From positions 62,001-126,000 of the forward strand of contig NZ_JAEMNV010000012.1 in assembly GCF_016482825.1 (NCBI RefSeq): a stretch of 64,000 bases of DNA. Reading direction: 5' to 3'. The notes under the pieces were generated by a model. It saw only the letters and a program-made list of their open reading frames with translations, was not told where the DNA came from and made no database searches. Positions 1 through 64,000 of this stretch are shown piece by piece. Within the stretch, counting starts at the first letter, position 1; every line of letters begins with the position of its first letter. The position numbers and the translations under genes were made by a program. This DNA is from Antrihabitans stalagmiti. Its GTDB lineage: Bacteria > Actinomycetota > Actinomycetes > Mycobacteriales > Mycobacteriaceae.

Positions 1-393
1 GAGCAGATTGTGCTCGAGCAGTAGCCGTGCGACCGGACCGTGGCCGTACATCACGATGTCGCCGTCGGTTTCTTCCTTCAGCGCGGCAACTTCACCGGCC
101 ACATCGGACCCGAGCACCGTCGTGTTGTTCCAGGTCGGATCCTTCAACGTCGTCGAGGCGACGTACTTCTTCATGCTGTTGAACTTGTCCGAGAATTCGT
201 CTCCGCTGCGCTGCGTCCACGCCTCGGCGAAGCCGTCGTAGGTCCGTCGGCCCATCAGCATGGCGTCGCTGCGCCGCAGCAACCCCGCTGCGAACTCCAT
301 GGCGCTCGGATCGAAGTAGTCGAAGGACCACAGTTGCGGATCTTCCATAACTCCGTCGAGGGTCACGTACGTCGATTCGATGATCTTTCCCAT
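1..393 (-). CDS. RibD C-terminal / dihydrofolate reductase-like protein (partial)
   Basis: The frame begins at an ATG at 393 and runs off the left edge, so the C-terminus is missing. The start MGKIIESTYVTLDGVMEDP and the later MLMGRRTYDGFAEAW segment are typical of small stand-alone RibD_C/DHFR-fold proteins that use NADPH; the exact substrate is unknown. It lies 59 nt downstream of an FMN reductase on the same strand, so the two may be co-transcribed with the lipoprotein hydrolase further upstream. The family is clear; the function in this organism is not. Confidence 0.8.
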   Translation of the reverse strand, partial: MGKIIESTYVTLDGVMEDPQLWSFDYFDPSAMEFAAGLLRRSDAMLMGRRTYDGFAEAWTQRSGDEFSDKFNSMKKYVASTTLKDPTWNNTTVLGSDVAGEVAALKEETDGDIVMYGHGPVARLLLEHNLL

Positions 394-452
394 TGTCTTA
401 CCCTTCTGTTGTTGGATACTGCTGAATTCGGATGAGCCCGAGTGTCGAGATA

Positions 453-1046
453 TCAAGTCGGACAGGGTTGCTCGGCGCGGGCGTCACGGAGTGCGTGTGC
501 CCACCAGATCAGTTGGTCGACGGTTGTGCGTACAACTTCGTCGAGATTGGATGGCGCGGTCCGCGCTTTCGGCCAACTTCCGTCGGCGGCGAACTGCTCC
601 CAATAGCAAGGCAGGCTGACGCTGTTGCGGATGGTGACGGCGTTGAGTTCGCTGAACACTTCCCGCAATTGCGAGGCGGCATGCAAGCCTCCTGATTCCC
701 TACCGTAGGAGACGAAGGTGACCGGCTTGCCTGCCCATTCGTCGTAGAACCAGTCGATTGCGACCTTGAGCGCTGCGGGAAAACTGCGGTTGTACTCCGG
801 TGTGACGATCACAAACGCATCCGCTGCGGCGAGGCGCGGTGCCAGTGCCGCTACCTGCGGCGGGCGAACTTCGTCGTCACGCATCGTGGCCGGTAGGTCG
901 GTCTCGGCAAGATCGATCGGGTCGAGGGACAGTTCGGTCCGGCGGCGTGCCTGCTTGGTGAACCACGCTGCTGCGGTGGGCCCGAACCGTCCGCTGCGGG
1001 TGCTTGCGATGATGACCGCGACCCGAAGCGGACCGTCGGTGCGCAT
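453..1046 (-). CDS. NADPH-dependent FMN reductase family protein
   Basis: A 197-residue flavodoxin-fold protein. The N-terminal VAVIIASTRSGRFGP segment is the phosphate-binding loop of the FMN_red family, and VIVTPEYNRSFPAALK is the conserved flavin-site segment. Such proteins reduce FMN or quinone-like compounds with NAD(P)H in the cytoplasm. The ATG overlaps the TGA of the upstream hydrolase by one base (TGATG), which implies translational coupling. The frame is open much further upstream, but that extension is the shadow of the hydrolase gene. Confidence 0.85.
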   Translation of the reverse strand: MRTDGPLRVAVIIASTRSGRFGPTAAAWFTKQARRRTELSLDPIDLAETDLPATMRDDEVRPPQVAALAPRLAAADAFVIVTPEYNRSFPAALKVAIDWFYDEWAGKPVTFVSYGRESGGLHAASQLREVFSELNAVTIRNSVSLPCYWEQFAADGSWPKARTAPSNLDEVVRTTVDQLIWWAHALRDARAEQPCPT

Positions 1047-1939
1047 CACTTGCCGCCGGCGTCGAGGAACGATCCGATGATGGGAAGCAGAACCGCGGGC
1101 TGCTGCACGAGGGTGATGTGCGACGTACCGGGGATGACGGCCAGTTGCGACTTCGGCAGACCCTGCGTGCCCTCGATACCACCGCCGAGCAGGCGGTACA
1201 TCTCGGTGGTGTGTTCCGGGGTCACGATGTCGTTGTCGGCGGCGATGATCAGTGTCGGCGCCTGGATGCCCTTGATCTGCTCCGGCGTGTAGTTGATGGT
1301 GCTTTCGTCGGTCTCCTTCATCCGCTGCAAGGTCTTGTCGAACTGGTCCGGATGCGGTGCGATGGCAACGAATTCGTCCTTGAACGGTGTCCCGTCCATC
1401 ATCTCCGACGTGATCTGGCCGACGCCTTCCGTCATTCCCGGCTGCATGCCCGACGTGTTGTACGAAACGGTCGCCAGGACAGCCTTGCGGACCTTCTCGG
1501 GATGGCTGACCTCGATTTCCAAAGCGATGCCGGCCCCGATGCTGTAGCCGAAGAAGTCGGCCTGCTCGACGCCGATCTGATCGAGGAGATCGAGGGTGTC
1601 GTCGGCCATCGTCGCGATGGTGACCGGTCGGTCGATGTCGGCGGTGTGGCCGTGAGCTTGCTGCTCGATGGAGATGACCTGACGACCCTCGGCGAGACCC
1701 GGAAGCAACTGGCCGAACGACGTTCCCGTTGCCGAAAGTCCACCGTGCAGCAGGACGAGCGGCGGCTGACCGTTGGCCTCGCCGTGCACCTCGTAGTACA
1801 TGTTCAGGCCGTTCACCGATGCGTAGCGGCCGGGCTCGGCGGCGGTGTCGGCGCTCGAGTCGGTGTCGCTTCCGCATCCGGTGAGTGCAAGAGCTGCCAC
1901 CGCGACTGTGGCTGCGACGGCGGTAAAGGTCTTCTTCAT
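1046..1939 (-). CDS. Secreted lipoprotein alpha/beta hydrolase
   Basis: A 297-residue protein starting at ATG 1939 with a lipoprotein signal: MKK, then an Ala/Val-rich core and the lipobox ALTGC, so it should be anchored outside the membrane. The mature part is an alpha/beta hydrolase, with an HGG oxyanion motif (VLLHGGLSATG), a nucleophile elbow GYSIGAG and a C-terminal GTSH carrying the catalytic His. The substrate is unknown. It is the first gene of a leftward cluster with the FMN reductase and is divergent from the BTAD regulator across about 109 bp, so that regulator may control it (inference from position). Confidence 0.85.
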   Translation of the reverse strand: MKKTFTAVAATVAVAALALTGCGSDTDSSADTAAEPGRYASVNGLNMYYEVHGEANGQPPLVLLHGGLSATGTSFGQLLPGLAEGRQVISIEQQAHGHTADIDRPVTIATMADDTLDLLDQIGVEQADFFGYSIGAGIALEIEVSHPEKVRKAVLATVSYNTSGMQPGMTEGVGQITSEMMDGTPFKDEFVAIAPHPDQFDKTLQRMKETDESTINYTPEQIKGIQAPTLIIAADNDIVTPEHTTEMYRLLGGGIEGTQGLPKSQLAVIPGTSHITLVQQPAVLLPIIGSFLDAGGK

Positions 1940-2048
1940 CGTGTTCTCCCTGGTGAGTGGCTTGTTCCTGCGTTGTGGATCACTCTGCTCGGGGCGGCTT
2001 ACGCTTTGTTTACGGTCCGTTGTCGTCGGCATAGTTAGGCTTGCGCCG

Positions 2049-5000
2049 ATGCGATTCGGAATCTTGGGACCTGTAGCGGCATGGACAGATGCCGGTGAGT
2101 CGGTTGTCGTCTCGGGCGTGAAGGTCCGCGCGTTGTTGGCGGATCTCCTTGTCCATGCAGGACGCCCGGTGTCGGCGGACCGGCTGATCGACGACATCTG
2201 GGGTGAAGCGCCGCCGGGCAACGCACCCGGCACGTTGTCCGCCAAGGCTTCCCAGCTACGACGCGCGCTGGAAGATGCCGAGCCGGGGGCGCGCACACTG
2301 GTGGTGTCGCCGCCGCCCGGCTATCGGCTCGACGTCGCGAAGGCCGATGTGGACGCGCTTCGCTTCGTGGAACTGACGACGGCTGCGCACGCGGCCGCCG
2401 ACCCCGCACGAACAGCCGCGCTGCTGTCCGAAGCGTTGGACCTGTGGCGTGGTGCTGCCTTTGCCGACTTCGCCGACGAACCGTTCACGCAGGCGACGAT
2501 CGCCAAGCTCGAAGAACAGCGACTGGTCGCATGTGAGGATCTGGCGCAGGCACGGCTGGCGCTCGGTCAGCACGCGCAGCTGGTCGGCGACCTCACCGAC
2601 CTGGTGACGCGCAACCCGCTGCGGGAACGCCTGCGTGGTGCCCACATGCACGCGCTGTACGGGGCAGGCCGCCAGAGCGATGCCCTCGACAGCTTCGATC
2701 AGCATCGGAACGCTCTTGCCGACGAACTCGGACTCGATCCGGGTGCCGAACTCGTTGCGCTGCAGCGCGCGATCCTTGCTCAGGACCCTGCCCTGACTCC
2801 TACGGTCGCAGCTCCGGTGCGACACGTGCGACCGTCGAATCTGCCTGCGCCGCTTACCGATCTGATCGGCCGCGATGCGGCGCTCGCCGAGCTCGCCGAC
2901 GCCCTCGACACCCAACGGTTGGTCACACTCACGGGTCCCGGTGGGGTCGGCAAGACTCGCCTTGCAATCGCCGCGGCTCACTCGAAGTCCCCCGCGGACG
3001 GTGCGTGGCTCATCGAGTTGGCCGGTTTCGAGCGCGTCTCGACGACCGACCTCGCCGATGTCGTTGCGCAGACCCTCGGGATTCGCGATGGGGGCGAGCA
3101 GACCGACCCGATCGCACGTCTCGGTGCAGCGCTGCACGATCAGAATGTGCTTGTCGTGCTGGACAATTGCGAGCACCTGATCGATGCGGCAGCCGATCTG
3201 GCGGACAGTCTGCTCAGCGCGGCCGCCGGGGTGCGCATCATCGCGACGAGCCGCGAACCACTCGGCTTGGTCGGTGAGTACGTCTTCGGCGTCGCGCCGC
3301 TCGAACGTGACAGTGCCGTAGCTCTTTTCGCGACGCGGGCGAGCGCGTCCGCACGTGATTTCACACTCGACGACGAGACGACCGGACCTGTGAACGTGTT
3401 GTGCGCGCGGTTGGACGGCATTCCGCTTGCACTGGAATTGGCAGCGACTCGCGTCCGGGCACTCGGCGTGCACGAGATGGTTGCGCGCCTCGACGATCGT
3501 TTTCGTCTGCTCGCAACCGGTTACCGCGGTGCCCCACCACGGCAACAGACGTTGACCGCGATGATCGACTGGAGTTGGGATCTGCTGGAGGCCGACGAGC
3601 AGGCGGTACTGCGCAGACTCGCCGTCCACGCCGACGGCGCAACCCTCGCTGCGGCCGAGATCGTATGCAGCGGAGTCGATGTCGATCGCGATGCCGTGCC
3701 CGATCTACTGGTCCGTCTGGTCGACCGCTCGCTCGTCACCGTCGTACACGGCGGCAGCGAACCACGCTATCGACTGCTGGAATCCATTGCCGCATATTGT
3801 GTTCCACGATTGCGTGATGCCGGCGAGGAGGTCGACACCCGAACGCGCCATCATGCGTACTACCTGGAGTTCGCCGAACAGGCCCGCCCGCATCTCTACA
3901 GCGCCGAGCAGAAACGCTGGTTGCGTCGACTCGACGCGGAGTCGGCGAACCTACGCGCGGCGTTCGACGATGCGGTGGCCTCCGGTGACGGTGTCAGCGC
4001 ACTGCGTCTGACCGATGCGCTCGGGTGGTACTGGTTTCTGCGGGGACGTCTTGCAGAAGCACGGCGTTCGTTCGCGGCCGCCCTCGCCGCCGGCGTGGAT
4101 GCGTCTCCCGAGCTGCGTGGCCAGGTGCTCACCTGGGACACCGGGTTCGGCTTCGTCTCCGGCGTTGGGACCGATCGGGACACATTGCGTGACAACGCTT
4201 TACAACTCATATCAGACCAGCACACCAAAGCACGTGCCCAGTGGTTTCTCGCCTACACCGCCCTGGACCTCGGCGATGTCGAGGCTGTCGAAGTGCTGTT
4301 GGATCAGGCGCTGCCAGCTTTCACGGCAGTCGACGACCGCTGGGGTATCGCAGCCGTGCACATCGTCAAGGCCAAGATCGCGCACCTCGGCAGCGATATC
4401 GACGCACTGCGTAGCAGCAGTGAGCTGAGCGCCGAGTTGTTCGCGGCGTCCGGTGATCGCTGGGGAAAGCTGCAAGCAACTGGGTGGCTCGGCGGTCATG
4501 CCGAACTCGTCGGCGACCTCGATCGGGCCACCGCCCTGCACAGCGACGGTTTACACATCGCCGAGGAGCTCGAGCTGTGGCCGGAGGTGTCGGGTCATCT
4601 GTCCTGGCTCGGCTGGATTGCCATGCAGCGCAGTGATTTCGGGCCAGCCATCGAGTACTGCGAGCAGGCGTTGAAGTTGGCTGCCGAACAGGGGTCGATA
4701 GCGGGCCAGGTGTTTGCCCTGATGGGTCTCGGCTTCTCGACCCGCAAGGCCGGAGATCTCGATCGCGCCGAGCAGACACTGCAATCGATCATCGACTTCA
4801 GTCCCCCAGATCCAGAAACCGGTCCACCGCTGTACCTTCCGAATATCCTCTGCGAACTCGGCTTCGTCGCGGAACTACGTGGTGACGCCGACACGGCATG
4901 GCGGTTCCACGCGGACGCCTACCGAATGTCGGTCGACTTCGCAGCGCCCCGCGATATCGCTTATTCGCTCGAAGGGCTTGCGGGCGCAGCATCGGTCGCG

Positions 5001-5249
5001 GCCGACTACACCGTCGCGGCCCACCTGCTCGGGGCGGCCGACGCTCATCGCGCGACGGTTGGCCTGCCGACGGCACCGACGGAGCAAGTCGACCTGGACC
5101 GCATCCTCGAGCGACTAACTCGTGCGCGGGACAGGTCGGAAATCGACACCCTGATCGAGGCCGGACGCATACTCGCGACAGATGAGCTTGCAGCGATCGT
5201 CGCCGCCGGCCACAACACTCGGGCCTCAACAGCCGAGCTGCGTCGATAG
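2049..5249 (+). CDS. AfsR/SARP-like regulator with BTAD, NB-ARC ATPase and TPR domains
   Basis: A 1066-residue multidomain transcription regulator. Residues 1-90 resemble an OmpR-type winged helix (MRFGILGPV start), about 95-245 is the bacterial transcriptional activator domain, a Walker A GPGGVGKTR lies near 295 and a Walker B-like VLVVLDNCEH near 366, as in STAND ATPases. The C-terminal 400 residues are Ala/Leu/Asp-rich helical repeats of TPR type. Proteins of this architecture sense a ligand, oligomerise with ATP and activate nearby genes. The ATG at 2049 was chosen because homologous domains begin with this MRFGILG motif. It is divergent from the lipoprotein hydrolase operon, a likely target. 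Confidence 0.88.
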   Translation: MRFGILGPVAAWTDAGESVVVSGVKVRALLADLLVHAGRPVSADRLIDDIWGEAPPGNAPGTLSAKASQLRRALEDAEPGARTLVVSPPPGYRLDVAKADVDALRFVELTTAAHAAADPARTAALLSEALDLWRGAAFADFADEPFTQATIAKLEEQRLVACEDLAQARLALGQHAQLVGDLTDLVTRNPLRERLRGAHMHALYGAGRQSDALDSFDQHRNALADELGLDPGAELVALQRAILAQDPALTPTVAAPVRHVRPSNLPAPLTDLIGRDAALAELADALDTQRLVTLTGPGGVGKTRLAIAAAHSKSPADGAWLIELAGFERVSTTDLADVVAQTLGIRDGGEQTDPIARLGAALHDQNVLVVLDNCEHLIDAAADLADSLLSAAAGVRIIATSREPLGLVGEYVFGVAPLERDSAVALFATRASASARDFTLDDETTGPVNVLCARLDGIPLALELAATRVRALGVHEMVARLDDRFRLLATGYRGAPPRQQTLTAMIDWSWDLLEADEQAVLRRLAVHADGATLAAAEIVCSGVDVDRDAVPDLLVRLVDRSLVTVVHGGSEPRYRLLESIAAYCVPRLRDAGEEVDTRTRHHAYYLEFAEQARPHLYSAEQKRWLRRLDAESANLRAAFDDAVASGDGVSALRLTDALGWYWFLRGRLAEARRSFAAALAAGVDASPELRGQVLTWDTGFGFVSGVGTDRDTLRDNALQLISDQHTKARAQWFLAYTALDLGDVEAVEVLLDQALPAFTAVDDRWGIAAVHIVKAKIAHLGSDIDALRSSSELSAELFAASGDRWGKLQATGWLGGHAELVGDLDRATALHSDGLHIAEELELWPEVSGHLSWLGWIAMQRSDFGPAIEYCEQALKLAAEQGSIAGQVFALMGLGFSTRKAGDLDRAEQTLQSIIDFSPPDPETGPPLYLPNILCELGFVAELRGDADTAWRFHADAYRMSVDFAAPRDIAYSLEGLAGAASVAADYTVAAHLLGAADAHRATVGLPTAPTEQVDLDRILERLTRARDRSEIDTLIEAGRILATDELAAIVAAGHNTRASTAELRR

Positions 5250-5311
5250 TCGGGAAGCATGTGGTCCAGCCGTCGGACCCCCGAGACACACCTACGCGGG
5301 TGCGCCGAGAT

Positions 5312-7303
5312 CTAGACGACCTTCGCGGCGATCAGCAGGTCCCAGATCTCGCCCTGGTCGATGACCTCGACGCCGAGCTTCTCGGCTTTGGCCAGTTTGC
5401 TGTCGCCCACCCCTGCACCGGTGATGAGCAGGTCCGTGTTGGCCGAAACCGAGGAAGCTGCCGTCGCACCCGCCTGCTCACAGAGGCGTTGAAACGTTGG
5501 GCGAGCGACTTTTTCGCCGGACCGCGGGTCACTGATAGCGCCGGTGATCACCACAGTCTTGCCTTCCAGCGGTGCGCCTGCTGCAATGACCGGCGGTAGA
5601 TCCTCTTCGCGTACGTCCAGGGACACGCCTGCCGCGCGCAGCTTTTCGAGTTCCGGGCGCAGGCGTGCCAGGTGTGCAACGAGGGAGGCGGCGACCTTCG
5701 CGCCGATGTCGTCCACTGCGACGAGCCGTTCCTGTCCCGCGTCGGCGATCTCTTCGAGAGAGCCGAATCCCGCTCGGGCCAGACGCGCGGCAGTGCCGTC
5801 GGACGCCATCGGAATTGCGAGGCCGATCAGGGCGCGCCGCAGGCCTACCTGACGGCTCGCATCGATCGAGTCGATCATGCGCTGGGCCGAGACCTCTCCC
5901 ATGCGGTCGAACTCGAGCAAGCGTTCCTTCGTCAGTGTGTAGAAGTCCGAAGGGCTTTCGAGGATGCCCGCGTCGGCCAGGCGTTCGATCCACACCTGCC
6001 CTATCGCATCGATATCCGCTGCGGCGCGCGACGCCCAGTGGATGAGCCTGCGGACCGTCTGTGCGGGGCAGGCGACGTTGGTGCAGAACAGTTCTCGGCT
6101 GTTGCCCTGCTCGGTCACCGGCTGTTCGCACGAAGGGCACACGGTAGGCGGCTCGATATCACGCTCCTCACCCGTGCGTTTTGCGGCGTCGAGAACGCCT
6201 GCCACGAAAGGGATTACGTCGCCGGCGCGGCGTACCAGCACCGTGTCCCCGATTTTGATGTCTCGGGCGCGGATGACTTCTTGGTTGGCCAGCGTCGCCT
6301 TTGTGACAGTCGTACCACCAACGAACACCGGCTCCAGCCACGCAACCGGGACGATCTTGCCTGTCTTGCCGACGTCCCAGATCACCTCGCGCAGCAACGT
6401 GGTCTTCTCTTCGGCGGCGAACTTGAACGCCAACGCGCCACGCGGCGAACTCGACCGTGTCCCGGCCGCCGCATAGGCCTCCCGATCAGCCAACCGCAGC
6501 ACCGCACCGTCGAGGTCGTAGTTCAGCGCGTTACGGCCCTGCTCGATCGCGGTGATCGCGGCCTGCGCCTGCTCGGCGTCGGTGCAGTGCTGCATCTGCG
6601 CACCCGCGATACCGAGAGCTTGCAGCCCCTCTTCCAGGTCGACTGCGGCAGCATCGGCCGAGGTATCCAAGTCGAAGCCGAAGAACTGCAAGCGTCGCTC
6701 GGCGACTGTCGCCGGGTCCTTCGCCCGCAGCGTGCCCGCCGCGGCGTTGCGCGGATTGATCAGCGGCTTGTCCGGATTCGCCTTGTTGTAAGTGGCGAAG
6801 GTCGACCGCAGCATCACCGCCTCGCCACGCACCTCCACCCGCCCAGCGATGTCGATCCGTTCGGGAACGCCGTCGACCAGGGCACGCACCAGCACGGTCA
6901 CGTCGTCACCCGTCGTGCCATCACCACGGGTGACCGCACGCACGAGGCGCCCGTCCTCGAAAACCAGGGCCAAGGACAAACCGTCGAGCTTCGGCATGAC
7001 CACCACCGACTGCCCGGGAAAGCGGTTGAAGAACGCCACAACCTGCTCGGGCTTGGTCGCCTTCTCCAGTGACAGCATCGGACGTGAATGCCGAACCGGA
7101 GAGTGCAGCTCTGCGGGCGCGCCGACCTGCTCCAGCGGATTCGGGTCTAGCGCGATGTTGGGGTGCGCTTCGAGAAGGCCACGTAGCTCGTCCTCGATCG
7201 CGTCGTACTCGGCGTCCGCGACCAGCGGCGAACCCTGGTAGTAGGCCTCACGCAGCGCCACGATGCGGTCCGCGAGCTCCTGAGCGTGTTCCCCTGTTTC
7301 CAC
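5312..7303 (-). CDS. ligA: NAD-dependent DNA ligase (LigA family, divergent copy)
   Basis: A 663-residue protein from GTG 7303. Family landmarks are present in order: the Ia-type YY...DAEYD segment, HSRPMLSLEKA, the adenylation lysine in PKLDG (Lys105), TRGDGTTGDDVT, NPRNAAAGTLR, an OB-fold, a four-Cys zinc finger (CPSC and CTNVACPAQ), helix-hairpin-helix repeats and a C-terminal BRCT domain with GKTVVITGAI. Ligases of this family seal nicks using NAD. Some motif positions differ from those usual in the main LigA: Met before PK where Glu is usual, KFAAEE for K-PAEE, GKTG for GRTG. It may therefore be a second copy rather than the housekeeping enzyme (inference). Confidence 0.88.
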   Translation of the reverse strand: METGEHAQELADRIVALREAYYQGSPLVADAEYDAIEDELRGLLEAHPNIALDPNPLEQVGAPAELHSPVRHSRPMLSLEKATKPEQVVAFFNRFPGQSVVVMPKLDGLSLALVFEDGRLVRAVTRGDGTTGDDVTVLVRALVDGVPERIDIAGRVEVRGEAVMLRSTFATYNKANPDKPLINPRNAAAGTLRAKDPATVAERRLQFFGFDLDTSADAAAVDLEEGLQALGIAGAQMQHCTDAEQAQAAITAIEQGRNALNYDLDGAVLRLADREAYAAAGTRSSSPRGALAFKFAAEEKTTLLREVIWDVGKTGKIVPVAWLEPVFVGGTTVTKATLANQEVIRARDIKIGDTVLVRRAGDVIPFVAGVLDAAKRTGEERDIEPPTVCPSCEQPVTEQGNSRELFCTNVACPAQTVRRLIHWASRAAADIDAIGQVWIERLADAGILESPSDFYTLTKERLLEFDRMGEVSAQRMIDSIDASRQVGLRRALIGLAIPMASDGTAARLARAGFGSLEEIADAGQERLVAVDDIGAKVAASLVAHLARLRPELEKLRAAGVSLDVREEDLPPVIAAGAPLEGKTVVITGAISDPRSGEKVARPTFQRLCEQAGATAASSVSANTDLLITGAGVGDSKLAKAEKLGVEVIDQGEIWDLLIAAKVV

Positions 7304-7415
7304 AACACCGGACGTTACAGATGCCCACTGACAGCAATATTCGCCCAGTCCCCAGCACACCATGGGCCCGGCGCTTCACAGCAGAAGTCCCCGTCACGCA
7401 GTAGCGTTGGCCGTC

Positions 7416-7793
7416 ATGCAGCTGCCTCGTGCGATCGCGAGCTTCAACAAGTACGTCACCAACCGTCTTCAGGGCCTCTGGGCGTGGCTGATCCCGCCGT
7501 GGGCGGTCGTGCATCACACGGGACGGTCCTCGGGCCGCGCGTTCAAGACGCCGATCATGGGCTTCAAGACACCGGAAGGTTTTGCGATCCCGATGCTCTA
7601 CGGTCCGCAGAGCCAGTGGGTCAAGAACCTGCTCGCTGCCGGTGGCGGCGAGATCCAGCGGGGTGGCAAGCGCTACAGGCTCGTCGACCCGCGGGTCGTC
7701 CCTGCGGCGGAGATAACCGCGAAGGGCATCGCCGGCGTCTATACCCGGGCCGCGACCTCGACGCTCGTCACCACGCTTGGCGAGCGCGTGTAG
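7416..7793 (+). CDS. Deazaflavin-dependent nitroreductase family protein (DDN/DUF385 type)
   Basis: A 125-residue protein from ATG 7416. The segment VVHHTGRSSGRAFKTPIMGF is characteristic of the F420(H2)-dependent split-barrel family related to mycobacterial Ddn, which uses reduced F420 to reduce quinones or nitro compounds. The N-terminal region is amphipathic, as in membrane-associated members. It stands alone, convergent with the multicopper oxidase and divergent from the ligase. The substrate cannot be read from the sequence. Confidence 0.8.
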   Translation: MQLPRAIASFNKYVTNRLQGLWAWLIPPWAVVHHTGRSSGRAFKTPIMGFKTPEGFAIPMLYGPQSQWVKNLLAAGGGEIQRGGKRYRLVDPRVVPAAEITAKGIAGVYTRAATSTLVTTLGERV

Positions 7794-7848
7794 TCGGTCA
7801 TCCCGACGATCCAAAAACGGTGCCACCCCGGCGCTAGCCGAATCGAAC

Positions 7849-9351
7849 TCAGCCATGCCCCGCATGGTGTGGCGCGCTCGACGCTGCCGTCTCCCCCGGC
7901 GCCACCACGACGAACTGCCCCATCAAACCCTGGTCCTCGTGTCGCAGCAGATGGCAATGAAACATGTACGGCATCGATGGGTCGGTGAAGTCGGTGAAGC
8001 GCATCAGTAGCCGTCGGGTCTCATTCGGCGCTATGTAGACCGTGTCCTTGCGTCCAGCCAGCGACGGATCATCGGTGTCGAGCACCTGGAACTGAACGTC
8101 ATGGACGTGGAAGTTGTGGACCTGTCCGCTGCTGTTGTGCACTTCCCACACCTCGGTGGTTCCGACCGTGACGACCTCGTCGATTCTGTTCGTGTCCATC
8201 GACTTGTTGTTCAGCGACGTCGAACTCGTCAAATCGAACCGCCTGGTGACCGTCGGGTCACCGAGGTCCGGCAGGGTCGAAAGTATTTCGGGAACAACGG
8301 CATTGGACGCAAGCGTCGAGGCTGCCCGCAGTTGCAGGATGTCGAAGGAATCAGCACCGCCAGCGAATCGATCGTTCCAGAAGCCGGCACCGAGGTCGGG
8401 CGGTGTGCTGCGCAGGACCGTCGTCGTATCCGGTGACAGTGCGACCACGATCTCAGCCCGCGCGCCGGGTGAGAGCCGAAGGTTCTGCATCGCAACCGGT
8501 TTCGCAAGTAGGCCACCGTCGGTGCCGATCAGCTGGAAGTCCTGGTCGTCGGAAAATCCGAAGTTGTACACACGAGCGTTGGACGCGTTGAGCAGACGCA
8601 GCCGGACCCGCTCGGTCGTCACGTCCAGATAGGGTCCCGGCGTTCCGTTGACCATGATCTCGTCTCCGAGCACACCCGTGTCGTTGAAGATCGCCGACGA
8701 GGCGTCGAGGCTCTCGCCGTTGAACTTCTTGTCCTGCACGATCACCGGGATGTCGTCGACGCCATAGCGGTCCGGCAATGCGGGACCGTTCGCGTCGTCG
8801 ATCAGGAACATCCCGGCGATACCGCGATAGACGTGGTCTGCTGTCTCGCCGTGCATGTGCGGGTGGTACCACAGCGTTGCCGCTGGCTGGTCCACGGTCC
8901 ACTGCGGTGACCACGTCGTCCCTGGTTCGACGAGTTGGTGCGGTCCACCGTCCATCGCGGCAGGGAGATGCATTCCGTGCCAGTGCAGCGTGCTCGTGAC
9001 GCCGAGACGGTTGCTGACATTCATGCGAACCTTCTCACCACGCTTCGCTCTGATCGTCGGCCCGAGGTAGGAGCCGTTGACACCCCACGTCTCGGTATCC
9101 GGTCCATGGCCGAGGTCGGAGGTTCCGCTCTGCATGTCCAGGTCGAAGCTGCGGACCCCGTCTGGTCCGACCGTCGACGCCGCGAGGGGCGGTAGCTGGA
9201 GCGGCTTCTCGAAGTCGACCCTCCCGACTGTGTCTACCCGCGCGATCGTCCAGGTGTACGCCGTGACGGCGACGGCTGCGGTGGCGAGTGTCATCGCGAG
9301 CACGATTGCAGCGACCAGCATGCGGATCCAGGTCGGTCGCTGTTTCGTCAT
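7849..9351 (-). CDS. Secreted multicopper oxidase
   Basis: A 500-residue protein from ATG 9351 with an N-terminal membrane segment (WIRMLVAAIVLAMTLATAA), so it is exported or anchored. All four copper-ligand clusters are visible: HWHGMHLP, WYHPHMHG, HNFHVHD and the C-terminal HCHLLRHEDQGLM that supplies the type 1 copper ligands. The enzyme should oxidise a phenol, a metal ion or another reductant with O2. The protein ends in a short His-rich tail (PHHAGHG) that could bind extra copper. In-frame starts lie further upstream, but only this one places the signal anchor at the N-terminus. Divergent from the monooxygenase. Confidence 0.9.
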   Translation of the reverse strand: MTKQRPTWIRMLVAAIVLAMTLATAAVAVTAYTWTIARVDTVGRVDFEKPLQLPPLAASTVGPDGVRSFDLDMQSGTSDLGHGPDTETWGVNGSYLGPTIRAKRGEKVRMNVSNRLGVTSTLHWHGMHLPAAMDGGPHQLVEPGTTWSPQWTVDQPAATLWYHPHMHGETADHVYRGIAGMFLIDDANGPALPDRYGVDDIPVIVQDKKFNGESLDASSAIFNDTGVLGDEIMVNGTPGPYLDVTTERVRLRLLNASNARVYNFGFSDDQDFQLIGTDGGLLAKPVAMQNLRLSPGARAEIVVALSPDTTTVLRSTPPDLGAGFWNDRFAGGADSFDILQLRAASTLASNAVVPEILSTLPDLGDPTVTRRFDLTSSTSLNNKSMDTNRIDEVVTVGTTEVWEVHNSSGQVHNFHVHDVQFQVLDTDDPSLAGRKDTVYIAPNETRRLLMRFTDFTDPSMPYMFHCHLLRHEDQGLMGQFVVVAPGETAASSAPHHAGHG

Positions 9352-9544
9352 GCATCCGAGCCTGGCGTCTTCGCCGTGCACATACATCCAGGCAGCGACC
9401 CATTTCGAGGTCAGGGAATACCCCGAGATGGTGTGACGGCGGGAAACGGATATTGCCGTTACACCGAGTTTCGGGTACCAATGGTATTTGAAATGGCGTT
9501 CGGGCACGGAGTCCGCCGCCAGAGACGAGGAGGTCTCCGCACTT

Positions 9545-11056
9545 ATGACTGTGCACCCACAACACGACCCACAACACGACCCGGAATTCGACGCAGTGAT
9601 AGTCGGCGCAGGGTTCGGTGGTATCGGCGCCGCGATCCAGTTGAACCGGCTCGGCCTCGACAATCTCGTCATCCTCGAGCGCGAAGACGACCTCGGTGGC
9701 ACCTGGCACGTCAACCACTACCCCGGCTTGGCTGTCGACATCGCGTCGGTCACGTACTCGTACTCCTTCGAGCCGAATCCCTACTGGTCGCGGATGTTCG
9801 CGCCTGGTGCCGAGCTCAAGCGGTACGCCGAACACGTCGCTGACAAGTACAACCTGCGTCGCTACATGCGGTTCAACACGTCCGTCACCGGCTCACGCTG
9901 GGACGAAGACGAGCAGTACTGGGTCGTCAACGTCGAGGACGGTCCGTCGATCACGGCTCGGTACCTGCTTACGGCGACCGGCTTTCTGTCCCAGCCGAAG
10001 ACGCCGGACATCGCGGGAATCGATACGTTCGAGGGCAAGGTCATTCATACGACGAAGTGGGACGACACCTACGACCTGACCGATCGGCGCGCGGCGATCA
10101 TCGGCACCGGCGCGACGGCGGTCCAGCTCGTTCCGCGCGTGGCTGACAAGGTCCGCGAGCTGACTGTCTACCAGCGCACCCCGATCTGGCTGGTGCCGAA
10201 GGTCGACCTCCCGATTCCCGGTGTCGTGCAGCGACTGTTCGACAAGGCACCGGCTACTCAGAAAGTCGCCCGCGTCGTCAATTCGGGCGTTCTCGAGGCG
10301 ATCATGGTCGCCGGCGTGCTGCACTATCGGCAGGCGAAGATCTTCAACAAGGGCGCCGAGTTGATCGCTCGCGCACAGCTACGGGCGCAGGTCCGCGACA
10401 AGAAGACCCGCGAGGAACTGACTCCGGACTACTCCTTCGGCTGCAAGCGCCCGTCGTTCTCCAACGAATATCTCTCAGCGTTCAACAAGGACCATGTCCG
10501 GCTGGAGACCACTTCGATCGATCACATCGAACCCAACGCAATCGTGACGACCGACGGCAACCGCACCGAGATCGACACGCTGATCTTGGCGACGGGCTTC
10601 AATCTGTGGGACGTGAATTTCCCGGCCATCGAGATCCTCGGCCGCGACGGACGCAACCTCGGAAAATGGTGGCGCGACAACCGTTTCCAGGCCTACGAGG
10701 GGATCAGCGTTCCGCATTTCCCGAACTTCATGACGCTTGCCAGCCCGTATTCCTACAGCGGACTGTCGTACTTCACGACGATCGAGTCGCAGATGAAGCA
10801 CATGGACCGTTTGCTTTCCGAATCCAAACGACGCGGCGCAACGACTTTCGAGGTGAAGCAGGACGCAAACGACGAGTTCCTGGATCGCTGCACCGAGAAG
10901 CTCGACGACTCGGTCTTCTACAACGGCAACTGCCAGACCTCGCGTAGCTACTACTTCAACCAGCACGGTGAGGCAGCGATTCTGCGACCCACCTCCACCC
11001 TCAACGCCCTCCGCGAGGCGAGCCGCTTCCCATTGGAGGACTATACGTACGCCTGA
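9545..11056 (+). CDS. FAD-dependent Baeyer-Villiger-type monooxygenase
   Basis: A 503-residue flavoprotein from ATG 9545. It has an N-terminal FAD-binding GAGFGGIG motif near residue 21, the type I Baeyer-Villiger fingerprint FEGKVIHTTKW near residues 162-172, and an NADPH-binding GTGATAVQ. Enzymes of this type insert oxygen into ketones to give esters or lactones, or oxidise N/S atoms, using NADPH and O2. No substrate-specific partner gene is adjacent. A GAGGAGGTC purine run about 20 nt upstream of the start is a weak ribosome-binding site. A rho-independent terminator follows. Confidence 0.9.
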   Translation: MTVHPQHDPQHDPEFDAVIVGAGFGGIGAAIQLNRLGLDNLVILEREDDLGGTWHVNHYPGLAVDIASVTYSYSFEPNPYWSRMFAPGAELKRYAEHVADKYNLRRYMRFNTSVTGSRWDEDEQYWVVNVEDGPSITARYLLTATGFLSQPKTPDIAGIDTFEGKVIHTTKWDDTYDLTDRRAAIIGTGATAVQLVPRVADKVRELTVYQRTPIWLVPKVDLPIPGVVQRLFDKAPATQKVARVVNSGVLEAIMVAGVLHYRQAKIFNKGAELIARAQLRAQVRDKKTREELTPDYSFGCKRPSFSNEYLSAFNKDHVRLETTSIDHIEPNAIVTTDGNRTEIDTLILATGFNLWDVNFPAIEILGRDGRNLGKWWRDNRFQAYEGISVPHFPNFMTLASPYSYSGLSYFTTIESQMKHMDRLLSESKRRGATTFEVKQDANDEFLDRCTEKLDDSVFYNGNCQTSRSYYFNQHGEAAILRPTSTLNALREASRFPLEDYTYA

Positions 11057-11075
11057 TCGACATCCACGATCCGAC

Positions 11076-11105
11076 GGCCGAAGGTTTCCCGTGAAACCTT
11101 CGGCC
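11076..11105. terminator. Bidirectional terminator hairpin
   Basis: A 12-bp perfect inverted repeat (GGCCGAAGGTTT and its complement) with a 6-nt loop lies between the convergent monooxygenase and acyl-CoA dehydrogenase-like genes. Stem-internal A/T tracts could serve both directions. Confidence 0.75.
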
Positions 11106-11118
11106 GCTGTCGTGCCGG

Positions 11119-12048
11119 CTACAGGGCGAGGCCGAAGGTCCGCCACGCAACCTCGCGTCGCTTCGCCCGCGCAGATCCGGCGATCCCGAGAATCGGTCGG
11201 TCCCGCTCCCACAGCGACCGCGTCTCGGCATCGACGGCCGCCCAGTGGTCGCCGAGCTCGTCGATCAGCGTCGTGAATGCGCCGAACACCCCGCCGAGCG
11301 CGGCATGAGTCGACGCCGCTGCAGGTGAGGCGGCCGCAATCGCTTGGATGGCTGTGAGCAACACCAGAATTCGCTCCACCACCGATGCCGGCCAGTTCGA
11401 TCGCCTGGCAACCTGGACGAGCATTCCACATCCGGCCGCGAGCACATGAAGGTCTTCGATCGTGCGAAACGGCTCGAGGTAGTTGACGTAGGCATCACCG
11501 GGGAGCAGATCGTCGGGTCTAATCATCACATCTGACAGCTCCAGCGATGCGTGCCCAATTTCCGGCGCGAACGGCATCGCGGGAAGGTCCGTAACCTGGG
11601 CGCCTGCTCGCCCGTTCTCGAACGTCACTGCCCGGAGACTGTTCCGCCCCGACGTGTCCTCGCCGACACCCGCGATGACGACCAGAATGTCAGCGCGTGT
11701 CCCGAGCGTCACAAAGGACTTGGTGCCGGAAAGGGACCAACGGTCGACGCCGTCCTGCCTCAACGCGGTCCGGATTGCCGCTGGATGACCTCCGCCCGCC
11801 TCGGTGGCGCACAGCGAGATCGTCTTGTCCTGAGCAACGTCGCGAAGCATCGTGTGCAGCGCTGCTTGATAACCGGAGAGAAATGCGTACCCGAGGCGGT
11901 CGGCGCCGAATCCAGCGGCGGCGGCCCTGTCGATCTGTCGCGGAAATCGATCCGCAAGCTCGAGTTGTCGCTGCCAGGAGTCGTCGACCGACGTTGTCGG
12001 TGCAGGTTCCGGTGACGTCGTCAGGACGTATTCGAGAAGCCTGTTCAC
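11119..12048 (-). CDS. Acyl-CoA dehydrogenase-like protein
   Basis: A 309-residue protein from GTG 12048. The central part follows the acyl-CoA dehydrogenase fold: CATEAGGGH in place of the usual T(E/D)P.AGSD flavin-binding strand, then WSLSGTKSFVTLGTRAD, the beta-domain segment that precedes the active site. It is shorter than standard members (about 380) and the C-terminal helical domain lacks an obvious catalytic Glu, so it may be an unusual or non-classical member. No CoA-metabolism neighbours are present. The function is uncertain. Confidence 0.7.
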   Translation of the reverse strand: MNRLLEYVLTTSPEPAPTTSVDDSWQRQLELADRFPRQIDRAAAAGFGADRLGYAFLSGYQAALHTMLRDVAQDKTISLCATEAGGGHPAAIRTALRQDGVDRWSLSGTKSFVTLGTRADILVVIAGVGEDTSGRNSLRAVTFENGRAGAQVTDLPAMPFAPEIGHASLELSDVMIRPDDLLPGDAYVNYLEPFRTIEDLHVLAAGCGMLVQVARRSNWPASVVERILVLLTAIQAIAAASPAAASTHAALGGVFGAFTTLIDELGDHWAAVDAETRSLWERDRPILGIAGSARAKRREVAWRTFGLAL

Positions 12049-12163
12049 GTGGCTGACCGTAGCGTGGACGGTCAGGTAGCAGACTACTCAGGACACCTGA
12101 GCAATTTGAGAGTAGAAATTGTGGGTTACCACTCGCTTACTACCCGCACGAATCGAGAAAGAC

Positions 12164-12367
12164 ATGGTCGTTCGCCTCGTCTGCGCAAGCTTCCTCGGCG
12201 CAGCAATGCTCACCCTCGCTTCACCCACGATCGCATCCGCTGCGCCGGAGCCCGATTACAAAAATTGCACCGAAGCTCGCGAGGCCGGCGTGACTCCCTT
12301 GCATCGAGGAGACCCGGGTTATGCCGCGCACCTCGACCGCGACGACGATGGCGTCGCCTGCGAATAG
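12164..12367 (+). CDS. Small secreted excalibur-domain protein
   Basis: A 67-residue protein from ATG 12164, preceded by GAGAAAG. A signal peptide (VRLVCASFLGAAMLTLASPTIASA) is followed by one excalibur calcium-binding domain: YKNCTEAREAG, a Pro-His-Gly turn, and the DRDDDGVACE loop with the two conserved Cys. Such domains occur in actinobacterial and bacillar surface proteins and resemble an EF-hand loop. An upstream GTG at 12119 is in frame but would disrupt the signal peptide. Confidence 0.8.
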   Translation: MVVRLVCASFLGAAMLTLASPTIASAAPEPDYKNCTEAREAGVTPLHRGDPGYAAHLDRDDDGVACE

Positions 12368-12422
12368 TCAGCCGAACAGAAAGCCCGCACTTGCCGGACC
12401 AGTAGAGACTCCTGGACCCACA

Positions 12423-12785
12423 TCACGCATCCTTCGTACGGTCAGCGAGTTTCAGCCAGATCACTCCGACGATGACAACCGCGAGCCAGAAGCCTTTTGC
12501 GGCGGTGAGTGTTTCATCGAAGAAGACTGGTCCGAGTAGCGCGGCACCGACGGCGCCGATTCCTGCCCAAACTGCGTATCCGATCCCGACCTCGATCGAC
12601 TTCAGGGCTACGCTGAGGGCGAAGAGGGTGAGCAGGAAGAAGACGATCGCCACGAGCGACCAGGTCAGCACGGTGAAGCCGCGGCTTCCCCCCACTGACA
12701 GGGCGTAGCCGACTTCGAAGACTCCGGCCAAGAGAAGAACGATCCAGGCTCGGGCTTCGCTGGTCCGTTCCGCAGTGCTGCTCAC
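12423..12785 (-). CDS. SMR-family efflux subunit, second of a pair
   Basis: A 120-residue protein from GTG 12785 with four predicted membrane helices. The conserved first-helix glutamate is in LLAGVFEVGYALS, and GIGYAVWAGIGAVGA matches the SMR signature around helix 3. SMR proteins export cationic drugs or guanidinium compounds in exchange for protons. The start overlaps the stop of the preceding SMR gene by 4 nt (GTGA). Paired SMR genes often encode a heterodimer with opposite topology; whether that holds here is inference. Confidence 0.88.
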   Translation of the reverse strand: MSSTAERTSEARAWIVLLLAGVFEVGYALSVGGSRGFTVLTWSLVAIVFFLLTLFALSVALKSIEVGIGYAVWAGIGAVGAALLGPVFFDETLTAAKGFWLAVVIVGVIWLKLADRTKDA

Positions 12786-13102
12786 GCAACACCGCTGAGT
12801 TGGAGGCCGGCGACTCCTCCGATGACGATGGCGATGCCGATCGCTTTACGCCAGTCGAGTCGCTGGTTGAACAGCAGCGTGCCCAGCAGGACGATTCCGA
12901 CACCGGCAATCGAAGTCCACATCGCGTAGCCGACACCGACATCGAAGGTGAGCAATGCGCGACTGAGGAAGTAGGTAGCGATGCCACCGCTTGCGAGGGT
13001 GGCAATCGTCCATCGTGGGTTCGTGAAGCCGGCTGCTTTTCCGGCCGATATCGCGACTGCGATCTCGAAGATGACTGCAATAGCCAGATATACCCAGTTC
13101 AT
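12782..13102 (-). CDS. SMR-family efflux subunit, first of a pair
   Basis: A 106-residue, four-helix SMR transporter starting at ATG 13102 (MNWVYLAIAVIFEIAVA), with the essential helix-1 glutamate in IFEIA and the GVGYAMWTSIAGVGI signature. The GAGAGAG just upstream is a good ribosome-binding site, so the longer in-frame start at 13135 is unlikely. It lies downstream of a MarR regulator and shares with it the promoter-proximal ATAC-ATATAA element, so MarR control of the pair is likely. Confidence 0.88.
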   Translation of the reverse strand: MNWVYLAIAVIFEIAVAISAGKAAGFTNPRWTIATLASGGIATYFLSRALLTFDVGVGYAMWTSIAGVGIVLLGTLLFNQRLDWRKAIGIAIVIGGVAGLQLSGVA

Positions 13103-13120
13103 TGTCACTCTCTCGGTTTC

Positions 13121-13146
13121 TAGTTGTACGTGCATACATATAAAGC
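13121..13146 (-). promoter_or_regulatory. Candidate MarR-regulated promoter of the SMR pair
   Basis: On the minus strand this reads CTTTATATGTATGCACGTAC. It contains a -10-like TTATAT and an imperfect TGTA-N6-TACA inverted repeat. The 12-nt CATACATATAA core on the plus strand is repeated at the marR start (13666-13676). Confidence 0.5.
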
Positions 13147-13191
13147 GAGGCAGGAGTCGGCGTATCTCGCAGCTGTCGATGCCGCAACGCG

Positions 13192-13662
13192 TCAGGTGTC
13201 GTCGGGGCTGTCGAGGTCCGCTAGAGCTCGACCGATAGGCAGTGCGTCGAGCGCGGGGTACAACTCGTGCAATCGCTGCAGAGTCCGGTCGAGGTGATTT
13301 CGAAACGGTTCGCGCGCTTGCGCCACGAGAGCTTCGCCCTCGGCAGTGATGACCGCGTAGACACCGCGCCCATCCTCGGAACAGGTGTCACGACGGGTGA
13401 GCCCTCGCGTCTCGAGTCGAACCAACAGGCGAGTCACCGAACTCTGATTCAGGCCGATCCGGTGGGCAAGGTCGTTGATCCTCAGCTCTTTGTCCGGCAT
13501 CGAATCGAGCTGACGCAAGGCGCGGTACTCGGTAAGGACGAGTCTGTGGTGATCCGTCAACCACTTCCCGAGGCTGGTATCGACCGAGGCTACGAACGAC
13601 GCGAGTTGGACCCAGTCATCGAACAAGTCTCCGGCAGCTTCGCCGGACTCCGATCGATTCAT
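13192..13662 (-). CDS. MarR-family transcriptional regulator
   Basis: A 156-residue winged-helix regulator. LRINDLAHRIGLNQSSVTRLLVRLETRGLTRR is the MarR recognition region (given in parts: the LAHRIGLNQSSVTRLL helix-turn-helix and the wing CSEDGRGVYAVIT). MNRSES at 13662 was taken as the start; MYM at 13668 is possible. No Shine-Dalgarno is visible and a good -35/-10 ends just upstream, so the message may be leaderless. Upstream of and co-oriented with the SMR pair, it is probably their drug-responsive repressor. Confidence 0.85.
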   Translation of the reverse strand: MNRSESGEAAGDLFDDWVQLASFVASVDTSLGKWLTDHHRLVLTEYRALRQLDSMPDKELRINDLAHRIGLNQSSVTRLLVRLETRGLTRRDTCSEDGRGVYAVITAEGEALVAQAREPFRNHLDRTLQRLHELYPALDALPIGRALADLDSPDDT

Positions 13663-13699
13663 GTACATACATATAAGCTAGCAGGAGGTCGACCAACAA
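13658..13699 (-). promoter_or_regulatory. marR promoter with overlapping operator
   Basis: On the minus strand, TTGTTG (13699-13694) and TTATAT (13676-13671) are 17 nt apart, a good SigA-type promoter. An ATGTA-TG-TACAT inverted repeat directly follows the -10 box and reaches the start codon, a position suited to autorepression and leaderless transcription. Confidence 0.55.
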
Positions 13700-13702
13700 G
13701 AG

Positions 13703-13728
13703 AGCCCGCCCCCAATCGGGAGCGGGCT
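13703..13728 (-). terminator. Terminator after tRNA-Ala
   Basis: An inverted repeat AGCCCGC/GCGGGCT with inner CCC/GGG pairing, followed on the minus strand by a short T-rich tract, 18 nt beyond the tRNA 3' end. Confidence 0.7.
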
Positions 13729-13746
13729 ACTTGCTGTTGCGAACTG

Positions 13747-13819
13747 TGGAGCCTAGGAGATTCGAACTCCTGACATCTGCCTTGCAAAGGCAGCGCTCTA
13801 CCAACTGAGCTAAGGCCCC
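13747..13819 (-). tRNA. tRNA-Ala (TGC)
   Basis: A 73-nt cloverleaf on the minus strand. The 5' GGGGCCT pairs with the 3' AGGCTCC followed by A. The D-arm TAGCTCAGTTGG, the anticodon loop CTTTGCAAG with anticodon TGC, and the T-loop GTTCGAATC are all present. CCA is not encoded. Confidence 0.97.
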
Positions 13820-13864
13820 GAACGGGTCGATATTGACTTGTACTTACCGGCCCGAGTCGATCGG

Positions 13865-13975
13865 TCAGTGCTGCGTGGCTTCGTGCCAGACATCCGCACC
13901 GCTCTGCTTGGAACGCAGCTTGGTGAGTCCGAACAACACAGCCACCGTGACACCTAGGAGCAGAAGAAGTTTCAT
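13865..13975 (-). CDS. DLW-39 family small protein
   Basis: A 36-codon gene between the two tRNAs. It starts MKLLLLLGVTVAVLFGLTK, one membrane helix, followed by a short cytoplasmic tail ending ADVWHEATQH. This matches the small actinobacterial DLW-39 family, named for a D-L-W motif near the C-terminus (here D-V-W). The location between tRNA-Ile and tRNA-Ala downstream of gyrA is conserved in the group. The function is unknown. Confidence 0.8.
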   Translation of the reverse strand: MKLLLLLGVTVAVLFGLTKLRSKQSGADVWHEATQH

Positions 13976-14005
13976 GTCTTCCACCCTAACTTCTCGTCTC
14001 GGTAG

Positions 14006-14079
14006 TGGGCCTAGGAGGACTTGAACCTCCGACCTCTTCGTTATCAGCGAAGCGCTCTAACCGCCTGAGCTATAGGCCC
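14006..14079 (-). tRNA. tRNA-Ile (GAT)
   Basis: A 74-nt cloverleaf on the minus strand: GGGCCTA acceptor paired with TAGGCCC plus A, D-arm TAGCTCAGGCGG, anticodon loop CTGATAA with anticodon GAT, and T-loop GTTCAAGTC. The usual position downstream of gyrA. Confidence 0.97.
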
Positions 14080-14193
14080 GTGAACCTCGGAACCCGGGTA
14101 AAAATCCCACCCTGGACCGAGGCACGAGATTACCGTACGGGACCGGCGATAACCAAAACGGCCGAGTTCCCCGTGACCGGAATCAACCCGGAT

Positions 14194-15402
14194 CTAGTCC
14201 GGATCGGCCAGCGTGACCTCGATACCGCCGACCAGATCCGAGCATTGGTTGTAGATAAACGATCCGATCGTGGCCAACGCAGTGAAAAGCACCACATTGA
14301 TCAGCCCGATACCCGCCGCGTAGCCGAAGATCTGGCCCGCACTGACAAGTCCGTCGGAGCTGGAATCGGACACGATATCGGTGAACGCGTTGTTGAGCCG
14401 ATCCCAGACACCCATGCCAGCGAGCACGATGTAGAGCAGGCCGACCGCAACCATCCAGATGAAGAACAGCGCAACCGAGATGACCAGCGTGACCTTGAGT
14501 GTCGACCAGGGATCGATTCGGCGAAGCTGGACCGTCGCACGCAACGGTGTGCCGTCACCAACGGCGACCGCAGCACCCGCAGTCTGCAACGCCGGGGCAC
14601 TCGCCTCCTGCGGAAGCGGATGACGCACCTCGGACAGGTCCGGCATGTCCTTGGCAAGCTCGGGCCGCGCGATGCTCCGGGTCGGACCGTCGATCGCGTC
14701 CGACTTCGCCTTAGCCGCTTCCTTGCGCTGCGACTTCGCTTCCTCGACCTGTTCGCGTCCCACCTGTGGAGCACCGACAGGCGGCCTACCGACAACCGGT
14801 GCCTCACCGGGACGGTTGAGGTTCGACTGCGGCTCACGCTGGGGAGCGCGCTGCCACGGCGGTGTCGACGAGTGGTTGTGCCCGTTCTGCACCTTTGCGG
14901 TCACAGCAGACGGATCGACGTTCTTGCCGTCTTGACGCTGTTCCGGAACCGGCCGACCGCCGCGGGTCGGCGGACCCTGATGTTGCGGCGGCTCGAAGTT
15001 CGCGGGCCGCACCTGCGTCGTGTCCGCGGGACGCGAGACCGGCTGGCCCGCATTCGGCTGCTGATTGTTCGGCTGCGGAACGAGTGGCTGACGTGTCGGC
15101 AACTTCGGTTGCTGACCCTGCTGATTCGAGCCTGAAGACACCGGCGGAGGCGTTGTCGTCCGCTGCTGATCGACGGCAGGCATCGCCTGAGTCGGCGGCT
15201 GCTGCTGCGGATTCGACGGAATCGGCCGCGGCAGCGGACGCGGCTGCAACGGCTGCCGTACCCGTTCGGTCACAGATTCAGGGGCAACACGATCCTGTGC
15301 CCCCCGCTGCGGCAGAGGTCCCGCAGCGGGACCGTTCACAGGCTCGGATCGGCGAGGCTCGCCGGGTCCGCGCGGATCGTCGGGATGGTCAGGAGTACTC
15401 AC
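14194..15402 (-). CDS. DUF3566 membrane protein downstream of gyrA
   Basis: A 402-residue protein from GTG 15402, overlapping the gyrA stop by 4 nt. Residues 1-280 are Pro/Gln/Arg-rich and probably disordered. The last 110 residues are the DUF3566 domain, starting [13 protein letters not shown] with two membrane helices ([20 protein letters not shown] and [20 protein letters not shown]). The homologue in mycobacteria is the gene just after gyrA. The role is unknown. The N-terminal region is unusually long and low in complexity. Confidence 0.88.
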
Positions 15403-17912
15403 TTGGGCTCCTTGGCTCCGTCTGTGGCGGCCGGAACCTCGTCCGGCTCATCGGCGTTGCGGGCAATCGCGAGCAAGGTATCCCCTTCGCCGAGATTCAT
15501 CAGTCGCACACCCTTGGTCTGTCGGCCTGCCTTGCGAACCTGCTTGGCAGCAGTGCGAATAACTCCGCCGCCCGAGGTTATCGCGTAGAGCTCGTCGTCG
15601 TCGTTCACGATAAGCGCTCCGACCAGAGTGCCACGCCGTTTGTCGTACTGAATCGTGAGGACGCCCTTGCCGCCACGACCCTGCACAGGGTAGTCGTCCA
15701 TCGGCGTTCTCTTCGCGTAGCCGCCGTTGGTGGCGACGAGAAGATACATACCCTCCTGCACGACGTTGAGCGACAGCAACTGATCTTCGCCGTTGAAACG
15801 CATGCCCTGAACACCGGAGGTCGCGCGACCCATCGGACGTAGCGCCTCGTCGGTCGCGGAGAAGCGGATCGACTGACCCAACGCCGAGACAAGCAGCAGA
15901 TCGTCGTCCGCAGAACACAGCGACGCTCCGACCAGTTCGTCTTCACCACGCAGATTCACCGCGACGATGCCGCCGCTGCGGTTGGAGTCGAAGTCGGTCA
16001 ACTTCGACTTCTTCACCAGACCCGCGCGGGTGGCGAGGACCAAGTAGGGCGCGTCTTCATAGGTCTTGAGCTGAATGACCTGTGCGATGCGCTCGTCCGG
16101 CTGGAATGCGAGGAGGTTCGCGACATGCTGACCACGTGCGGTCCGGCTTGCCTCGGGCAGCTCGTAGGCCTTCGCCCGGTAGACCCGACCCTTCGTGGTG
16201 AAGAACAGAATCCAGTCGTGCGTGGAGCTGACGAAGAAGTGCTTGACGATGTCGTCCTGCTTGAGGCCGGCACCTTGCACACCCTTGCCGCCGCGCTTCT
16301 GCGAGCGGTAGAGGTCGGTCTTGGTCCGCTTCGCGTAGCCGGTTTCGGTGATCGTGACGACCACATCTTCGCGGGCGATCAGATCTTCGTCGGCGACGTC
16401 ACCGTCTGCGGCGATGATCCGGGTCCGGCGGTCGTCGCCGTACTTCTCGACGATCTCGGCGAGCTCGTCGTGGACGATCTTCCGCTGCCGTTCCGGCCTG
16501 GCGAGAATGTCCTTGAGGTCGGTGATCTCGAGCTCGATCTCCGCCAACTGATCGACGATCTTCTGCCGCTCGAGAGCAGCAAGTCGACGCAACTGCATGT
16601 CGAGGATGGCGGTTGCCTGGATCTCGTCGACGTCGAGCAGTTCCATCAACCCGACGCGCGCAATCTCGGTGGTCTGCGACCGCCGGATCAACGCGATCAC
16701 TTCGTCGAGCGCATCGAGCGCCTTGACGAGTCCGCGCAAGATATGTGCGCGTTCCTCGGCCTTACGGAGCAGGTACTTGGTCCGCCGGACGATCACTTCG
16801 AGCTGATGAGTGACGTACAGGCGGATCATCTGGTCGAGGCGGAGTGTGCGCGGCACACCGTCGACGATGGACAGCATGTTCACACCGAAGCTGGTTTGCA
16901 GCTGGGTGTGCTTGTAGAGGTTGTTCAGTACAACCTTTGCGACGGCGTCACGTTTGATCGTGACGACGATGCGCATGCCGGCACGGTCCGACGACTCGTC
17001 GTGAATGTCGGAGATTCCGGAGATCTTGCCGTCGCGGACCTGCTCGGCGATGGACGTGATCAGGTTGTCCGGGTTCACCTGGTACGGCAACTCGGTCATG
17101 ACGATCGTGGTGCGACCCTTGGCGTCTTCTTCGATCTCGACGACACCACGCATCCGGACCGAACCGCGTCCCGTTGTGTAGGCGTCGTGAATGCCCTGGC
17201 CGCCGACGATCAAGCCGTAGGTCGGGAAGTCGGGACCCTTCACGTACTCCATGCAGGCTGCGAGCGTCGCTTCTTCGTCGGCCTCGTAGTTCTCGAGCGC
17301 CCAGTAGATCGCGTTGGCGAGTTCCGGCAGGTTGTGCGGCGGAATGTTCGTCGCCATACCGACCGCGATGCCGCCACTGCCGTTCATCAACAGGTTGGGG
17401 ACGCGGCTGGGGAGAACCGTCGGCTCTTGCGTGCGGCCATCGTAGTTGGGAACGAAATCGACTGTCTCATGGTCGATTTCGCGCAACATCTCCATCGCAA
17501 GCGGAGTGAGGCGGCACTCTGTGTAGCGCATCGCGGCAGCCCCGTCGTTGCCGCGGGAACCGAAGTTGCCCTGACCGTCGACCAGCGGGTACCGCAGCGA
17601 CCACGGCTGCGCCATACGGACCAACGTGTCGTAGATCGACGCATCGCCGTGGGGGTGATAGTTACCCATCGTCTCGGCGACGGGTCGGGCCGACTTCACA
17701 TAGCCGCGATCGGGGCGGTAACCGTTGTCGTACATCGCGTAGAGCACACGACGGTGAACCGGCTTGAGACCGTCACGCACGTCGGGCAGTGCACGCCCGA
17801 CGATGACGCTCATGGCGTAGTCGATGTAGCTGTTCTGCATCTCCTGCTGGATGTCGACAGGTTCGATGCGGTCCCCGGCGCCGCCTGACGGCGGCAACGT
17901 GGTGTCGGTCAT
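15399..17912 (-). CDS. gyrA: DNA gyrase subunit A
   Basis: An 837-residue GyrA. The catalytic tyrosine lies in AAMRYTE and the quinolone-resistance region reads [15 protein letters not shown], with Ala at the position that is Ser83 in E. coli, as is usual in mycobacteria and relatives. The C-terminal beta-pinwheel carries the GyrA box QRGGKGV. With GyrB it introduces negative supercoils using ATP. It follows gyrB with a 41-nt gap on the same strand and is coupled to the DUF3566 gene. Confidence 0.97.
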
Positions 17913-17953
17913 GTGCTCACTTTCGGTAGAAGAAGGCCGCTACTCGCAGGTGC

Positions 17954-20131
<2,178 letters not shown>

Positions 20132-20230
20132 TTACTCCTACATCTTACTGGTACGCGCAGGCTACAGTGCGCCTATGACACCCCTGAGACCGTCGAGAAT
20201 CGATTAACTCGACAATTCTTGGGTGAAACC

Positions 20231-21157
20231 CTACGGCGTAACCCTCGATGACCGTTTTGTGGCGAGACTGTCCACAAACCCGGTTGTGAACTCCGCGAGC
20301 GTTTCGGCATGCGATATCGGCGACCAGTGCCCGGAATCGATCTCGCGCCGAACGAGGATGCCGGTGATCGATTCGACGTCTTCGTAGACCAGCGGACGCA
20401 CCGCGCGATCGCCGGTACCGACGATCAACTGCACCGGAACGCTCACACGTCGGAGGTCCGGACTCCACAGCCGGCTCCGGATGTTGGCGCGATAGAGCTT
20501 CTGGTTGACGAGCATGTCGTTGCGCAGTGTCGGTGCAGTCGTGACAGACGTGGTGTCGAACCCGTCGAAGAGGCCGATAAAGGCTGGCCAGCGACCTGAA
20601 AGAAACTTCAAGGCAGGCTCCGACAGACCCGGAACCATAAACGCGAAGGTGTACGACGACGCCAACAGTTGCGTTCCGATCTTCGCGAGGTTGCTCGGCG
20701 TCGGATTCGACAGGCATTTACGGACGAGCTGACCGAGCAGATCCAGGTTCGGTCCGGAAACACAGGTGAACGAAGCAACCCTCTTGTCTGCGCCGGGGGT
20801 ACTGACAACTTCCCAGCCGACGACGCCACCCCAGTCGTGCGCGAGAAGATGCACAGGCTTGCGCGGGCTGACCGCGTCGATCACGGCAAAAACATCGGTG
20901 GCGAGCTCTTCGATCCGAAAGTCGTCGACCTTGGTCGGGATCGTGCTTTCGCCTGCACCTCGATTGTCGAACGACACGACGCGATACTTCTCGAGCAGGT
21001 GCGGCGCGACGTGGTCCCACAGTTCGTGAGTATCCGGCCAGCCGTGCACGAGCAGGAGCGTTTCACCCTTCGGATTGCCCTGTTCGAACACAGCGATTTC
21101 GATGTTGCCGTTGGAGACGAAACGTCGCGTCACTTCCGTGGAAATCTTCGGTGCCAT
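20231..21157 (-). CDS. Alpha/beta hydrolase (epoxide hydrolase-like)
   Basis: A 308-residue protein with LLLVHGWPDTHELWD (oxyanion HGWP), the nucleophile elbow HDWGG with Asp as nucleophile, and a C-terminal GHW carrying the His. The HGWP plus HDWGG combination is typical of epoxide hydrolases and related haloalkane-type enzymes. It is the third gene of a leftward set after the PF10118 protein and the reductase. Its job in one pathway with them, for instance opening an epoxide, is inference. Confidence 0.85.
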   Translation of the reverse strand: MAPKISTEVTRRFVSNGNIEIAVFEQGNPKGETLLLVHGWPDTHELWDHVAPHLLEKYRVVSFDNRGAGESTIPTKVDDFRIEELATDVFAVIDAVSPRKPVHLLAHDWGGVVGWEVVSTPGADKRVASFTCVSGPNLDLLGQLVRKCLSNPTPSNLAKIGTQLLASSYTFAFMVPGLSEPALKFLSGRWPAFIGLFDGFDTTSVTTAPTLRNDMLVNQKLYRANIRSRLWSPDLRRVSVPVQLIVGTGDRAVRPLVYEDVESITGILVRREIDSGHWSPISHAETLAEFTTGFVDSLATKRSSRVTP

Positions 21158-21202
21158 TGGCTGTTCTCCAAATCAATTGGTGCGTAACAGTTTTGGTATG
21201 TC

Positions 21203-22333
21203 TCAGAGATCGAGGACGAGTCGTCCACCGTCTGCTCGCGACACACAGATCAACATCTCGTTCTGTTTCTCTTCGGCAGTGAGCCGGTTTTCGCGATGTT
21301 CGGGCTGCCCGTGCAGCACCTTCACCCGGCACGTTCCACAGAAGCCTTGCTGGCAGGAATAGCCGACAGTCGGCATCTGCCTGCGGATCACAGCCAGTGC
21401 GGTTTCGTCCGCGGGCACCTCGAGTACCTCGCCGCTACTGACCAACTGCACTTCGAACGGCGTTCCACCTTCGACCGTAGGAGCCGAAAATCGCTCGTAA
21501 TGCAATGCGGCCGAAGGGGTTTCATCGAACTCACGACGCACGGCATCGAGCATCGGCGTCGGTCCGCACATATAGACCGCGCCACCTTCCGGTGCCATCG
21601 ACAGGAGCTCAGACGCGGTCGGTATGCCGTACTCGTCGTCGGGACGCACAAACACCCGGTAGGGATCCCACGACTCGATCTCGTCGAGGAACGGCATCGA
21701 CTCGCGTGATCGACCGGAATAGACGAAACGCCAATCCATGCCAAGTTCCCGAGCTGTACGAACCATCGCAATGATCGGAGTGATTCCGATACCTCCCGCG
21801 ATGAACAGCGCACTACCGGTCCCGATCAGGGGAAAACCGTTGCGCGGGCCGCGAACCGTGACCTGCGACCCGGCTTCGAGTTCGTGCATCTCGATCGATC
21901 CGCCACCACCATCGGCGATCCGCCGGACCGCGATCGTATAGACACTGCGGTCGGTCGGGTCGCCGCAGATGGAGTACTGCCGACGTTTACCGGACGGCAG
22001 GTGGAAATCGAGATGGCAGCCTGGTTGCCATGGCGGTACATCGCTGCCGTCGGCTTTTCCGAAACTCAACTGAACGACGTTCTCGTCGGACGCGACGACG
22101 ACACGATCCCGCAGCACCAGTTGCATCGCCGAATTCGGATTGTGGCCTGCATCCGCGCGGTCGTAGTCGGTGCGTTCTATTCGGGCGATGTATACGCGCT
22201 CGATGAGCTTGCCCGCGACGGTGAAGACCCGATCGGCGCGTGGCTTGCCGCGGAGATCTGCCGGCGGCGCATCACTGACGCGATAGCGCTTCTTCGAGGG
22301 GCGGATCCTGGGGACGTTGTCGAGGAGGGTCAT
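21203..22333 (-). CDS. Ferredoxin reductase with C-terminal 2Fe-2S domain
   Basis: A 376-residue protein from ATG 22333, which overlaps the upstream stop by one base (TGATG). It has an FNR-like FAD domain (RQYSICGDPTD), an NAD-binding domain (GGIGITPIIAMV, then YMCGPTPML), and a plant-type 2Fe-2S domain with CQQGFCGTCRV and a final Cys in LICVSRA. This is the FMN/FAD-NAD-2Fe-2S order of phthalate dioxygenase reductase-type electron donors. It most likely feeds electrons to the adjacent PF10118 protein. Confidence 0.9.
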   Translation of the reverse strand: MTLLDNVPRIRPSKKRYRVSDAPPADLRGKPRADRVFTVAGKLIERVYIARIERTDYDRADAGHNPNSAMQLVLRDRVVVASDENVVQLSFGKADGSDVPPWQPGCHLDFHLPSGKRRQYSICGDPTDRSVYTIAVRRIADGGGGSIEMHELEAGSQVTVRGPRNGFPLIGTGSALFIAGGIGITPIIAMVRTARELGMDWRFVYSGRSRESMPFLDEIESWDPYRVFVRPDDEYGIPTASELLSMAPEGGAVYMCGPTPMLDAVRREFDETPSAALHYERFSAPTVEGGTPFEVQLVSSGEVLEVPADETALAVIRRQMPTVGYSCQQGFCGTCRVKVLHGQPEHRENRLTAEEKQNEMLICVSRADGGRLVLDL

Positions 22334-23229
22334 CAGCTCGCCGCTCGTGCGGCAGGTGAACTGGCCAGATATGCCACTGCCTGGGCAGTGGACCCTTCCT
22401 TGCTCGGGTGATAGCCGGGCAGAAAGTAGGTCGACATACGCAGCAGCAACGTGGCCGGGTTCGGCAGCACGCCGCGACGAGCAGCATGGAAGTAATCGGA
22501 CCAGTGCGGTTTGCGCCGGTGCTTGCTCTGCGGTGCGAGCGCCGGATCGTTCGCCATCAGGAATCGCACACCACGAACCCACAGGTAGACGATCACCGGA
22601 ATGACCAGAGCCTGCGTCCGCGCACGGCGGATGTAGCGCTTGTCGAAATACATCAGCACGTCGTAGGCGACGGCTCGATGCTCGACCTCTTCGGCTCCGT
22701 GCCAGCGCAGCAGATCGATCATCGTCGGATGCATGTCGGCGCGATCGAGTCCTTCGGCATTGAGGACCCAGTCACCGAGGAATGCGGTGATGTGTTCGAT
22801 CGCGGCAATCAGCGCGAGGCGTTCGACCAGGTAGTTCTGCTCTTTGAGTCCCGTGATGGGACGCGGACCGAGCAGTTTGTCGAACAGCCAGTGCAGCTGG
22901 TCCGTGAACGGCGTGGGATCGATTCCATTGCTCGCCAGGTGATCGAGTACACCGGTGTGTGCGCCGGAATGCATCGACTCCTGTCCGATGAATCCGATGA
23001 CGTCGTCGCGCAGTTTTTCGTCGTCGATGAAGGGCAGTGCCTCTTTGAACGTTGCGACGAACCAGTCTTCACCCTCGGGAAGCAGCAGGTGAAGCACGTT
23101 GATCGTGTGGGTCGCGACGGGGTCTCCCGGGATGTAGTGCATCGGCACATTCGCCCAGTCGAACGCGACCTGGCGTGGTTGCAGCACCAGATTTTCGGGT
23201 TCCACAACGTGAAGTGTCTCCGTTGACAT
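22333..23229 (-). CDS. PF10118-type metal-dependent protein, probable diiron enzyme
   Basis: A 298-residue, mostly helical protein annotated in its family as a metal-dependent hydrolase. Two E-x-x-H motifs, ESMH in GQESMHSGAH and EVEH in AEEVEHRAVA, with an extra E/H pair in AIEHITAF, are arranged like the ligands of ferritin-like diiron oxygenases. A hydrophobic stretch near residues 205-225 suggests membrane association. It is first in the set with the reductase, which supports an oxygenase or desaturase role over a hydrolase (inference). Confidence 0.8.
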   Translation of the reverse strand: MSTETLHVVEPENLVLQPRQVAFDWANVPMHYIPGDPVATHTINVLHLLLPEGEDWFVATFKEALPFIDDEKLRDDVIGFIGQESMHSGAHTGVLDHLASNGIDPTPFTDQLHWLFDKLLGPRPITGLKEQNYLVERLALIAAIEHITAFLGDWVLNAEGLDRADMHPTMIDLLRWHGAEEVEHRAVAYDVLMYFDKRYIRRARTQALVIPVIVYLWVRGVRFLMANDPALAPQSKHRRKPHWSDYFHAARRGVLPNPATLLLRMSTYFLPGYHPSKEGSTAQAVAYLASSPAARAAS

Positions 23230-23234
23230 TTCTA

Positions 23235-23279
23235 CTACTCCCTAGACAATCAGTGAAAACTAAATGTAACAGGGAGTAG
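23235..23279. promoter_or_regulatory. Inverted repeat around the promoter of the PF10118 operon
   Basis: CTACTCCCT (23235-23243) and AGGGAGTAG (23271-23279) form a perfect 9-bp inverted repeat with a 27-nt spacer. On the minus strand a TACATT -10-like box lies in the spacer and the proximal arm contains the AGGGAG ribosome-binding site of the PF10118 gene. It could be an operator or an mRNA hairpin that hides the site. Confidence 0.5.
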
Positions 23280-23328
23280 CGCTTACTGCTAGTGGCCGAC
23301 AAACCGCTGGTCAACCGCATCTTGCGGC

Positions 23329-23901
23329 TCAGCCGTAGGTATCGCGGGGACCTCGACCCTTCACGTGACGCTCACCTTTGCGCCAACTCGGCGCAACCGG
23401 TCCCGTGATCCGCAACGACGTCACCGACCCGTGCCCGACCGCGGCATTGATCTTCGCAAGGATCTGCCCCTGCATCATCCGGAGCTGCGTAGCCCACGCA
23501 GTCGACTCGGCAGCGATGCTGAGGACACCGTCCTTCAAGGTCGTCGGCTCCGCATGCGATGCAATGTCCTCCCCGACCACCTGCGGCCATCGACCGAACA
23601 CGGTTCCCTCGGCAACCTTGCCCGACCAGCCGCGAGATTTTGCTATCGATCCGGTCAACGAGCCGAAAGCTTGGGGATCGCGATCGTCGGGTCCGGATCC
23701 GGACCAGCCCCGCTTTCGTCCAGGTCGGTATCGGCCCTGATCCGACTTCGGCGACGCCCGACCCTGGCCGACGGCCTTACCGCTCGCCCTCGCGGCGGCA
23801 CGAGCATCCTCCAAGGCTCGGCGTGCAAGGTCGATACCGCGCAACTCCGGCTTGTCACCGGTCGGTTCGGCTGGTGTTCCAGCGTCGGAATCCGATCCCA
23901 T
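23329..23901 (-). CDS. dciA: DUF721 family protein, DciA-like
   Basis: A 190-residue protein from ATG 23901; AAGGAG sits 5 nt upstream, which favours this ATG over the GTG at 23907. The N-terminal 90 residues are basic and low in complexity. The C-terminal domain ([29 protein letters not shown] in parts; [11 protein letters not shown]) is DUF721, now linked to DciA helicase operators, which assist DnaB-type helicase loading. The position next to recF is the standard actinobacterial arrangement. Confidence 0.85.
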
Positions 23902-23911
23902 TCCCACTCCT

Positions 23912-23970
23912 TAGGCGCTTCGCGCTCGTGAGTCCTTTTGGAGGTTCCGACCTCCGAAAAGACTCACGAG
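23912..23970. repeat. 59-nt dispersed palindromic repeat, copy 1
   Basis: TAGGCGCTTCGCGCTCGTGA opens this element; GAGTC...GACTC arms, a CTTTT/AAAAG pair and a GGAGGT/ACCTCC inner stem form a long hairpin. A near-copy lies at 56896-56954. It fills the recF-dciA junction, covers the recF stop codon and lies upstream of the dciA ribosome-binding site. Confidence 0.8.
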
Positions 23971-25136
23971 GTACTGACCACTCGCGACACCCTGCCGAGA
24001 TCGGTTTGCTCCGTCGATACTTCCACGATGTCGGCCTCCAGTTCAGCCGGAACATCGTCACCGACAGCCGCGGTGATCAGAACCTGCTCCGCATCAGCGG
24101 CGACCGACGCCAGCGCCGACCGCCGTCGACGATCCAGCTCAGCAAATACGTCGTCGAGCATCAAAACCGGATCGGAACCATCGGCGCGTAACAACTCGTA
24201 GGACGCCAACCGCAACGACAGCGCATACGACCACGACTCACCGTGGCTGGCGAAACCCTTCGCCGGCTCGCTGCCGAGGTACAGCTCGAGATCGTCACGA
24301 TGTGGTCCGACGAGACACACACCGCGTTCGATCTCCTTCGACCGCACGGTCGCCAGTTCCTGCAGAAAGACGGCTTCGAGTACCTCGGCATCGTCCCGGA
24401 CAGGTTCCCGTGCAATATCGAGAAACTCGGGCGGCAACGAGTCGCCGAGACTGCTCTTGTAGCGCACACTCGACGGCCGCGATTCCGGCGCGATCGACCG
24501 GTAGGCCTCGATGAGATACGGCGCCAGCTCGTGGACCAACTTCAACCGCTCCGCGACCAGGATCGAGCCGTGCGCTGCAAGGTGACCGTCCCAGACGTCC
24601 AGCGTTCCGAGGTCGGCTCGACGCGAGCGGGCAGCGGTTTTCAACAGCGCTGATCGTTGCCGCAGCACGCGGTCGTAGTCGGACCGCACAGCAGCCAGAC
24701 GCGGCAACCGTGTTGTGCTCAACTCGTCGAGGAATCGACGGCGCTCCCCTGGATCACCACGGACAAGCGCGAGATCTTCCGGCGAGAAAAGCACCGTTCG
24801 CAGGATTCCGAGAATCTCGCGGGTGCGACGAGCTGGACTTCTATTGATCCGCGCGCGGTTGGCGAGCCCTTGATTCAGTTCGACATCGATCGTCAGTTCG
24901 CGCCCGAGATTGACAACGGTCGCCCCGATCAGCGACTTCGACATTCCAGTACGAATCAGCGGCGCCTCGGAGGCAACCCGGTGCGACGACAGTGTCGAAA
25001 GATAACCCAACGCCTCGAGCAGATTCGTCTTGCCATTGCCATTGGAACCGAGAAATACGGTTCGTCCTGGTTGTAGTTCGATGCCGACCTTGTCCCACGA
25101 CCGAAAATCGTGCAACGACAGGGCTCTGACGTACAC
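23964..25136 (-). CDS. recF: DNA replication and repair protein RecF
   Basis: A 390-residue SMC-like ATPase from GTG 25136. Walker A is GSNGNGKTNLLEAL, the signature is in SHGESWSYALSLRLA, and Walker B is DPVLMLDDVFAELD. RecF binds gapped DNA and helps load RecA. It follows dnaN after 3 nt, so the two are translationally linked. Its stop codon lies inside the palindromic repeat that separates it from dciA. Confidence 0.96.
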   Translation of the reverse strand: MYVRALSLHDFRSWDKVGIELQPGRTVFLGSNGNGKTNLLEALGYLSTLSSHRVASEAPLIRTGMSKSLIGATVVNLGRELTIDVELNQGLANRARINRSPARRTREILGILRTVLFSPEDLALVRGDPGERRRFLDELSTTRLPRLAAVRSDYDRVLRQRSALLKTAARSRRADLGTLDVWDGHLAAHGSILVAERLKLVHELAPYLIEAYRSIAPESRPSSVRYKSSLGDSLPPEFLDIAREPVRDDAEVLEAVFLQELATVRSKEIERGVCLVGPHRDDLELYLGSEPAKGFASHGESWSYALSLRLASYELLRADGSDPVLMLDDVFAELDRRRRSALASVAADAEQVLITAAVGDDVPAELEADIVEVSTEQTDLGRVSRVVSTS

Positions 25137-25139
25137 CCG

Positions 25140-26324
25140 TCAGCCCGGCAAGCGAACCGGCATCAACAGATACGTGTAGTCGCTCTCCGGCGCCGTGAAG
25201 CTACCCGAGGCAGCCGATTCAGGCTCATCGTCGGACGCTGGACGCAGCACCGCAGGCCTGCTCGGTGTCGTGAAACCGAACGACACCCGATCGCTGTGCA
25301 GCGAACCGAGACCGTCGATCAAGTAGCCGGGGTTGAACGCGATGGTCAGCGCAGTGCCTCTGAAGTCAGCCTCCAGCGCTTCCTCTGCACGACCGGCGTC
25401 TTCCCCACCAGCGGAAAGCAACAATCCTTCGTCGGAGAACTCGAGTCGAACCTGAGCACCGCGGTCCGCGACGAGTGCAACACGCTTGATGGCCTCGATG
25501 AGTGGTGCGACGTCGAGAGTCGCCATCGACGTGTGTTCCTTCGGCAGCAGCTGCCTGAACTTCGGGAATTCGGCGTCGAGCAGGCGAGTCGTGGTCCGTC
25601 GACCCGAGGTCACGATGCCGAGCAGACCTTCGGCACCGACCGTCGAACCGCCACCGAGCGACAGTTCGACTCGCGAATCCAATGGTCCGACAAGCGTTTT
25701 CGCAGATTCCGACAGCGTCTTCGCTGGAATCAACACCGCAGCCTTCACATCGGCCTTTGCGGGTTCCCAATCGACGTGCCGCACTGCGAGCCGAAAACGG
25801 TCGGTCGCAGCGAGCACAACCTTGTCGCCCTCGATCTCGACGCGAATACCCGTCAGCATCGGCAACGTGTCGTCCTTACCGGCCGCAACGGCAACCTGAC
25901 CGACCGCTTCGGAGAACGCGTCGACCGACAACGAGCCGGTCTTGCCGGGCAGTTCGGGAAGCTGTGGATAGTCCTCGACAGGCATCGTCGGGAGAGAGAA
26001 CTTGGCACTGCCGCACGCAATCAGGACGCGGGTGCCGTCGACGGTCACATCGACAGGCTTGCCTGGCAGCGACTTGGTGATGTCGGCAAGGAGTCGACCT
26101 GACACGAGCACCTCGCCATGACCGGCAACCTCTGCCGAGATACGCATCTGCGCGGAGACCTCGTAGTCGAACCCGGAGACGGTCAGGCCGTCCTCGGAGG
26201 TCGCGAGCAACACCCCGCCGAGTACAGGAACCGGCGGCCGGGAAGGAAGGCTGCGGGCGACCCAGGCGACAGAATCGGCAAAGTCTTCTCGAGCGACTCG
26301 AAACTTAATGCTCGCAAGCTCCAT
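25140..26324 (-). CDS. dnaN: DNA polymerase III beta sliding clamp
   Basis: A 394-residue clamp from ATG 26324 ([15 protein letters not shown]), with GAGGAAAAG upstream; an in-frame ATG at 26396 is discounted. The three clamp domains are recognisable, with [10 protein letters not shown] in domain 1, DRFRLAVR in domain 2 and the C-terminal [12 protein letters not shown] that ends beta clamps (MPxRL). It forms the processivity ring for the replicase. The upstream intergenic region is the probable origin. Confidence 0.97.
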
Positions 26325-26482
26325 CGCCCGGCTTTTCCTCTCGGTCGGTTGGGGTTCCAACGTCGTCGAAGTCTGACACACGACGCCGACAGACACGCTA
26401 TGCGTTCCGACTCCAACTTGAAAGCCGAACGTCGACGCTGACGATCTCTCGAAGGTGCCGTTCGACCCTTCGTCCCCAACAC

Positions 26483-26531
26483 CTGTTTTTAAAGAGTTAA
26501 TTAGAGGACTAGAACAACAACAGTATTAGGT
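26483..26531. other. AT-rich candidate unwinding element of oriC
   Basis: The stretch around GTTTTTAAAGAGTTAATTAG is clearly more AT-rich than its surroundings and lies on the dnaN side of the DnaA-box cluster. Confidence 0.5.
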
Positions 26532-26697
26532 CCTGTGGAATCTGTGGACCAAGCCCGAAGTCGCAGGTGGCCAAGCGTGGCGACCTGGGGATGGACTCGG
26601 GACAAGCTCGAGGAGCAACGTGACCGGTTGGGGACGGTTCGAGTTTGTCGACATCTCTCCCAAGTTCATCCCCAGGCATTTGGGATTACTCACAAAG

Positions 26698-26706
26698 TTA
26701 TCCACA
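26698..26706 (+). promoter_or_regulatory. DnaA box
   Basis: TTATCCACA, an exact match to the consensus DnaA-binding 9-mer. Confidence 0.8.
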
Positions 26707-26753
26707 GGTGTGAGTTGTTTCATTTTGTTGGAATCGGAGACCTGAAGCAGGAC

Positions 26754-26789
26754 AAAAAACGGCGGCACCCGGTGTTGCGGGTACCGCCG
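26754..26789 (-). terminator. dnaA transcription terminator
   Basis: On the minus strand a GC-rich stem, CGGCGGTACCCG paired with CGGGTGCCGCCG with one mismatch, is followed by six T residues. It starts 36 nt after the dnaA stop. Confidence 0.85.
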
Positions 26790-26824
26790 AAAGTTGTCCG
26801 ACATCGGTGAATCCACGACGGGAG

Positions 26825-28417
26825 CTAGCGCTTCGAACGCTGCTTGATACGTGCCGTCAGCTCCTGGACCTGGTCGTATACCTTCCGACGCTCGGTCATC
26901 TCCTTTTTGATCTTCTTTTCCGCGTACATGACGGTCGTGTGGTCACGGCCGAAGGTCTGACCGATCTTGGGTAGTGACAGATCGGTCAGCTCGCGGCACA
27001 GATACATCGCGATCTGCCTCGCCTGGGCCAGTGGCCTGGCTTTTCCTGGCCCGCAGAGGTCGTCGATCGAAATCGTGAAGTACTCGGCGGTAACGGCCAT
27101 GATCGTCGCCGCATTGATCTCCAACGTCGCCGTATCGGGCATCAGATCGCGCAAGACGATCTCGGCGAGAGTCAGGTCGAGTGGCTGACCGTTGAGCGAC
27201 GCGAACGCCGTCACACGAATGAGCGCGCCCTCCAATTCGCGGATGTTGCGCTCGATCCTGCTTGCGATCAGCTCGAGCACATCGTGGGGAACATCGAGCC
27301 GATCCATGCGGGCCTTCTTACGAAGAATCGCGATCCGGGTTTCGAGTTCCGGTGGCTGCACATCGGTGATGAGGCCCCACTCGAATCGCGTCCGCAGACG
27401 TTCCTCGAGGGTCGTCAGCTGCTTCGGCGGCCGGTCGGAGGAGACAACGATCTGCTTGTTCGCGTTGTGGAGTGTGTTGAAGGTGTGGAAGAACTCTTCC
27501 TGGATACCTTCCTTGCCTTCGATGAACTGAATGTCGTCGACGAGCAGTACGTCGGTCTCGCGGTACCGGCGTTTGAACGCAACCTTGCGGTCGTCACGGA
27601 GACTGTTGATGAAGTCGTTGGTGAACTCTTCGGTCGAGACGTACTTGACGCGCATGCCAGGGAACAATCGCTGCGCGTACTGCCCGGCCGCGTGCAGTAG
27701 GTGCGTCTTCCCGAGGCCGGAGGCACCCCAGACGAACAGTGGGTTGTAAGCCCGTGCCGGAGCTTCGGCGATTGCAACGGCCGCGGCGTGCGCGAAGCGG
27801 TTGGACGCTCCGATCACGAAGGTGTCGAACGTGTACTTCGAGTTGAGGCTGTTCGTACCCGAGGACGACGACGGCGCATCGGCCGGCTTGGTGAAGTAGG
27901 ACGGCCACGAACTCTGGATGCTCGCAATCGCCTCGCGCTCGTCGTCGATCTCGTCGAACGCGGAACTGCCGTTCGCTCCGGTGAGCCGGCGTCGCCGAAA
28001 ATCTGTTTCCGTCGACATGTCGTCGTCGACGTCGTGGGTCATCCGTTCGGGTCCGGAGCGAGTCCGGTTGCGCGGCTCCGGACCGGGGTGCGGTGGTGGG
28101 TCCATCGCAATTTCAGGTGTTTCGGACGCTGCTTCGGCTGCGGCGATACGGACGCCGAGACCTTCTACCTGAATGCCGAGATGGCGTCCGAGGGACTGCA
28201 AAATCGGTTCGCGGAGGTCGCGCTCGATGGCTTCTTGTGCGAAAGACGACGGGACGGACAGCAACGCGAATCCCTGGGTCAGCGTCAGCGGTTTGACCAG
28301 CGCGAGCCACGCTTTGTGCGCGTTCGTCAGAGGAGTGGTCGATCCGTCCGAACCACTGTTGAGCGCTGCAACCACGTCAGGCCATACCGCTGCGAGTGCA
28401 TTTTGGTCGTCGTTCAA
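26825..28417 (-). CDS. dnaA: Chromosomal replication initiator protein DnaA
   Basis: A 530-residue initiator. Domain I starts [12 protein letters not shown], followed by an acidic/Pro-rich linker, the AAA+ Walker [14 protein letters not shown] near residue 232, Walker [10 protein letters not shown] and the domain IV signature [14 protein letters not shown]. The start is taken as TTG at 28417 because AGAGGAGG lies 8 nt upstream and the sequence then matches actinobacterial DnaA; a longer frame to 28546 has no such support. DnaA binds the boxes on both sides of its own gene. Confidence 0.96.
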
Positions 28418-28546
28418 GACGGGTGCCTCCTCTTGTGGAGATTCGATGAGGCTTGGGTACGACTGCACCGAACCCCGGTGTGGAGCGACCCCGAACCGCG
28501 CCACGTAGGGATACGAATATGCCACCCCGGTGCTGTCTCCACACAA

Positions 28547-28555
28547 TTATCCACA
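28547..28555 (+). promoter_or_regulatory. DnaA box upstream of dnaA
   Basis: TTATCCACA, an exact consensus, flanked by further TCCACA-type half matches within 25 nt. It lies 130 nt upstream of the dnaA start. Confidence 0.7.
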
Positions 28556-28704
28556 GATGTGGAGAAACACAGGGATGTTACTTGGATCTCCTGCGACCCG
28601 GAACAAATCGCCCTCACCTGGGCTTTTTCGGACAGTTTCTGATAAGCCGACCCTAAGTAAGCCTGGTCGAGGTCTGGAACCTGTGGAATCTGGGTGCAGC
28701 GAGT

Positions 28705-28734
28705 TTGACCCGACCAGGGCGACCCGATTACCCT
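28705..28734 (+). promoter_or_regulatory. Candidate rpmH promoter
   Basis: TTGACC (28705-28710) and TACCCT (28729-28734) are separated by 18 nt, which fits an actinobacterial SigA-type promoter (TTGACn and TAnnnT). It would give a leader of about 180 nt. Confidence 0.5.
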
Positions 28735-28918
28735 CGTACAGTCACCCGCTGGTGAGGTGGCCGCTTCGTGCTGGCTGGGCTTGCTCGGTTCACGATCCTC
28801 GGATCGGCCGTTGCTTGCGTTGCGTCACCAGTGTTGGACCAAAGTTGTTTTACCACCAGATTTGCAAGTCCCCATTGGGCACCACGAGGGTGCCTACGAT
28901 TTTCGAGGAGTGTTCACC

Positions 28919-29062
28919 GTGGCCAAGGGCAAGCGGACGTTCCAGCCGAACAACCGACGCCGCGCGCGTGTTCACGGCTTCCGTCTCCGGATGCGGACCC
29001 GTGCGGGCCGCGCAATCGTTTCTGCGCGTCGCCGTAAGGGCCGCGACACACTGACCGCCTGA
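28919..29062 (+). CDS. rpmH: 50S ribosomal protein L34
   Basis: A 47-residue, strongly basic protein from GTG 28919 ([20 protein letters not shown]), with GAGGAG upstream. Length and the [12 protein letters not shown] motif identify L34. It begins the rpmH-rnpA-yidD-yidC-jag operon. Confidence 0.97.
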
Positions 29063-29089
29063 TCGATACCTTCGGGTTCGGACGCTCGG

Positions 29090-29494
29090 GTGTTGCCTGA
29101 GCCACATCGGTTGCATCACCACGCAGACTTCTCCCGGACGGTGCGCCGCGGCCATCGAATCGGGAGGCGTGACCTCGTCGTGCACATTTTCGACAGGAAC
29201 CGTGCTGCCGATGATGCGACCTCCGAACCTGTTCTCGGCGTCGGTGGACTCCGAATGGGTTTGATCGTGAGCAAGACCGTCGGCAACGCCGTCACACGTC
29301 ATCGTGTTGCGCGTCGCCTGCGGCACAGCTTTCACAGCTTGATCGACGACGTCGACCTCAGTGTCGACGTCGTCGTTCGTGCATTACCCTCCGCTGCGTC
29401 TGCGTCGTCCGCGGATCTCGAGCGCCAACTTCGCGCCGGGCTGTCGAAAGTTCGCCAGCGCTCGATGTCCCCCGCCGAAAATACTCGGCGATGA
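29090..29494 (+). CDS. rnpA: Ribonuclease P protein component
   Basis: A 134-residue basic protein from GTG 29090. The RNR motif region VGNAVTRHRVARRLRH and the early FSRTVRRGHRIGRRD segment identify the protein subunit of RNase P, which matures tRNA 5' ends. It follows rpmH by 27 nt and overlaps yidD by 4 nt. Confidence 0.95.
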   Translation: MLPEPHRLHHHADFSRTVRRGHRIGRRDLVVHIFDRNRAADDATSEPVLGVGGLRMGLIVSKTVGNAVTRHRVARRLRHSFHSLIDDVDLSVDVVVRALPSAASASSADLERQLRAGLSKVRQRSMSPAENTRR

Positions 29495-29826
29495 TGGCGC
29501 AACGATTGCAGACCTCGGTCGCGTTCGTCAGGAACGCTCCCGTTCGGTCTCTCGTTTTTCTCGTCGAGCTGTACCGGACCTATGTGTCCCCCACTCGCAT
29601 GCCGACCTGTCGATTCACCCCAACCTGTAGTGAGTACGCAGTCGACTCGCTGCGCGAATGGGGTGTCTTTCGGGGTCTAGCTTTGACGGTCGTTCGATTG
29701 GCTAAATGCGCGCCCTGGCACCCTGGTGGGTGGGACCCGGTTCCGCAGCGCAAAAGCCGCCGCGACCATAAGACCGATACGAAGCACCACTCGATGCCGA
29801 GTGTGAATCAACAGAGGAGTACATAG
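29491..29826 (+). CDS. yidD: Membrane protein insertion efficiency factor YidD
   Basis: A 111-residue protein overlapping rnpA (ATGA). The core [27 protein letters not shown] and [14 protein letters not shown] is the diagnostic YidD sequence (given here in parts of one motif set) with three conserved Cys. It is thought to help YidC insert membrane proteins. The C-terminal 25 residues are a charged tail. Confidence 0.93.
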
Positions 29827-29830
29827 AGCC

Positions 29831-30970
29831 GTGCTCGACTTCATCTACTACCCGGTCGCCGCGATTTTGTGGTTCTGGCACAAGGTGTTCGGGGCCATCC
29901 CGTTCCTCGGGCCGGCCAACGGAATTGCGTGGGCGCTCTCGGTTGTGTTCCTCGTGTTCACGTTGCGACTGCTGCTGTACAAGCCCTTCGTCAAGCAGGT
30001 GCGCACAACACGTCAGATGCAGGAACTGCAGCCGCAGATCAAGGCGCTGCAGAAGAAGTACGCGGGCGACCGCCAGCGTCAGGCTCTCGAACTGCAGAAG
30101 CTGCAGAAGGAACACGGCTTCAACCCGATCATGGGCTGCCTTCCTGTTCTTGCGCAGGCGCCGGTGTTCATCGGTCTCTATCACGTGCTGCGTTCGTTCA
30201 ACCGGACCGGTCACGGAATGGGTCAACTCGGCCTCGATCCGGCGACCAACAGAACGCTGAACAACTATGTGTTCGATGTTGCAGACGTCAACTCGTTCCT
30301 TGATGCTCGTCTGTTCGGCGCACCGATTTCGGCTGCGGTCACCGCACCGGAAACCGAGCTGATCGGCTTCGTCAACGAGAACCTCGGCCTCGGGCTCCCC
30401 TCGACTGTGGGCCTTGCACTCGTCGCCATCCCGTTGATGATCATTGCGAGCCTCGCGACGCACTTCAACGCTCGTGCGTCGGTCGCCAGGCAGAGCGAAG
30501 CAGCCGCAGCCAACCCGCAAGCCGCGATCATGAACAAGTTGGCCCTGTGGGTGTTCCCGCTCGGTGTGCTCGTGTTCGGTGTGTTCCTGCCGATCGCCAT
30601 CCTGCTGTACTGGGTTGCCAACAACATCTGGACCTATGGTCAGCAGCACCTGGTGTTCCGCAAGATCGACAAAGAAGAAGAGGCCAAGAAGCAAGAGGTC
30701 CTCGAGCGGCGGACACAGAACGCACCGAAGCCAGGCGCGAAACCGATGAAGACGAAGGGTGGGGCAGTCGAGCTGACGAAGGGTTCCTCACTCGACGACA
30801 GCGACATCGAGGACGACGAAACTCCGTCGACACCGAAGCCCGGTCAGAAGCCGAAACAACCCGTGAAGCAAGCTCAGAAGAGGCCCAACAGGGGTACCAG
30901 TCAGCAACGTAGGCCTTCCGGAGCGCGGTCGGGCAATCGTGGTAGGTCGAACAAGCGAAAGCGAAGCTGA
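29831..30970 (+). CDS. yidC: Membrane protein insertase YidC
   Basis: A 379-residue protein from GTG 29831, 4 nt after yidD. Membrane helices begin at once ([20 protein letters not shown]). The conserved region [21 protein letters not shown] follows and later helices include [22 protein letters not shown]. It lacks the periplasmic P1 domain, as in Gram-positive types. The Lys/Pro-rich C-terminal tail is typical of ribosome-binding tails in actinobacteria. Confidence 0.95.
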
Positions 30971-31020
30971 GCCGGATGCTGACAGAAAAGACGCGGGAAG
31001 AAGAGGAAACGGAAACCACA

Positions 31021-31587
31021 ATGGGAACTGATTCCGGAAACGGAACCGACGAGGGCAGCGTTGCAGTGACCGACGTTGCCACCACCGAGGTCGATGACGC
31101 ACCCGGCAAGGATTCGGCTGAATCCGACGATTACCTGATCGAAGAAGGCGAGATCGCGGGCGACTACCTCGAGCAGTTGCTCGACGTACTCGACTTCGAC
31201 GGTGACATCGATCTCGACGTCGAGGGTGATCGCGCCATCGTGAGTATCGACGGCGGCAAGGATCTGTCGAAGTTGGTCGGTCGTAAGGGCGAGGTGCTCG
31301 ACGCCCTGCAGGAGTTGACTCGTCTTGCCGTGCAGCAGTCGACAGGCGAGCGAAGCCGGTTGATGCTCGACGTGGCAGGTTGGCGTGCGGGTCGGCGTGC
31401 GGAACTGACGACACTTGGCCGAGACGCCGCACAACGGGTCCTCGAGTCCGGCGAACGTGAGGCGTTGAGTCCGATGACGCCGTTCGAGCGCAAGATCGTT
31501 CACGATGCTGTTGCCGGTATTGACGGAGTTTCGAGCGAGAGCGAGGGCGCCGAGCCTTCCAGGCGAGTAGTGGTAGTCCGGCAGTGA
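31021..31587 (+). CDS. jag: Jag/KhpB-type RNA-binding protein (KH-R3H)
   Basis: A 188-residue protein. An acidic N-terminus is followed by DYLEQLLDVLDFDGDIDLDV and the KH-like GGKDLSKLVGRKGEVLDALQ, then the R3H domain ending FERKIVHDAVAGIDGVSSES. It binds RNA and in other bacteria affects cell division and envelope genes. ATG 31021 was preferred because the purine-rich GAAGAAGAGG lies just upstream; an in-frame ATG at 30976, 5 nt after yidC, would add 15 charged residues and is possible. Confidence 0.9.
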   Translation: MGTDSGNGTDEGSVAVTDVATTEVDDAPGKDSAESDDYLIEEGEIAGDYLEQLLDVLDFDGDIDLDVEGDRAIVSIDGGKDLSKLVGRKGEVLDALQELTRLAVQQSTGERSRLMLDVAGWRAGRRAELTTLGRDAAQRVLESGEREALSPMTPFERKIVHDAVAGIDGVSSESEGAEPSRRVVVVRQ

Positions 31588-31603
31588 GTGGGTAGACAAT
31601 CAG

Positions 31604-31640
31604 CAGGGCCTCCGGTCGTCGACCGGAGGCCCTGTTTGTT
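31604..31640 (+). terminator. Terminator of the rpmH-jag operon
   Basis: A perfect stem of 15 bp (CAGGGCCTCCGGTCG and its complement) followed by TTTGTT. A very strong intrinsic terminator 17 nt after jag. Confidence 0.92.
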
Positions 31641-31690
31641 ATCGAGAGCAAATTACATCGATGTTGTTCCGTCGCTAGACGCAGTGGAGG

Positions 31691-32362
31691 ATGTTTCACG
31701 TGGAACGAAATGACAGCGAGACGATAGAGCCTCCGCCCGCCGCACATCGAATCTTCGGTGATCGCATCGAACTGGCAATCGCCTATTGGAAGGCTCTGTC
31801 GACCGATGGTGTCGAGCGCGGACTTATCGGTCCGCGTGAAGTGCCGAGGCTGTGGGAACGACACATCCTCAATTGCGCTGTCATCGGAGAACTGATTGCC
31901 GAAGGGGAATCCGTAGTCGACATCGGTAGCGGTGCCGGGCTGCCCGGGATCCCGCTCGCGATCGCTCGGCCCGACCTCCGGGTCGCTCTGGTCGAGCCTC
32001 TGCTGCGCCGCACTCGATTCCTCGGCGAGTTCGTCGAAGCCGCCGGCCTCGACATCACCGTGGTCCGCGGCCGCGCAGAGCAAGCCGGCGTTGTGCATGA
32101 AGTCGGTGGTGCCGACGTCGCCACGTCCCGCGCAGTTGCTCCGCTCGAGAAGCTGTCCAAGTGGTCACTCCCCCTCGTTCACGAGAATGGACGCATGCTC
32201 GCGATGAAGGGGTCCAGCGCGGCTGAGGAGATCACACGGGATCGCGCTGCGCTCACCCGACTCGGCGCCGGTGCCGTCGACGTCGTCGAGTGCGGATCGA
32301 CGTTCCTCGAAACACCGACGATCGTTGTGCGCGCGGTAAGAATCGCGAAGCGGCACAAGTAG
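31691..32362 (+). CDS. rsmG: 16S rRNA (guanine527-N7)-methyltransferase RsmG
   Basis: A 223-residue methyltransferase of the GidB family, with the SAM-binding [18 protein letters not shown] and the preceding [14 protein letters not shown]. Loss of this enzyme gives low-level streptomycin resistance in several bacteria. The first codons ATG-TTT-CAC-GTG are formed by a parS site. The GGAGG touches the ATG at 31691 but is 9 nt from the in-frame GTG at 31700, so translation may really begin at that GTG inside parS. Confidence 0.93.
31692..31707 (+). promoter_or_regulatory. parS site 1 (in rsmG start)
   Basis: TGTTTCACGTGGAACG, one change in the right arm from the TGTTTCACGTGAAACA consensus. It overlaps the rsmG initiation region. 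Confidence 0.9.
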
Positions 32363-32689
32363 GGGCGTCGTCGTCACGGGCGCAGGAGTGGTGTGTTCTC
32401 GAGTTGATCGCACCGGAGGTAGAGCCGTGAGTGTGGTTCCGTCTTCTTGTTGCGCGAGTGGTTTAGATGCGGTCGAGCCGATTTACACGCAGTGACAGAA
32501 CCCCCGATTCGAGGACCGCTTCGGGAGAACGAGCGGCGACGGATCCTTTCGCGCCTCGTGTCACGTGACTCCTCGGACCTGTTGGTCAGGTGTGCGCCCA
32601 CATCGACGAGAAATTCTGACTTCTTGGTCGTACGGTCCGTCTTGTCTCGGCCAGAAATTACTTCGATGTTATTAGTGGTCGGCGGGAGT

Positions 32690-32705
32690 TGTTTCACGTG
32701 GAACA
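32690..32705 (+). promoter_or_regulatory. parS site 2
   Basis: TGTTTCACGTGGAACA, in the same orientation as site 1. Confidence 0.92.
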
Positions 32706-33731
32706 CAACCTGTTCGACTAGGTAGCTCTCCGGAGCAGTCAGGGGCGGAGAACAGTTCTGGAGGATTCGCCATCTGCACAACACTCCCCTACGAGTCGCG
32801 GGTAGGACGGAGTTGATGGATCGCTGCTTCCCCGAAAATCAGAGGGGACCGGGTTGTCGATTCCCCGCGATTAAGACGCCGGGCGCTGTGTCTTACCCCC
32901 TTGCGCCGTGAGGTTCGGCTCGACTGCTCGGGTCCGCTGACTCGAATACGAAACGAGCGAAATCTGGGGCTACCGGTCGCTTCCCGAATAGGACACTTTG
33001 CATGCGGACGTTGCGATCTCGGTCAGCTCGTACATCGACCATTTCCAACAACCAGCAGCAGCGCGTTGATGACCGGAAGCGTCGCTGTTCGATACACCGT
33101 TCATCGCCAAGGTGAAGATGCAGTGGATTGCCTTCGTAGTGCATGTCGCGTGGAGTTGCCCGTCAAGGGCTTGTGACACGTAGAGCTCGGCGAACAAGTT
33201 TCGTAGCGTGGGCGACGCCGGGTCTCACTGCTGCAATTGGGATACAGGAGTGAGCGGTGCACAGATGGGCTTGCGTGGAGGGAAGCGCTGCCGTCGGTTC
33301 CCTGCTTCTACGCCGGGCGTTACGTGGCTTGCTGTGCTCATGGTGTCGTCTTGGAGCAACGTAGACCTGGACACCGATGTAGCCGCGGCTTTCGGTTCAT
33401 TCATCGTGTTGTCGGTGACAACCTGCCGACAGTGTCGATGCCTGCGCTGCAGCTGGGATGAATGTGACTGTGTCACGGCTAGCGGTTGCTGGAACTAGTT
33501 TGATGTACGAGCTGATCGAGAGTGCGGTTGTGCGCACGCGGTGTCCGGTTCGGTGGGTGGCGTTCGAGAGCCCCTCTACTCTCACGTCGAGGATCCGATC
33601 ATGAGTGGATGCTCGCGACATCATCGGCAGGCGTACCGGTCGCGTGTCATCATCGGCCGGCCTACCCGTCCCCCGGCTCCGGCGGCGTGATCGTTTGATC
33701 GCGGTCATCGATCGGGTCGGTGGTCCTCCGA

Positions 33732-33747
33732 CGTTCCACGTGAAACA
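33732..33747 (-). promoter_or_regulatory. parS site 3
   Basis: CGTTCCACGTGAAACA on the plus strand, the exact reverse complement of site 1. Confidence 0.92.
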
Positions 33748-34999
33748 TGGCGATTGCTCTGAGTGATTGGTAGCCCCAGGAGATTGCGGAGAAGCGATGT
33801 GTGAGCCGCGGCATCCATAACCGTCGGACGACCCGCCGCCAGTCCCTCCAAAGCTGGAACATGACGGTTAGGTGGGTCTGGCAAGTACTCAGGTTGCGGC
33901 GAGCGGATCGTCGCCTGCCAAGACCGGTGACTGTCGCGGATCGCTCACAGTCGATCGGAGATGCCGGTTGTGACCGACCGGCTCATCCTTGTCGATGCCC
34001 CTGCATGGATGGTTGCTCGACTACAGGCAGCTCGGTTTGGATTCGAGCGGAATCCTGACACGGTTCATCGAAGGCTTCGTGACAATGCATGTCCTACCCG
34101 ATCTTGGTTCGTCGTAGTTGTCGCCGAGATGCACTTCGTGCGTGAAGCCACGAGAGTCCCGCCCAGGGGCGTGAAGGCGAAGTCCGGTCGGACCTCTCCT
34201 GCTAGCGTCGCGCCCTCGACGACGTGCAGCACGCCACCGAAGAATCGCTTCGGCGGAGGACTGCGCAACTGCCGAACTCCTTCACGCCGGTGTCGACTGT
34301 GCCTACAGGGTTACGGCATGCGCGCCCGCGACCGAGGAATGGTGCTGCGGGGACATCGACAACCCGGAACCCAACCCGACGATCCGAACGACCGACCGAA
34401 CACCGGGGCGTCCAGGTCTACGCGCGCATTGCGGATCGGTCGACGATCGTGCACCGGGGCCTCGCCTGACGCTTTGTCGAGTGAGGGGTGGTGGACTTGC
34501 AATTGGCCACACAGAGCGGGCGGAGTGGATTTCGCGCAGTGAGGGTCTGCGACGCCCGTAGATCTCATCGCTCGGCGGCCGATAGATCGTGGTGTTCCCT
34601 CGCCACAATTGGATCCAGTCAGGCGAGTTGCGCGGCCCGAGAGTGGATCAGTCCTGACGGTAGGCAGAGCAACCGTGTGCGAACCGTGGTTGTTCGATCT
34701 GTTGAGATCTTCAGGCCTTCCAAGTCATGTAGTCGGTGGCACGGCTATGGCTTGCTCGGTGGGCCGACCCCGGCTACCCGGAAGAGAGCGAAGGCGCGGA
34801 GAGGTGTTGGGTGGATTCTCGACCGCCGATGATCGGCTGCACGCATTCCGTTCATTAGGGGGTGGCCGAACAACGGGCGCATCCGCATGTCCCTTACGTC
34901 GCGCCCGTCGCTGAGATCGTCTGTCGTCCCTGAGAAGGAGATGGTCGCGGAGTCGGCCCAGCTCTCACAACCTGTCGGTGTGGGTGCGCCACCAGCTGA

Positions 35000-35015
35000 G
35001 GTTCCACGTGAAACA
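35000..35015 (-). promoter_or_regulatory. parS site 4
   Basis: GGTTCCACGTGAAACA on the plus strand, reverse orientation, differing from site 3 only at the first base. Confidence 0.92.
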
Positions 35016-35582
35016 TGCGGTCGAGGTCACTGAGCCAGCCATCGTGTCCTATTCCCTCGACCGAGTGTTTGTGTAGCTCACTACTGCCGGTACTGGAGTG
35101 TTATTGCCAGGGACGACTCGTTGGATGGCAGTTCACGTGGCCGTTCGAGTCCGACTGCGCGGGCCAAAACTCGGATGCACAAGCATGACGTCGATTTTTG
35201 GGAGCATGGTTTGAACCGACCAAACGTGACTTTGCGTCAGATGTACCGCGAGTGAGTTCGTGGTCGTCTGCGCGATCGGGAGCGTTCTGCTGGAACGGCG
35301 GTGGGAAGTCGTGGTGGATAAAAGACCGTCGACCACAACTAGGTATGAGTCGCGAGGGCGGGTGACCGTGTCCGTGCAGTCACGTCCCACTGGTAGGTCT
35401 GAACGTCGTAATCCGTCGATGTCGGTTCGTCGTATTGGAGACGGATTCGATCTATCTGAGGACGTATTGCGACGAGCGGTGGACTGCAAATGTAGGCCAG
35501 CGTTCCGGAAGGATTCGCGACCGGGAATCGGATTGGCCGTACCGTGCGACAGCGTCCCCAGTGCATTCGGAGATGTCCGCAA

Positions 35583-35598
35583 TGTTTCACGTGGAACG
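35583..35598 (+). promoter_or_regulatory. parS site 5
   Basis: TGTTTCACGTGGAACG, identical to site 1. It forms an inverted pair with site 6, about 94 nt away. Confidence 0.92.
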
Positions 35599-35691
35599 CT
35601 CGGGGACGAGCTGCGACGGTGGCGGTGATTCCCGATCAGTTGCCGCGTCGTCTACTCCAAAAACAAATACCGCACATCCCGCCCTGTCGAC

Positions 35692-35707
35692 CGTTCCACG
35701 TGAAACA
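35692..35707 (-). promoter_or_regulatory. parS site 6
   Basis: CGTTCCACGTGAAACA on the plus strand, the exact reverse complement of site 5. Confidence 0.92.
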
Positions 35708-36293
35708 TGGGCGTCCGATCGCTTGGGGCTAGGCCTTCTCGGCAAAGGAACCCGGTGACATCGCCGCACCCGAGCGATTGACAAGTGCAGCCGAATCGGC
35801 CGGGAGTCCAGGCGCGGATCGACGGACCACCTACCGCCCGACTCGATGACCCGCCTTCTGAATCTGGATCGGTGCCACAGGAATTCGAGTGACGGCGATA
35901 GGCGATCCGATGTCGCCCGTTGTCGATAGGTTCGGACATCTAGTACGGCTGAACGGGCCTCTCCGATCCGACGGCCAGCATGTCTCTGCAGACCACAATC
36001 ACCCGGCGGGCGAACACAAGTTTCTTCGTCTGGTCGGGCTAGTGAGGCAACTTCTATTCGACAAATCACGTTTCGGCGTGTCGGCTGCGTGTCTCGGTTG
36101 GTTTGGCCGCGCCCGACTTCCTTATCGGAGCGGGTGCTGGCAAGCTTGGGTTCATCGCGTATGACGGTGGAGCTGACGCCGACCAGAGCCGCTCGGTGAA
36201 GCACGATCGCTGCGACGAGCCGATCATTTCTGGGGGGCGACTCCTGTTGAAGTCATAGACTTTTCGATTCGCTGTAAGGGTTAAGGAGAGCTA

Positions 36294-37289
36294 ATGCCAG
36301 GTGGTACCAACGTTTCACGTGAAACGTCCACAGAACCACTGTTGGAGGCCGGACGTCACGGGAAGGTCGATCCTGATTTCGCTGCCGCGTACCCCGGCAT
36401 CTCCCTCACCGACACCCCGATAGGCGCTGCTGCGCAACGTGCAAGCCAAGTCCTGCACCCGGAGTCTGTAGCACTTCCGAAGCTGAAAGAACGCCGCGTG
36501 ATCACGGTTGCGAACCAGAAGGGTGGCGTTGGCAAGACGACGACTGCAGTGAATCTCGCATCCGCGCTAGCACTGCAAGGGCTGACAGTTCTCGTCGTCG
36601 ACCTGGACCCGCAGGGTAATGCCAGTACGGCCCTCGGGGTCGATCACCGCTCCGGAATTGCGTCCAGCTACGAACTGCTGCTCGGCGAGACAACGGCGAA
36701 GGAAGCCATTCAGACGAGCCCGCACAGCCCGCGTCTGCTTTGCATTCCGGCCACGATCGACCTTGCCGGCGCCGAGATCGAACTGGTGTCGATGGTTGCG
36801 CGTGAAGGTCGATTGAAGACGGCACTGAGCGATGCCGCACTCGAGGAATTCGAGATCGACTTCGTGCTGATCGACTGCCCGCCGTCCCTCGGACTGCTGA
36901 CCGTTAATGCAATGGTCGCAGCCAAGGAAGTCCTGATTCCTATCCAGTGCGAGTACTACGCGCTGGAAGGTGTCGGACAGTTGCTTCGAAACATCCAACT
37001 TGTGCAGGCACATCTGAATCCCTCACTGCACGTATCGACCGTAATTCTCACGATGTACGACGGTCGAACGAAGCTCGCGGATCAGGTCGCGGACGAGGTT
37101 CGCAACCACTTCGGAGAAGCTGTTCTTCGCGCGGTGATCCCGCGCAGCGTCAAGGTCTCCGAGGCCCCTGGCTACGGGATGACCGTGCTCGACTACGACC
37201 CGGGTTCGAGGGGTGCAATGAGTTATCTGGATGCAGGGCGTGAACTTGCTTCTCGCTCCGCCGGCGTAGTTGGGAGCGTGGAGCGATGA
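36294..37289 (+). CDS. parA: Chromosome partitioning ATPase ParA
   Basis: A 331-residue ParA/Soj from ATG 36294, with TAAGGAGAG upstream. A variable 65-residue N-terminal extension precedes the deviant Walker [15 protein letters not shown], then the switch [10 protein letters not shown] and the Walker B-like [13 protein letters not shown]. It binds DNA non-specifically with ATP and moves ParB-bound origins. Codons 6-10 are a perfect parS. parB overlaps its stop by 4 nt. Confidence 0.96.
36311..36326. promoter_or_regulatory. parS site 7 (in parA 5' coding region)
   Basis: CGTTTCACGTGAAACG, the only fully palindromic 16-mer of the seven, located 17 nt inside parA and encoding part of NVSRETS. 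Confidence 0.93.
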
Positions 37290-38305
37290 GTCAGGCACGC
37301 AACAAGGGTGGTCTCGGCCGCGGCCTTGCAGCTCTGATTCCAACCGGACCGACCGGCGGTGGACCCGGTCTCGGCAGTGCAGCTGCCGACGTCATCATCG
37401 GCGTCGAGCGATCGAGCGCCGCGTTGAAGCTGGCCGGTGCGAACGAAACGAAGGCACGTGCGGAAGCCGCGGACGAGGCTGAACTGGCTCCGGCTGGCGC
37501 CGTATACCGCGAGATTCCACCCGGTCAGATCAAGCCGAATCCGAAGCAGCCGCGCCAGGTCTTCGAAGAGGAAGCGCTCACCGAGCTCGTCCATTCGATC
37601 CGTGAGTTCGGGCTTATGCAGCCGATCGTCGTTCGACGGACAAGCCCGAAGAGCTACGAGCTCGTCATGGGCGAGCGCCGTTGGCGAGCAAGTCAGCTCG
37701 CGGGCCTGGAGGCGATTCCGGCAATCGTTCGGGAGACCGCGGACGAGTCGATGCTCCGCGACGCGTTGCTCGAGAATATCCACCGCGTTCAGTTGAATCC
37801 CCTCGAAGAAGCAGCCGCGTATCAACAGCTGCTCGAAGAGTTCGAGGTGACTCATGAGGAACTCGCGAACAAGCTCGGCCGATCGCGTCCCGTCATCACC
37901 AACATGATCCGGCTGCTGAAGCTTCCGATTCCAGTGCAGCGTCGCGTCGCTGCCGGTGTTCTGTCGGCGGGTCACGCGCGTGCTCTCCTCGCTCTCGAAG
38001 CCGGAGCGGACGCGCAGGAGGTCCTCGCAGCGCGCATCGTCGCCGAGGGACTGTCGGTTCGCGCGACCGAGGAAGCTGTCACGTTGGCCAACCGGGAGGA
38101 CGCAACTGCGCTGCAACCCGCTGCCCGACGCAAGCCGATTCAGATGCCAGGACTGCAGGATGTGGCCGAGCGACTGTCCGAGTCCTTCGACACGCGCGTC
38201 ACCGTCAGCCTCGGCAAGCGAAAAGGCAAGATTGTCGTCGAATTTGGATCGGTCGACGACCTTCAACGCATCGTCGGATTGATGGAGAAAGAAGGGGCAA
38301 TTTAG
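37286..38305 (+). CDS. parB: Chromosome partitioning protein ParB
   Basis: A 339-residue ParB/Spo0J starting [19 protein letters not shown], the conserved ParA-stimulating N-terminus. The ParB-N domain has the CTP-binding box GERRWRA and [16 protein letters not shown]. The central helix-turn-helix [19 protein letters not shown] binds parS, and the C-terminal dimerisation domain ends IVGLMEKEG. It loads at the parS sites listed here and slides as a CTP-dependent clamp. Confidence 0.96.
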
Positions 38306-38499
38306 CCCATTTCGAGGGGGTTCCGGCCATACGCGGTCGATACGTCACAGTGACAGGTCGTCGAAACGGCCCTTTGGAGCCGTAACTCTCACCTGACAGG
38401 CGGTTCGCATCGCCTATCCTTAGCAGTGGCCAGTGCCGAATTCGCGGTGCTGGATTTCTCGAGCCGATCACATTCGGTGGGTATGGAGGCTGAGCGAGC

Positions 38500-39225
38500 G
38501 TGTCGACCAGCGTCACCGCCCTCACCCTCGACCGCCTCGACACCCTCCCGACCCACTCTCGACGATGTGTGTTCTGGGAACTCGATCCAGCAGTGGCAGC
38601 GACATCCAAAGAATTCACGGATCCGGTATTCGAGAAGGAAGCTTGGCTGTCGTCGGTGCTCCTCGAGTGGGGCTCCTGCGGACAGGTCGCGACAGTCGAC
38701 GGATTCCCGGCAGGTTGTGCGCTCTACTCGCCGCCGAGCGCTGTTCCCCGCGCGACGCTGTTCCCGACCTCACCCGTCAGCGCGGACGCCGTCCTATTGA
38801 CCACACTGCGCCTCGAGCGCGGAGCTGGCCGGGAAGACGTCGCCAACGACGACGCGCTGGCTAGCAGTCTCGTACAGGCAGTCGTCGCCGATCTTGTCCG
38901 CCGAGGTGTTCGTGCTCTTGAATCCTTCGGCATAGTCAAGACCGACGAAGAGAACGATCCCGATTCTGCGGCAGCCGACGCAACACCGACCGCCACAGCG
39001 GCACTCGACTGCTCGCCGACGACCTGCATGATTCCCGCGGACTTTTTGGAAAGCGTCGGATTCGAAGTCGTTGCGCCTCATCATCGATTCCCTCGACTGA
39101 GGCTCGAATTGGACCGCGACCATGGTTGGAAGGCCGACGTCGAGTACGCCCTCGAGCAGTTGCTGGCCGCCGCGCAGATTACGGTTCCGGATTTTGGCTA
39201 CCGAACGAAGGCCGGTGCCAGATAG
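38500..39225 (+). CDS. GNAT-like acetyltransferase family protein near parB
   Basis: A 241-residue protein from GTG 38500. The C-terminal half (VQAVVADLVRRGVRALESFGI, then MIPADFLESVGFEVVAPHHRFPRLRL) follows the GNAT pattern of a helix after the CoA site and a final FLxxxGF strand, but the canonical R/Q-x-x-G-x-G/A CoA loop is not obvious. A gene of this kind next to parB is common in the group. The acetyl acceptor is unknown. Confidence 0.7.
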   Translation: MSTSVTALTLDRLDTLPTHSRRCVFWELDPAVAATSKEFTDPVFEKEAWLSSVLLEWGSCGQVATVDGFPAGCALYSPPSAVPRATLFPTSPVSADAVLLTTLRLERGAGREDVANDDALASSLVQAVVADLVRRGVRALESFGIVKTDEENDPDSAAADATPTATAALDCSPTTCMIPADFLESVGFEVVAPHHRFPRLRLELDRDHGWKADVEYALEQLLAAAQITVPDFGYRTKAGAR

Positions 39226-39259
39226 CGGATTTCGTCCCAGGTGAGACGAAAGCCGATGA

Positions 39260-40459
39260 TCAGCCGCGGTCGGCCGAAGCCAACTCTTCCGCCAGCAGTT
39301 CGGCGAATGTGTAAGTGCCGGTTGGCTGATCGTCTTGGCCGAGCAGGTAAAGACGTTTGACGGCAATCAGGATCGCCTCTGCGATGACGTCACGGAATCG
39401 TGGATTCGTGAGCACGGCAGCGTCGTATTGGTTTGTGAGATAACCGATATCGACCTGCACGGTCGGCATCTTGGTGAGGCGCAACAGATCCCACGTCCGA
39501 CCGTGAACTCTGCAGTCCTGCAGCGAGGTTCGAGCAACGACCTCACGTTGAATGAATCCGGAAAGAACCTGGCCGATCATCGACGTGGAACCGTGCGAAT
39601 TGCCGAAATGGAAGCTCGCAACGCCGTTCGCGGACGGGCTGCCGTTCGACGCGCAGCGCAACGAGATCATCAGGTCGGCGTCGAACGAGTTGGATGTCTC
39701 AGCGCGTTCGACATCGGTCGGATTGGTGTGATGCGGCCGCGACAGGAACGTCTCCATGCCGGTGGCCGCCATCCGACCCTCCAGCCTGCTTGCGAGGTCC
39801 CAGAGAATTTCGGATTCGAACATGTCGCCGAACTCGGTCCAAACGGTTCGCCCCTTGTCCGGGCCACCGAGACCGGGATCGATGACGATTCGCTTCCCCG
39901 TGAGCTGCGGACCCGACCGGTGGACGAGTTCCTCTTCACTGATGCGGTGCGGATTGCCACCTGTGACGCGAGCGCCAAGCAGCTCGAGCGAACGCAGTGT
40001 GTCCGGACCGCAGATTCCGTCCGACGCGAGACCGATCTCTCGTTGGAACGAACTCAAGCCCTCGTGGGTCTGCGGACCGAAGTAGCCGTCGACGCGGTCG
40101 ACGTAGAAGCCGAGGTCCTGCAATCGGCGCTGCAGGGTTGCGACGTCGTCACCGTAGAGGGGTGCGGACAATTGGTAGAACATCGTCCGCGCGCCCAGGC
40201 TGTAGGACGCCTCTTTGAGCGACCTATACGTCGCTGGACCTACAACGCCGTCCACAAGCAGGCCACGTTGCTGCTGAAACGCCCGTACGGCGCTGTCCAA
40301 TGCCTGGTCGAACGCCACATCGGGCGCGATCCAGTAGGTGTCTTCGCCGTCGTCCGGATCGATTGTTTCGCCGTTGTCGTGCAGATAGCCGAGACGGACC
40401 AACGTGCCTCGTACCTCTGCTACGGCAGCGCCATGATCGCCGTGACTGAGTCGATGCAT
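39260..40459 (-). CDS. cwlM: CwlM-type amidase-like cell-wall regulator
   Basis: A 399-residue protein with two N-terminal peptidoglycan-binding domains (about 5-80 and 90-165) and an amidase_3 domain (about 185-370). It has no signal peptide. Catalytic positions are altered: IDPGLGG where amidases have DPGHGG, SLRCASNG where a zinc His is usual, and VQVDIGYLTN where Glu is usual. Mycobacterial CwlM is a cytoplasmic regulator of MurA rather than an amidase, activated by phosphorylation of C-terminal threonines; here TGTYT (Thr380, 382, 384) fits that site. Confidence 0.9.
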   Translation of the reverse strand: MHRLSHGDHGAAVAEVRGTLVRLGYLHDNGETIDPDDGEDTYWIAPDVAFDQALDSAVRAFQQQRGLLVDGVVGPATYRSLKEASYSLGARTMFYQLSAPLYGDDVATLQRRLQDLGFYVDRVDGYFGPQTHEGLSSFQREIGLASDGICGPDTLRSLELLGARVTGGNPHRISEEELVHRSGPQLTGKRIVIDPGLGGPDKGRTVWTEFGDMFESEILWDLASRLEGRMAATGMETFLSRPHHTNPTDVERAETSNSFDADLMISLRCASNGSPSANGVASFHFGNSHGSTSMIGQVLSGFIQREVVARTSLQDCRVHGRTWDLLRLTKMPTVQVDIGYLTNQYDAAVLTNPRFRDVIAEAILIAVKRLYLLGQDDQPTGTYTFAELLAEELASADRG

Positions 40460-40487
40460 TGCGTCAGCGCCTTCCTGTTATCGGCCG

Positions 40488-40513
40488 GTGTGCGCGCGAA
40501 ACCGCGCGCACAC
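40488..40513 (-). terminator. Hairpin between trxA and cwlM
   Basis: A perfect 11-bp stem GTGTGCGCGCG/CGCGCGCACAC with an AAAC loop, 72 nt after the trxA stop. No T-run follows, so it may attenuate rather than end transcription. Confidence 0.6.
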
Positions 40514-40585
40514 ATCGGTCGATTGTCTCAGAAGCTGCGCAGCCACGGGCACACGAGGGCAATTCCGCCTGGCGGCGAGTCGGTC

Positions 40586-40909
40586 TCAGATGACGTCGGA
40601 CAGCTCGCGCAGGAGAGCAGCCTTGCCTTTGGCGCCGACGATCTGCTTCGCTGGCTTGCCACCCTGGAAGAGGATGAGCGTCGGGATCGACATCACCTGG
40701 TAGTCGCGCTGCGTACCCGGGTTGGCGTCGATGTCGAGCTTGGCGATGGTGAGCTTGTCGCCGTGCTCTTTCGAAATCTCCTCGAGCACGGGCGCAACCA
40801 TGCGGCACGGGCCGCACCAGGTTGCCCAGAAGTCGACGAGAACCGGCTTCTCGCTGGTGAGGACATCGTCAGCGAACGATGCGTCGGTGACGTTGATGAT
40901 GTTGGACAT
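40586..40909 (-). CDS. trxA: Thioredoxin
   Basis: A 107-residue thioredoxin with the active site VDFWATWCGPCRMVAP and the cis-Pro segment SIPTLILFQGG. It reduces protein disulfides and is itself reduced by TrxB, encoded 48 nt upstream on the same strand. Confidence 0.97.
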   Translation of the reverse strand: MSNIINVTDASFADDVLTSEKPVLVDFWATWCGPCRMVAPVLEEISKEHGDKLTIAKLDIDANPGTQRDYQVMSIPTLILFQGGKPAKQIVGAKGKAALLRELSDVI

Positions 40910-40957
40910 GGTTGCTCCTGGTGTGTTGGAGAAAAACTTGGGTGGTTGGCTTGTCGA

Positions 40958-41971
40958 TCAGCCCACGGCGACGGCGTGACCCGCGTTGTCGACCGTGTTG
41001 GTGGTGATGTCGCCGCGTTCCGACAGCCAGCGCTCGGCGTCGATTGCTGCGGAACATCCGGTGCCAGCAGCGGTGATGGCCTGGCGGTAGGTGTGGTCGA
41101 CCAGGTCGCCTGCGGCAAACACGCCCTCGACAGTTGTTGCGGTAGAGGGCGATTGGACGCGGACATAGCCTGCCTCGTCGAGTTCCACCTGACCCTTCAC
41201 CAGTTCGCTGCGTGGATCGTGACCGACGGCGACGAACATGCCCGTCACATCGAGCTGGCTCTCTTCGCCGGTGATGGTGTCGCGCAGCGTCACGCCGGTG
41301 ACACTGTTCTCACCAAGCACCGCCACGACCGACGAGTTGAGTACGAAGCGGATCTTGTCGTTCGCCTTCGCGCGCTCGAGCATGATTCGCGATGCACGGA
41401 ACTCCTCGCGGCGGTGCACGATCGTCACCGAGCGAGCGAATTTCGTGAGGAAGGTGGCTTCCTCCATGGCAGAGTCGCCACCACCGACGACGACGATGTC
41501 CTGTTCCTTGAAGAAGAAGCCGTCACACGTCGCGCAGGCACTGACGCCACGTCCGAGCAACTCCTGCTCCCCCGGAATGTTCAGATAGCGGGCTGCAGCG
41601 CCCATCGCGAGGATGATCGCGTGCGCACGGTAGGTATCTCCGTAGACGGTGACGGACTTGATCGGACCTGACAGGTCGATCTCGTCGACATCCTCGGTCC
41701 GAATATCCGCACCGAAGCGCTTTGCCTGCTCGCGCATCTCTTCCATCAGGTCGGGGCCCATGATGCCGCCGCGGAAGCCTGGGAAGTTCTCGACCTCGGT
41801 CGTCGTCATCAGTGCGCCACCGAATTGAGTGCCCTCGAAGAGTAGTGGTTCGAGTTCGGCGCGTGCCGCGTAGACAGCAGCGGTATATCCAGCGGGTCCG
41901 GAGCCGACGATGATGAGGTCGCGGACGCTCGATTCAGCGGCCTGTGCAGAGGGGGCGTTCACTTCGGACAT
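40958..41971 (-). CDS. trxB: Thioredoxin reductase
   Basis: A 337-residue flavoprotein from ATG 41971 ([10 protein letters not shown]), with FAD-binding [15 protein letters not shown], redox-active CATC in [13 protein letters not shown] and NADPH-binding [10 protein letters not shown]. It passes electrons from NADPH to thioredoxin. The frame stays open upstream past the true start. In the sigM-anti-sigma-trxB-trxA run it probably belongs to the oxidative-stress response driven by SigM. Confidence 0.97.
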
Positions 41972-42051
41972 GTGTCCTTCCGGGTACGGACTGGTTGATT
42001 CATTCCGATCAACACCAGCGTAAAGGGTGTTGTTCCCGCATTCGCGTCGAG

Positions 42052-42768
42052 TCAGCCGATGTCCGACCGTGCTCGCAACTGTGGATCGTCCGCCTTGCAG
42101 CCTGTTCCGACGACCACAGCGGTCACGGTCGGCGGTGTCGGGCCGCCGACGAGCAGGAGGACCGCATCCTGGCCGCGAAAGGTCACTGGTGCTGCGCCCA
42201 GTGGTTTTGCTGCTGGATTCAGACCGTTGGCTGCAAGACACTCGCCGAGATTGCCTGCCAGCGCACTGGGGACATCTTGGCGTCCAAGGAGTGTCAGCGC
42301 GGTCGGTGCCAGTTCGTCACCCAGGTCGACAGGTGTGACCGTCGAGGTCGGCCGTGCTTCGACCGACCCGCTCGGCGTCGGCTCGCGCAGCACCACCACA
42401 GCAAAGACGACAGCCACTGCGGCCGCGACGGCTGCTCCCGCTCCGAGCGCCCAACGGCGACGGTTGACGAATCGCGGATGCGAGGTCAAGGACGTTACCG
42501 ACGTCAAACTGTGCTCGCGCGCAATCGCGGCTTCCATGCGGGCGGCGACGTCGTCGGGAATCGTCGTCCCGACGCCTGTGTTGCGGCCGAGATCGCCGAG
42601 TTGGGCAGCGACCCGATCGAGGGCGGACATCGTGCGCATCGCGTCATCGTCGGCGCGGACGAGTGGCCAGAGTTCGCTGGCTACGTCTTCGGGGAGGGCG
42701 CCGGCGTGCAGATCGGCAAGCAGTTCGACGGAGTACGGCGGCTGCGGCACGCCGCTGCGACTGCCCAT
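42052..42768 (-). CDS. Putative anti-sigma-M factor
   Basis: A 238-residue protein with one membrane helix ([23 protein letters not shown], about residues 105-127), an N-terminal cytoplasmic part and an extracytoplasmic C-terminal part with two Cys. It sits directly after sigM and before trxB, as the SigM regulator does in mycobacteria. The cytoplasmic part lacks the HxxxCxxC zinc motif of ZAS anti-sigma factors. Assignment rests mainly on position. Confidence 0.72.
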
Positions 42769-42876
42769 CTCACGCCTCCACCTGATACTCGATCACGAAT
42801 ACTGCGACACCACACGACGTACTGGGCGCGAGGTTCGGAGAACTTCCTACCCCACACTAGTTTCGACGTACCGATA

Positions 42877-43428
42877 TCAGATTCGGTTCCCGGGATCACG
42901 AAGATAGTCCAATTTTTCCGCAAGTTTGAGGCGTCCTCTGGCACAACGGCTTTTGATCGTGCCCGCCGGAACGCCGAGGGCTTGCGCGGCGTCCGATACC
43001 GAGTAGCCCTCGACGTCGACGGCGACGAGTGCGGCGCGTTGTTCGGCAGGCAACGACATCAAGGCTTTCTGTACTACGAGGGACATCTCGAGGTCTGCGT
43101 AGTGGTTGCGGTCGTCTCGTGGCTCGTCGGATTCGTCCGTCGTCAGCGATACGGTCGGGCGTGACTTGTTTCGGCGGATGCGATCGAGACAGGCATTCAC
43201 GACGATCGCGTGCAACCAACTCCGTACCGCGGCATCCGCTCGGAAGTTCGCTGCCTTGCGATGCGCGGAAAGCAAAGCTTCTTGAAGTGCGTCGGCGGCG
43301 TCTTCACGTGTGTAGGAAGTCCGAAGCGCTGTCTGCCAGAGATGGTCGTAATGGCGACGCATCAGCTCGGCGAACGCGTGGCCGTCCCCAGCTACGTGGG
43401 CAGCAAGCAGATCGACATCAGTTGACAC
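42877..43428 (-). CDS. sigM: ECF RNA polymerase sigma factor SigM
   Basis: A 183-residue ECF sigma factor. Region 2 contains FAELMRRHYDHLWQTALR and EDAADALQEALLSAHR. Region 4 is LPAEQRAALVAVDVEGYSVSDAA followed by GVPAGTIKSRCARGR. The order sigM, membrane anti-sigma, trxB, trxA is that of mycobacterial SigM. The GTG at 43428 (VSTDVDLLAAHVAGDG) was chosen by family alignment; several upstream in-frame starts exist and no ideal ribosome-binding site is seen. Confidence 0.9.
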   Translation of the reverse strand: MSTDVDLLAAHVAGDGHAFAELMRRHYDHLWQTALRTSYTREDAADALQEALLSAHRKAANFRADAAVRSWLHAIVVNACLDRIRRNKSRPTVSLTTDESDEPRDDRNHYADLEMSLVVQKALMSLPAEQRAALVAVDVEGYSVSDAAQALGVPAGTIKSRCARGRLKLAEKLDYLRDPGNRI

Positions 43429-43548
43429 CACTCCCCGCCCCCCTGGATTCCGCACTCCGACTGTGTCGACCCCATCCGTCGACTTCCCCGACGAACACAA
43501 TAAGCGAGAACCGTCGTTCAGGTGCGACCAAGCCCGTCGGAATGCTGA

Positions 43549-43611
43549 TATGCCCCCCTGCCGGCATACCAACAGACTCCGCTGACGATCGGAACTCGGG
43601 TAGGGAGTTCC
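43549..43611. promoter_or_regulatory. Two inverted repeats upstream of sigM
   Basis: TATGCC-N8-GGCATA (43549-43568) and GGAACTC-N7-GAGTTCC (43591-43611) lie 120-185 nt upstream of the sigM start. The second contains GGAAC on both strands, the -35 core of many ECF promoters, but no convincing -10 element at the right distance was found. Confidence 0.4.
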
Positions 43612-43706
43612 AGTGCCTCCCTCGTGGGGAGCGCGAATAGATAGTACCCAGACCATCAATCGTCTAGCAAACCGACAGTTACCTTTTGCCTACCGAAGAA
43701 ACTGTG

Positions 43707-46700
43707 TCAGCGGGGCGCGGTGAAGATCAGGTCTGCGATGGTGGATTGGTTCTGGTTGCCCTTCTCGGCAAGCTTGGTGATCCAGACCAACACGTAGCGG
43801 ACCGGCTGATCGCTGGTCACCGGAATCTGCGTTATGCCGGGACCCAGTGTCGCGGAACCGATTTCCTGAGTCTGATCGAGCGTCGGGTTCGTCGAAGGCG
43901 ACGACCTGATCTCGACGACCGTGCCCGGACTCGGCGAGTTGATCGCCACCTCCGACAGCTTGGTCGGCTCTGGCAACGTCACCAGCATGCCGATACCCGA
44001 TTTCAATTTCGGGAAAGGCTCGGAGTATTGATCGGACTCCCAGACAGTGTTCGGATTGCCGTCCAGCACCAGTTTCGCGGCCTCGGGGCTGTCGGGTGTG
44101 CCCTGACCCGGCAGCGAGAACTCAGCGACAGCGCTCGCAGGGACCACAATGCCCCCTGGCGCAGGTGCATCGGTTGCGCCCGAAGGCGCCGCGGGAGCCG
44201 ACGTGAAGCCGGGGACGGTGAAGCCCTCGTCCCCGCTGCCGGTCAGCTTGTTGGCCAGAAGAGCACCCGCAGTTGCAAGGAGAATGATGACCACGGCACC
44301 GAGGCCGGCGATCATCAGCATCGTCCGCTTGGACCTGGCCTGTTCGGCTGCGAGTTCTTCCGGATCGGCGAGCGAATGTCCCGACGAACCGGGCGCACGC
44401 TGGCCGAGACGCAGCGCAGGCATCAGGTCGGTCTTCTGATCGACAACAGAAGCCTGGTCGAGGACGTGCTGGACCGTGGCGGCGGTGCGAACACCACGAT
44501 TCGTTTCGAGTGCCCGCACAGCGACGGCGGAGATCTCGAACGGCACCTCCGGGCGGACCTCCCGTGGCTCGATCGGGGCACCGTCGGCGCCACGAGTGGC
44601 AGGCAGGAGACCGCCGACCTTCGCAACGGGGATCGCGGTACCGGACACTCCGCCGGGAGTAGCGCCGGCCAGGGGCCAGCGAGCGGTGATCAAGGCGTAA
44701 AGCATGGCGCCGAGGCCGCGGACGTCGGATTGAGCATCCGCGTCGGCCAACGTTCCGGGGAATGCGAGCACAGCGTCGCCGGCGACACTGATGCGAACGC
44801 GATCGGGATGATCGATCGACAAGGCGCCGCCACTGCGGTGTGTGAGCTCGGCTGCCGAGGCGAGCGCTCGGATGGCTCGGGCTGCGCCGATCGGCGACGG
44901 CGTCGTTTCCGCCATCTCCGCGAGGGAACGTCCCGGCGTCCATTCGGCGACGACGATGCCACCCGAACTGCCACGGACGACGTCGAGTACGCGGGCGAGA
45001 CCGGGGGAATTGATGCGCCCGAGTCGCAACGTCCGAGACAGGATCGCCTGCGGACCCTCATCGAGGGTAGAGGTCGGATCTGCTGCCTGTTCCGAGTCGA
45101 CGAAGGTCAGTGCGACCTCGCGATCGAGCTTCGTGTCGAGGGCCTGCCAGAACGTGAGCCCTCGAGAGCCACCGTGTGCGGCGAGAAGTCGGTAGCGACC
45201 ACCGGCGACGGATGCGCCAGGAACAAGTTTCGGTCCGCGAGGAGCACGCCGAACCGTCGGATCGTCGAAGCCTGGTCGTGGCGGTCGAGGCTGCCCGGGT
45301 ATCGGACCGTCTGCGTCGTGCGGCAGCTGACGAGGCCGGACCGGAGTGGTCGCGTCGGACGGCTGGGAAGACGAGGGGGTCGGACCGGACGCTGCGGAGC
45401 CGTCCACGGGAGGACGAGGAGGTGCGGCGGGTTCGGCTCGGTCGGGCGATGTGGGGGCCTTGCTGAACCGCACGGTCTCGTCGGCGGGCTTGGTGTTCGA
45501 TGTCACAGTGTCTGTCGACACACCACCAGCACCGATGCCGGAAACGGTGGGCTTCGAGGTATCTGCGGCGGTACTGCCGACGGGCTTGCCGGCGATCGAA
45601 TCGTCGCCCATCCTCACTCCTTCACGAGTTTGTCCCCAAGCTGGTCCCGCTGGTCCCACGTGGGGCCGACCACCCGTCCTCTGCCGAACAGGGTACGGGA
45701 ACTCACCAACGCCAGTGATATCAACCGCATCGACCCTGATAGTCGGGATGACCATCGTTTGGGCGTCCATCATCGGGTCGTATGCCGGTTCCGGCTCGGG
45801 TTCGATAACGCGCGTCCCACCGAGTCGTCGTCGCAACGCCACTGTTATGGCGACGATCTCGGGAACGTTTGCGATTCTCAGAATTGTAAACGTCACAGCG
45901 AGCATCAGGAGACCGCCGATACCCACACGAAGCAGCGAACCGACGCCGCCGAGCCCTTCGGTTAGACGGTCGAACCGGAGCAGCCAGTCGATTCCGCGCA
46001 TCACACCCGCGCCGACCAGCGCTGCAACGAGGACGATCCACACCGTCTTTCCGACGTTCGCCAGTCGTAGCGAGCCGAGGCTTCGGCGCAGCAATATGGC
46101 GCCGATGATCGCGCCGAAAAAGAAGCCGATGCCGTTCGCGACGCCGAGCAGAATGACGACGTCGTCGGCGTCGTTGGCTACGACGGGTGCGAGAGCAGAC
46201 AGACCGACCTTGACGACCGTGATGCCGAGGATGATCCAGGTCGGGGTCCATGCCTTCTCTCGCGCGTAGAAGACACGGAGGTGGATCAGGACGACCGCGT
46301 AGGGAATGAGAGTGAACGCCGAGCAGCTGACGGCGAAACCGAGTCTGCTCGAGTCGCCCGCAAAGTTGCCGTAGCCGTACAGCGCCTCGCCGACCTCGGT
46401 GCCCGCGAAAGTGAGCAGAACGACGACTGGGATCAGAGCGATCATCGTCAATCGGGTCGCGATCGAGAGATCGTCGACGACAGCGGGAGTGTCGTCGCTC
46501 GCAGCGTTTCGGCTGAGCCGAGGCATGATCGCAGTCAGTACTGTCACGCCGAGGACGCCGTAGGGAAGTTGCAGCAGCAGCCATGCATTGTTGTAGATAG
46601 CAGGGCCGGCGGCATCGAAGTGCGAGGAGATGCGGGTGGCGAAGACATAACCGAATTGGCTGATGACGACATATACGACGATCGCTATCGCCATGCCGCC

Positions 46701-47735
46701 GAACTGTTTGAGTCGAGCGTCGAGACCCCACAGCGGCCGAAGCGAGATGTTGTTGCGCCGGATCGCGGGGATGAGACTGGTTGCCTGCACGATGACGCCG
46801 AGAGTGACGCCGCCGCCGAGGACGAGCAATTTCGGGTCGCCCATGCTGACGGGGTCGAGTGAGATGTCACCGGGGACTGCGACATACACGCCGAGCACAA
46901 GGAGTACGACGACGTTGTTGAGCACCGGTGCCCACGCGCCGGGCTTGAAATCCTGGCGGGTGTTCAGAATTGCCGTGAGGAGTGCGGTCAGTCCGTAGAA
47001 CAGGATTGCCGGCAGCAGCAGAAACGACAGCGCTGTGGTCAGCTGCGGGTTGACTTCACCGTCCTTCGACAGAAAGACGTACTGCGTGAGGATCGGCGCT
47101 GCTGCTGTCGCGAGCAACGCAGCGGCCGCCAACAGCGTGACCGCAGCTGTGAACAGGCGTCTGACGAACGCTGCGCCCTGATCGGGGTCTTCCATTTCGG
47201 CTCTGACCAGCACCGGGACCACGATCGCTGTCAGCACCGCACCGAGAACGAGCTCGGCGATCATGTTCGGCAACACGCTCGCGACGGTGTACGCGCTGGC
47301 GATAGCTGAACCGAGAACGGTCAGCAGCAGCACCTGCTTGAAGAAGCCGGTGATCCTACTGATCAGCGTCGCGATCGCGATCGAACCGCTCGAGGCGATC
47401 AGCTTCGAGTTGGAATTGTCGGGAGCTTCACGCCGAGCAGGCTTCTCCTCGAGCAGCACCGATGCAGGGGCCGGTGCCGACGGAATGGGCGGTGTAACCG
47501 GGCCGCCGGGACGGCTGGGAGGAATACGGACAGGCTGGGCGCGCTGCTGCTGGTTCGGCGGGGGTTGAAAGTGCGGCAGTGGACGAGGCGGAAACGCCTG
47601 CGGCGGTGCCTGGCGCAGAGGACGTTGCGGCTGATTCGGACGCTGTGCCGGATTCGTGCGACGCGGGTCTATCCACGGAGTGCGCTCCCACGGTGCCGAT
47701 GGCGCCGACCGTGGCGGCGGGCCGCTACCCGTCAT
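43707..47735 (-). CDS. murJ: MurJ lipid II flippase with C-terminal pseudokinase and extracellular domain
   Basis: A 1342-residue fusion. Residues 1-105 are Pro/Gln-rich. About 110-660 is the MviN/MurJ core with some 14 helices, beginning SSGSIAIATLISRITGFFKQ. A disordered linker leads to a protein-kinase-like domain (about 845-1115) that lacks the ATP-site Lys (VALTFVD) and any HRD or DFG motif, so it cannot be an active kinase. A helix near 1141 and a discoidin-like domain follow. The mycobacterial homologue binds FhaA through the pseudokinase when phosphorylated. Confidence 0.93.
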   Translation of the reverse strand: MTGSGPPPRSAPSAPWERTPWIDPRRTNPAQRPNQPQRPLRQAPPQAFPPRPLPHFQPPPNQQQRAQPVRIPPSRPGGPVTPPIPSAPAPASVLLEEKPARREAPDNSNSKLIASSGSIAIATLISRITGFFKQVLLLTVLGSAIASAYTVASVLPNMIAELVLGAVLTAIVVPVLVRAEMEDPDQGAAFVRRLFTAAVTLLAAAALLATAAAPILTQYVFLSKDGEVNPQLTTALSFLLLPAILFYGLTALLTAILNTRQDFKPGAWAPVLNNVVVLLVLGVYVAVPGDISLDPVSMGDPKLLVLGGGVTLGVIVQATSLIPAIRRNNISLRPLWGLDARLKQFGGMAIAIVVYVVISQFGYVFATRISSHFDAAGPAIYNNAWLLLQLPYGVLGVTVLTAIMPRLSRNAASDDTPAVVDDLSIATRLTMIALIPVVVLLTFAGTEVGEALYGYGNFAGDSSRLGFAVSCSAFTLIPYAVVLIHLRVFYAREKAWTPTWIILGITVVKVGLSALAPVVANDADDVVILLGVANGIGFFFGAIIGAILLRRSLGSLRLANVGKTVWIVLVAALVGAGVMRGIDWLLRFDRLTEGLGGVGSLLRVGIGGLLMLAVTFTILRIANVPEIVAITVALRRRLGGTRVIEPEPEPAYDPMMDAQTMVIPTIRVDAVDITGVGEFPYPVRQRTGGRPHVGPAGPAWGQTREGVRMGDDSIAGKPVGSTAADTSKPTVSGIGAGGVSTDTVTSNTKPADETVRFSKAPTSPDRAEPAAPPRPPVDGSAASGPTPSSSQPSDATTPVRPRQLPHDADGPIPGQPRPPRPGFDDPTVRRAPRGPKLVPGASVAGGRYRLLAAHGGSRGLTFWQALDTKLDREVALTFVDSEQAADPTSTLDEGPQAILSRTLRLGRINSPGLARVLDVVRGSSGGIVVAEWTPGRSLAEMAETTPSPIGAARAIRALASAAELTHRSGGALSIDHPDRVRISVAGDAVLAFPGTLADADAQSDVRGLGAMLYALITARWPLAGATPGGVSGTAIPVAKVGGLLPATRGADGAPIEPREVRPEVPFEISAVAVRALETNRGVRTAATVQHVLDQASVVDQKTDLMPALRLGQRAPGSSGHSLADPEELAAEQARSKRTMLMIAGLGAVVIILLATAGALLANKLTGSGDEGFTVPGFTSAPAAPSGATDAPAPGGIVVPASAVAEFSLPGQGTPDSPEAAKLVLDGNPNTVWESDQYSEPFPKLKSGIGMLVTLPEPTKLSEVAINSPSPGTVVEIRSSPSTNPTLDQTQEIGSATLGPGITQIPVTSDQPVRYVLVWITKLAEKGNQNQSTIADLIFTAPR

Positions 47736-50170
47736 GAACGCTCAAACCCTTCGTCGGCTGGATCCGGCTGGCCGCGGAATCGGTGCAGCAGTCGACGTCC
47801 AGCCAACAGCAACAGCAATGCGCCTGCACATCCAGTAATTATCGCCAAGGCTTGACCGTACGCGTTGGAACGCACCGAAACGGTCGTCGGTTCGCCCAAG
47901 TCGTGACCGCCCGGTGTTGTAAGCGCAACGTCGACGAACAGGTTCCTGGTGTCGCTGACCTCGGCGGGGACCTGAAGTGGGCGGCTTCCCCGCGGTGGCA
48001 ACTGCTGTTCGCCGATGTCGGTGATCTTCATCTCCGGCGGTGCATCGATGCGTAGTCGCACACGAATGCCGACCGGCAGATCGTTGCGGGCTACCAGAAG
48101 TAGCGGACTCTGTTCCGAGGCGAGGGTGTACACACCACCGGGCGAGAGCACAGTTACCGACCTGAACATCGCGTCGACGGACTGTCGCGATTGCGACAAC
48201 CGCGCTTGTGCCGCCGCTTCCGCCGCGGACCGTCCGTCGTCGCGCCGACCCGACAGCGACATCGCGCGCAACAGGTCTTCGCGCAGCGGTGCGCCGAACA
48301 GTCGCGGCGTGAGTTCCGACTGCGGATCTTCGACGAGTGCACCCAGCAGTGCTGTCACCGACGCAGCTTGCGAGCCCGCCGAGGAACGGATCGATTCTGG
48401 TACCGAGTCGTCGACGGCTTGCTGCGGGTAGGTCAAGGCGAACGGCCGCAGGTCCGCAGGCCGACCGAGGAGGTCGGTGAACGACCGTGGGGTGGCGAGC
48501 CCGGAACGAAGCAGCGTCGTGACCGCCGAGAGGATCGCTGCCGCCTCGTTGCCGTCGGCGGTCCACTGTTGCGGCGGCACAAGCAACATCGATCGTGGTC
48601 GGTTGGGTTGCGGGGTTAGCGCCGACCAACTGATCGCGCCGAGCGCATCCTGCAGCCTCGCCTCGCGGGAATCGTCTTCCAGGTCGTAGCGCGCCTTTGC
48701 CGGGGTGAACGACGGCGTCTGGGGCTGCGCACCGACCGCAGCCAGTGCGGTCGCCGCAGAGATATCGAAGGTCGCGGCGTGCAGCGGTTCGGTGTTCGCC
48801 GGTGCATCCGGTGTGTTGGCCGGCGCAGAAGGCGGGACCGCGGTCGGAATGCGGACCAGGTCGGGCTGCGCAGTTACATCTTCGGTGTTGCCGTCGACCG
48901 CATTTCCGGCGACGACGACCGTCGTGGTTCCGAGCGAGCGCACGAACATGCCGGTGTCGTCGTCGATCGTCCCGGCATCGGGCCAGGTGACGCCGCGGAC
49001 CGACGTCGCACCCAAGATCCCGTCGACGATGTCGGCAGGAGCCGTGATGGCGCTTGCGGTGATTTCGGAATCGTTCAACGCTGCGACCGCCGGGACATCG
49101 ACCTGCGCGAACGGCATTGCGAGTGTGCACATCTCGGTGGCTATCGTGCGGAGCTGCTCCAACCATTCCGCAGCCGCTGCCGCGCCGGTACCGTCGCGCG
49201 TCGGACCGGTCGGATCGTCGGGATTTTCGAGCACGAGATAGCCACGTGCCATGTTCGACACGGTGATCAGCAGGTCTGGGTCGACGGCTATGCAGGTGCT
49301 GTCACGCAAGCGCCTCCCGTCGTCGGCGGATGGTCCGGTCGCGAATTCGAGTGCGCTGACCAGTTGCCCGAGGCGTCCGTCCTTCCGCAACGACGTCGCC
49401 AGATCGTCGTCGACGAGGCGGACCCGCTGATCGAGCGAGCCGGGGATGCCTGCGACGAGCCGGGGTCGGTCGGCTAGCGGCCACAGCAGTGTCGTCGCGA
49501 CCGGCGTCGCCGTCGACGGCGCCACGGCTCTGGCGTCGTCCGCCGCTGGGTCGGACGCCGTCGGGTCCGGTGGCACACCGAGCACGGGGAGCAGAAAGCG
49601 AGCGTCGTCGAGTCGGGCTTCGTCACCGAACTCGGGAGCGCCGTTGACGTTCAACAGAAAGGGATAGATTCCCGGCTGGCTGATGCCGAGGTTCGGTGGT
49701 GCGTCGGGTCCGGGCTGGGCCGCACGCAACGGCATGGTCAACGTGAACGTCTTCTTCTGACCGGCGCCGAGGCGATCGGCGACGGTGACGAAGTCCCCGA
49801 CGATGTCGAAGTTGTACTGATCGAGGCGCAACGAGGTCCGCAGCTCGGCAGATGTTGCCACTGCGGCTGCGCGTTGCATCCGGACGTTGATGTCGTCGAC
49901 GGGTCGGTCTCCGACGTTGGTGACGGTTGCGCTCACGCTGACGGTCGAGTCGCTCGTTGTGGTTACCGAACTCGGGCTCACCGAGTCCACCGAGAGTTCC
50001 AGAAATCGTGGCGCGCGGTCGGTGAGCGGCTGCTCGGTGCCGGGAGCTTGGATACCGGGCTCCGAGTTGCCCGGCACAGCGATCGCGGTCGCCGCGGCCG
50101 GACCCAACGCCAGCGCCGCGCTTGCCAGCAAAGCCGTCGCAATGCGCGACTGTTTCCGCCACCGCGTCAT
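47732..50170 (-). CDS. DUF6049 family secreted membrane-anchored protein
   Basis: An 812-residue protein from ATG 50170. The signal peptide is [20 protein letters not shown]; the large extracytoplasmic part is rich in beta structure, with a CARDB-like segment [19 protein letters not shown]; a C-terminal helix ([18 protein letters not shown]) and a short tail anchor it. It overlaps murJ and the NUDIX gene by 4 nt on each side, so all three are co-translated. The homologue is conserved beside murJ in mycobacteria; the function is not established. Confidence 0.85.
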
Positions 50171-50739
50171 TCGTCGCCGGCACCGACGGTCGGGCGCTGC
50201 GGATCCGAGATCGGATCGGCGAGCTGCGCGATCAATTTCCCCGCTACTTCGGCAAGTCGGCGCTCGTCGGCATAGGCAAGCCGCGACTCGAGTTCGGCGA
50301 GAGGCACCCAGGCAACCTCGGTGACCTCGATGTCGGCATCGGAGAGCTCGCCGCCGAGATAACGAAGCAGGTAGTGGTGGACGGTTTTGTGAATTCGGCG
50401 ACCTTCTGCGACGAACCAATAGTCGATGCTGCCGAGCGACGCGAGCACTTTTCCGCGAATACCGGTCTCTTCGGCGACTTCACGCATCGCCGTTTGCTCA
50501 GCGGTTTCGCCCTGTTCGATGTGGCCTTTCGGCAGGGACCAGAGCAACCTGCCGCGACGGTCGGTTCGGCCGATCAGCGCTGCGCACAACGCTTCTCGTG
50601 GGCCGTCCAGTCCATCGACGACCAAACCGCCCGCCGAGGTTTCACGCACCGTCTTGAGCCGCGGTTTCGTCTGATTTCCGACCGCACCCCGGCGTCGCGG
50701 CTGGCGACGACGATTGTTGGCGCGTTCGGCTGGAGACAC
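50167..50739 (-). CDS. NUDIX hydrolase (MutT4-like)
   Basis: A 190-residue protein from GTG 50739. The Nudix box is complete: [22 protein letters not shown] fits GX5EX7REUXEEXGU (motif shown in part). A basic N-terminus of 35 residues ([11 protein letters not shown]) is unusual and could bind nucleic acid. Nudix enzymes cleave nucleoside diphosphate derivatives. It is first in the NUDIX-DUF6049-murJ operon and divergent from pcnA across 77 nt, as in mycobacteria. Confidence 0.88.
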
Positions 50740-50816
50740 CCGATCAATTCTAGCTGTGTTGACGCCTCCCGCCGGAAGGGCGCTCCGAAGCAACGTCTCA
50801 CCTAAGCTGCATCCTT

Positions 50817-52307
50817 GTGTCATCTCCAACCCCGAACGGTAAGTCGTCGAGCGGCGCATCCTCCGACGACGAGCGCCGCGCTCGGCTCCTCGCAGGCGCC
50901 GCAGTCACTTTAGGGGGACTCTCGGATGTGCTGACGCCCCTCGGTGCCTTGTTCGCGGCAGAGGGTTACGAGCTGTATCTGGTCGGCGGGACCGTGCGCG
51001 ACGCGATACTGGGTCGGCTCGGGTCCGATCTCGACTTCACCACCGATGCGCGTCCAGAGGCTGTCCAATCGATCCTGCGTCGCTGGGCCGACAATCAGTG
51101 GGACACCGGTCTCGCTTTCGGAACGATCAGCGCGTCGAAGGACCAGCAGCAGATCGAGATAACGACCTACCGTGCGGATTCCTACGACCGCGTCTCCCGA
51201 AACCCGGTCGTCGAGTTCGGCGACACCCTTGCCGGTGACCTGATTCGGCGTGATTTCACCGTCAATGCCATGGCGGTTCGGATCGGCGCCGACGGATCAC
51301 AGGAGTTCGTCGACCCGCTCGGTGGGCTCGATGCACTCGTAGCAGGAATACTCGACACCCCCGCGGCGCCACAGGATTCGTTCGGTGACGATCCGCTACG
51401 GATGTTGCGTGCGGCGCGGTTCGTTTCGCAACTCGGGTTCACACTTGCGCCGAGGGTTGTCGACGCGATGCGCGAGATGGCGGGCGAGATCGATCGGATC
51501 ACCGCTGAGCGGGTGCAGGCCGAACTGGACAAACTTGTGCTCGGCGACCATGCGACCGACGGCGTCGACATCATTTGCGAAACGGGTCTGGCAGATCGTG
51601 TTTTGCCGGAGGTGCCTGCGATGAAGCTCGAGATCGACGAGCATCACCAGCACAAGGACGTCTATCAGCATTCGTTGACCGTGCTGCAGCAAGCGATCGA
51701 CCTAGAGGACGGCGACCCCGACCTCGTTCTGCGTTGGGCGGCGTTGCTGCACGACATCGGCAAACCGGACACGCGTCGGCTGGAGCCGGGCGGCGGGGTC
51801 AGCTTCCATCATCACGAGGTAGTCGGCGCAAAAATGGTGCGCAAGCGGATGCGGGCGTTGAAGTATCCGAAGGCTCTGACCGACGACGTCGCACAGCTCG
51901 TTTTCCTGCACCTCCGGTTTCACGGCTACGGCAAGGGGCAGTGGACCGATTCGGCGGTCCGCCGCTACGTCACCGATGCGGGCGACCTACTCCCCCGACT
52001 GCACAAATTGGTCCGCGCCGACTGCACGACGCGTAACAAACGTCGCGCGGCCGCGCTACAGGCCACGTACGACGACCTCGAGTTGCGGATCGACAAGATT
52101 GCCGCGCAGGAGGACCTCGCACGTGTTCGCCCGGACCTCGATGGCAACGCGATCATGGAACTTCTCGACATTCCTGCCGGCCCGAAGGTCGGTCTGGCCT
52201 GGCGGTTTCTCAAGGAACTTCGCCTCGACCGCGGACCGTTGAGCCGCGACGAGGCCGAAGCCGAACTTGTGAAATGGTGGGAGACGCAGGGCGATTCGAC
52301 GGCCTGA
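50817..52307 (+). CDS. pcnA: CCA-adding enzyme / poly(A) polymerase family tRNA nucleotidyltransferase
   Basis: A 496-residue class II nucleotidyltransferase from GTG 50817. The head domain has [13 protein letters not shown] and DLDFTTDA (catalytic Asp pair), [11 protein letters not shown], then [17 protein letters not shown]. An HD phosphohydrolase domain follows, with [11 protein letters not shown] and [10 protein letters not shown]. It should repair or add the CCA end of tRNAs; neither tRNA in this window encodes CCA, consistent with this need. Confidence 0.93.
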
Positions 52308-52324
52308 TGTCGTTGGTCGGCTGC

Positions 52325-53182
52325 TCAGCCGACCTGTAGCAGGCGTGCCGCTTCGCGCACGATATGCGCGAGCGCGCCACCACCCCACTGATCGATTGCG
52401 GCGTCGATGTCCGCGGGATCGGTACCGGCTACTTCGAGCACGAGGCGTGCGCCGTGTCCCGTCCCTTCGCCGAGCGTCAGCTGGACGTCCTCGCCAGGCT
52501 CGTCGCCACCGGTGGAAAAGCTGAACGAGCGCGGCGGGTCGATTTCGGTGACGGTACCGAGCACGACGTCCGGTGCCGCGAACGCCCGAAACTGCTCGCC
52601 GACGGCGGGTGCATCTGCCCCGCCGAAGAACAGCTTCCACGCGACTTCCGCGCTACAGATGAGCTGTCGCTCGAACCTGACGCGCCAGCCGTCGTCGGCG
52701 TAGGTCACCTGCGGCTGATCGAGACCGAAGCGGGTGACGAGTTCTTCGTGGCGTTCGTCGCGGCGATCTGCTGTGGCGGAATCCGGTTCGCGATCTGCCA
52801 GAACCGCTTCCAGCGCAGCGAAGCACTGTTCCCAGCCGGTGGCGAAACTCGCTGCGCCTGCCCGGTCTCCGAAGTGATGTGTCAGTGTGAAAACCGTCCC
52901 GACCGCAGAGGAGACGAGCTGGAAATCGAGCACGTCGTCTTCCCAGGTGAACACCAGCCGATGTGGAGGTTCGATCGCCCGCACCCGCCCGCCCCCGCCG
53001 AAGCCGAAGCCGAAGCGGACGACGCCATCCGGCTCCAACTCGATCTCGACGTCGCACGGAAACCAGTGCTTCAGGTTGTCGGACGTTGTGATGGCGCGCC
53101 ACACGCGGTCGACGGGATGGTCGTACGTGCGGGTCAGCCGGATCGACGGCTGGGTCGGCGAGTCGAGAAACTCCGTATTCAT
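52325..53182 (-). CDS. SRPBCC (AHSA1-like) tandem-domain protein
   Basis: A 285-residue protein from ATG 53182, overlapping the ArsR stop by 4 nt. Residues 10-145 form one AHSA1/START-like domain (RTYDHPVDRVWRAITTSDNLKHWFP); a second, more diverged copy follows (FERQLICSAEVAWKLFFGG). Such genes are commonly paired with ArsR regulators and may bind a hydrophobic ligand or act as a co-chaperone. The ligand is unknown. Confidence 0.85.
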   Translation of the reverse strand: MNTEFLDSPTQPSIRLTRTYDHPVDRVWRAITTSDNLKHWFPCDVEIELEPDGVVRFGFGFGGGGRVRAIEPPHRLVFTWEDDVLDFQLVSSAVGTVFTLTHHFGDRAGAASFATGWEQCFAALEAVLADREPDSATADRRDERHEELVTRFGLDQPQVTYADDGWRVRFERQLICSAEVAWKLFFGGADAPAVGEQFRAFAAPDVVLGTVTEIDPPRSFSFSTGGDEPGEDVQLTLGEGTGHGARLVLEVAGTDPADIDAAIDQWGGGALAHIVREAARLLQVG

Positions 53183-53496
53183 GATTCCTCCGCTTCCATT
53201 GTGTCGAGGTGGTCGCCGAGTAGATCGAGGCGGCGCTCCCACATCCATCGGTAGGGTTCGAGCCAGTCCGCGACTTCCATCAAAGGCTCCGCGCGGAGCT
53301 GATACCAGCGCCGTTGCGCGTCGACACGGACGGTGACGAAGCCGGCTTCGCGCAGTATCCGGAGATGCTTGGAAACAACCGGCTGGCTGACGTCGAGCCC
53401 GGTCACCAGGTCGTTGACGGACTTCGGTCCACTGCGTAGCGAATCCAGGATGTCGCGGCGGACCGGCTGCGCGAGTGCCTCGAAGATCGGGGACAT
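53179..53496 (-). CDS. ArsR-family transcriptional regulator
   Basis: A 105-residue winged helix: MSPIFEALAQPVRRDILDSL, recognition helix DVSQPVVSKHLRILREAGFV and the wing VTVRVDAQRRWYQL. There is no Cys-based metal site, so it belongs to the non-metal ArsR group usually paired with SRPBCC genes. It is co-translated with the SRPBCC gene and probably represses its own promoter. Confidence 0.9.
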   Translation of the reverse strand: MSPIFEALAQPVRRDILDSLRSGPKSVNDLVTGLDVSQPVVSKHLRILREAGFVTVRVDAQRRWYQLRAEPLMEVADWLEPYRWMWERRLDLLGDHLDTMEAEES

Positions 53497-53503
53497 ACCT
53501 GCA

Positions 53504-53539
53504 ATATGCCACTAACGATATATAACGTCAAGGGCATAT
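53504..53539. promoter_or_regulatory. Candidate ArsR operator
   Basis: ATATGCC and GGCATAT arms are 22 nt apart around an AT-rich core (ACGATATATAACG), starting 8 nt upstream of the arsR-type gene. The location suits autoregulation and may also touch the divergent membrane-protein promoter. Confidence 0.55.
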
Positions 53540-53575
53540 AGAAGCGACTAACCACGCTACCGGGATACTTGTCGC

Positions 53576-54181
53576 GTGCCTCGTGAAACCGATGACAATC
53601 AGTCCGACCGCCCGCCCGCCTCGCCGCGACGATCGGGTCCGCCGCCGCGTCCGCCTGTTTCGGTCAAGCCGTTCGAGGTTGCCGCCGCGCCGAAGGCACC
53701 GACACGGCTGTTGATCGCGGGCTGCCTGTGGCTGCTCTCGGCTTTGCTCGCGCTACCTACCGTCGTGTATGCGCAGGGCAGATTCGACGAGAACTCGGCT
53801 GTGCTGCTCGAGCGTTTGACCAAGGATCGCGACAACACGGTCGCCGAGTTGGATAGCGCGCGTGGCATTGCCGACGCCTTGCCGCCCGCGATCTTGGGCG
53901 CAGTGCTGGTCGCGGTCGTCGTGCAGTTGGGCTTCGTCGCGTTGATGATCATGAAACGCAGCCGAGGTGCGCGGGCGGCATTGGTCGTGTTCGGCATCAT
54001 GACACTTGGCTTGCTGGTGTTGTGGCACGACATCGTGTTCACCGAGCCGGCACCGATCTATCAGATTGTGTTTGCGCTGCAGGCGGTTTCGCTGCTGGCA
54101 GCGATGCTCGCGATGTTCGGTGACGCACCGACTGCCTGGCTGCGTGGTGAATTCGGAGTGCCCGAAAGCTCGCAGGGCTAG
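53576..54181 (+). CDS. Four-helix membrane protein, unknown function
   Basis: A 201-residue protein from GTG 53576. A Pro/Arg-rich cytoplasmic N-terminus of about 43 residues is followed by four hydrophobic segments (RLLIAGCLWLLSALLALP, ILGAVLVAVVVQLGFVALMI, ALVVFGIMTLGLLVLW, and IVFALQAVSLLAAMLAMF). A charged loop with an ERLTKDRDN stretch lies between helices 1 and 2. No family was recognised. It is divergent from the ArsR gene. Confidence 0.75.
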   Translation: MPRETDDNQSDRPPASPRRSGPPPRPPVSVKPFEVAAAPKAPTRLLIAGCLWLLSALLALPTVVYAQGRFDENSAVLLERLTKDRDNTVAELDSARGIADALPPAILGAVLVAVVVQLGFVALMIMKRSRGARAALVVFGIMTLGLLVLWHDIVFTEPAPIYQIVFALQAVSLLAAMLAMFGDAPTAWLRGEFGVPESSQG

Positions 54182-54185
54182 CGAG

Positions 54186-54986
54186 CTACCAGACGATGAG
54201 CGCGGACCCGGCAACGATGGCGTTGCGGATCTGCGCGAGGTCGAGCTTGCCGGTGACGCTCGGCACGTGAATGAGGAACCGCACGTGATTGTCTTCGCGG
54301 ACCGCACGCACGATGCTCGCCTCGTTGGGTAGGTGCGCCAGCGGAATATGGCGTGGCGGAACGACATTGGACGGCACGGGGAACCCGAACCAGCGGACGC
54401 TACGGATATCGAGCCGAACGAGGTCTTCGCGGACGGATGCGTCGACGACGGCAACAAGCTTCTTCACCGGGTTGGTGGCCTTGATCAAGCCGGAGTCCAG
54501 CGCTTCGAGCTCCCAGTCGAGACCGCGGGTGTTCAGCCAGGCGACGACGGCCGCAACGGACACGAGACCTTCCAGCTCGACCTGCTCGGCATCGAGTCGC
54601 GTCGGGACGCCGGGAACAACGCGGACCCCCGTCGCGATTCCGCGGACCTCTTCGATGAGGTGACCGTCCCAGTCGACGTTCACCAGCTCGATCTCGCCTT
54701 CGAAGAGTGCGCCACGACGGCGTGCGACGAGTCGTTTGAGGACGCCGCGCAGCTGCAGTCCGTGCACCTTGATGTCGATTTCGCGCCCGAGGAAGCGGCT
54801 GAGAATGCCGTCGGTCAGCACAGTCATCACCACGTCGGGTAGCAGGGCAGTCACCGTGCCCGCACCCAACGTCGCCACCGGATCTACCCAGGAGGTCGTC
54901 ACGGCTGCCCACTGGTCCAGCCAGGACTTGCCAACTCCGGCGGCTCGAAAAGGCGACCAGGACTTCGGATCGAAATACGAGGTCAT
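54186..54986 (-). CDS. DUF2993 (LmeA-like) protein
   Basis: A 266-residue protein from ATG 54986. The segment VMTVLTDGILSRFLGREIDIKVHGL with later VDWDGHLIEEVRGIATGVRVVPGV (in parts) follows the DUF2993 pattern of LmeA-type lipid-binding proteins of the actinobacterial envelope. It lacks a clear signal peptide, unlike LmeA itself, so the location is uncertain. It is convergent with the preceding membrane-protein gene, 4 nt apart. Confidence 0.65.
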   Translation of the reverse strand: MTSYFDPKSWSPFRAAGVGKSWLDQWAAVTTSWVDPVATLGAGTVTALLPDVVMTVLTDGILSRFLGREIDIKVHGLQLRGVLKRLVARRRGALFEGEIELVNVDWDGHLIEEVRGIATGVRVVPGVPTRLDAEQVELEGLVSVAAVVAWLNTRGLDWELEALDSGLIKATNPVKKLVAVVDASVREDLVRLDIRSVRWFGFPVPSNVVPPRHIPLAHLPNEASIVRAVREDNHVRFLIHVPSVTGKLDLAQIRNAIVAGSALIVW

Positions 54987-55124
54987 GATTGGTCGAGAAT
55001 ACTGGCGATTTGCCTGTGTCGCCGCGTGTCGTACAACATGTGCCGCCGATCGGGTGCCTGAGCTGCAGACACGCGTCGATTTCGGCTCGGCGGTCCCGCA
55101 CGCCGGGTATGGAACCGTTCTTCG

Positions 55125-55574
55125 GTGGCACGCATCCAAGTGGGTATGGGTGGATTCGAGTACAGCTTCGGCACAGGTGCGGCTGAGCCGACGTTGTGGT
55201 CCTCGAGTGCAGATCTCGACCTCGGTCCGCCCGGTGCGTTGGACGCGATATCGCTCGATTTCGACGGCGACGGTCGTACCGACGACGCGATGTGGGATTC
55301 GGATGCCGACGGCGTCGCGGACAGGTCGGTCCTCGACCTCGACGACGACGGCACACTCGACGCCTACTTCGCGGATCCGTCGGGCACCGGTGTATGGAAT
55401 CAGCAGGTGCCTGGCCCCGGGTCTGTGTTACCGGACATGCACAGTGCTGTTCCGGGCGTCGACGATGTGCTGGACGCCGATGGCGACGGCCGGTTCGACA
55501 CCCTCGTCCTTCCCGACGCGACTGTCACCGACACGGACGGTGATGGCTATCTCGACGCGGTGGAGTTCACGTAG
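55125..55574 (+). CDS. Asp-rich repeat protein (DUF6802-like)
   Basis: A 149-residue acidic protein from GTG 55125. Five D-x-D-x-D-G-type loops occur: DFDGDGRTDD, DSDADGVADR, DLDDDGTLDA, DADGDGRFDT and DTDGDGYLDA, which resemble calcium-binding EF-hand or thrombospondin type 3 loops. No signal peptide is present. The N-terminus (MGGFEYSFGTG from an in-frame ATG at 55146) is a possible alternative start. The 3' end overlaps the MFS gene by 8 nt. Calcium binding is inference. Confidence 0.72.
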   Translation: MARIQVGMGGFEYSFGTGAAEPTLWSSSADLDLGPPGALDAISLDFDGDGRTDDAMWDSDADGVADRSVLDLDDDGTLDAYFADPSGTGVWNQQVPGPGSVLPDMHSAVPGVDDVLDADGDGRFDTLVLPDATVTDTDGDGYLDAVEFT

Positions 55575-56883
55575 ACCCTTGTCCGGCCGTAATTCTGCGC
55601 TGGTTCAGCGCGATTGCGACGAGGCCGATGACATAGAACCCGCTGACCGCAACCGCGACCGCGACCGAGTGGCCGTCGGCGGGAACGTTTGCCGCTGTGA
55701 CGACCAGAGCGAGAACGAAGGTGATGTTGAAAACGGTGTCCTGCAGCGCGAATACCTGCCCACGTCGGGCGTCGTCGATTTCGATCTGCATGGCCGCATC
55801 GCCCGTCAGCTTGATCGTCTGTCCCGCGAGACCGAGGAAGAACGCACCGGCAAGCAGAAGCTGCTGGGACAGCGTTGCGACCAACCCGACCTGAACGACC
55901 GCTGCGAAGCACAGCGCGACGACGATGGTCCGGGAGCGGCCGAGGCGCGGGATGAGAAACGGCGCGACGATGGCTGCGATCAACATCCCCGAAGCTGTCG
56001 CAGCAACGGCGACCCCGAAGCCGACGAGCCCGTTCGGGACGTTGCCGCCCTCCTCCGGCTCGCGCAGGATCAGCACCATGATCAGCGTGTTCGAGCCGAA
56101 AACGATTCGATGCGAACCGATTCCGATCATTGCCGTCGTTACCCCGGGCGAGTTCCAGACCGCTGCCGCTCCGGTCCGTAGACCTGCGGCGACGACGCGG
56201 ATCGCGTCGAATCCGGTAGGTCCGGCGTCGAGGTCGACGTCGGGTCCGAGTGCGCGGGCGGCAAACCGGGCTGCGGCGACTGCACCGATTACAGAGCCGA
56301 GCGCGCTGCCGATCACGGCGACGGCGGATGCGGTGTCACCTTCGCCGATGACTGCGATGAGCGCGACTGCTGCAGCCGCACCGATGCCGGCGAATCCTGA
56401 CGCGACGGTTGCGAGTACGGAGTTCATGGGGACCAGCCATGACGGCTTGACGACGTGTGGCAGTCCTGCGGATACGCCGGCCATGACGAATCGGCTCACG
56501 CCGACAACAGACAGAGCGAGCAGGAGCAGCAGTGATTCGCCCGCGCCTGCGAGGAGGCATGTTGCGACAACGGCAATCAGGATCGCGCGAACGATGTTGG
56601 CGACCAGCAGTACGAGCCGCCGATCCCAGCGGTCGAGGAGAGCCCCGGCGAACGGGCCGATGATCGAGTAGGGCAGCAGCAGCACTGTGAAGCCGGCGGC
56701 GACGGCGAACGGGTCGGTCTCGCGTTCGGGATTGAACAGGATTGCGCCGGTCAGAGCGGCCTGAAACATGCCGTCGCCGAACTGCCCCGCAAAGCGGACG
56801 GTGGCAAGTCGACCGATGTCGGGACTTGCTCTGATCGCGCCGACAACGCGGGTGATGCCGCGCTCCGGGTCGTCGTCGATCAC
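55567..56883 (-). CDS. MFS transporter
   Basis: A 438-residue protein from GTG 56883 with about 12 membrane helices. The A-motif-like GALLDRWDRRLVLLVANIV between helices 2 and 3 and the second-half copy PFLIPRLGRSRTIV mark the major facilitator superfamily, near the MFS_3/EntS-like group. The substrate is unknown. No good ribosome-binding site precedes the GTG. A 59-nt palindromic repeat lies directly upstream, so the promoter must overlap or lie beyond it. Confidence 0.85.
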   Translation of the reverse strand: MIDDDPERGITRVVGAIRASPDIGRLATVRFAGQFGDGMFQAALTGAILFNPERETDPFAVAAGFTVLLLPYSIIGPFAGALLDRWDRRLVLLVANIVRAILIAVVATCLLAGAGESLLLLLALSVVGVSRFVMAGVSAGLPHVVKPSWLVPMNSVLATVASGFAGIGAAAAVALIAVIGEGDTASAVAVIGSALGSVIGAVAAARFAARALGPDVDLDAGPTGFDAIRVVAAGLRTGAAAVWNSPGVTTAMIGIGSHRIVFGSNTLIMVLILREPEEGGNVPNGLVGFGVAVAATASGMLIAAIVAPFLIPRLGRSRTIVVALCFAAVVQVGLVATLSQQLLLAGAFFLGLAGQTIKLTGDAAMQIEIDDARRGQVFALQDTVFNITFVLALVVTAANVPADGHSVAVAVAVSGFYVIGLVAIALNQRRITAGQGST

Positions 56884-56895
56884 GGAGATGGACTC

Positions 56896-56954
56896 TAGGC
56901 GCTTCGCGCTCGTGAGTCTTTCCGGAGGGCGGACCCTCCAAAAAGACTCACGAC
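56896..56954. repeat. 59-nt dispersed palindromic repeat, copy 2
   Basis: It has the same first 23 bases as the copy at 23912 and the same AAAAGACTCACGA near the end, with compensating changes in the inner stem (GGAGGG/CCCTCC instead of GGAGGT/ACCTCC). It lies 12 nt upstream of the MFS start, between divergent genes. Confidence 0.8.
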
Positions 56955-56969
56955 CAAAATGGGGTGTAA

Positions 56970-56991
56970 CGTTGTAATCATCATTACAACG
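56970..56991. promoter_or_regulatory. Palindromic operator before the 57006 gene
   Basis: CGTTGTAAT-CATC-ATTACAACG is a perfect 9-bp inverted repeat ending just before the GAAAGAGGAG ribosome-binding site. It may be a repressor site. Confidence 0.6.
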
Positions 56992-57005
56992 AAAGAGGAG
57001 CAAGC

Positions 57006-57560
57006 ATGAAACACGCACCACGGGGTCGAGGATTCGGACGTCCCGGCGGTTGGCAGCAGGCCGACGTCCCCGAGGCCGCAGACGCGTCCGACTGGTTCGC
57101 AGGCCGACTGCCGAGCGACTGGTTCGACGGCTCGGCCAGCGTCGAAGTCGATCGGGAAGAGATCGTCGTCATCGGCACCTTGCCCAAGCCGGACGAAGCA
57201 GAATCGGACGCAACGGCAGAAGGTCGGGTCGCTCGCTTCCGGGAAACGACACGGTCCGCGCGTATGCAGATCGCCGACGAAGCCGAAGCCCGCTACGGAC
57301 GCAAGGTCGCCTGGGGCGTCAAGGTGGACGACAAGACAGCGCTCTTCACCCACCTCGCGGTGCCGGTGATGACGCGACTACGCCAGCCCGAGCGCAAGGT
57401 TCTCGACACACTCGTCGATGCCGGCGTCGCTCGGTCCCGTGCGGACGCCCTGGCATGGACGGTCAAACTTGCGGGCGAGCACGCCGAGGAATGGCTCGCC
57501 GAACTGCGCGGAGCGATGAAGAAGGTCGACGATCTGCGGACCGAAGGCCCGAAGTTGTGA
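57006..57560 (+). CDS. Conserved hypothetical protein with RHH-like C-terminus
   Basis: A 184-residue soluble protein from ATG 57006 with a strong GAAAGAGGAG site. The N-terminal 20 residues are Gly/Arg-rich (HAPRGRGFGRPGG). The C-terminal KVLDTLVDAGVARSRADALAWTVKLAGEHAE resembles the helix pair of ribbon-helix-helix repressors (motif given in part: DAGVARSRADALAW). Together with the palindrome in its leader this suggests an autoregulated DNA-binding protein; that is inference, and no family was recognised with certainty. Confidence 0.65.
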   Translation: MKHAPRGRGFGRPGGWQQADVPEAADASDWFAGRLPSDWFDGSASVEVDREEIVVIGTLPKPDEAESDATAEGRVARFRETTRSARMQIADEAEARYGRKVAWGVKVDDKTALFTHLAVPVMTRLRQPERKVLDTLVDAGVARSRADALAWTVKLAGEHAEEWLAELRGAMKKVDDLRTEGPKL

Positions 57561-57623
57561 CGTCCAGATAAATCGGTTGTCACCCATCGTAATGAGATCT
57601 ATCGTTGTTCTCGACTGTCGTCG

Positions 57624-57653
57624 ATGATCGGAGAAGGACCCTTGCTCCTGTAG
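57624..57653 (+). CDS. Possible leader peptide upstream of the ABC-F gene
   Basis: ATG to TAG encodes MIGEGPLLL. The stop codon touches the left arm of the hairpin that ends at the ABC-F ribosome-binding site. Only a weak ribosome-binding site precedes it, so translation is unproven. Confidence 0.3.
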   Translation: MIGEGPLLL

Positions 57654-57712
57654 AGGTAACTGCAGCTGCAGCCCGCGTCGCGCGCTGCGTTATCGCCGCA
57701 ACCTCTGGAGGG
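57652..57712 (+). promoter_or_regulatory. Possible attenuator hairpin before the ABC-F gene
   Basis: AGAGGT (57652-57657) can pair with ACCTCT (57701-57706), with a further GCAGC/GCTGC pair inside. The ribosome-binding site GGAGGG (57707-57712) follows at once. Leaders of this type control several ABC-F resistance genes. Confidence 0.4.
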
Positions 57713-57716
57713 CACC

Positions 57717-59351
57717 ATGGCCTCTCGTTCCATTGCTATTTCCGACCTTGCATTCACTTGGCCTGATGGCACAACACAATTCACCGGTATCGATGCTGTA
57801 TTCGGTCCGGGTCACACGGGCGTGGTCGGTCTCAACGGTTCCGGAAAATCGACGTTGCTGCGTTTGATCGCGGGCGACCTCGCGCCGGATCGCGGGTCGA
57901 TCACGGTCGGCGGACGGATCGGCTATCTGCGCCAGAGCATCGCCCTGGATACCGGACGGCATGCCGACGAGATACTCGGCATCGATGGAATCCGAAAGGC
58001 GTTGCACCGTATCGAATCCGGGACAGGTTCCGCGGACGATTTCGACGTGGTGGCCGGCCGCTGGGATGTCGAGGAGCGTGCCGTCGCGTTGATCGGTTCG
58101 CTCGGACTCGGGCACATCGTGTCCGAACCGGCGCAACTCGATCGACCGGTGTCGACGCTCTCGGGCGGCGAGGCAGTACTGCTCGGATTTGTCGCGGAAC
58201 TACTGCAGGACCCGGATGTGCTGCTGCTCGACGAGCCGACCAACAATCTCGATCGCTATGCGCGACAACGACTCTACGAGGCGGTCGACGCGTTCGGGGG
58301 CAGCGTGTTGACCGTGAGTCACGACCGCGACCTGTTGGATCGGGCCGACGACATCGCCGAGCTGCGCGCGGGATCGATGCGGTTGTTCGGTGGCAATTTC
58401 ACGACCTATCAGCAGATCGTGGAGCGGGAGCAGGAAACTGCGAGAGCGGCGATCCGCGATGCTCGCGGCGACGTCCGCAAACAGAATCGGGAGCTTGTCG
58501 AGGCGCGGATCAAACTCGATCGCCGGCTGCGGACTGCTAAGAAGGCGCAGGAGGAGAAGCGGGTGCCGAAGATCCTTTCGGGTTTGCGGAAAATGGCTGC
58601 GGAGGAGTCCGCGGGCAAGCTTCGCAACAATCACATCGAGAAGGCTGCCGATGCTGCGGCCACACTCGCGCAGGCCGAGACGCAGCTGCGCGACGACCGT
58701 GAGATCCGCCTGGATCTGCCTGCAACGCGGCTCTTTCCGGGTCAGGACGTGATCGAGCTGACCGACCTCCGGCTTGCGTGCGGTCCTGTTGTGTCGCTGG
58801 CTGTATCCGGGCCCGAGCGGATCGGATTGATCGGGCGCAACGGCATCGGCAAGACGACGCTGCTGCGGGCAATCGTCGATGCGGGACCGCGTGTGCCGTG
58901 GCGATGGTTACCGCAACGCCTCGACATCTTCGACGGCGACCGTTCGATCGCCGACAATGTCGCAAGCGTTGCACCGCAGGCGTTGCCGGAACAGATTCGT
59001 GCGCAGTTGGCGCGCTTCCTGTTTCGAGGATCGGATGCGGACAAACCCGCGGTGGCGTTGTCGGGCGGCGAGCAACTGCGGGCGGCTCTTGCCATGCTGC
59101 TGCTGGCCCAACCCGCACCGCAGTTGCTGCTCCTCGACGAACCGACGAACAACCTCGATCTGCCGAGCCTCGCCCACCTGACGCAGGCGCTGTCGAATTA
59201 CCGTGGCGCGCTGATTGTTGCGAGTCACGACATCGCGTTCCTACGGCAGATCGGTATCACGCGGTGGGTGGAACTCAACGAGAACGGTTTGGTGCCTGCC
59301 GATGACATGGCCTCAGGTCATCCCGAAGCGTCAGGTCATCCACTGCACTAG
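57717..59351 (+). CDS. ABC-F family ATPase
   Basis: A 544-residue protein with two ABC domains and no membrane helices. Domain 1 has GLNGSGKST, LSGGEAVLLGF and LLLDEPTNNLD; domain 2 has GRNGIGKTT, LSGGEQLRAAL and LLLDEPTNNLD. A Lys/Arg-rich linker of about 90 residues joins them (RLRTAKKAQEEKRVPKILSG). ABC-F proteins act on the ribosome, some giving resistance to macrolides, lincosamides or pleuromutilins. The first signature lacks the usual Q after LSGGE. Which drug, if any, is unknown. Confidence 0.92.
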   Translation: MASRSIAISDLAFTWPDGTTQFTGIDAVFGPGHTGVVGLNGSGKSTLLRLIAGDLAPDRGSITVGGRIGYLRQSIALDTGRHADEILGIDGIRKALHRIESGTGSADDFDVVAGRWDVEERAVALIGSLGLGHIVSEPAQLDRPVSTLSGGEAVLLGFVAELLQDPDVLLLDEPTNNLDRYARQRLYEAVDAFGGSVLTVSHDRDLLDRADDIAELRAGSMRLFGGNFTTYQQIVEREQETARAAIRDARGDVRKQNRELVEARIKLDRRLRTAKKAQEEKRVPKILSGLRKMAAEESAGKLRNNHIEKAADAAATLAQAETQLRDDREIRLDLPATRLFPGQDVIELTDLRLACGPVVSLAVSGPERIGLIGRNGIGKTTLLRAIVDAGPRVPWRWLPQRLDIFDGDRSIADNVASVAPQALPEQIRAQLARFLFRGSDADKPAVALSGGEQLRAALAMLLLAQPAPQLLLLDEPTNNLDLPSLAHLTQALSNYRGALIVASHDIAFLRQIGITRWVELNENGLVPADDMASGHPEASGHPLH

Positions 59352-59711
59352 CTGGATCACGACGCCGTTGGGATCGAGCATCTGGAAGTAGCGTTCACCC
59401 CAGGGTTCGGTCTCGATGGGCGTCGCGATCAGCACGCCCTCGGCGGTCAGCCGTTCGTATTCGGCGTCGATCGCGTCGACGACGAACACAACGAGCAGGC
59501 CCTGCCCCGCGGACCCGGCCATGCTCGCCGGCTTGAACGTGCCAAGACCCGTGCGCAGGTAGATCAGGTTGAAGCCTGCGTCGGGACGCGACAGGGATAC
59601 GAAGCCGTCGGCGGACATGTCTTCGGTGAAACCGAGATGCGTTTTCGCGAACTCGGCTGATGCCGTCGGGTCGGCGACGTTGAGTGAAATTGCCGATGAC
59701 GTGATCTTCAT
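59331..59711 (-). CDS. VOC-family (glyoxalase/bleomycin resistance-like) protein
   Basis: A 126-residue protein from ATG 59711 (MKITSSAISLNVADPTASAEF). Two beta-alpha-beta-beta-beta units are seen, with PWGERYFQMLDPNGVVIQLVQW as the C-terminal signature. The final E of the usual metal site is replaced by Q in VIQLVQW, and the first His is absent, so metal-dependent catalysis is doubtful. Its 3' end overlaps the ABC-F gene by 21 nt. Confidence 0.87.
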   Translation of the reverse strand: MKITSSAISLNVADPTASAEFAKTHLGFTEDMSADGFVSLSRPDAGFNLIYLRTGLGTFKPASMAGSAGQGLLVVFVVDAIDAEYERLTAEGVLIATPIETEPWGERYFQMLDPNGVVIQLVQWMT

Positions 59712-59826
59712 AGGGGTTCCTTCCCGGCGCGCCGGTACGCGCATTCCTCTACAACGTACGACGTACGGAGAATGTTCCCGGCTTGTCGACCGAATCTGAT
59801 TGCGCGCGATTGCTACCGTTGCCATT

Positions 59827-60267
59827 GTGACGTCTCCCGCACCGATTCTCCTGCTCAACGGCCCGAACCTGAACATGCTCGGCGTGCGTCAGCCCGAGGT
59901 GTACGGCAGCGAATCATTGGCCGACGTCGTTCGCCGGACCCGCGAAGTGGCCGAGGCCAACGGCCGCGCTCTGCTCGATTTTGCGTCCAACTCCGAAGGC
60001 GAACTGATCGACCGCATCCATCAGGCGCGCGGCGAAGTGTCGGGGATCGTGATCAACCCCGCCGGCTTGACCCACACCTCCGTCGCCCTGCGTGACGCGT
60101 TGGTCATTCCCGAGGTCCCGATCGTCGAGGTTCACATCAGCAACGTCTATGCCCGCGAGCCGTTCCGGCATCACTCCTACGTCTCGCCCATCGCCGCCGC
60201 CGTCATCTCCGGGCTCGGCACATACGGCTACGTCGCTGCCGTGCAATACCTCTGTGAAACCTCTTGA
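59827..60267 (+). CDS. aroQ: 3-dehydroquinate dehydratase, type II
   Basis: A 146-residue enzyme from GTG 59827. [20 protein letters not shown] holds the active-site Asn/Arg/Tyr set, [16 protein letters not shown] and [20 protein letters not shown] complete the type II signature. It dehydrates 3-dehydroquinate in the shikimate pathway. A longer frame from 59800 is possible but adds residues absent from the family. No other aro genes are near. Confidence 0.95.
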
Positions 60268-60386
60268 CCTGCGCCGACGCCTGCGTTAAGCCTTCTTTAA
60301 GGGACGCGTAACCGGCTTCATGAAATCTCTTCCTCATCGAACGAGCGCGGAACCCCCTCCGCCCGTACCGCACAGGGAGAAACATC

Positions 60387-60779
60387 ATGAAGCTCACCAA
60401 CACAGTTGCCCGCACCGCCGCAATCACCGCCATCGCAGCAGGTGCAGTCGCGATGGCCGCGGCTCCTGCATCGGCGAACAGCTACGACAACTGGGGCGCG
60501 ATCGCCATTTCGATCGACACCGGCGCGACGGCCTACGCCATCGACTACGGTTCGGCCGGTGCTGCCGAGAGTGCCGCCGTTGGGTCGTGTGGCCAGTACG
60601 ACTGCCAGGCGGTCGTGAACTTCGCGAACGGTTGCGGTGCGGTCGCGCAGGCACCCAACGGTGCGTGGGGCTGGGCCTACGCCGCGGACCGCGCGGGCGC
60701 GGAAGCAAGCGCAATCGGCGCGACACCCGGCGCAGGCGCTCGCATCATCACCTGGGCCTGCACGACCGGCCACCTCTGA
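60387..60779 (+). CDS. Secreted DUF4189 protein
   Basis: A 130-residue exported protein from ATG 60387. The signal peptide ends APASANS. The mature part contains the DUF4189 pattern WGAIAISIDTGATAYAIDYGS, with AAESAAVGSCGQYDCQAVVNF and a conserved set of four Cys that may form two disulfides. The function is unknown. An AGGGAGAAA ribosome-binding site precedes the start. Confidence 0.85.
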   Translation: MKLTNTVARTAAITAIAAGAVAMAAAPASANSYDNWGAIAISIDTGATAYAIDYGSAGAAESAAVGSCGQYDCQAVVNFANGCGAVAQAPNGAWGWAYAADRAGAEASAIGATPGAGARIITWACTTGHL

Positions 60780-60789
60780 CCCGTGGAGT

Positions 60790-60831
60790 GAGGGCGCCCT
60801 GACCACGTCCGACGTGGTTGGGGCGCCCCTC
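60790..60831 (+). terminator. Terminator-like hairpin after the DUF4189 gene
   Basis: Nested stems GAGGGCGCCC/GGGCGCCCCTC (one bulge) and ACCACGT/ACGTGGT, 10 nt after the stop. There is no clear T-run. Confidence 0.65.
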
Positions 60832-60904
60832 GTTCCGCGTGGGGCGGCGGCATCGCAGAAAAGTGGTATTCCACTGCCGACCTGGGAGTTTTACCGTTCG
60901 TTGC

Positions 60905-61528
60905 ATGAAAATTGCAATGTTCGGCGTGACGGGCAATGTCGGTAGCGTGTTGTTGGAGCAGGCGCTCGATGCCGGTCACGATGTAGAAGTTCTCGTGCGG
61001 TCCCCGGGCAAGCTCGCGACTCGATCGCCGCACCTGTCGATCACCGAGGGTGATGCGTGTGACGCTGCGGCCGTCGAATCCGTGGTCGCCGGCACCGACG
61101 CCGTACTCAGTACTTTGGGCGGATTTCGTGGACCGGAAAGTCTCAGTGTCGGTACCGCCGCGATCATGGGTGCGATGGCCCGCCACAGCGTGCGGCGCAT
61201 CGTGATCATGCAGGGCTTTCACCTGCACATCGAAGGCGATCCGCGGAACGTCGGCAAGCGTCTGATCGGGCCGATCATGAAGACCGTTGCGCCTGCGATC
61301 GTGCGTCATGCGGCGATCATGGGAAAGGCGGTGGGTGAGAGCGACCTGGACTGGACGATAGTTCGAGCTCCACGTGTCATCGCAGGCGGACCGACGGGTC
61401 ACATGCGGACGGGCATGTTGAAGATCGGGCCGTGGAGCACCGTGACCTGCGGTGACGTCGCGTCGTTGATGCTCGAGTGCCTGACCAGCGACCGGTTCGT
61501 CGGCGACGCCCCGATGATCGCTTCGTAA
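60905..61528 (+). CDS. NAD(P)-binding atypical SDR family protein
   Basis: A 207-residue Rossmann protein from ATG 60905, with nucleotide-binding GVTGNVGSVLLEQAL, VLVRSPGKLATRSPHL and the later WTIVRAPRVIAGG. This is the NmrA/BVR-B-like group that includes flavin reductases and redox sensors. The substrate is not predictable. It is convergent with the LuxR gene, 4 nt apart. Confidence 0.87.
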   Translation: MKIAMFGVTGNVGSVLLEQALDAGHDVEVLVRSPGKLATRSPHLSITEGDACDAAAVESVVAGTDAVLSTLGGFRGPESLSVGTAAIMGAMARHSVRRIVIMQGFHLHIEGDPRNVGKRLIGPIMKTVAPAIVRHAAIMGKAVGESDLDWTIVRAPRVIAGGPTGHMRTGMLKIGPWSTVTCGDVASLMLECLTSDRFVGDAPMIAS

Positions 61529-61532
61529 CTGC

Positions 61533-62672
61533 TCAGTCTGCAGTCCAGGGACCGCCGCGTACCGCTTTGTTCGCCAGCACTCGCTTCTCGTTGTCGCGAA
61601 ACCGTGGCTCGTAGTGGTTGAAGAAGATCCTTCCCACCAGATCGCGTCGACTACGGACCCCCGTCTTGTCGAAGATGCTCTTCAGGTGCTGCTGCACGGT
61701 GTGCACGGAGACGACCAGGTCGGTCGAAATCTGCGTCGTCGATGCGCCTTGCAAAACCAGGCGGGTGACGTCCTTCTCCCGCTCGGTGAGTCCATATGCC
61801 GACATCAGCAGTGGATTGATTCGGCTCGGATGCGCCGGTTCGATTATCACGGCGATCCGCCGCTGGCCTGTCGAGGTGAGGCAGGCGCCGTGCAACACGA
61901 GCCACCTGCCGGAACGTGACCGTATCCGCGACACCGCCACGTCGCCGGGTCGGCTGCGATCTTCGGCCGAACGCAAGGTCCTTCCAGCGAGTGTCGTTAC
62001 AGCAGAGGGCAATTCGCCTCGATCCCAATTTCCGTCCGGTAGCTCGGCCAGCCAGTGCGCTACCCCTGGCGTCGCCGATTCGATGTCCCAATTCTCGTTC
62101 AACACAAGCAGACCCGGCGAATCCACGTATTCGGGTTCCGCCGCTTGGCCGAACAGCAGCGCGCGGCGAGCGCCATCGGCGAGGCTCGGCGCCACCGCCG
62201 CGATGAACGATTTCTCCAGCTCGGTGAACATCGGCTTGTCCGCGTCCCGATAGAGACCGAGAGCACCCCACACCTCGCCGGTTCGAGTGCGCAGCCGTGC
62301 GATCAATTCCTGATCGCCGCCCATCGACATGTTGCGTCGCCATCGTGGACTGCTGGACGGATCGCCGTCGGTTGCCTCGTGGAGGGTCGAGATGCCCGTC
62401 GACGATCGAATGACATCGGGGACCGACTGAGCATCGTCCTCGTAGTACTCGGCCGCCAGCCACTCGCCGGAGAATTCGGGTAGACCGACATGAAAGTGGC
62501 TTGTCATCAGCAACGACGCCGGGTCGACGGTGTACCAGCACGGTGTCTGGAAGAAGGGGACCACGCTGCCGACGACCTCGGTCACCTCGTTCCACAGCGT
62601 GACGAGATCCCGCGGTTGGGTGCACAGCCGCGCGACCTTCTCCGTTGCACGCTGAACAGAGTCGACGCTCAC
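61533..62672 (-). CDS. LuxR-family transcriptional regulator
   Basis: A 379-residue protein from GTG 62672. The C-terminal LuxR helix-turn-helix is LTEREKDVTRLVLQGASTTQISTDLVVSVHTVQQHL (in parts: LTEREKDV and VSVHTVQQHLKSIFDKTGV). The N-terminal 280 residues look like sensory GAF/PAS folds (WGALGLYRDADKPMFTELEKSF), with no receiver domain. The signal is unknown. Homologues with this order are common in actinobacteria. Confidence 0.85.
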   Translation of the reverse strand: MSVDSVQRATEKVARLCTQPRDLVTLWNEVTEVVGSVVPFFQTPCWYTVDPASLLMTSHFHVGLPEFSGEWLAAEYYEDDAQSVPDVIRSSTGISTLHEATDGDPSSSPRWRRNMSMGGDQELIARLRTRTGEVWGALGLYRDADKPMFTELEKSFIAAVAPSLADGARRALLFGQAAEPEYVDSPGLLVLNENWDIESATPGVAHWLAELPDGNWDRGELPSAVTTLAGRTLRSAEDRSRPGDVAVSRIRSRSGRWLVLHGACLTSTGQRRIAVIIEPAHPSRINPLLMSAYGLTEREKDVTRLVLQGASTTQISTDLVVSVHTVQQHLKSIFDKTGVRSRRDLVGRIFFNHYEPRFRDNEKRVLANKAVRGGPWTAD

Positions 62673-63092
62673 GGAGCCAACGCTACGAGCACACCGCACC
62701 GAAACGGAATACCAGGTTTGTGTAGGTCTGGCTCCGGTGTTGCACGACCTCCCGCCCGCGGCGAACGGACGGGAGATCGTTCTAACCGGTGGCTGTCCCC
62801 CTCATCTTGGACAAGCGAGCAGCTTGCATCAATTAACCTCCACCGATTTGTCGGCACACACGTCGCCGCCGCTCACGGGACGCCCGCTGCGGTCGGATAA
62901 ATGCTCGTGTGGCTCAACTATTTGCATCCCAGCTCGGAAGAACGGTCGGAAAGTACGTCGAATAGACGCACTTCATCAGTTCGTCCGGCACCGTCTTCAG
63001 ACTCGAGCCAGGGATCGTCCCAAAGGACGCTGGCCGATCCTATGACCTCTCCTTTGGTGCCGCAACCTGCAGCGCACCGCAGGACTGCCGTG
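62673..63092. other. Intergenic region, nothing recognised
   Basis: About 420 nt upstream of the LuxR-type gene and downstream of the right-edge gene. It contains short AT-rich runs (AATTAACC near 62830) that could be promoter elements for the LuxR gene, but no convincing gene or hairpin. Confidence 0.5.
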
Positions 63093-63977
63093 TCAGTCGG
63101 TATTTCCGCGGGTTCGGCCGGGGTCGACCGTCAAACCTGGGTGTCCAGGATCGGTTGCGGGAACGGGATCCGGTTCGTCCGATTCGCCGATGACCTTCAT
63201 TTCGATGAGGCCGAGTTGCGGTCCGCCCTCGTGACGGATCACGGCACCCGAACCGTTGACGACGGTCCACCCGCCGCCGAATCTGCGCAGGCGGATGTTG
63301 GCAACTTCGGCTCGATCGGTCTTGCCGGTGAACACCTCAGCCACCGCTTCGAAGATTCGCTTCACATCGTCGGGATGCGGCGCGTCGCGATTGTCGACCA
63401 TGCCTTTCCACTGGATACCCGTCGGCGGATCGGTGATCCACTGAATCAGCCGCATCCGACTCAAATCCATCAGCACTATGTGGGTACTCAGAGCTACCTG
63501 CGACATCGCCCCCAGCGCCGCTGACTCCAACGATCGTGGCAACGGGCTGTTCGCAGAAACGTCGTGCAGCAACCCTCGCCACACCTGGTTGTCCTGTTGC
63601 GCGGCAAGCACGAGGTGCGCGACACCGCTCCTGCCTGCAGAGCCCCGGACTCTGGCCAGCCCGTTCCAAGTCGATCCGGCATGCGGTTCTAGCACTCGAC
63701 TGATCAAGCCGAGGCCGTCGTCGACACTCACATATCGAAGAGCTTCGGGAGCGGTGAAGGTTCGCCGGTCGGACGCGACGACGTCCGCAGAAAACAGATC
63801 GGGCAGTGTTGCAGGAAGCTCGACCAACCGCAGCGTGGAATCCCAGTCGAAGGCAAGGGCAGTGGCCGGCGAGGTCTGCGGCTCCGAAGTCGAGGGGCCG
63901 ATCCACAGCTGGACCCCGTGGACCTCCGTAGGTCCGATGATCGGCTCGAGTATCAGCCGTGTCGATTGGCCTGGCAT
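63093..63977 (-). CDS. Hypothetical protein at the right edge, possibly sensory
   Basis: 294 residues from ATG 63977; the frame remains open to the window edge, so the true start may lie outside. No family is recognised with confidence. The central region (FTAPEALRYVSVDDGLGLISRVLEPH and later IVLMDLSRMRLIQWITDPP, in parts) alternates strands and helices in the way of PAS- or GAF-like folds, but no ligand motif is seen. The C-terminal tail is Pro/Asp-rich. Confidence 0.55.
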   Translation of the reverse strand: MPGQSTRLILEPIIGPTEVHGVQLWIGPSTSEPQTSPATALAFDWDSTLRLVELPATLPDLFSADVVASDRRTFTAPEALRYVSVDDGLGLISRVLEPHAGSTWNGLARVRGSAGRSGVAHLVLAAQQDNQVWRGLLHDVSANSPLPRSLESAALGAMSQVALSTHIVLMDLSRMRLIQWITDPPTGIQWKGMVDNRDAPHPDDVKRIFEAVAEVFTGKTDRAEVANIRLRRFGGGWTVVNGSGAVIRHEGGPQLGLIEMKVIGESDEPDPVPATDPGHPGLTVDPGRTRGNTD

Positions 63978-64000
63978 GAGTTCTCGCGTCGTGTCGTACC

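Follow-up and report, generated by a model that had tools for sequence, protein, structure and literature searches.

Seven parS sites around a gene-free interval between rsmG and parA, with a probable second rsmG 3′ end before parA

In the window, that is, the whole 64,000-nucleotide stretch of Antrihabitans stalagmiti DNA analysed here, rsmG and parA are separated by a gene-free interval (32363..36293) which ends, before parA, in DNA that is probably what is left of another rsmG 3′ end. The explanation that we favour, and hold to be reasonably probable, is that rsmG, or at least its 3′ end, was duplicated and that the parA-side copy decayed, leaving a spacer in the ParABS centromere.

The parS cluster and the gene-free interval

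Seven exact GTTYCACGTGRAAC sites occupy 4.6 kb near the replication origin (31692-36326), as established by a motif scan and an exact genome search. Site 1 (31692..31707, + strand) lies inside the start of rsmG (MFHVER), and site 7 (36311..36326, +), which is palindromic, inside the 5′ end of parA (NVSRET). Therefore only five sites are inside the 3,931-nt interval itself, namely, sites 2 (32690..32705, +), 3 (33732..33747, −), 4 (35000..35015, −), 5 (35583..35598, +) and 6 (35692..35707, −). Sites 1 and 5 share one sequence, of which sites 3 and 6 are the reverse complement; this identity extends over 17 nt and includes the A of the rsmG start codon ATG. Scanning the window with TGTTTCACGTGAAACA at up to three mismatches gave eight places, these seven and one three-mismatch place at 11083, against a chance mean of 0.18 (eight places were reached in 0 of 100 shuffles). 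A zero-mismatch search of the draft genome (6,393,340 bases in 44 contigs) returned the same seven sites and none elsewhere. The seven 16-mers, their orientations and their identities are thus as the preliminary description had given them. Apart from parS, the repeat search detected only short or imperfect repeats. A parS at the rsmG start is general among the loci compared, being found in 126 of 133 (eight repeats dropped).

The intact, jag-side copy of rsmG (gidB; 31691..32362, +) matches TIGR00138 at E 3.9e-35. Upstream of it lies jag/eloR (30976..31587, +; NCBIfam Jag_EloR, E 2.2e-31, at 109.5 bits below the curated cut-off of 145), followed by a GC-rich hairpin (31604..31634, +) and T-rich DNA. 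Read by eye, this hairpin is a possible terminator; it is absent from the output of the consensus terminator scan and overlaps a sub-threshold Rfam match (25.5 vs 47.7 bits). Downstream, parA (36294..37289, +; ParA-family matches below curated cut-offs, e.g. NF041546 at E 2.5e-32) and parB (37286..38305, +; TIGR00180, E 3.8e-64) are encoded together. The origin would be about 5 kb from the sites, judging from dnaA, a gap at 26214-26830 and the GC skew. More parS lie near the origin and parAB than chance would give, and as an origin-proximal parS cluster the arrangement is of an ordinary kind. Because such a cluster stands here beside parAB, in a stretch without coding signal, ParB very likely loads in the interval, and it would bind at the sites.

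The preliminary description had found no recognisable gene in the 3.9 kb between rsmG and parA and had proposed a codon-bias scan for hidden genes. At 25 bits our codon model covers 0.00 of the interval, the score of which is near chance (16 bits vs 11 in 10 shuffles; 66 for rsmG). A six-frame Pfam scan of the interval gave nothing below E 0.04, the Rfam scan at E 0.1 gave no match within it, and no tRNA was detected between 26000 and 38500. Three window ORFs checked as hidden genes yielded nothing, and promoter and terminator scans showed no excess over chance. The interval had also been called unusually large. As a control, 20 stretches of this genome, each of 20 kb, were scanned together with the window (464 kb in all). 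At thresholds of 16 and 20 bits no gap is longer than the 4,027 nt around the interval, the next being 2,325 nt. At 12 bits this gap is broken up by chance segments, yet one part, of 1,840 nt, remains the longest gap. At 25 bits, however, a gap of 4,159 nt in L124 exceeds it.

The parA promoter and the rsmG-like tail

The element at 36118..36147 (+), TTCCTT and AAGCTT with an 18-nt spacer, is probably the parA promoter, a function that we assign from sequence. It contains the conserved 9-mer TGGCAAGCT (36138-36146). Among 69 loci in which rsmG abuts parA, this 9-mer occurs within rsmG, 97-103 nt before the stop codon, in 35; among 61 loci with an rsmG-parA gap of at least 250 nt, it is within rsmG in none and before parA in 48. 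The window's own rsmG lacks it in its last 200 nt. This distribution suggests that the parA promoter is housed in rsmG coding DNA and is able to outlast the surrounding copy of the gene. In the part of Casart 2008 (PMC2346475) drawn on here, PparA of Mycobacterium smegmatis shares the −35 (TtCCtT) and the 18-nt spacer with the window element but differs in the −10 (CtCCCG), and PparA of M. bovis BCG does not match the element.

The stretch at 36147..36251 (+) resembles an rsmG 3′ end, and we read it as the probable decayed tail of a second copy. Four tests, named here from the weaker to the stronger, bear on this reading. A DNA profile built from four rsmG genes of the window's genus found no match in the last 330 nt before parA, its score not being separated from shuffles; the corresponding DNA of two other loci gave −0.2 bits (L082; best shuffle 1.9) and 2.9 bits (L083; best shuffle 2.9). 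A gapless comparison gave p 0.0003 for L082, 0.027 for the window and 0.054 for L083; two Nocardia loci, among 49 tested, also came near p 0.002. A broader profile scored 7.0 bits in the window vs 2.5 in the best shuffle. Finally, in a gapped test of the DNA after the 9-mer against a panel of 12 intact rsmG 3′ ends, the window, L082 and L083 reached z values of 4.4, 4.4 and 7.7, equalled by 0 of 400 shuffles in each genome, whereas a control rsmG segment gave −0.3, −0.1 and −1.9. The likeness stands in the right place and on the right strand for a second rsmG; the alignment shows about 100 nt of degraded similarity instead of a short exact repeat.

Neither the 5′ nor the middle part of a second rsmG was detectable, the score of the window's rsmG being reached by 267 of 300 shuffles and those of other rsmG queries by 174-283 of 300; therefore at most a duplicated 3′ end can be said to be present. 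Site 5, considered as the start of a lost copy, was dropped, as the DNA after it has no likeness to rsmG. Its 17-mer suits an rsmG start, and the 556 nt that separate it from the promoter element differ by no more than about 20 nt from the corresponding spacing in G001, a genome of the same genus. In the full set of 85 spacers, each 350 bp or longer (two repeats included), an RsmG protein profile found no match, and an rsmG DNA profile found many weak ones, mostly parS itself, with none in the reversed spacers. Nineteen loci whose spacer separates jag from rsmG were tested for rsmG 5′ remains after jag, and none was convincing; L094 gave z 3.3, and a control segment in another locus 3.2. The first parS lies 63-292 nt past the jag stop codon in 28 of the 29 loci listed with an upstream spacer (two repeats included).

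Spacers in relatives and alternative origins

A comparison with relatives, also proposed in the preliminary description, revealed that spacer length and content vary. Similar spacers exist on either side of rsmG, or there is almost none, as in G001, which has only 65 bp at this position. Near pairs differ in length (3.2 vs 4.3 kb; 6.4 vs 3.5 kb), and nine of 15 such pairs show faster drift in the spacer than at fourfold sites. In five pairs parS is kept exactly at 9 of 13 places, vs 314 of 6,934 other 14-mers; over all 12 pairs tried, including those with hardly aligning spacers, the count is 20 of 40. By blastn, parS is all that the window spacer has in common with the L082 and L083 spacers, apart from a single weak match of 40 nt to L082. 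In one genus (g10), exactly two rsmG matches were obtained in 12 of 14 genomes, and in the 12 loci read (L098, L099, L101-L110) the copies flank the spacer. As in the window, the g10 spacer adjoins parA, and parS is present in 11 of the 12. Unlike in the window, both copies are intact (one, in L103, is cut by a contig end), and eight of the 12 spacers contain a coding-like segment. The two copies are sisters in nine of 11 genomes compared, with an identity of 0.937 within vs about 0.84 between genomes. Both copies thus survive intact at this position in some relatives.

We propose that the spacer arose through duplication of rsmG, or at least of the 3′ end carrying the parA promoter. The locus would be the chromosomal centromere, the zone in which ParB loads, in a member of the Nocardia-Rhodococcus group, with two parS of a widespread kind, one at the start of rsmG and one at the 5′ end of parA, and five more in the non-coding spacer. 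After duplication, the parA-side copy would have decayed to a fossil retaining the parA promoter, while the intervening DNA was free to expand and erode. As known ParABS biology suggests, each of the seven sites would be a loading point for ParB-CTP clamps, which would then slide across the region; selection would preserve the parS sites and the promoter, most other spacer DNA behaving as neutral. The order of events and the source of the extra parS sites are what we infer. A wider scheme, which we offer tentatively and regard as doubtful, is that duplication, gene conversion and loss of rsmG form a repeating engine at the origin. Successive rounds would open a gene-free spacer on either side of rsmG, parS would multiply in a lineage-specific manner (the rsmG type here, the palindromic type elsewhere), and recombination between copies could erase the spacer; the centromere would then be a locus renewable from a ribosomal methyltransferase gene whose start carries a parS and whose end carries the parA promoter.

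The interval had been interpreted earlier as a possible platform kept open for the sliding of ParB or the loading of SMC. On this reading, selection would exclude genes, since transcription would interfere with either process. This now appears unlikely, although part of it stands: parS cores are retained above background, several genera have non-coding, parS-bearing spacers beside rsmG, many of them with multiple parS, and 66 of the 85 spacers contain no coding-like segment at 25 bits. However, the spacer is not present and gene-free throughout the clade. It is missing in G001 and unstable in length, no parS occurs in 29 of the 36 Nocardia spacers that reach 350 bp, and coding-like segments occur in 19 of the 85 spacers, being named by Pfam in L106, L091 and L115 and weakly in L083, with transposase remains common to L082 and L083. 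The probable second rsmG 3′ remains at the parA end offer history as another reason for the emptiness.

We consider it quite unlikely that the spacer is the scar of an integrating element that hit the rsmG 3′ end, duplicated that end only, restored the gene and was later lost. The window does show at most a 3′ end, and the shared transposase remains would suit such an event, but the six-frame Pfam scan of the interval found no integrase domain, the g10 copies are whole genes, and the likeness before parA is too long and degraded for a short exact repeat. That no duplication occurred, the element before parA being a conserved promoter only and the next 100 nt resembling rsmG by chance or composition, is very unlikely. 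The genus profile and the search for 5′ and middle parts, both without rsmG likeness, favour it, as do the Nocardia spacers, which have the same element and weak, mixed rsmG-tail scores (control values up to z 2.9); against it, three genomes exceed all of their 400 shuffles and the control segment does not. Undetected genes or small RNAs can be given hardly any credence, since ORFs of up to 205 aa and weak six-frame protein matches to the L082 and L083 spacers (E 0.003-0.1) are outweighed by the near-chance codon score and the empty Pfam and Rfam scans.

Duplication and decay of rsmG would give an extended bacterial centromere a traceable origin. Natural genomes exist in several states, with two rsmG copies, with one copy and a spacer on either side, or with almost no spacer, and would allow tests of whether parS number and spacing matter and whether the empty DNA around parS does anything.

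Comparison with known systems

Searches of the literature for parS together with rsmG and ParB, and for rsmG/gidB duplication, found nothing. In the part of Casart 2008 (PMC2346475) used here, the Mycobacterium region has the same gene order as the window, jag-gidB-parA-parB, with parS at the gidB regulatory region and in parA; unlike in the window, there are two parS only, and gidB and parA overlap. The parA transcription start was mapped upstream of parA, where the two genes overlap, and the promoter presumably lies within gidB. The Corynebacterium glutamicum system, as far as it is described in the portion of PMC7083940 consulted, differs from the window in having ten sites, which are spread across 35 kb and situated 73 kb from oriC, and no single long gene-free spacer is mentioned in that portion. 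Like the window, it has several parS in one origin-side cluster, nine of the ten being intergenic, and from a single parS, ParB binding there reaches as far as 16 kb.

parS sites and coding signal between rsmG and parA

The seven close parS matches of the preliminary description are exact cores (GTTYCACGTGRAAC) clustered within 31692-36326, and there are no others in the 6.39-Mb draft genome; permitting one mismatch adds seven places, on five contigs. Site 1 is at the rsmG start and site 7 lies within parA, and the remaining five are located in the 3,931 nt (32363-36293) separating the two genes. Because there is an intergenic gap at 26214-26830 and cumulative GC skew turns at 25-26 kb, we infer an origin near dnaA (26825-28546), with the parS cluster starting about 5 kb from it. 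The rsmG start carries a parS in 126 of the 133 loci surveyed (after removal of eight repeats), and the number of exact parS per genome ranges from 0 to 11 across 201 genomes of the family. In the three genomes of the window's clade, nine of the ten spacer parS have the asymmetric rsmG-type form GTTTCACGTGGAAC, and in 12 loci of genus g6 the palindromic form accounts for 48 of 49; such clade-specific forms could result from ParB preference or from local copying.

The same description saw no recognizable gene in this interval, and the codon-bias scan agrees: a model trained on neighboring genes gave a coverage of 0.00 at 25 bits, and a six-frame Pfam search of the interval returned nothing better than E 0.046. 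The top-scoring segment (16 bits, where rsmG scores 66 and 10 shuffles gave 11) is 36085-36228 on the plus strand, which takes in the probable promoter element and the greater part of the rsmG-like stretch considered below. The unusual size also claimed for the empty stretch holds at some cut-offs: once the model was retrained with 464 kb from the window's own genome, no gap exceeded the one containing the interval (4,027 nt) at 16 or 20 bits (runner-up 2,325 nt), but at 25 bits a gap of 4,159 nt in L124, another stretch of this genome, did. A cut-off of 12 bits breaks the interval up, its 1,840-nt piece remaining the longest gap. In L124 2230-18944 the codon model finds no signal over several long stretches, the longest reaching 4.2 kb under the strictest cut-off, and this region may represent an island with unusual composition. 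At 31604-31634, 3' of jag, there is a GC-rich hairpin, unlisted by the consensus terminator scan, that overlaps a sub-threshold Rfam Actino-pnp match.

The probable promoter element and rsmG-like DNA before parA

A probable parA promoter, TTCCTT-18-AAGCTT (36118-36147), surrounds the conserved 9-mer TGGCAAGCT. Where rsmG abuts parA (gap <250 nt), this 9-mer is found within rsmG in 35 of 69 loci, 97-103 nt ahead of the stop, and the exact 9-mer is absent from rsmG in the other 34. Where the gap is larger, it occurs in the last 200 nt of rsmG in none of 61 loci and solely before parA in 48; the 13 loci without it are eight of genus g27, three like-arranged named loci (L012, L018 and L071), Tsukamurella and one Nocardia locus. 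Its density on this strand over all loci, element sites included, is 0.04 per kb.

The DNA following the element (36147-36251), which we read as the probable decayed 3' tail of a second rsmG copy, resembles 12 intact rsmG 3' ends, with z values of 4.4 in the window and 4.4 and 7.7 in the relatives L082 and L083, respectively, and none of 400 shuffles reached this likeness in any of the three. A control rsmG segment gave -0.3, -0.1 and -1.9 in the same test. Against this likeness, a profile built from the rsmG genes of four genomes in the window's genus could not separate the pre-parA stretches from shuffles; post hoc, this may be because the surviving rsmG in three of those four lacks the element. 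The 16 Nocardia loci tested, out of 46, gave z values of 0.0 to 3.2 (control -0.1 to 2.9), so we do not extend this reading to Nocardia. No rsmG likeness was found in the window between parS site 5 and the element.

Spacer states and tandem rsmG copies among relatives

Our sample comprised 80 named loci (the best 80 of 422 confirmed) and 60 stretches out of other genomes. An rsmG-parA spacer is present in the window, G002 (4.7 kb), G003 (3.8 kb), Nocardia (0.27-6.4 kb), Tsukamurella L077 (2.4 kb) and g27, whose loci L141-L148 have a compact spacer (607-698 nt) with similarly positioned parS, in contrast to the variable spacers elsewhere. Many g6, g21, g23 and Speluncibacter loci have instead a jag-rsmG spacer of up to 5.2 kb, three of the g21 loci so assigned having jag beyond the stretch end. 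In g10 the spacer is enclosed by two rsmG copies, and there is hardly any spacer on either side of rsmG in the same-genus genome G001, Aldersonia, five g6 loci and others. In a quick-method tree with 76 rows, based on YidC, Jag, ParA and ParB, these states are interleaved and the window's genome falls near Aldersonia and Nocardia. In L160 (genome G170) five parS lie within the 5.2 kb separating jag from rsmG, and the spacers of L090, L092, L093, L094, L111 and L114 have a CCCCTCCC-like run after the first parS 3' of jag.

Exactly two rsmG matches were found in 12 of 14 g10 genomes; the remaining two have one and five, the latter being G192 (79% complete, 5% contaminated). The copies are sisters in nine of 11 g10 loci, DNA identity being 0.937 for copies in one genome and about 0.84 for those in different genomes, and their mismatches crowd into the final eighth of the gene (27% versus 2-10% in the rest). 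The pattern fits gene conversion halting near the parA-side end. In L098, L099 and L101-L110, all of g10, the tandem rsmG evolve in concert and differ mainly at the 3' end. Genus g10 shows that a two-copy state exists; were either copy lost from it, rsmG would be left with a spacer on a single side. Remains support such a route in the window's clade only, and its extension to genomes whose spacer follows jag is a conjecture.

Among 15 near pairs, spacer identity is lower than fourfold-site identity in nine (one from just 11 aligned columns) and higher in six, five of which involve g10 spacers with a coding-like segment. In five pairs with no genome in common, chosen after shared sites had already been seen, parS cores are exactly retained at nine of 13 places, compared with 314 of 6,934 other 14-mers, two of the five pairs retaining none; across all 12 pairs tried, retention is 20 of 40. 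Blastn aligned the window spacer with those of L082 and L083 at parS and, in one further weak match, over 40 nt of L082; six-frame comparison gave weak matches (E 0.003-0.1). L082 and L083 themselves have degraded DNA in common (72% over 217 nt), near which L083 has a Pfam rve match (E 1.9e-6, below the curated cut-off). The coding-like spacer segments searched by Pfam include a lipase-like gene in L106 (g10), a PF00144 serine hydrolase in L091 and an integrase-core gene in L115.

Comparison with known ParABS systems

From known ParABS biology, ParB-CTP clamps would load at the seven parS and then slide, and the parA transcript would begin inside the rsmG-like stretch. The Mycobacterium smegmatis promoter PparA, as presented by Casart and others (PMC2346475), has a -35 of TtCCtT and an 18-nt spacer, both like those of the window element, whereas its -10 differs; the M. 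bovis BCG parA promoter, as given in that source, does not match the element. In Corynebacterium glutamicum, nine of the ten parS are described as intergenic, with ParB bound as far as 16 kb away from an individual parS (PMC7083940), and thus the parS cluster is in itself ordinary. Rather than clustering as such, it is the long spacer and its history that are unusual here.
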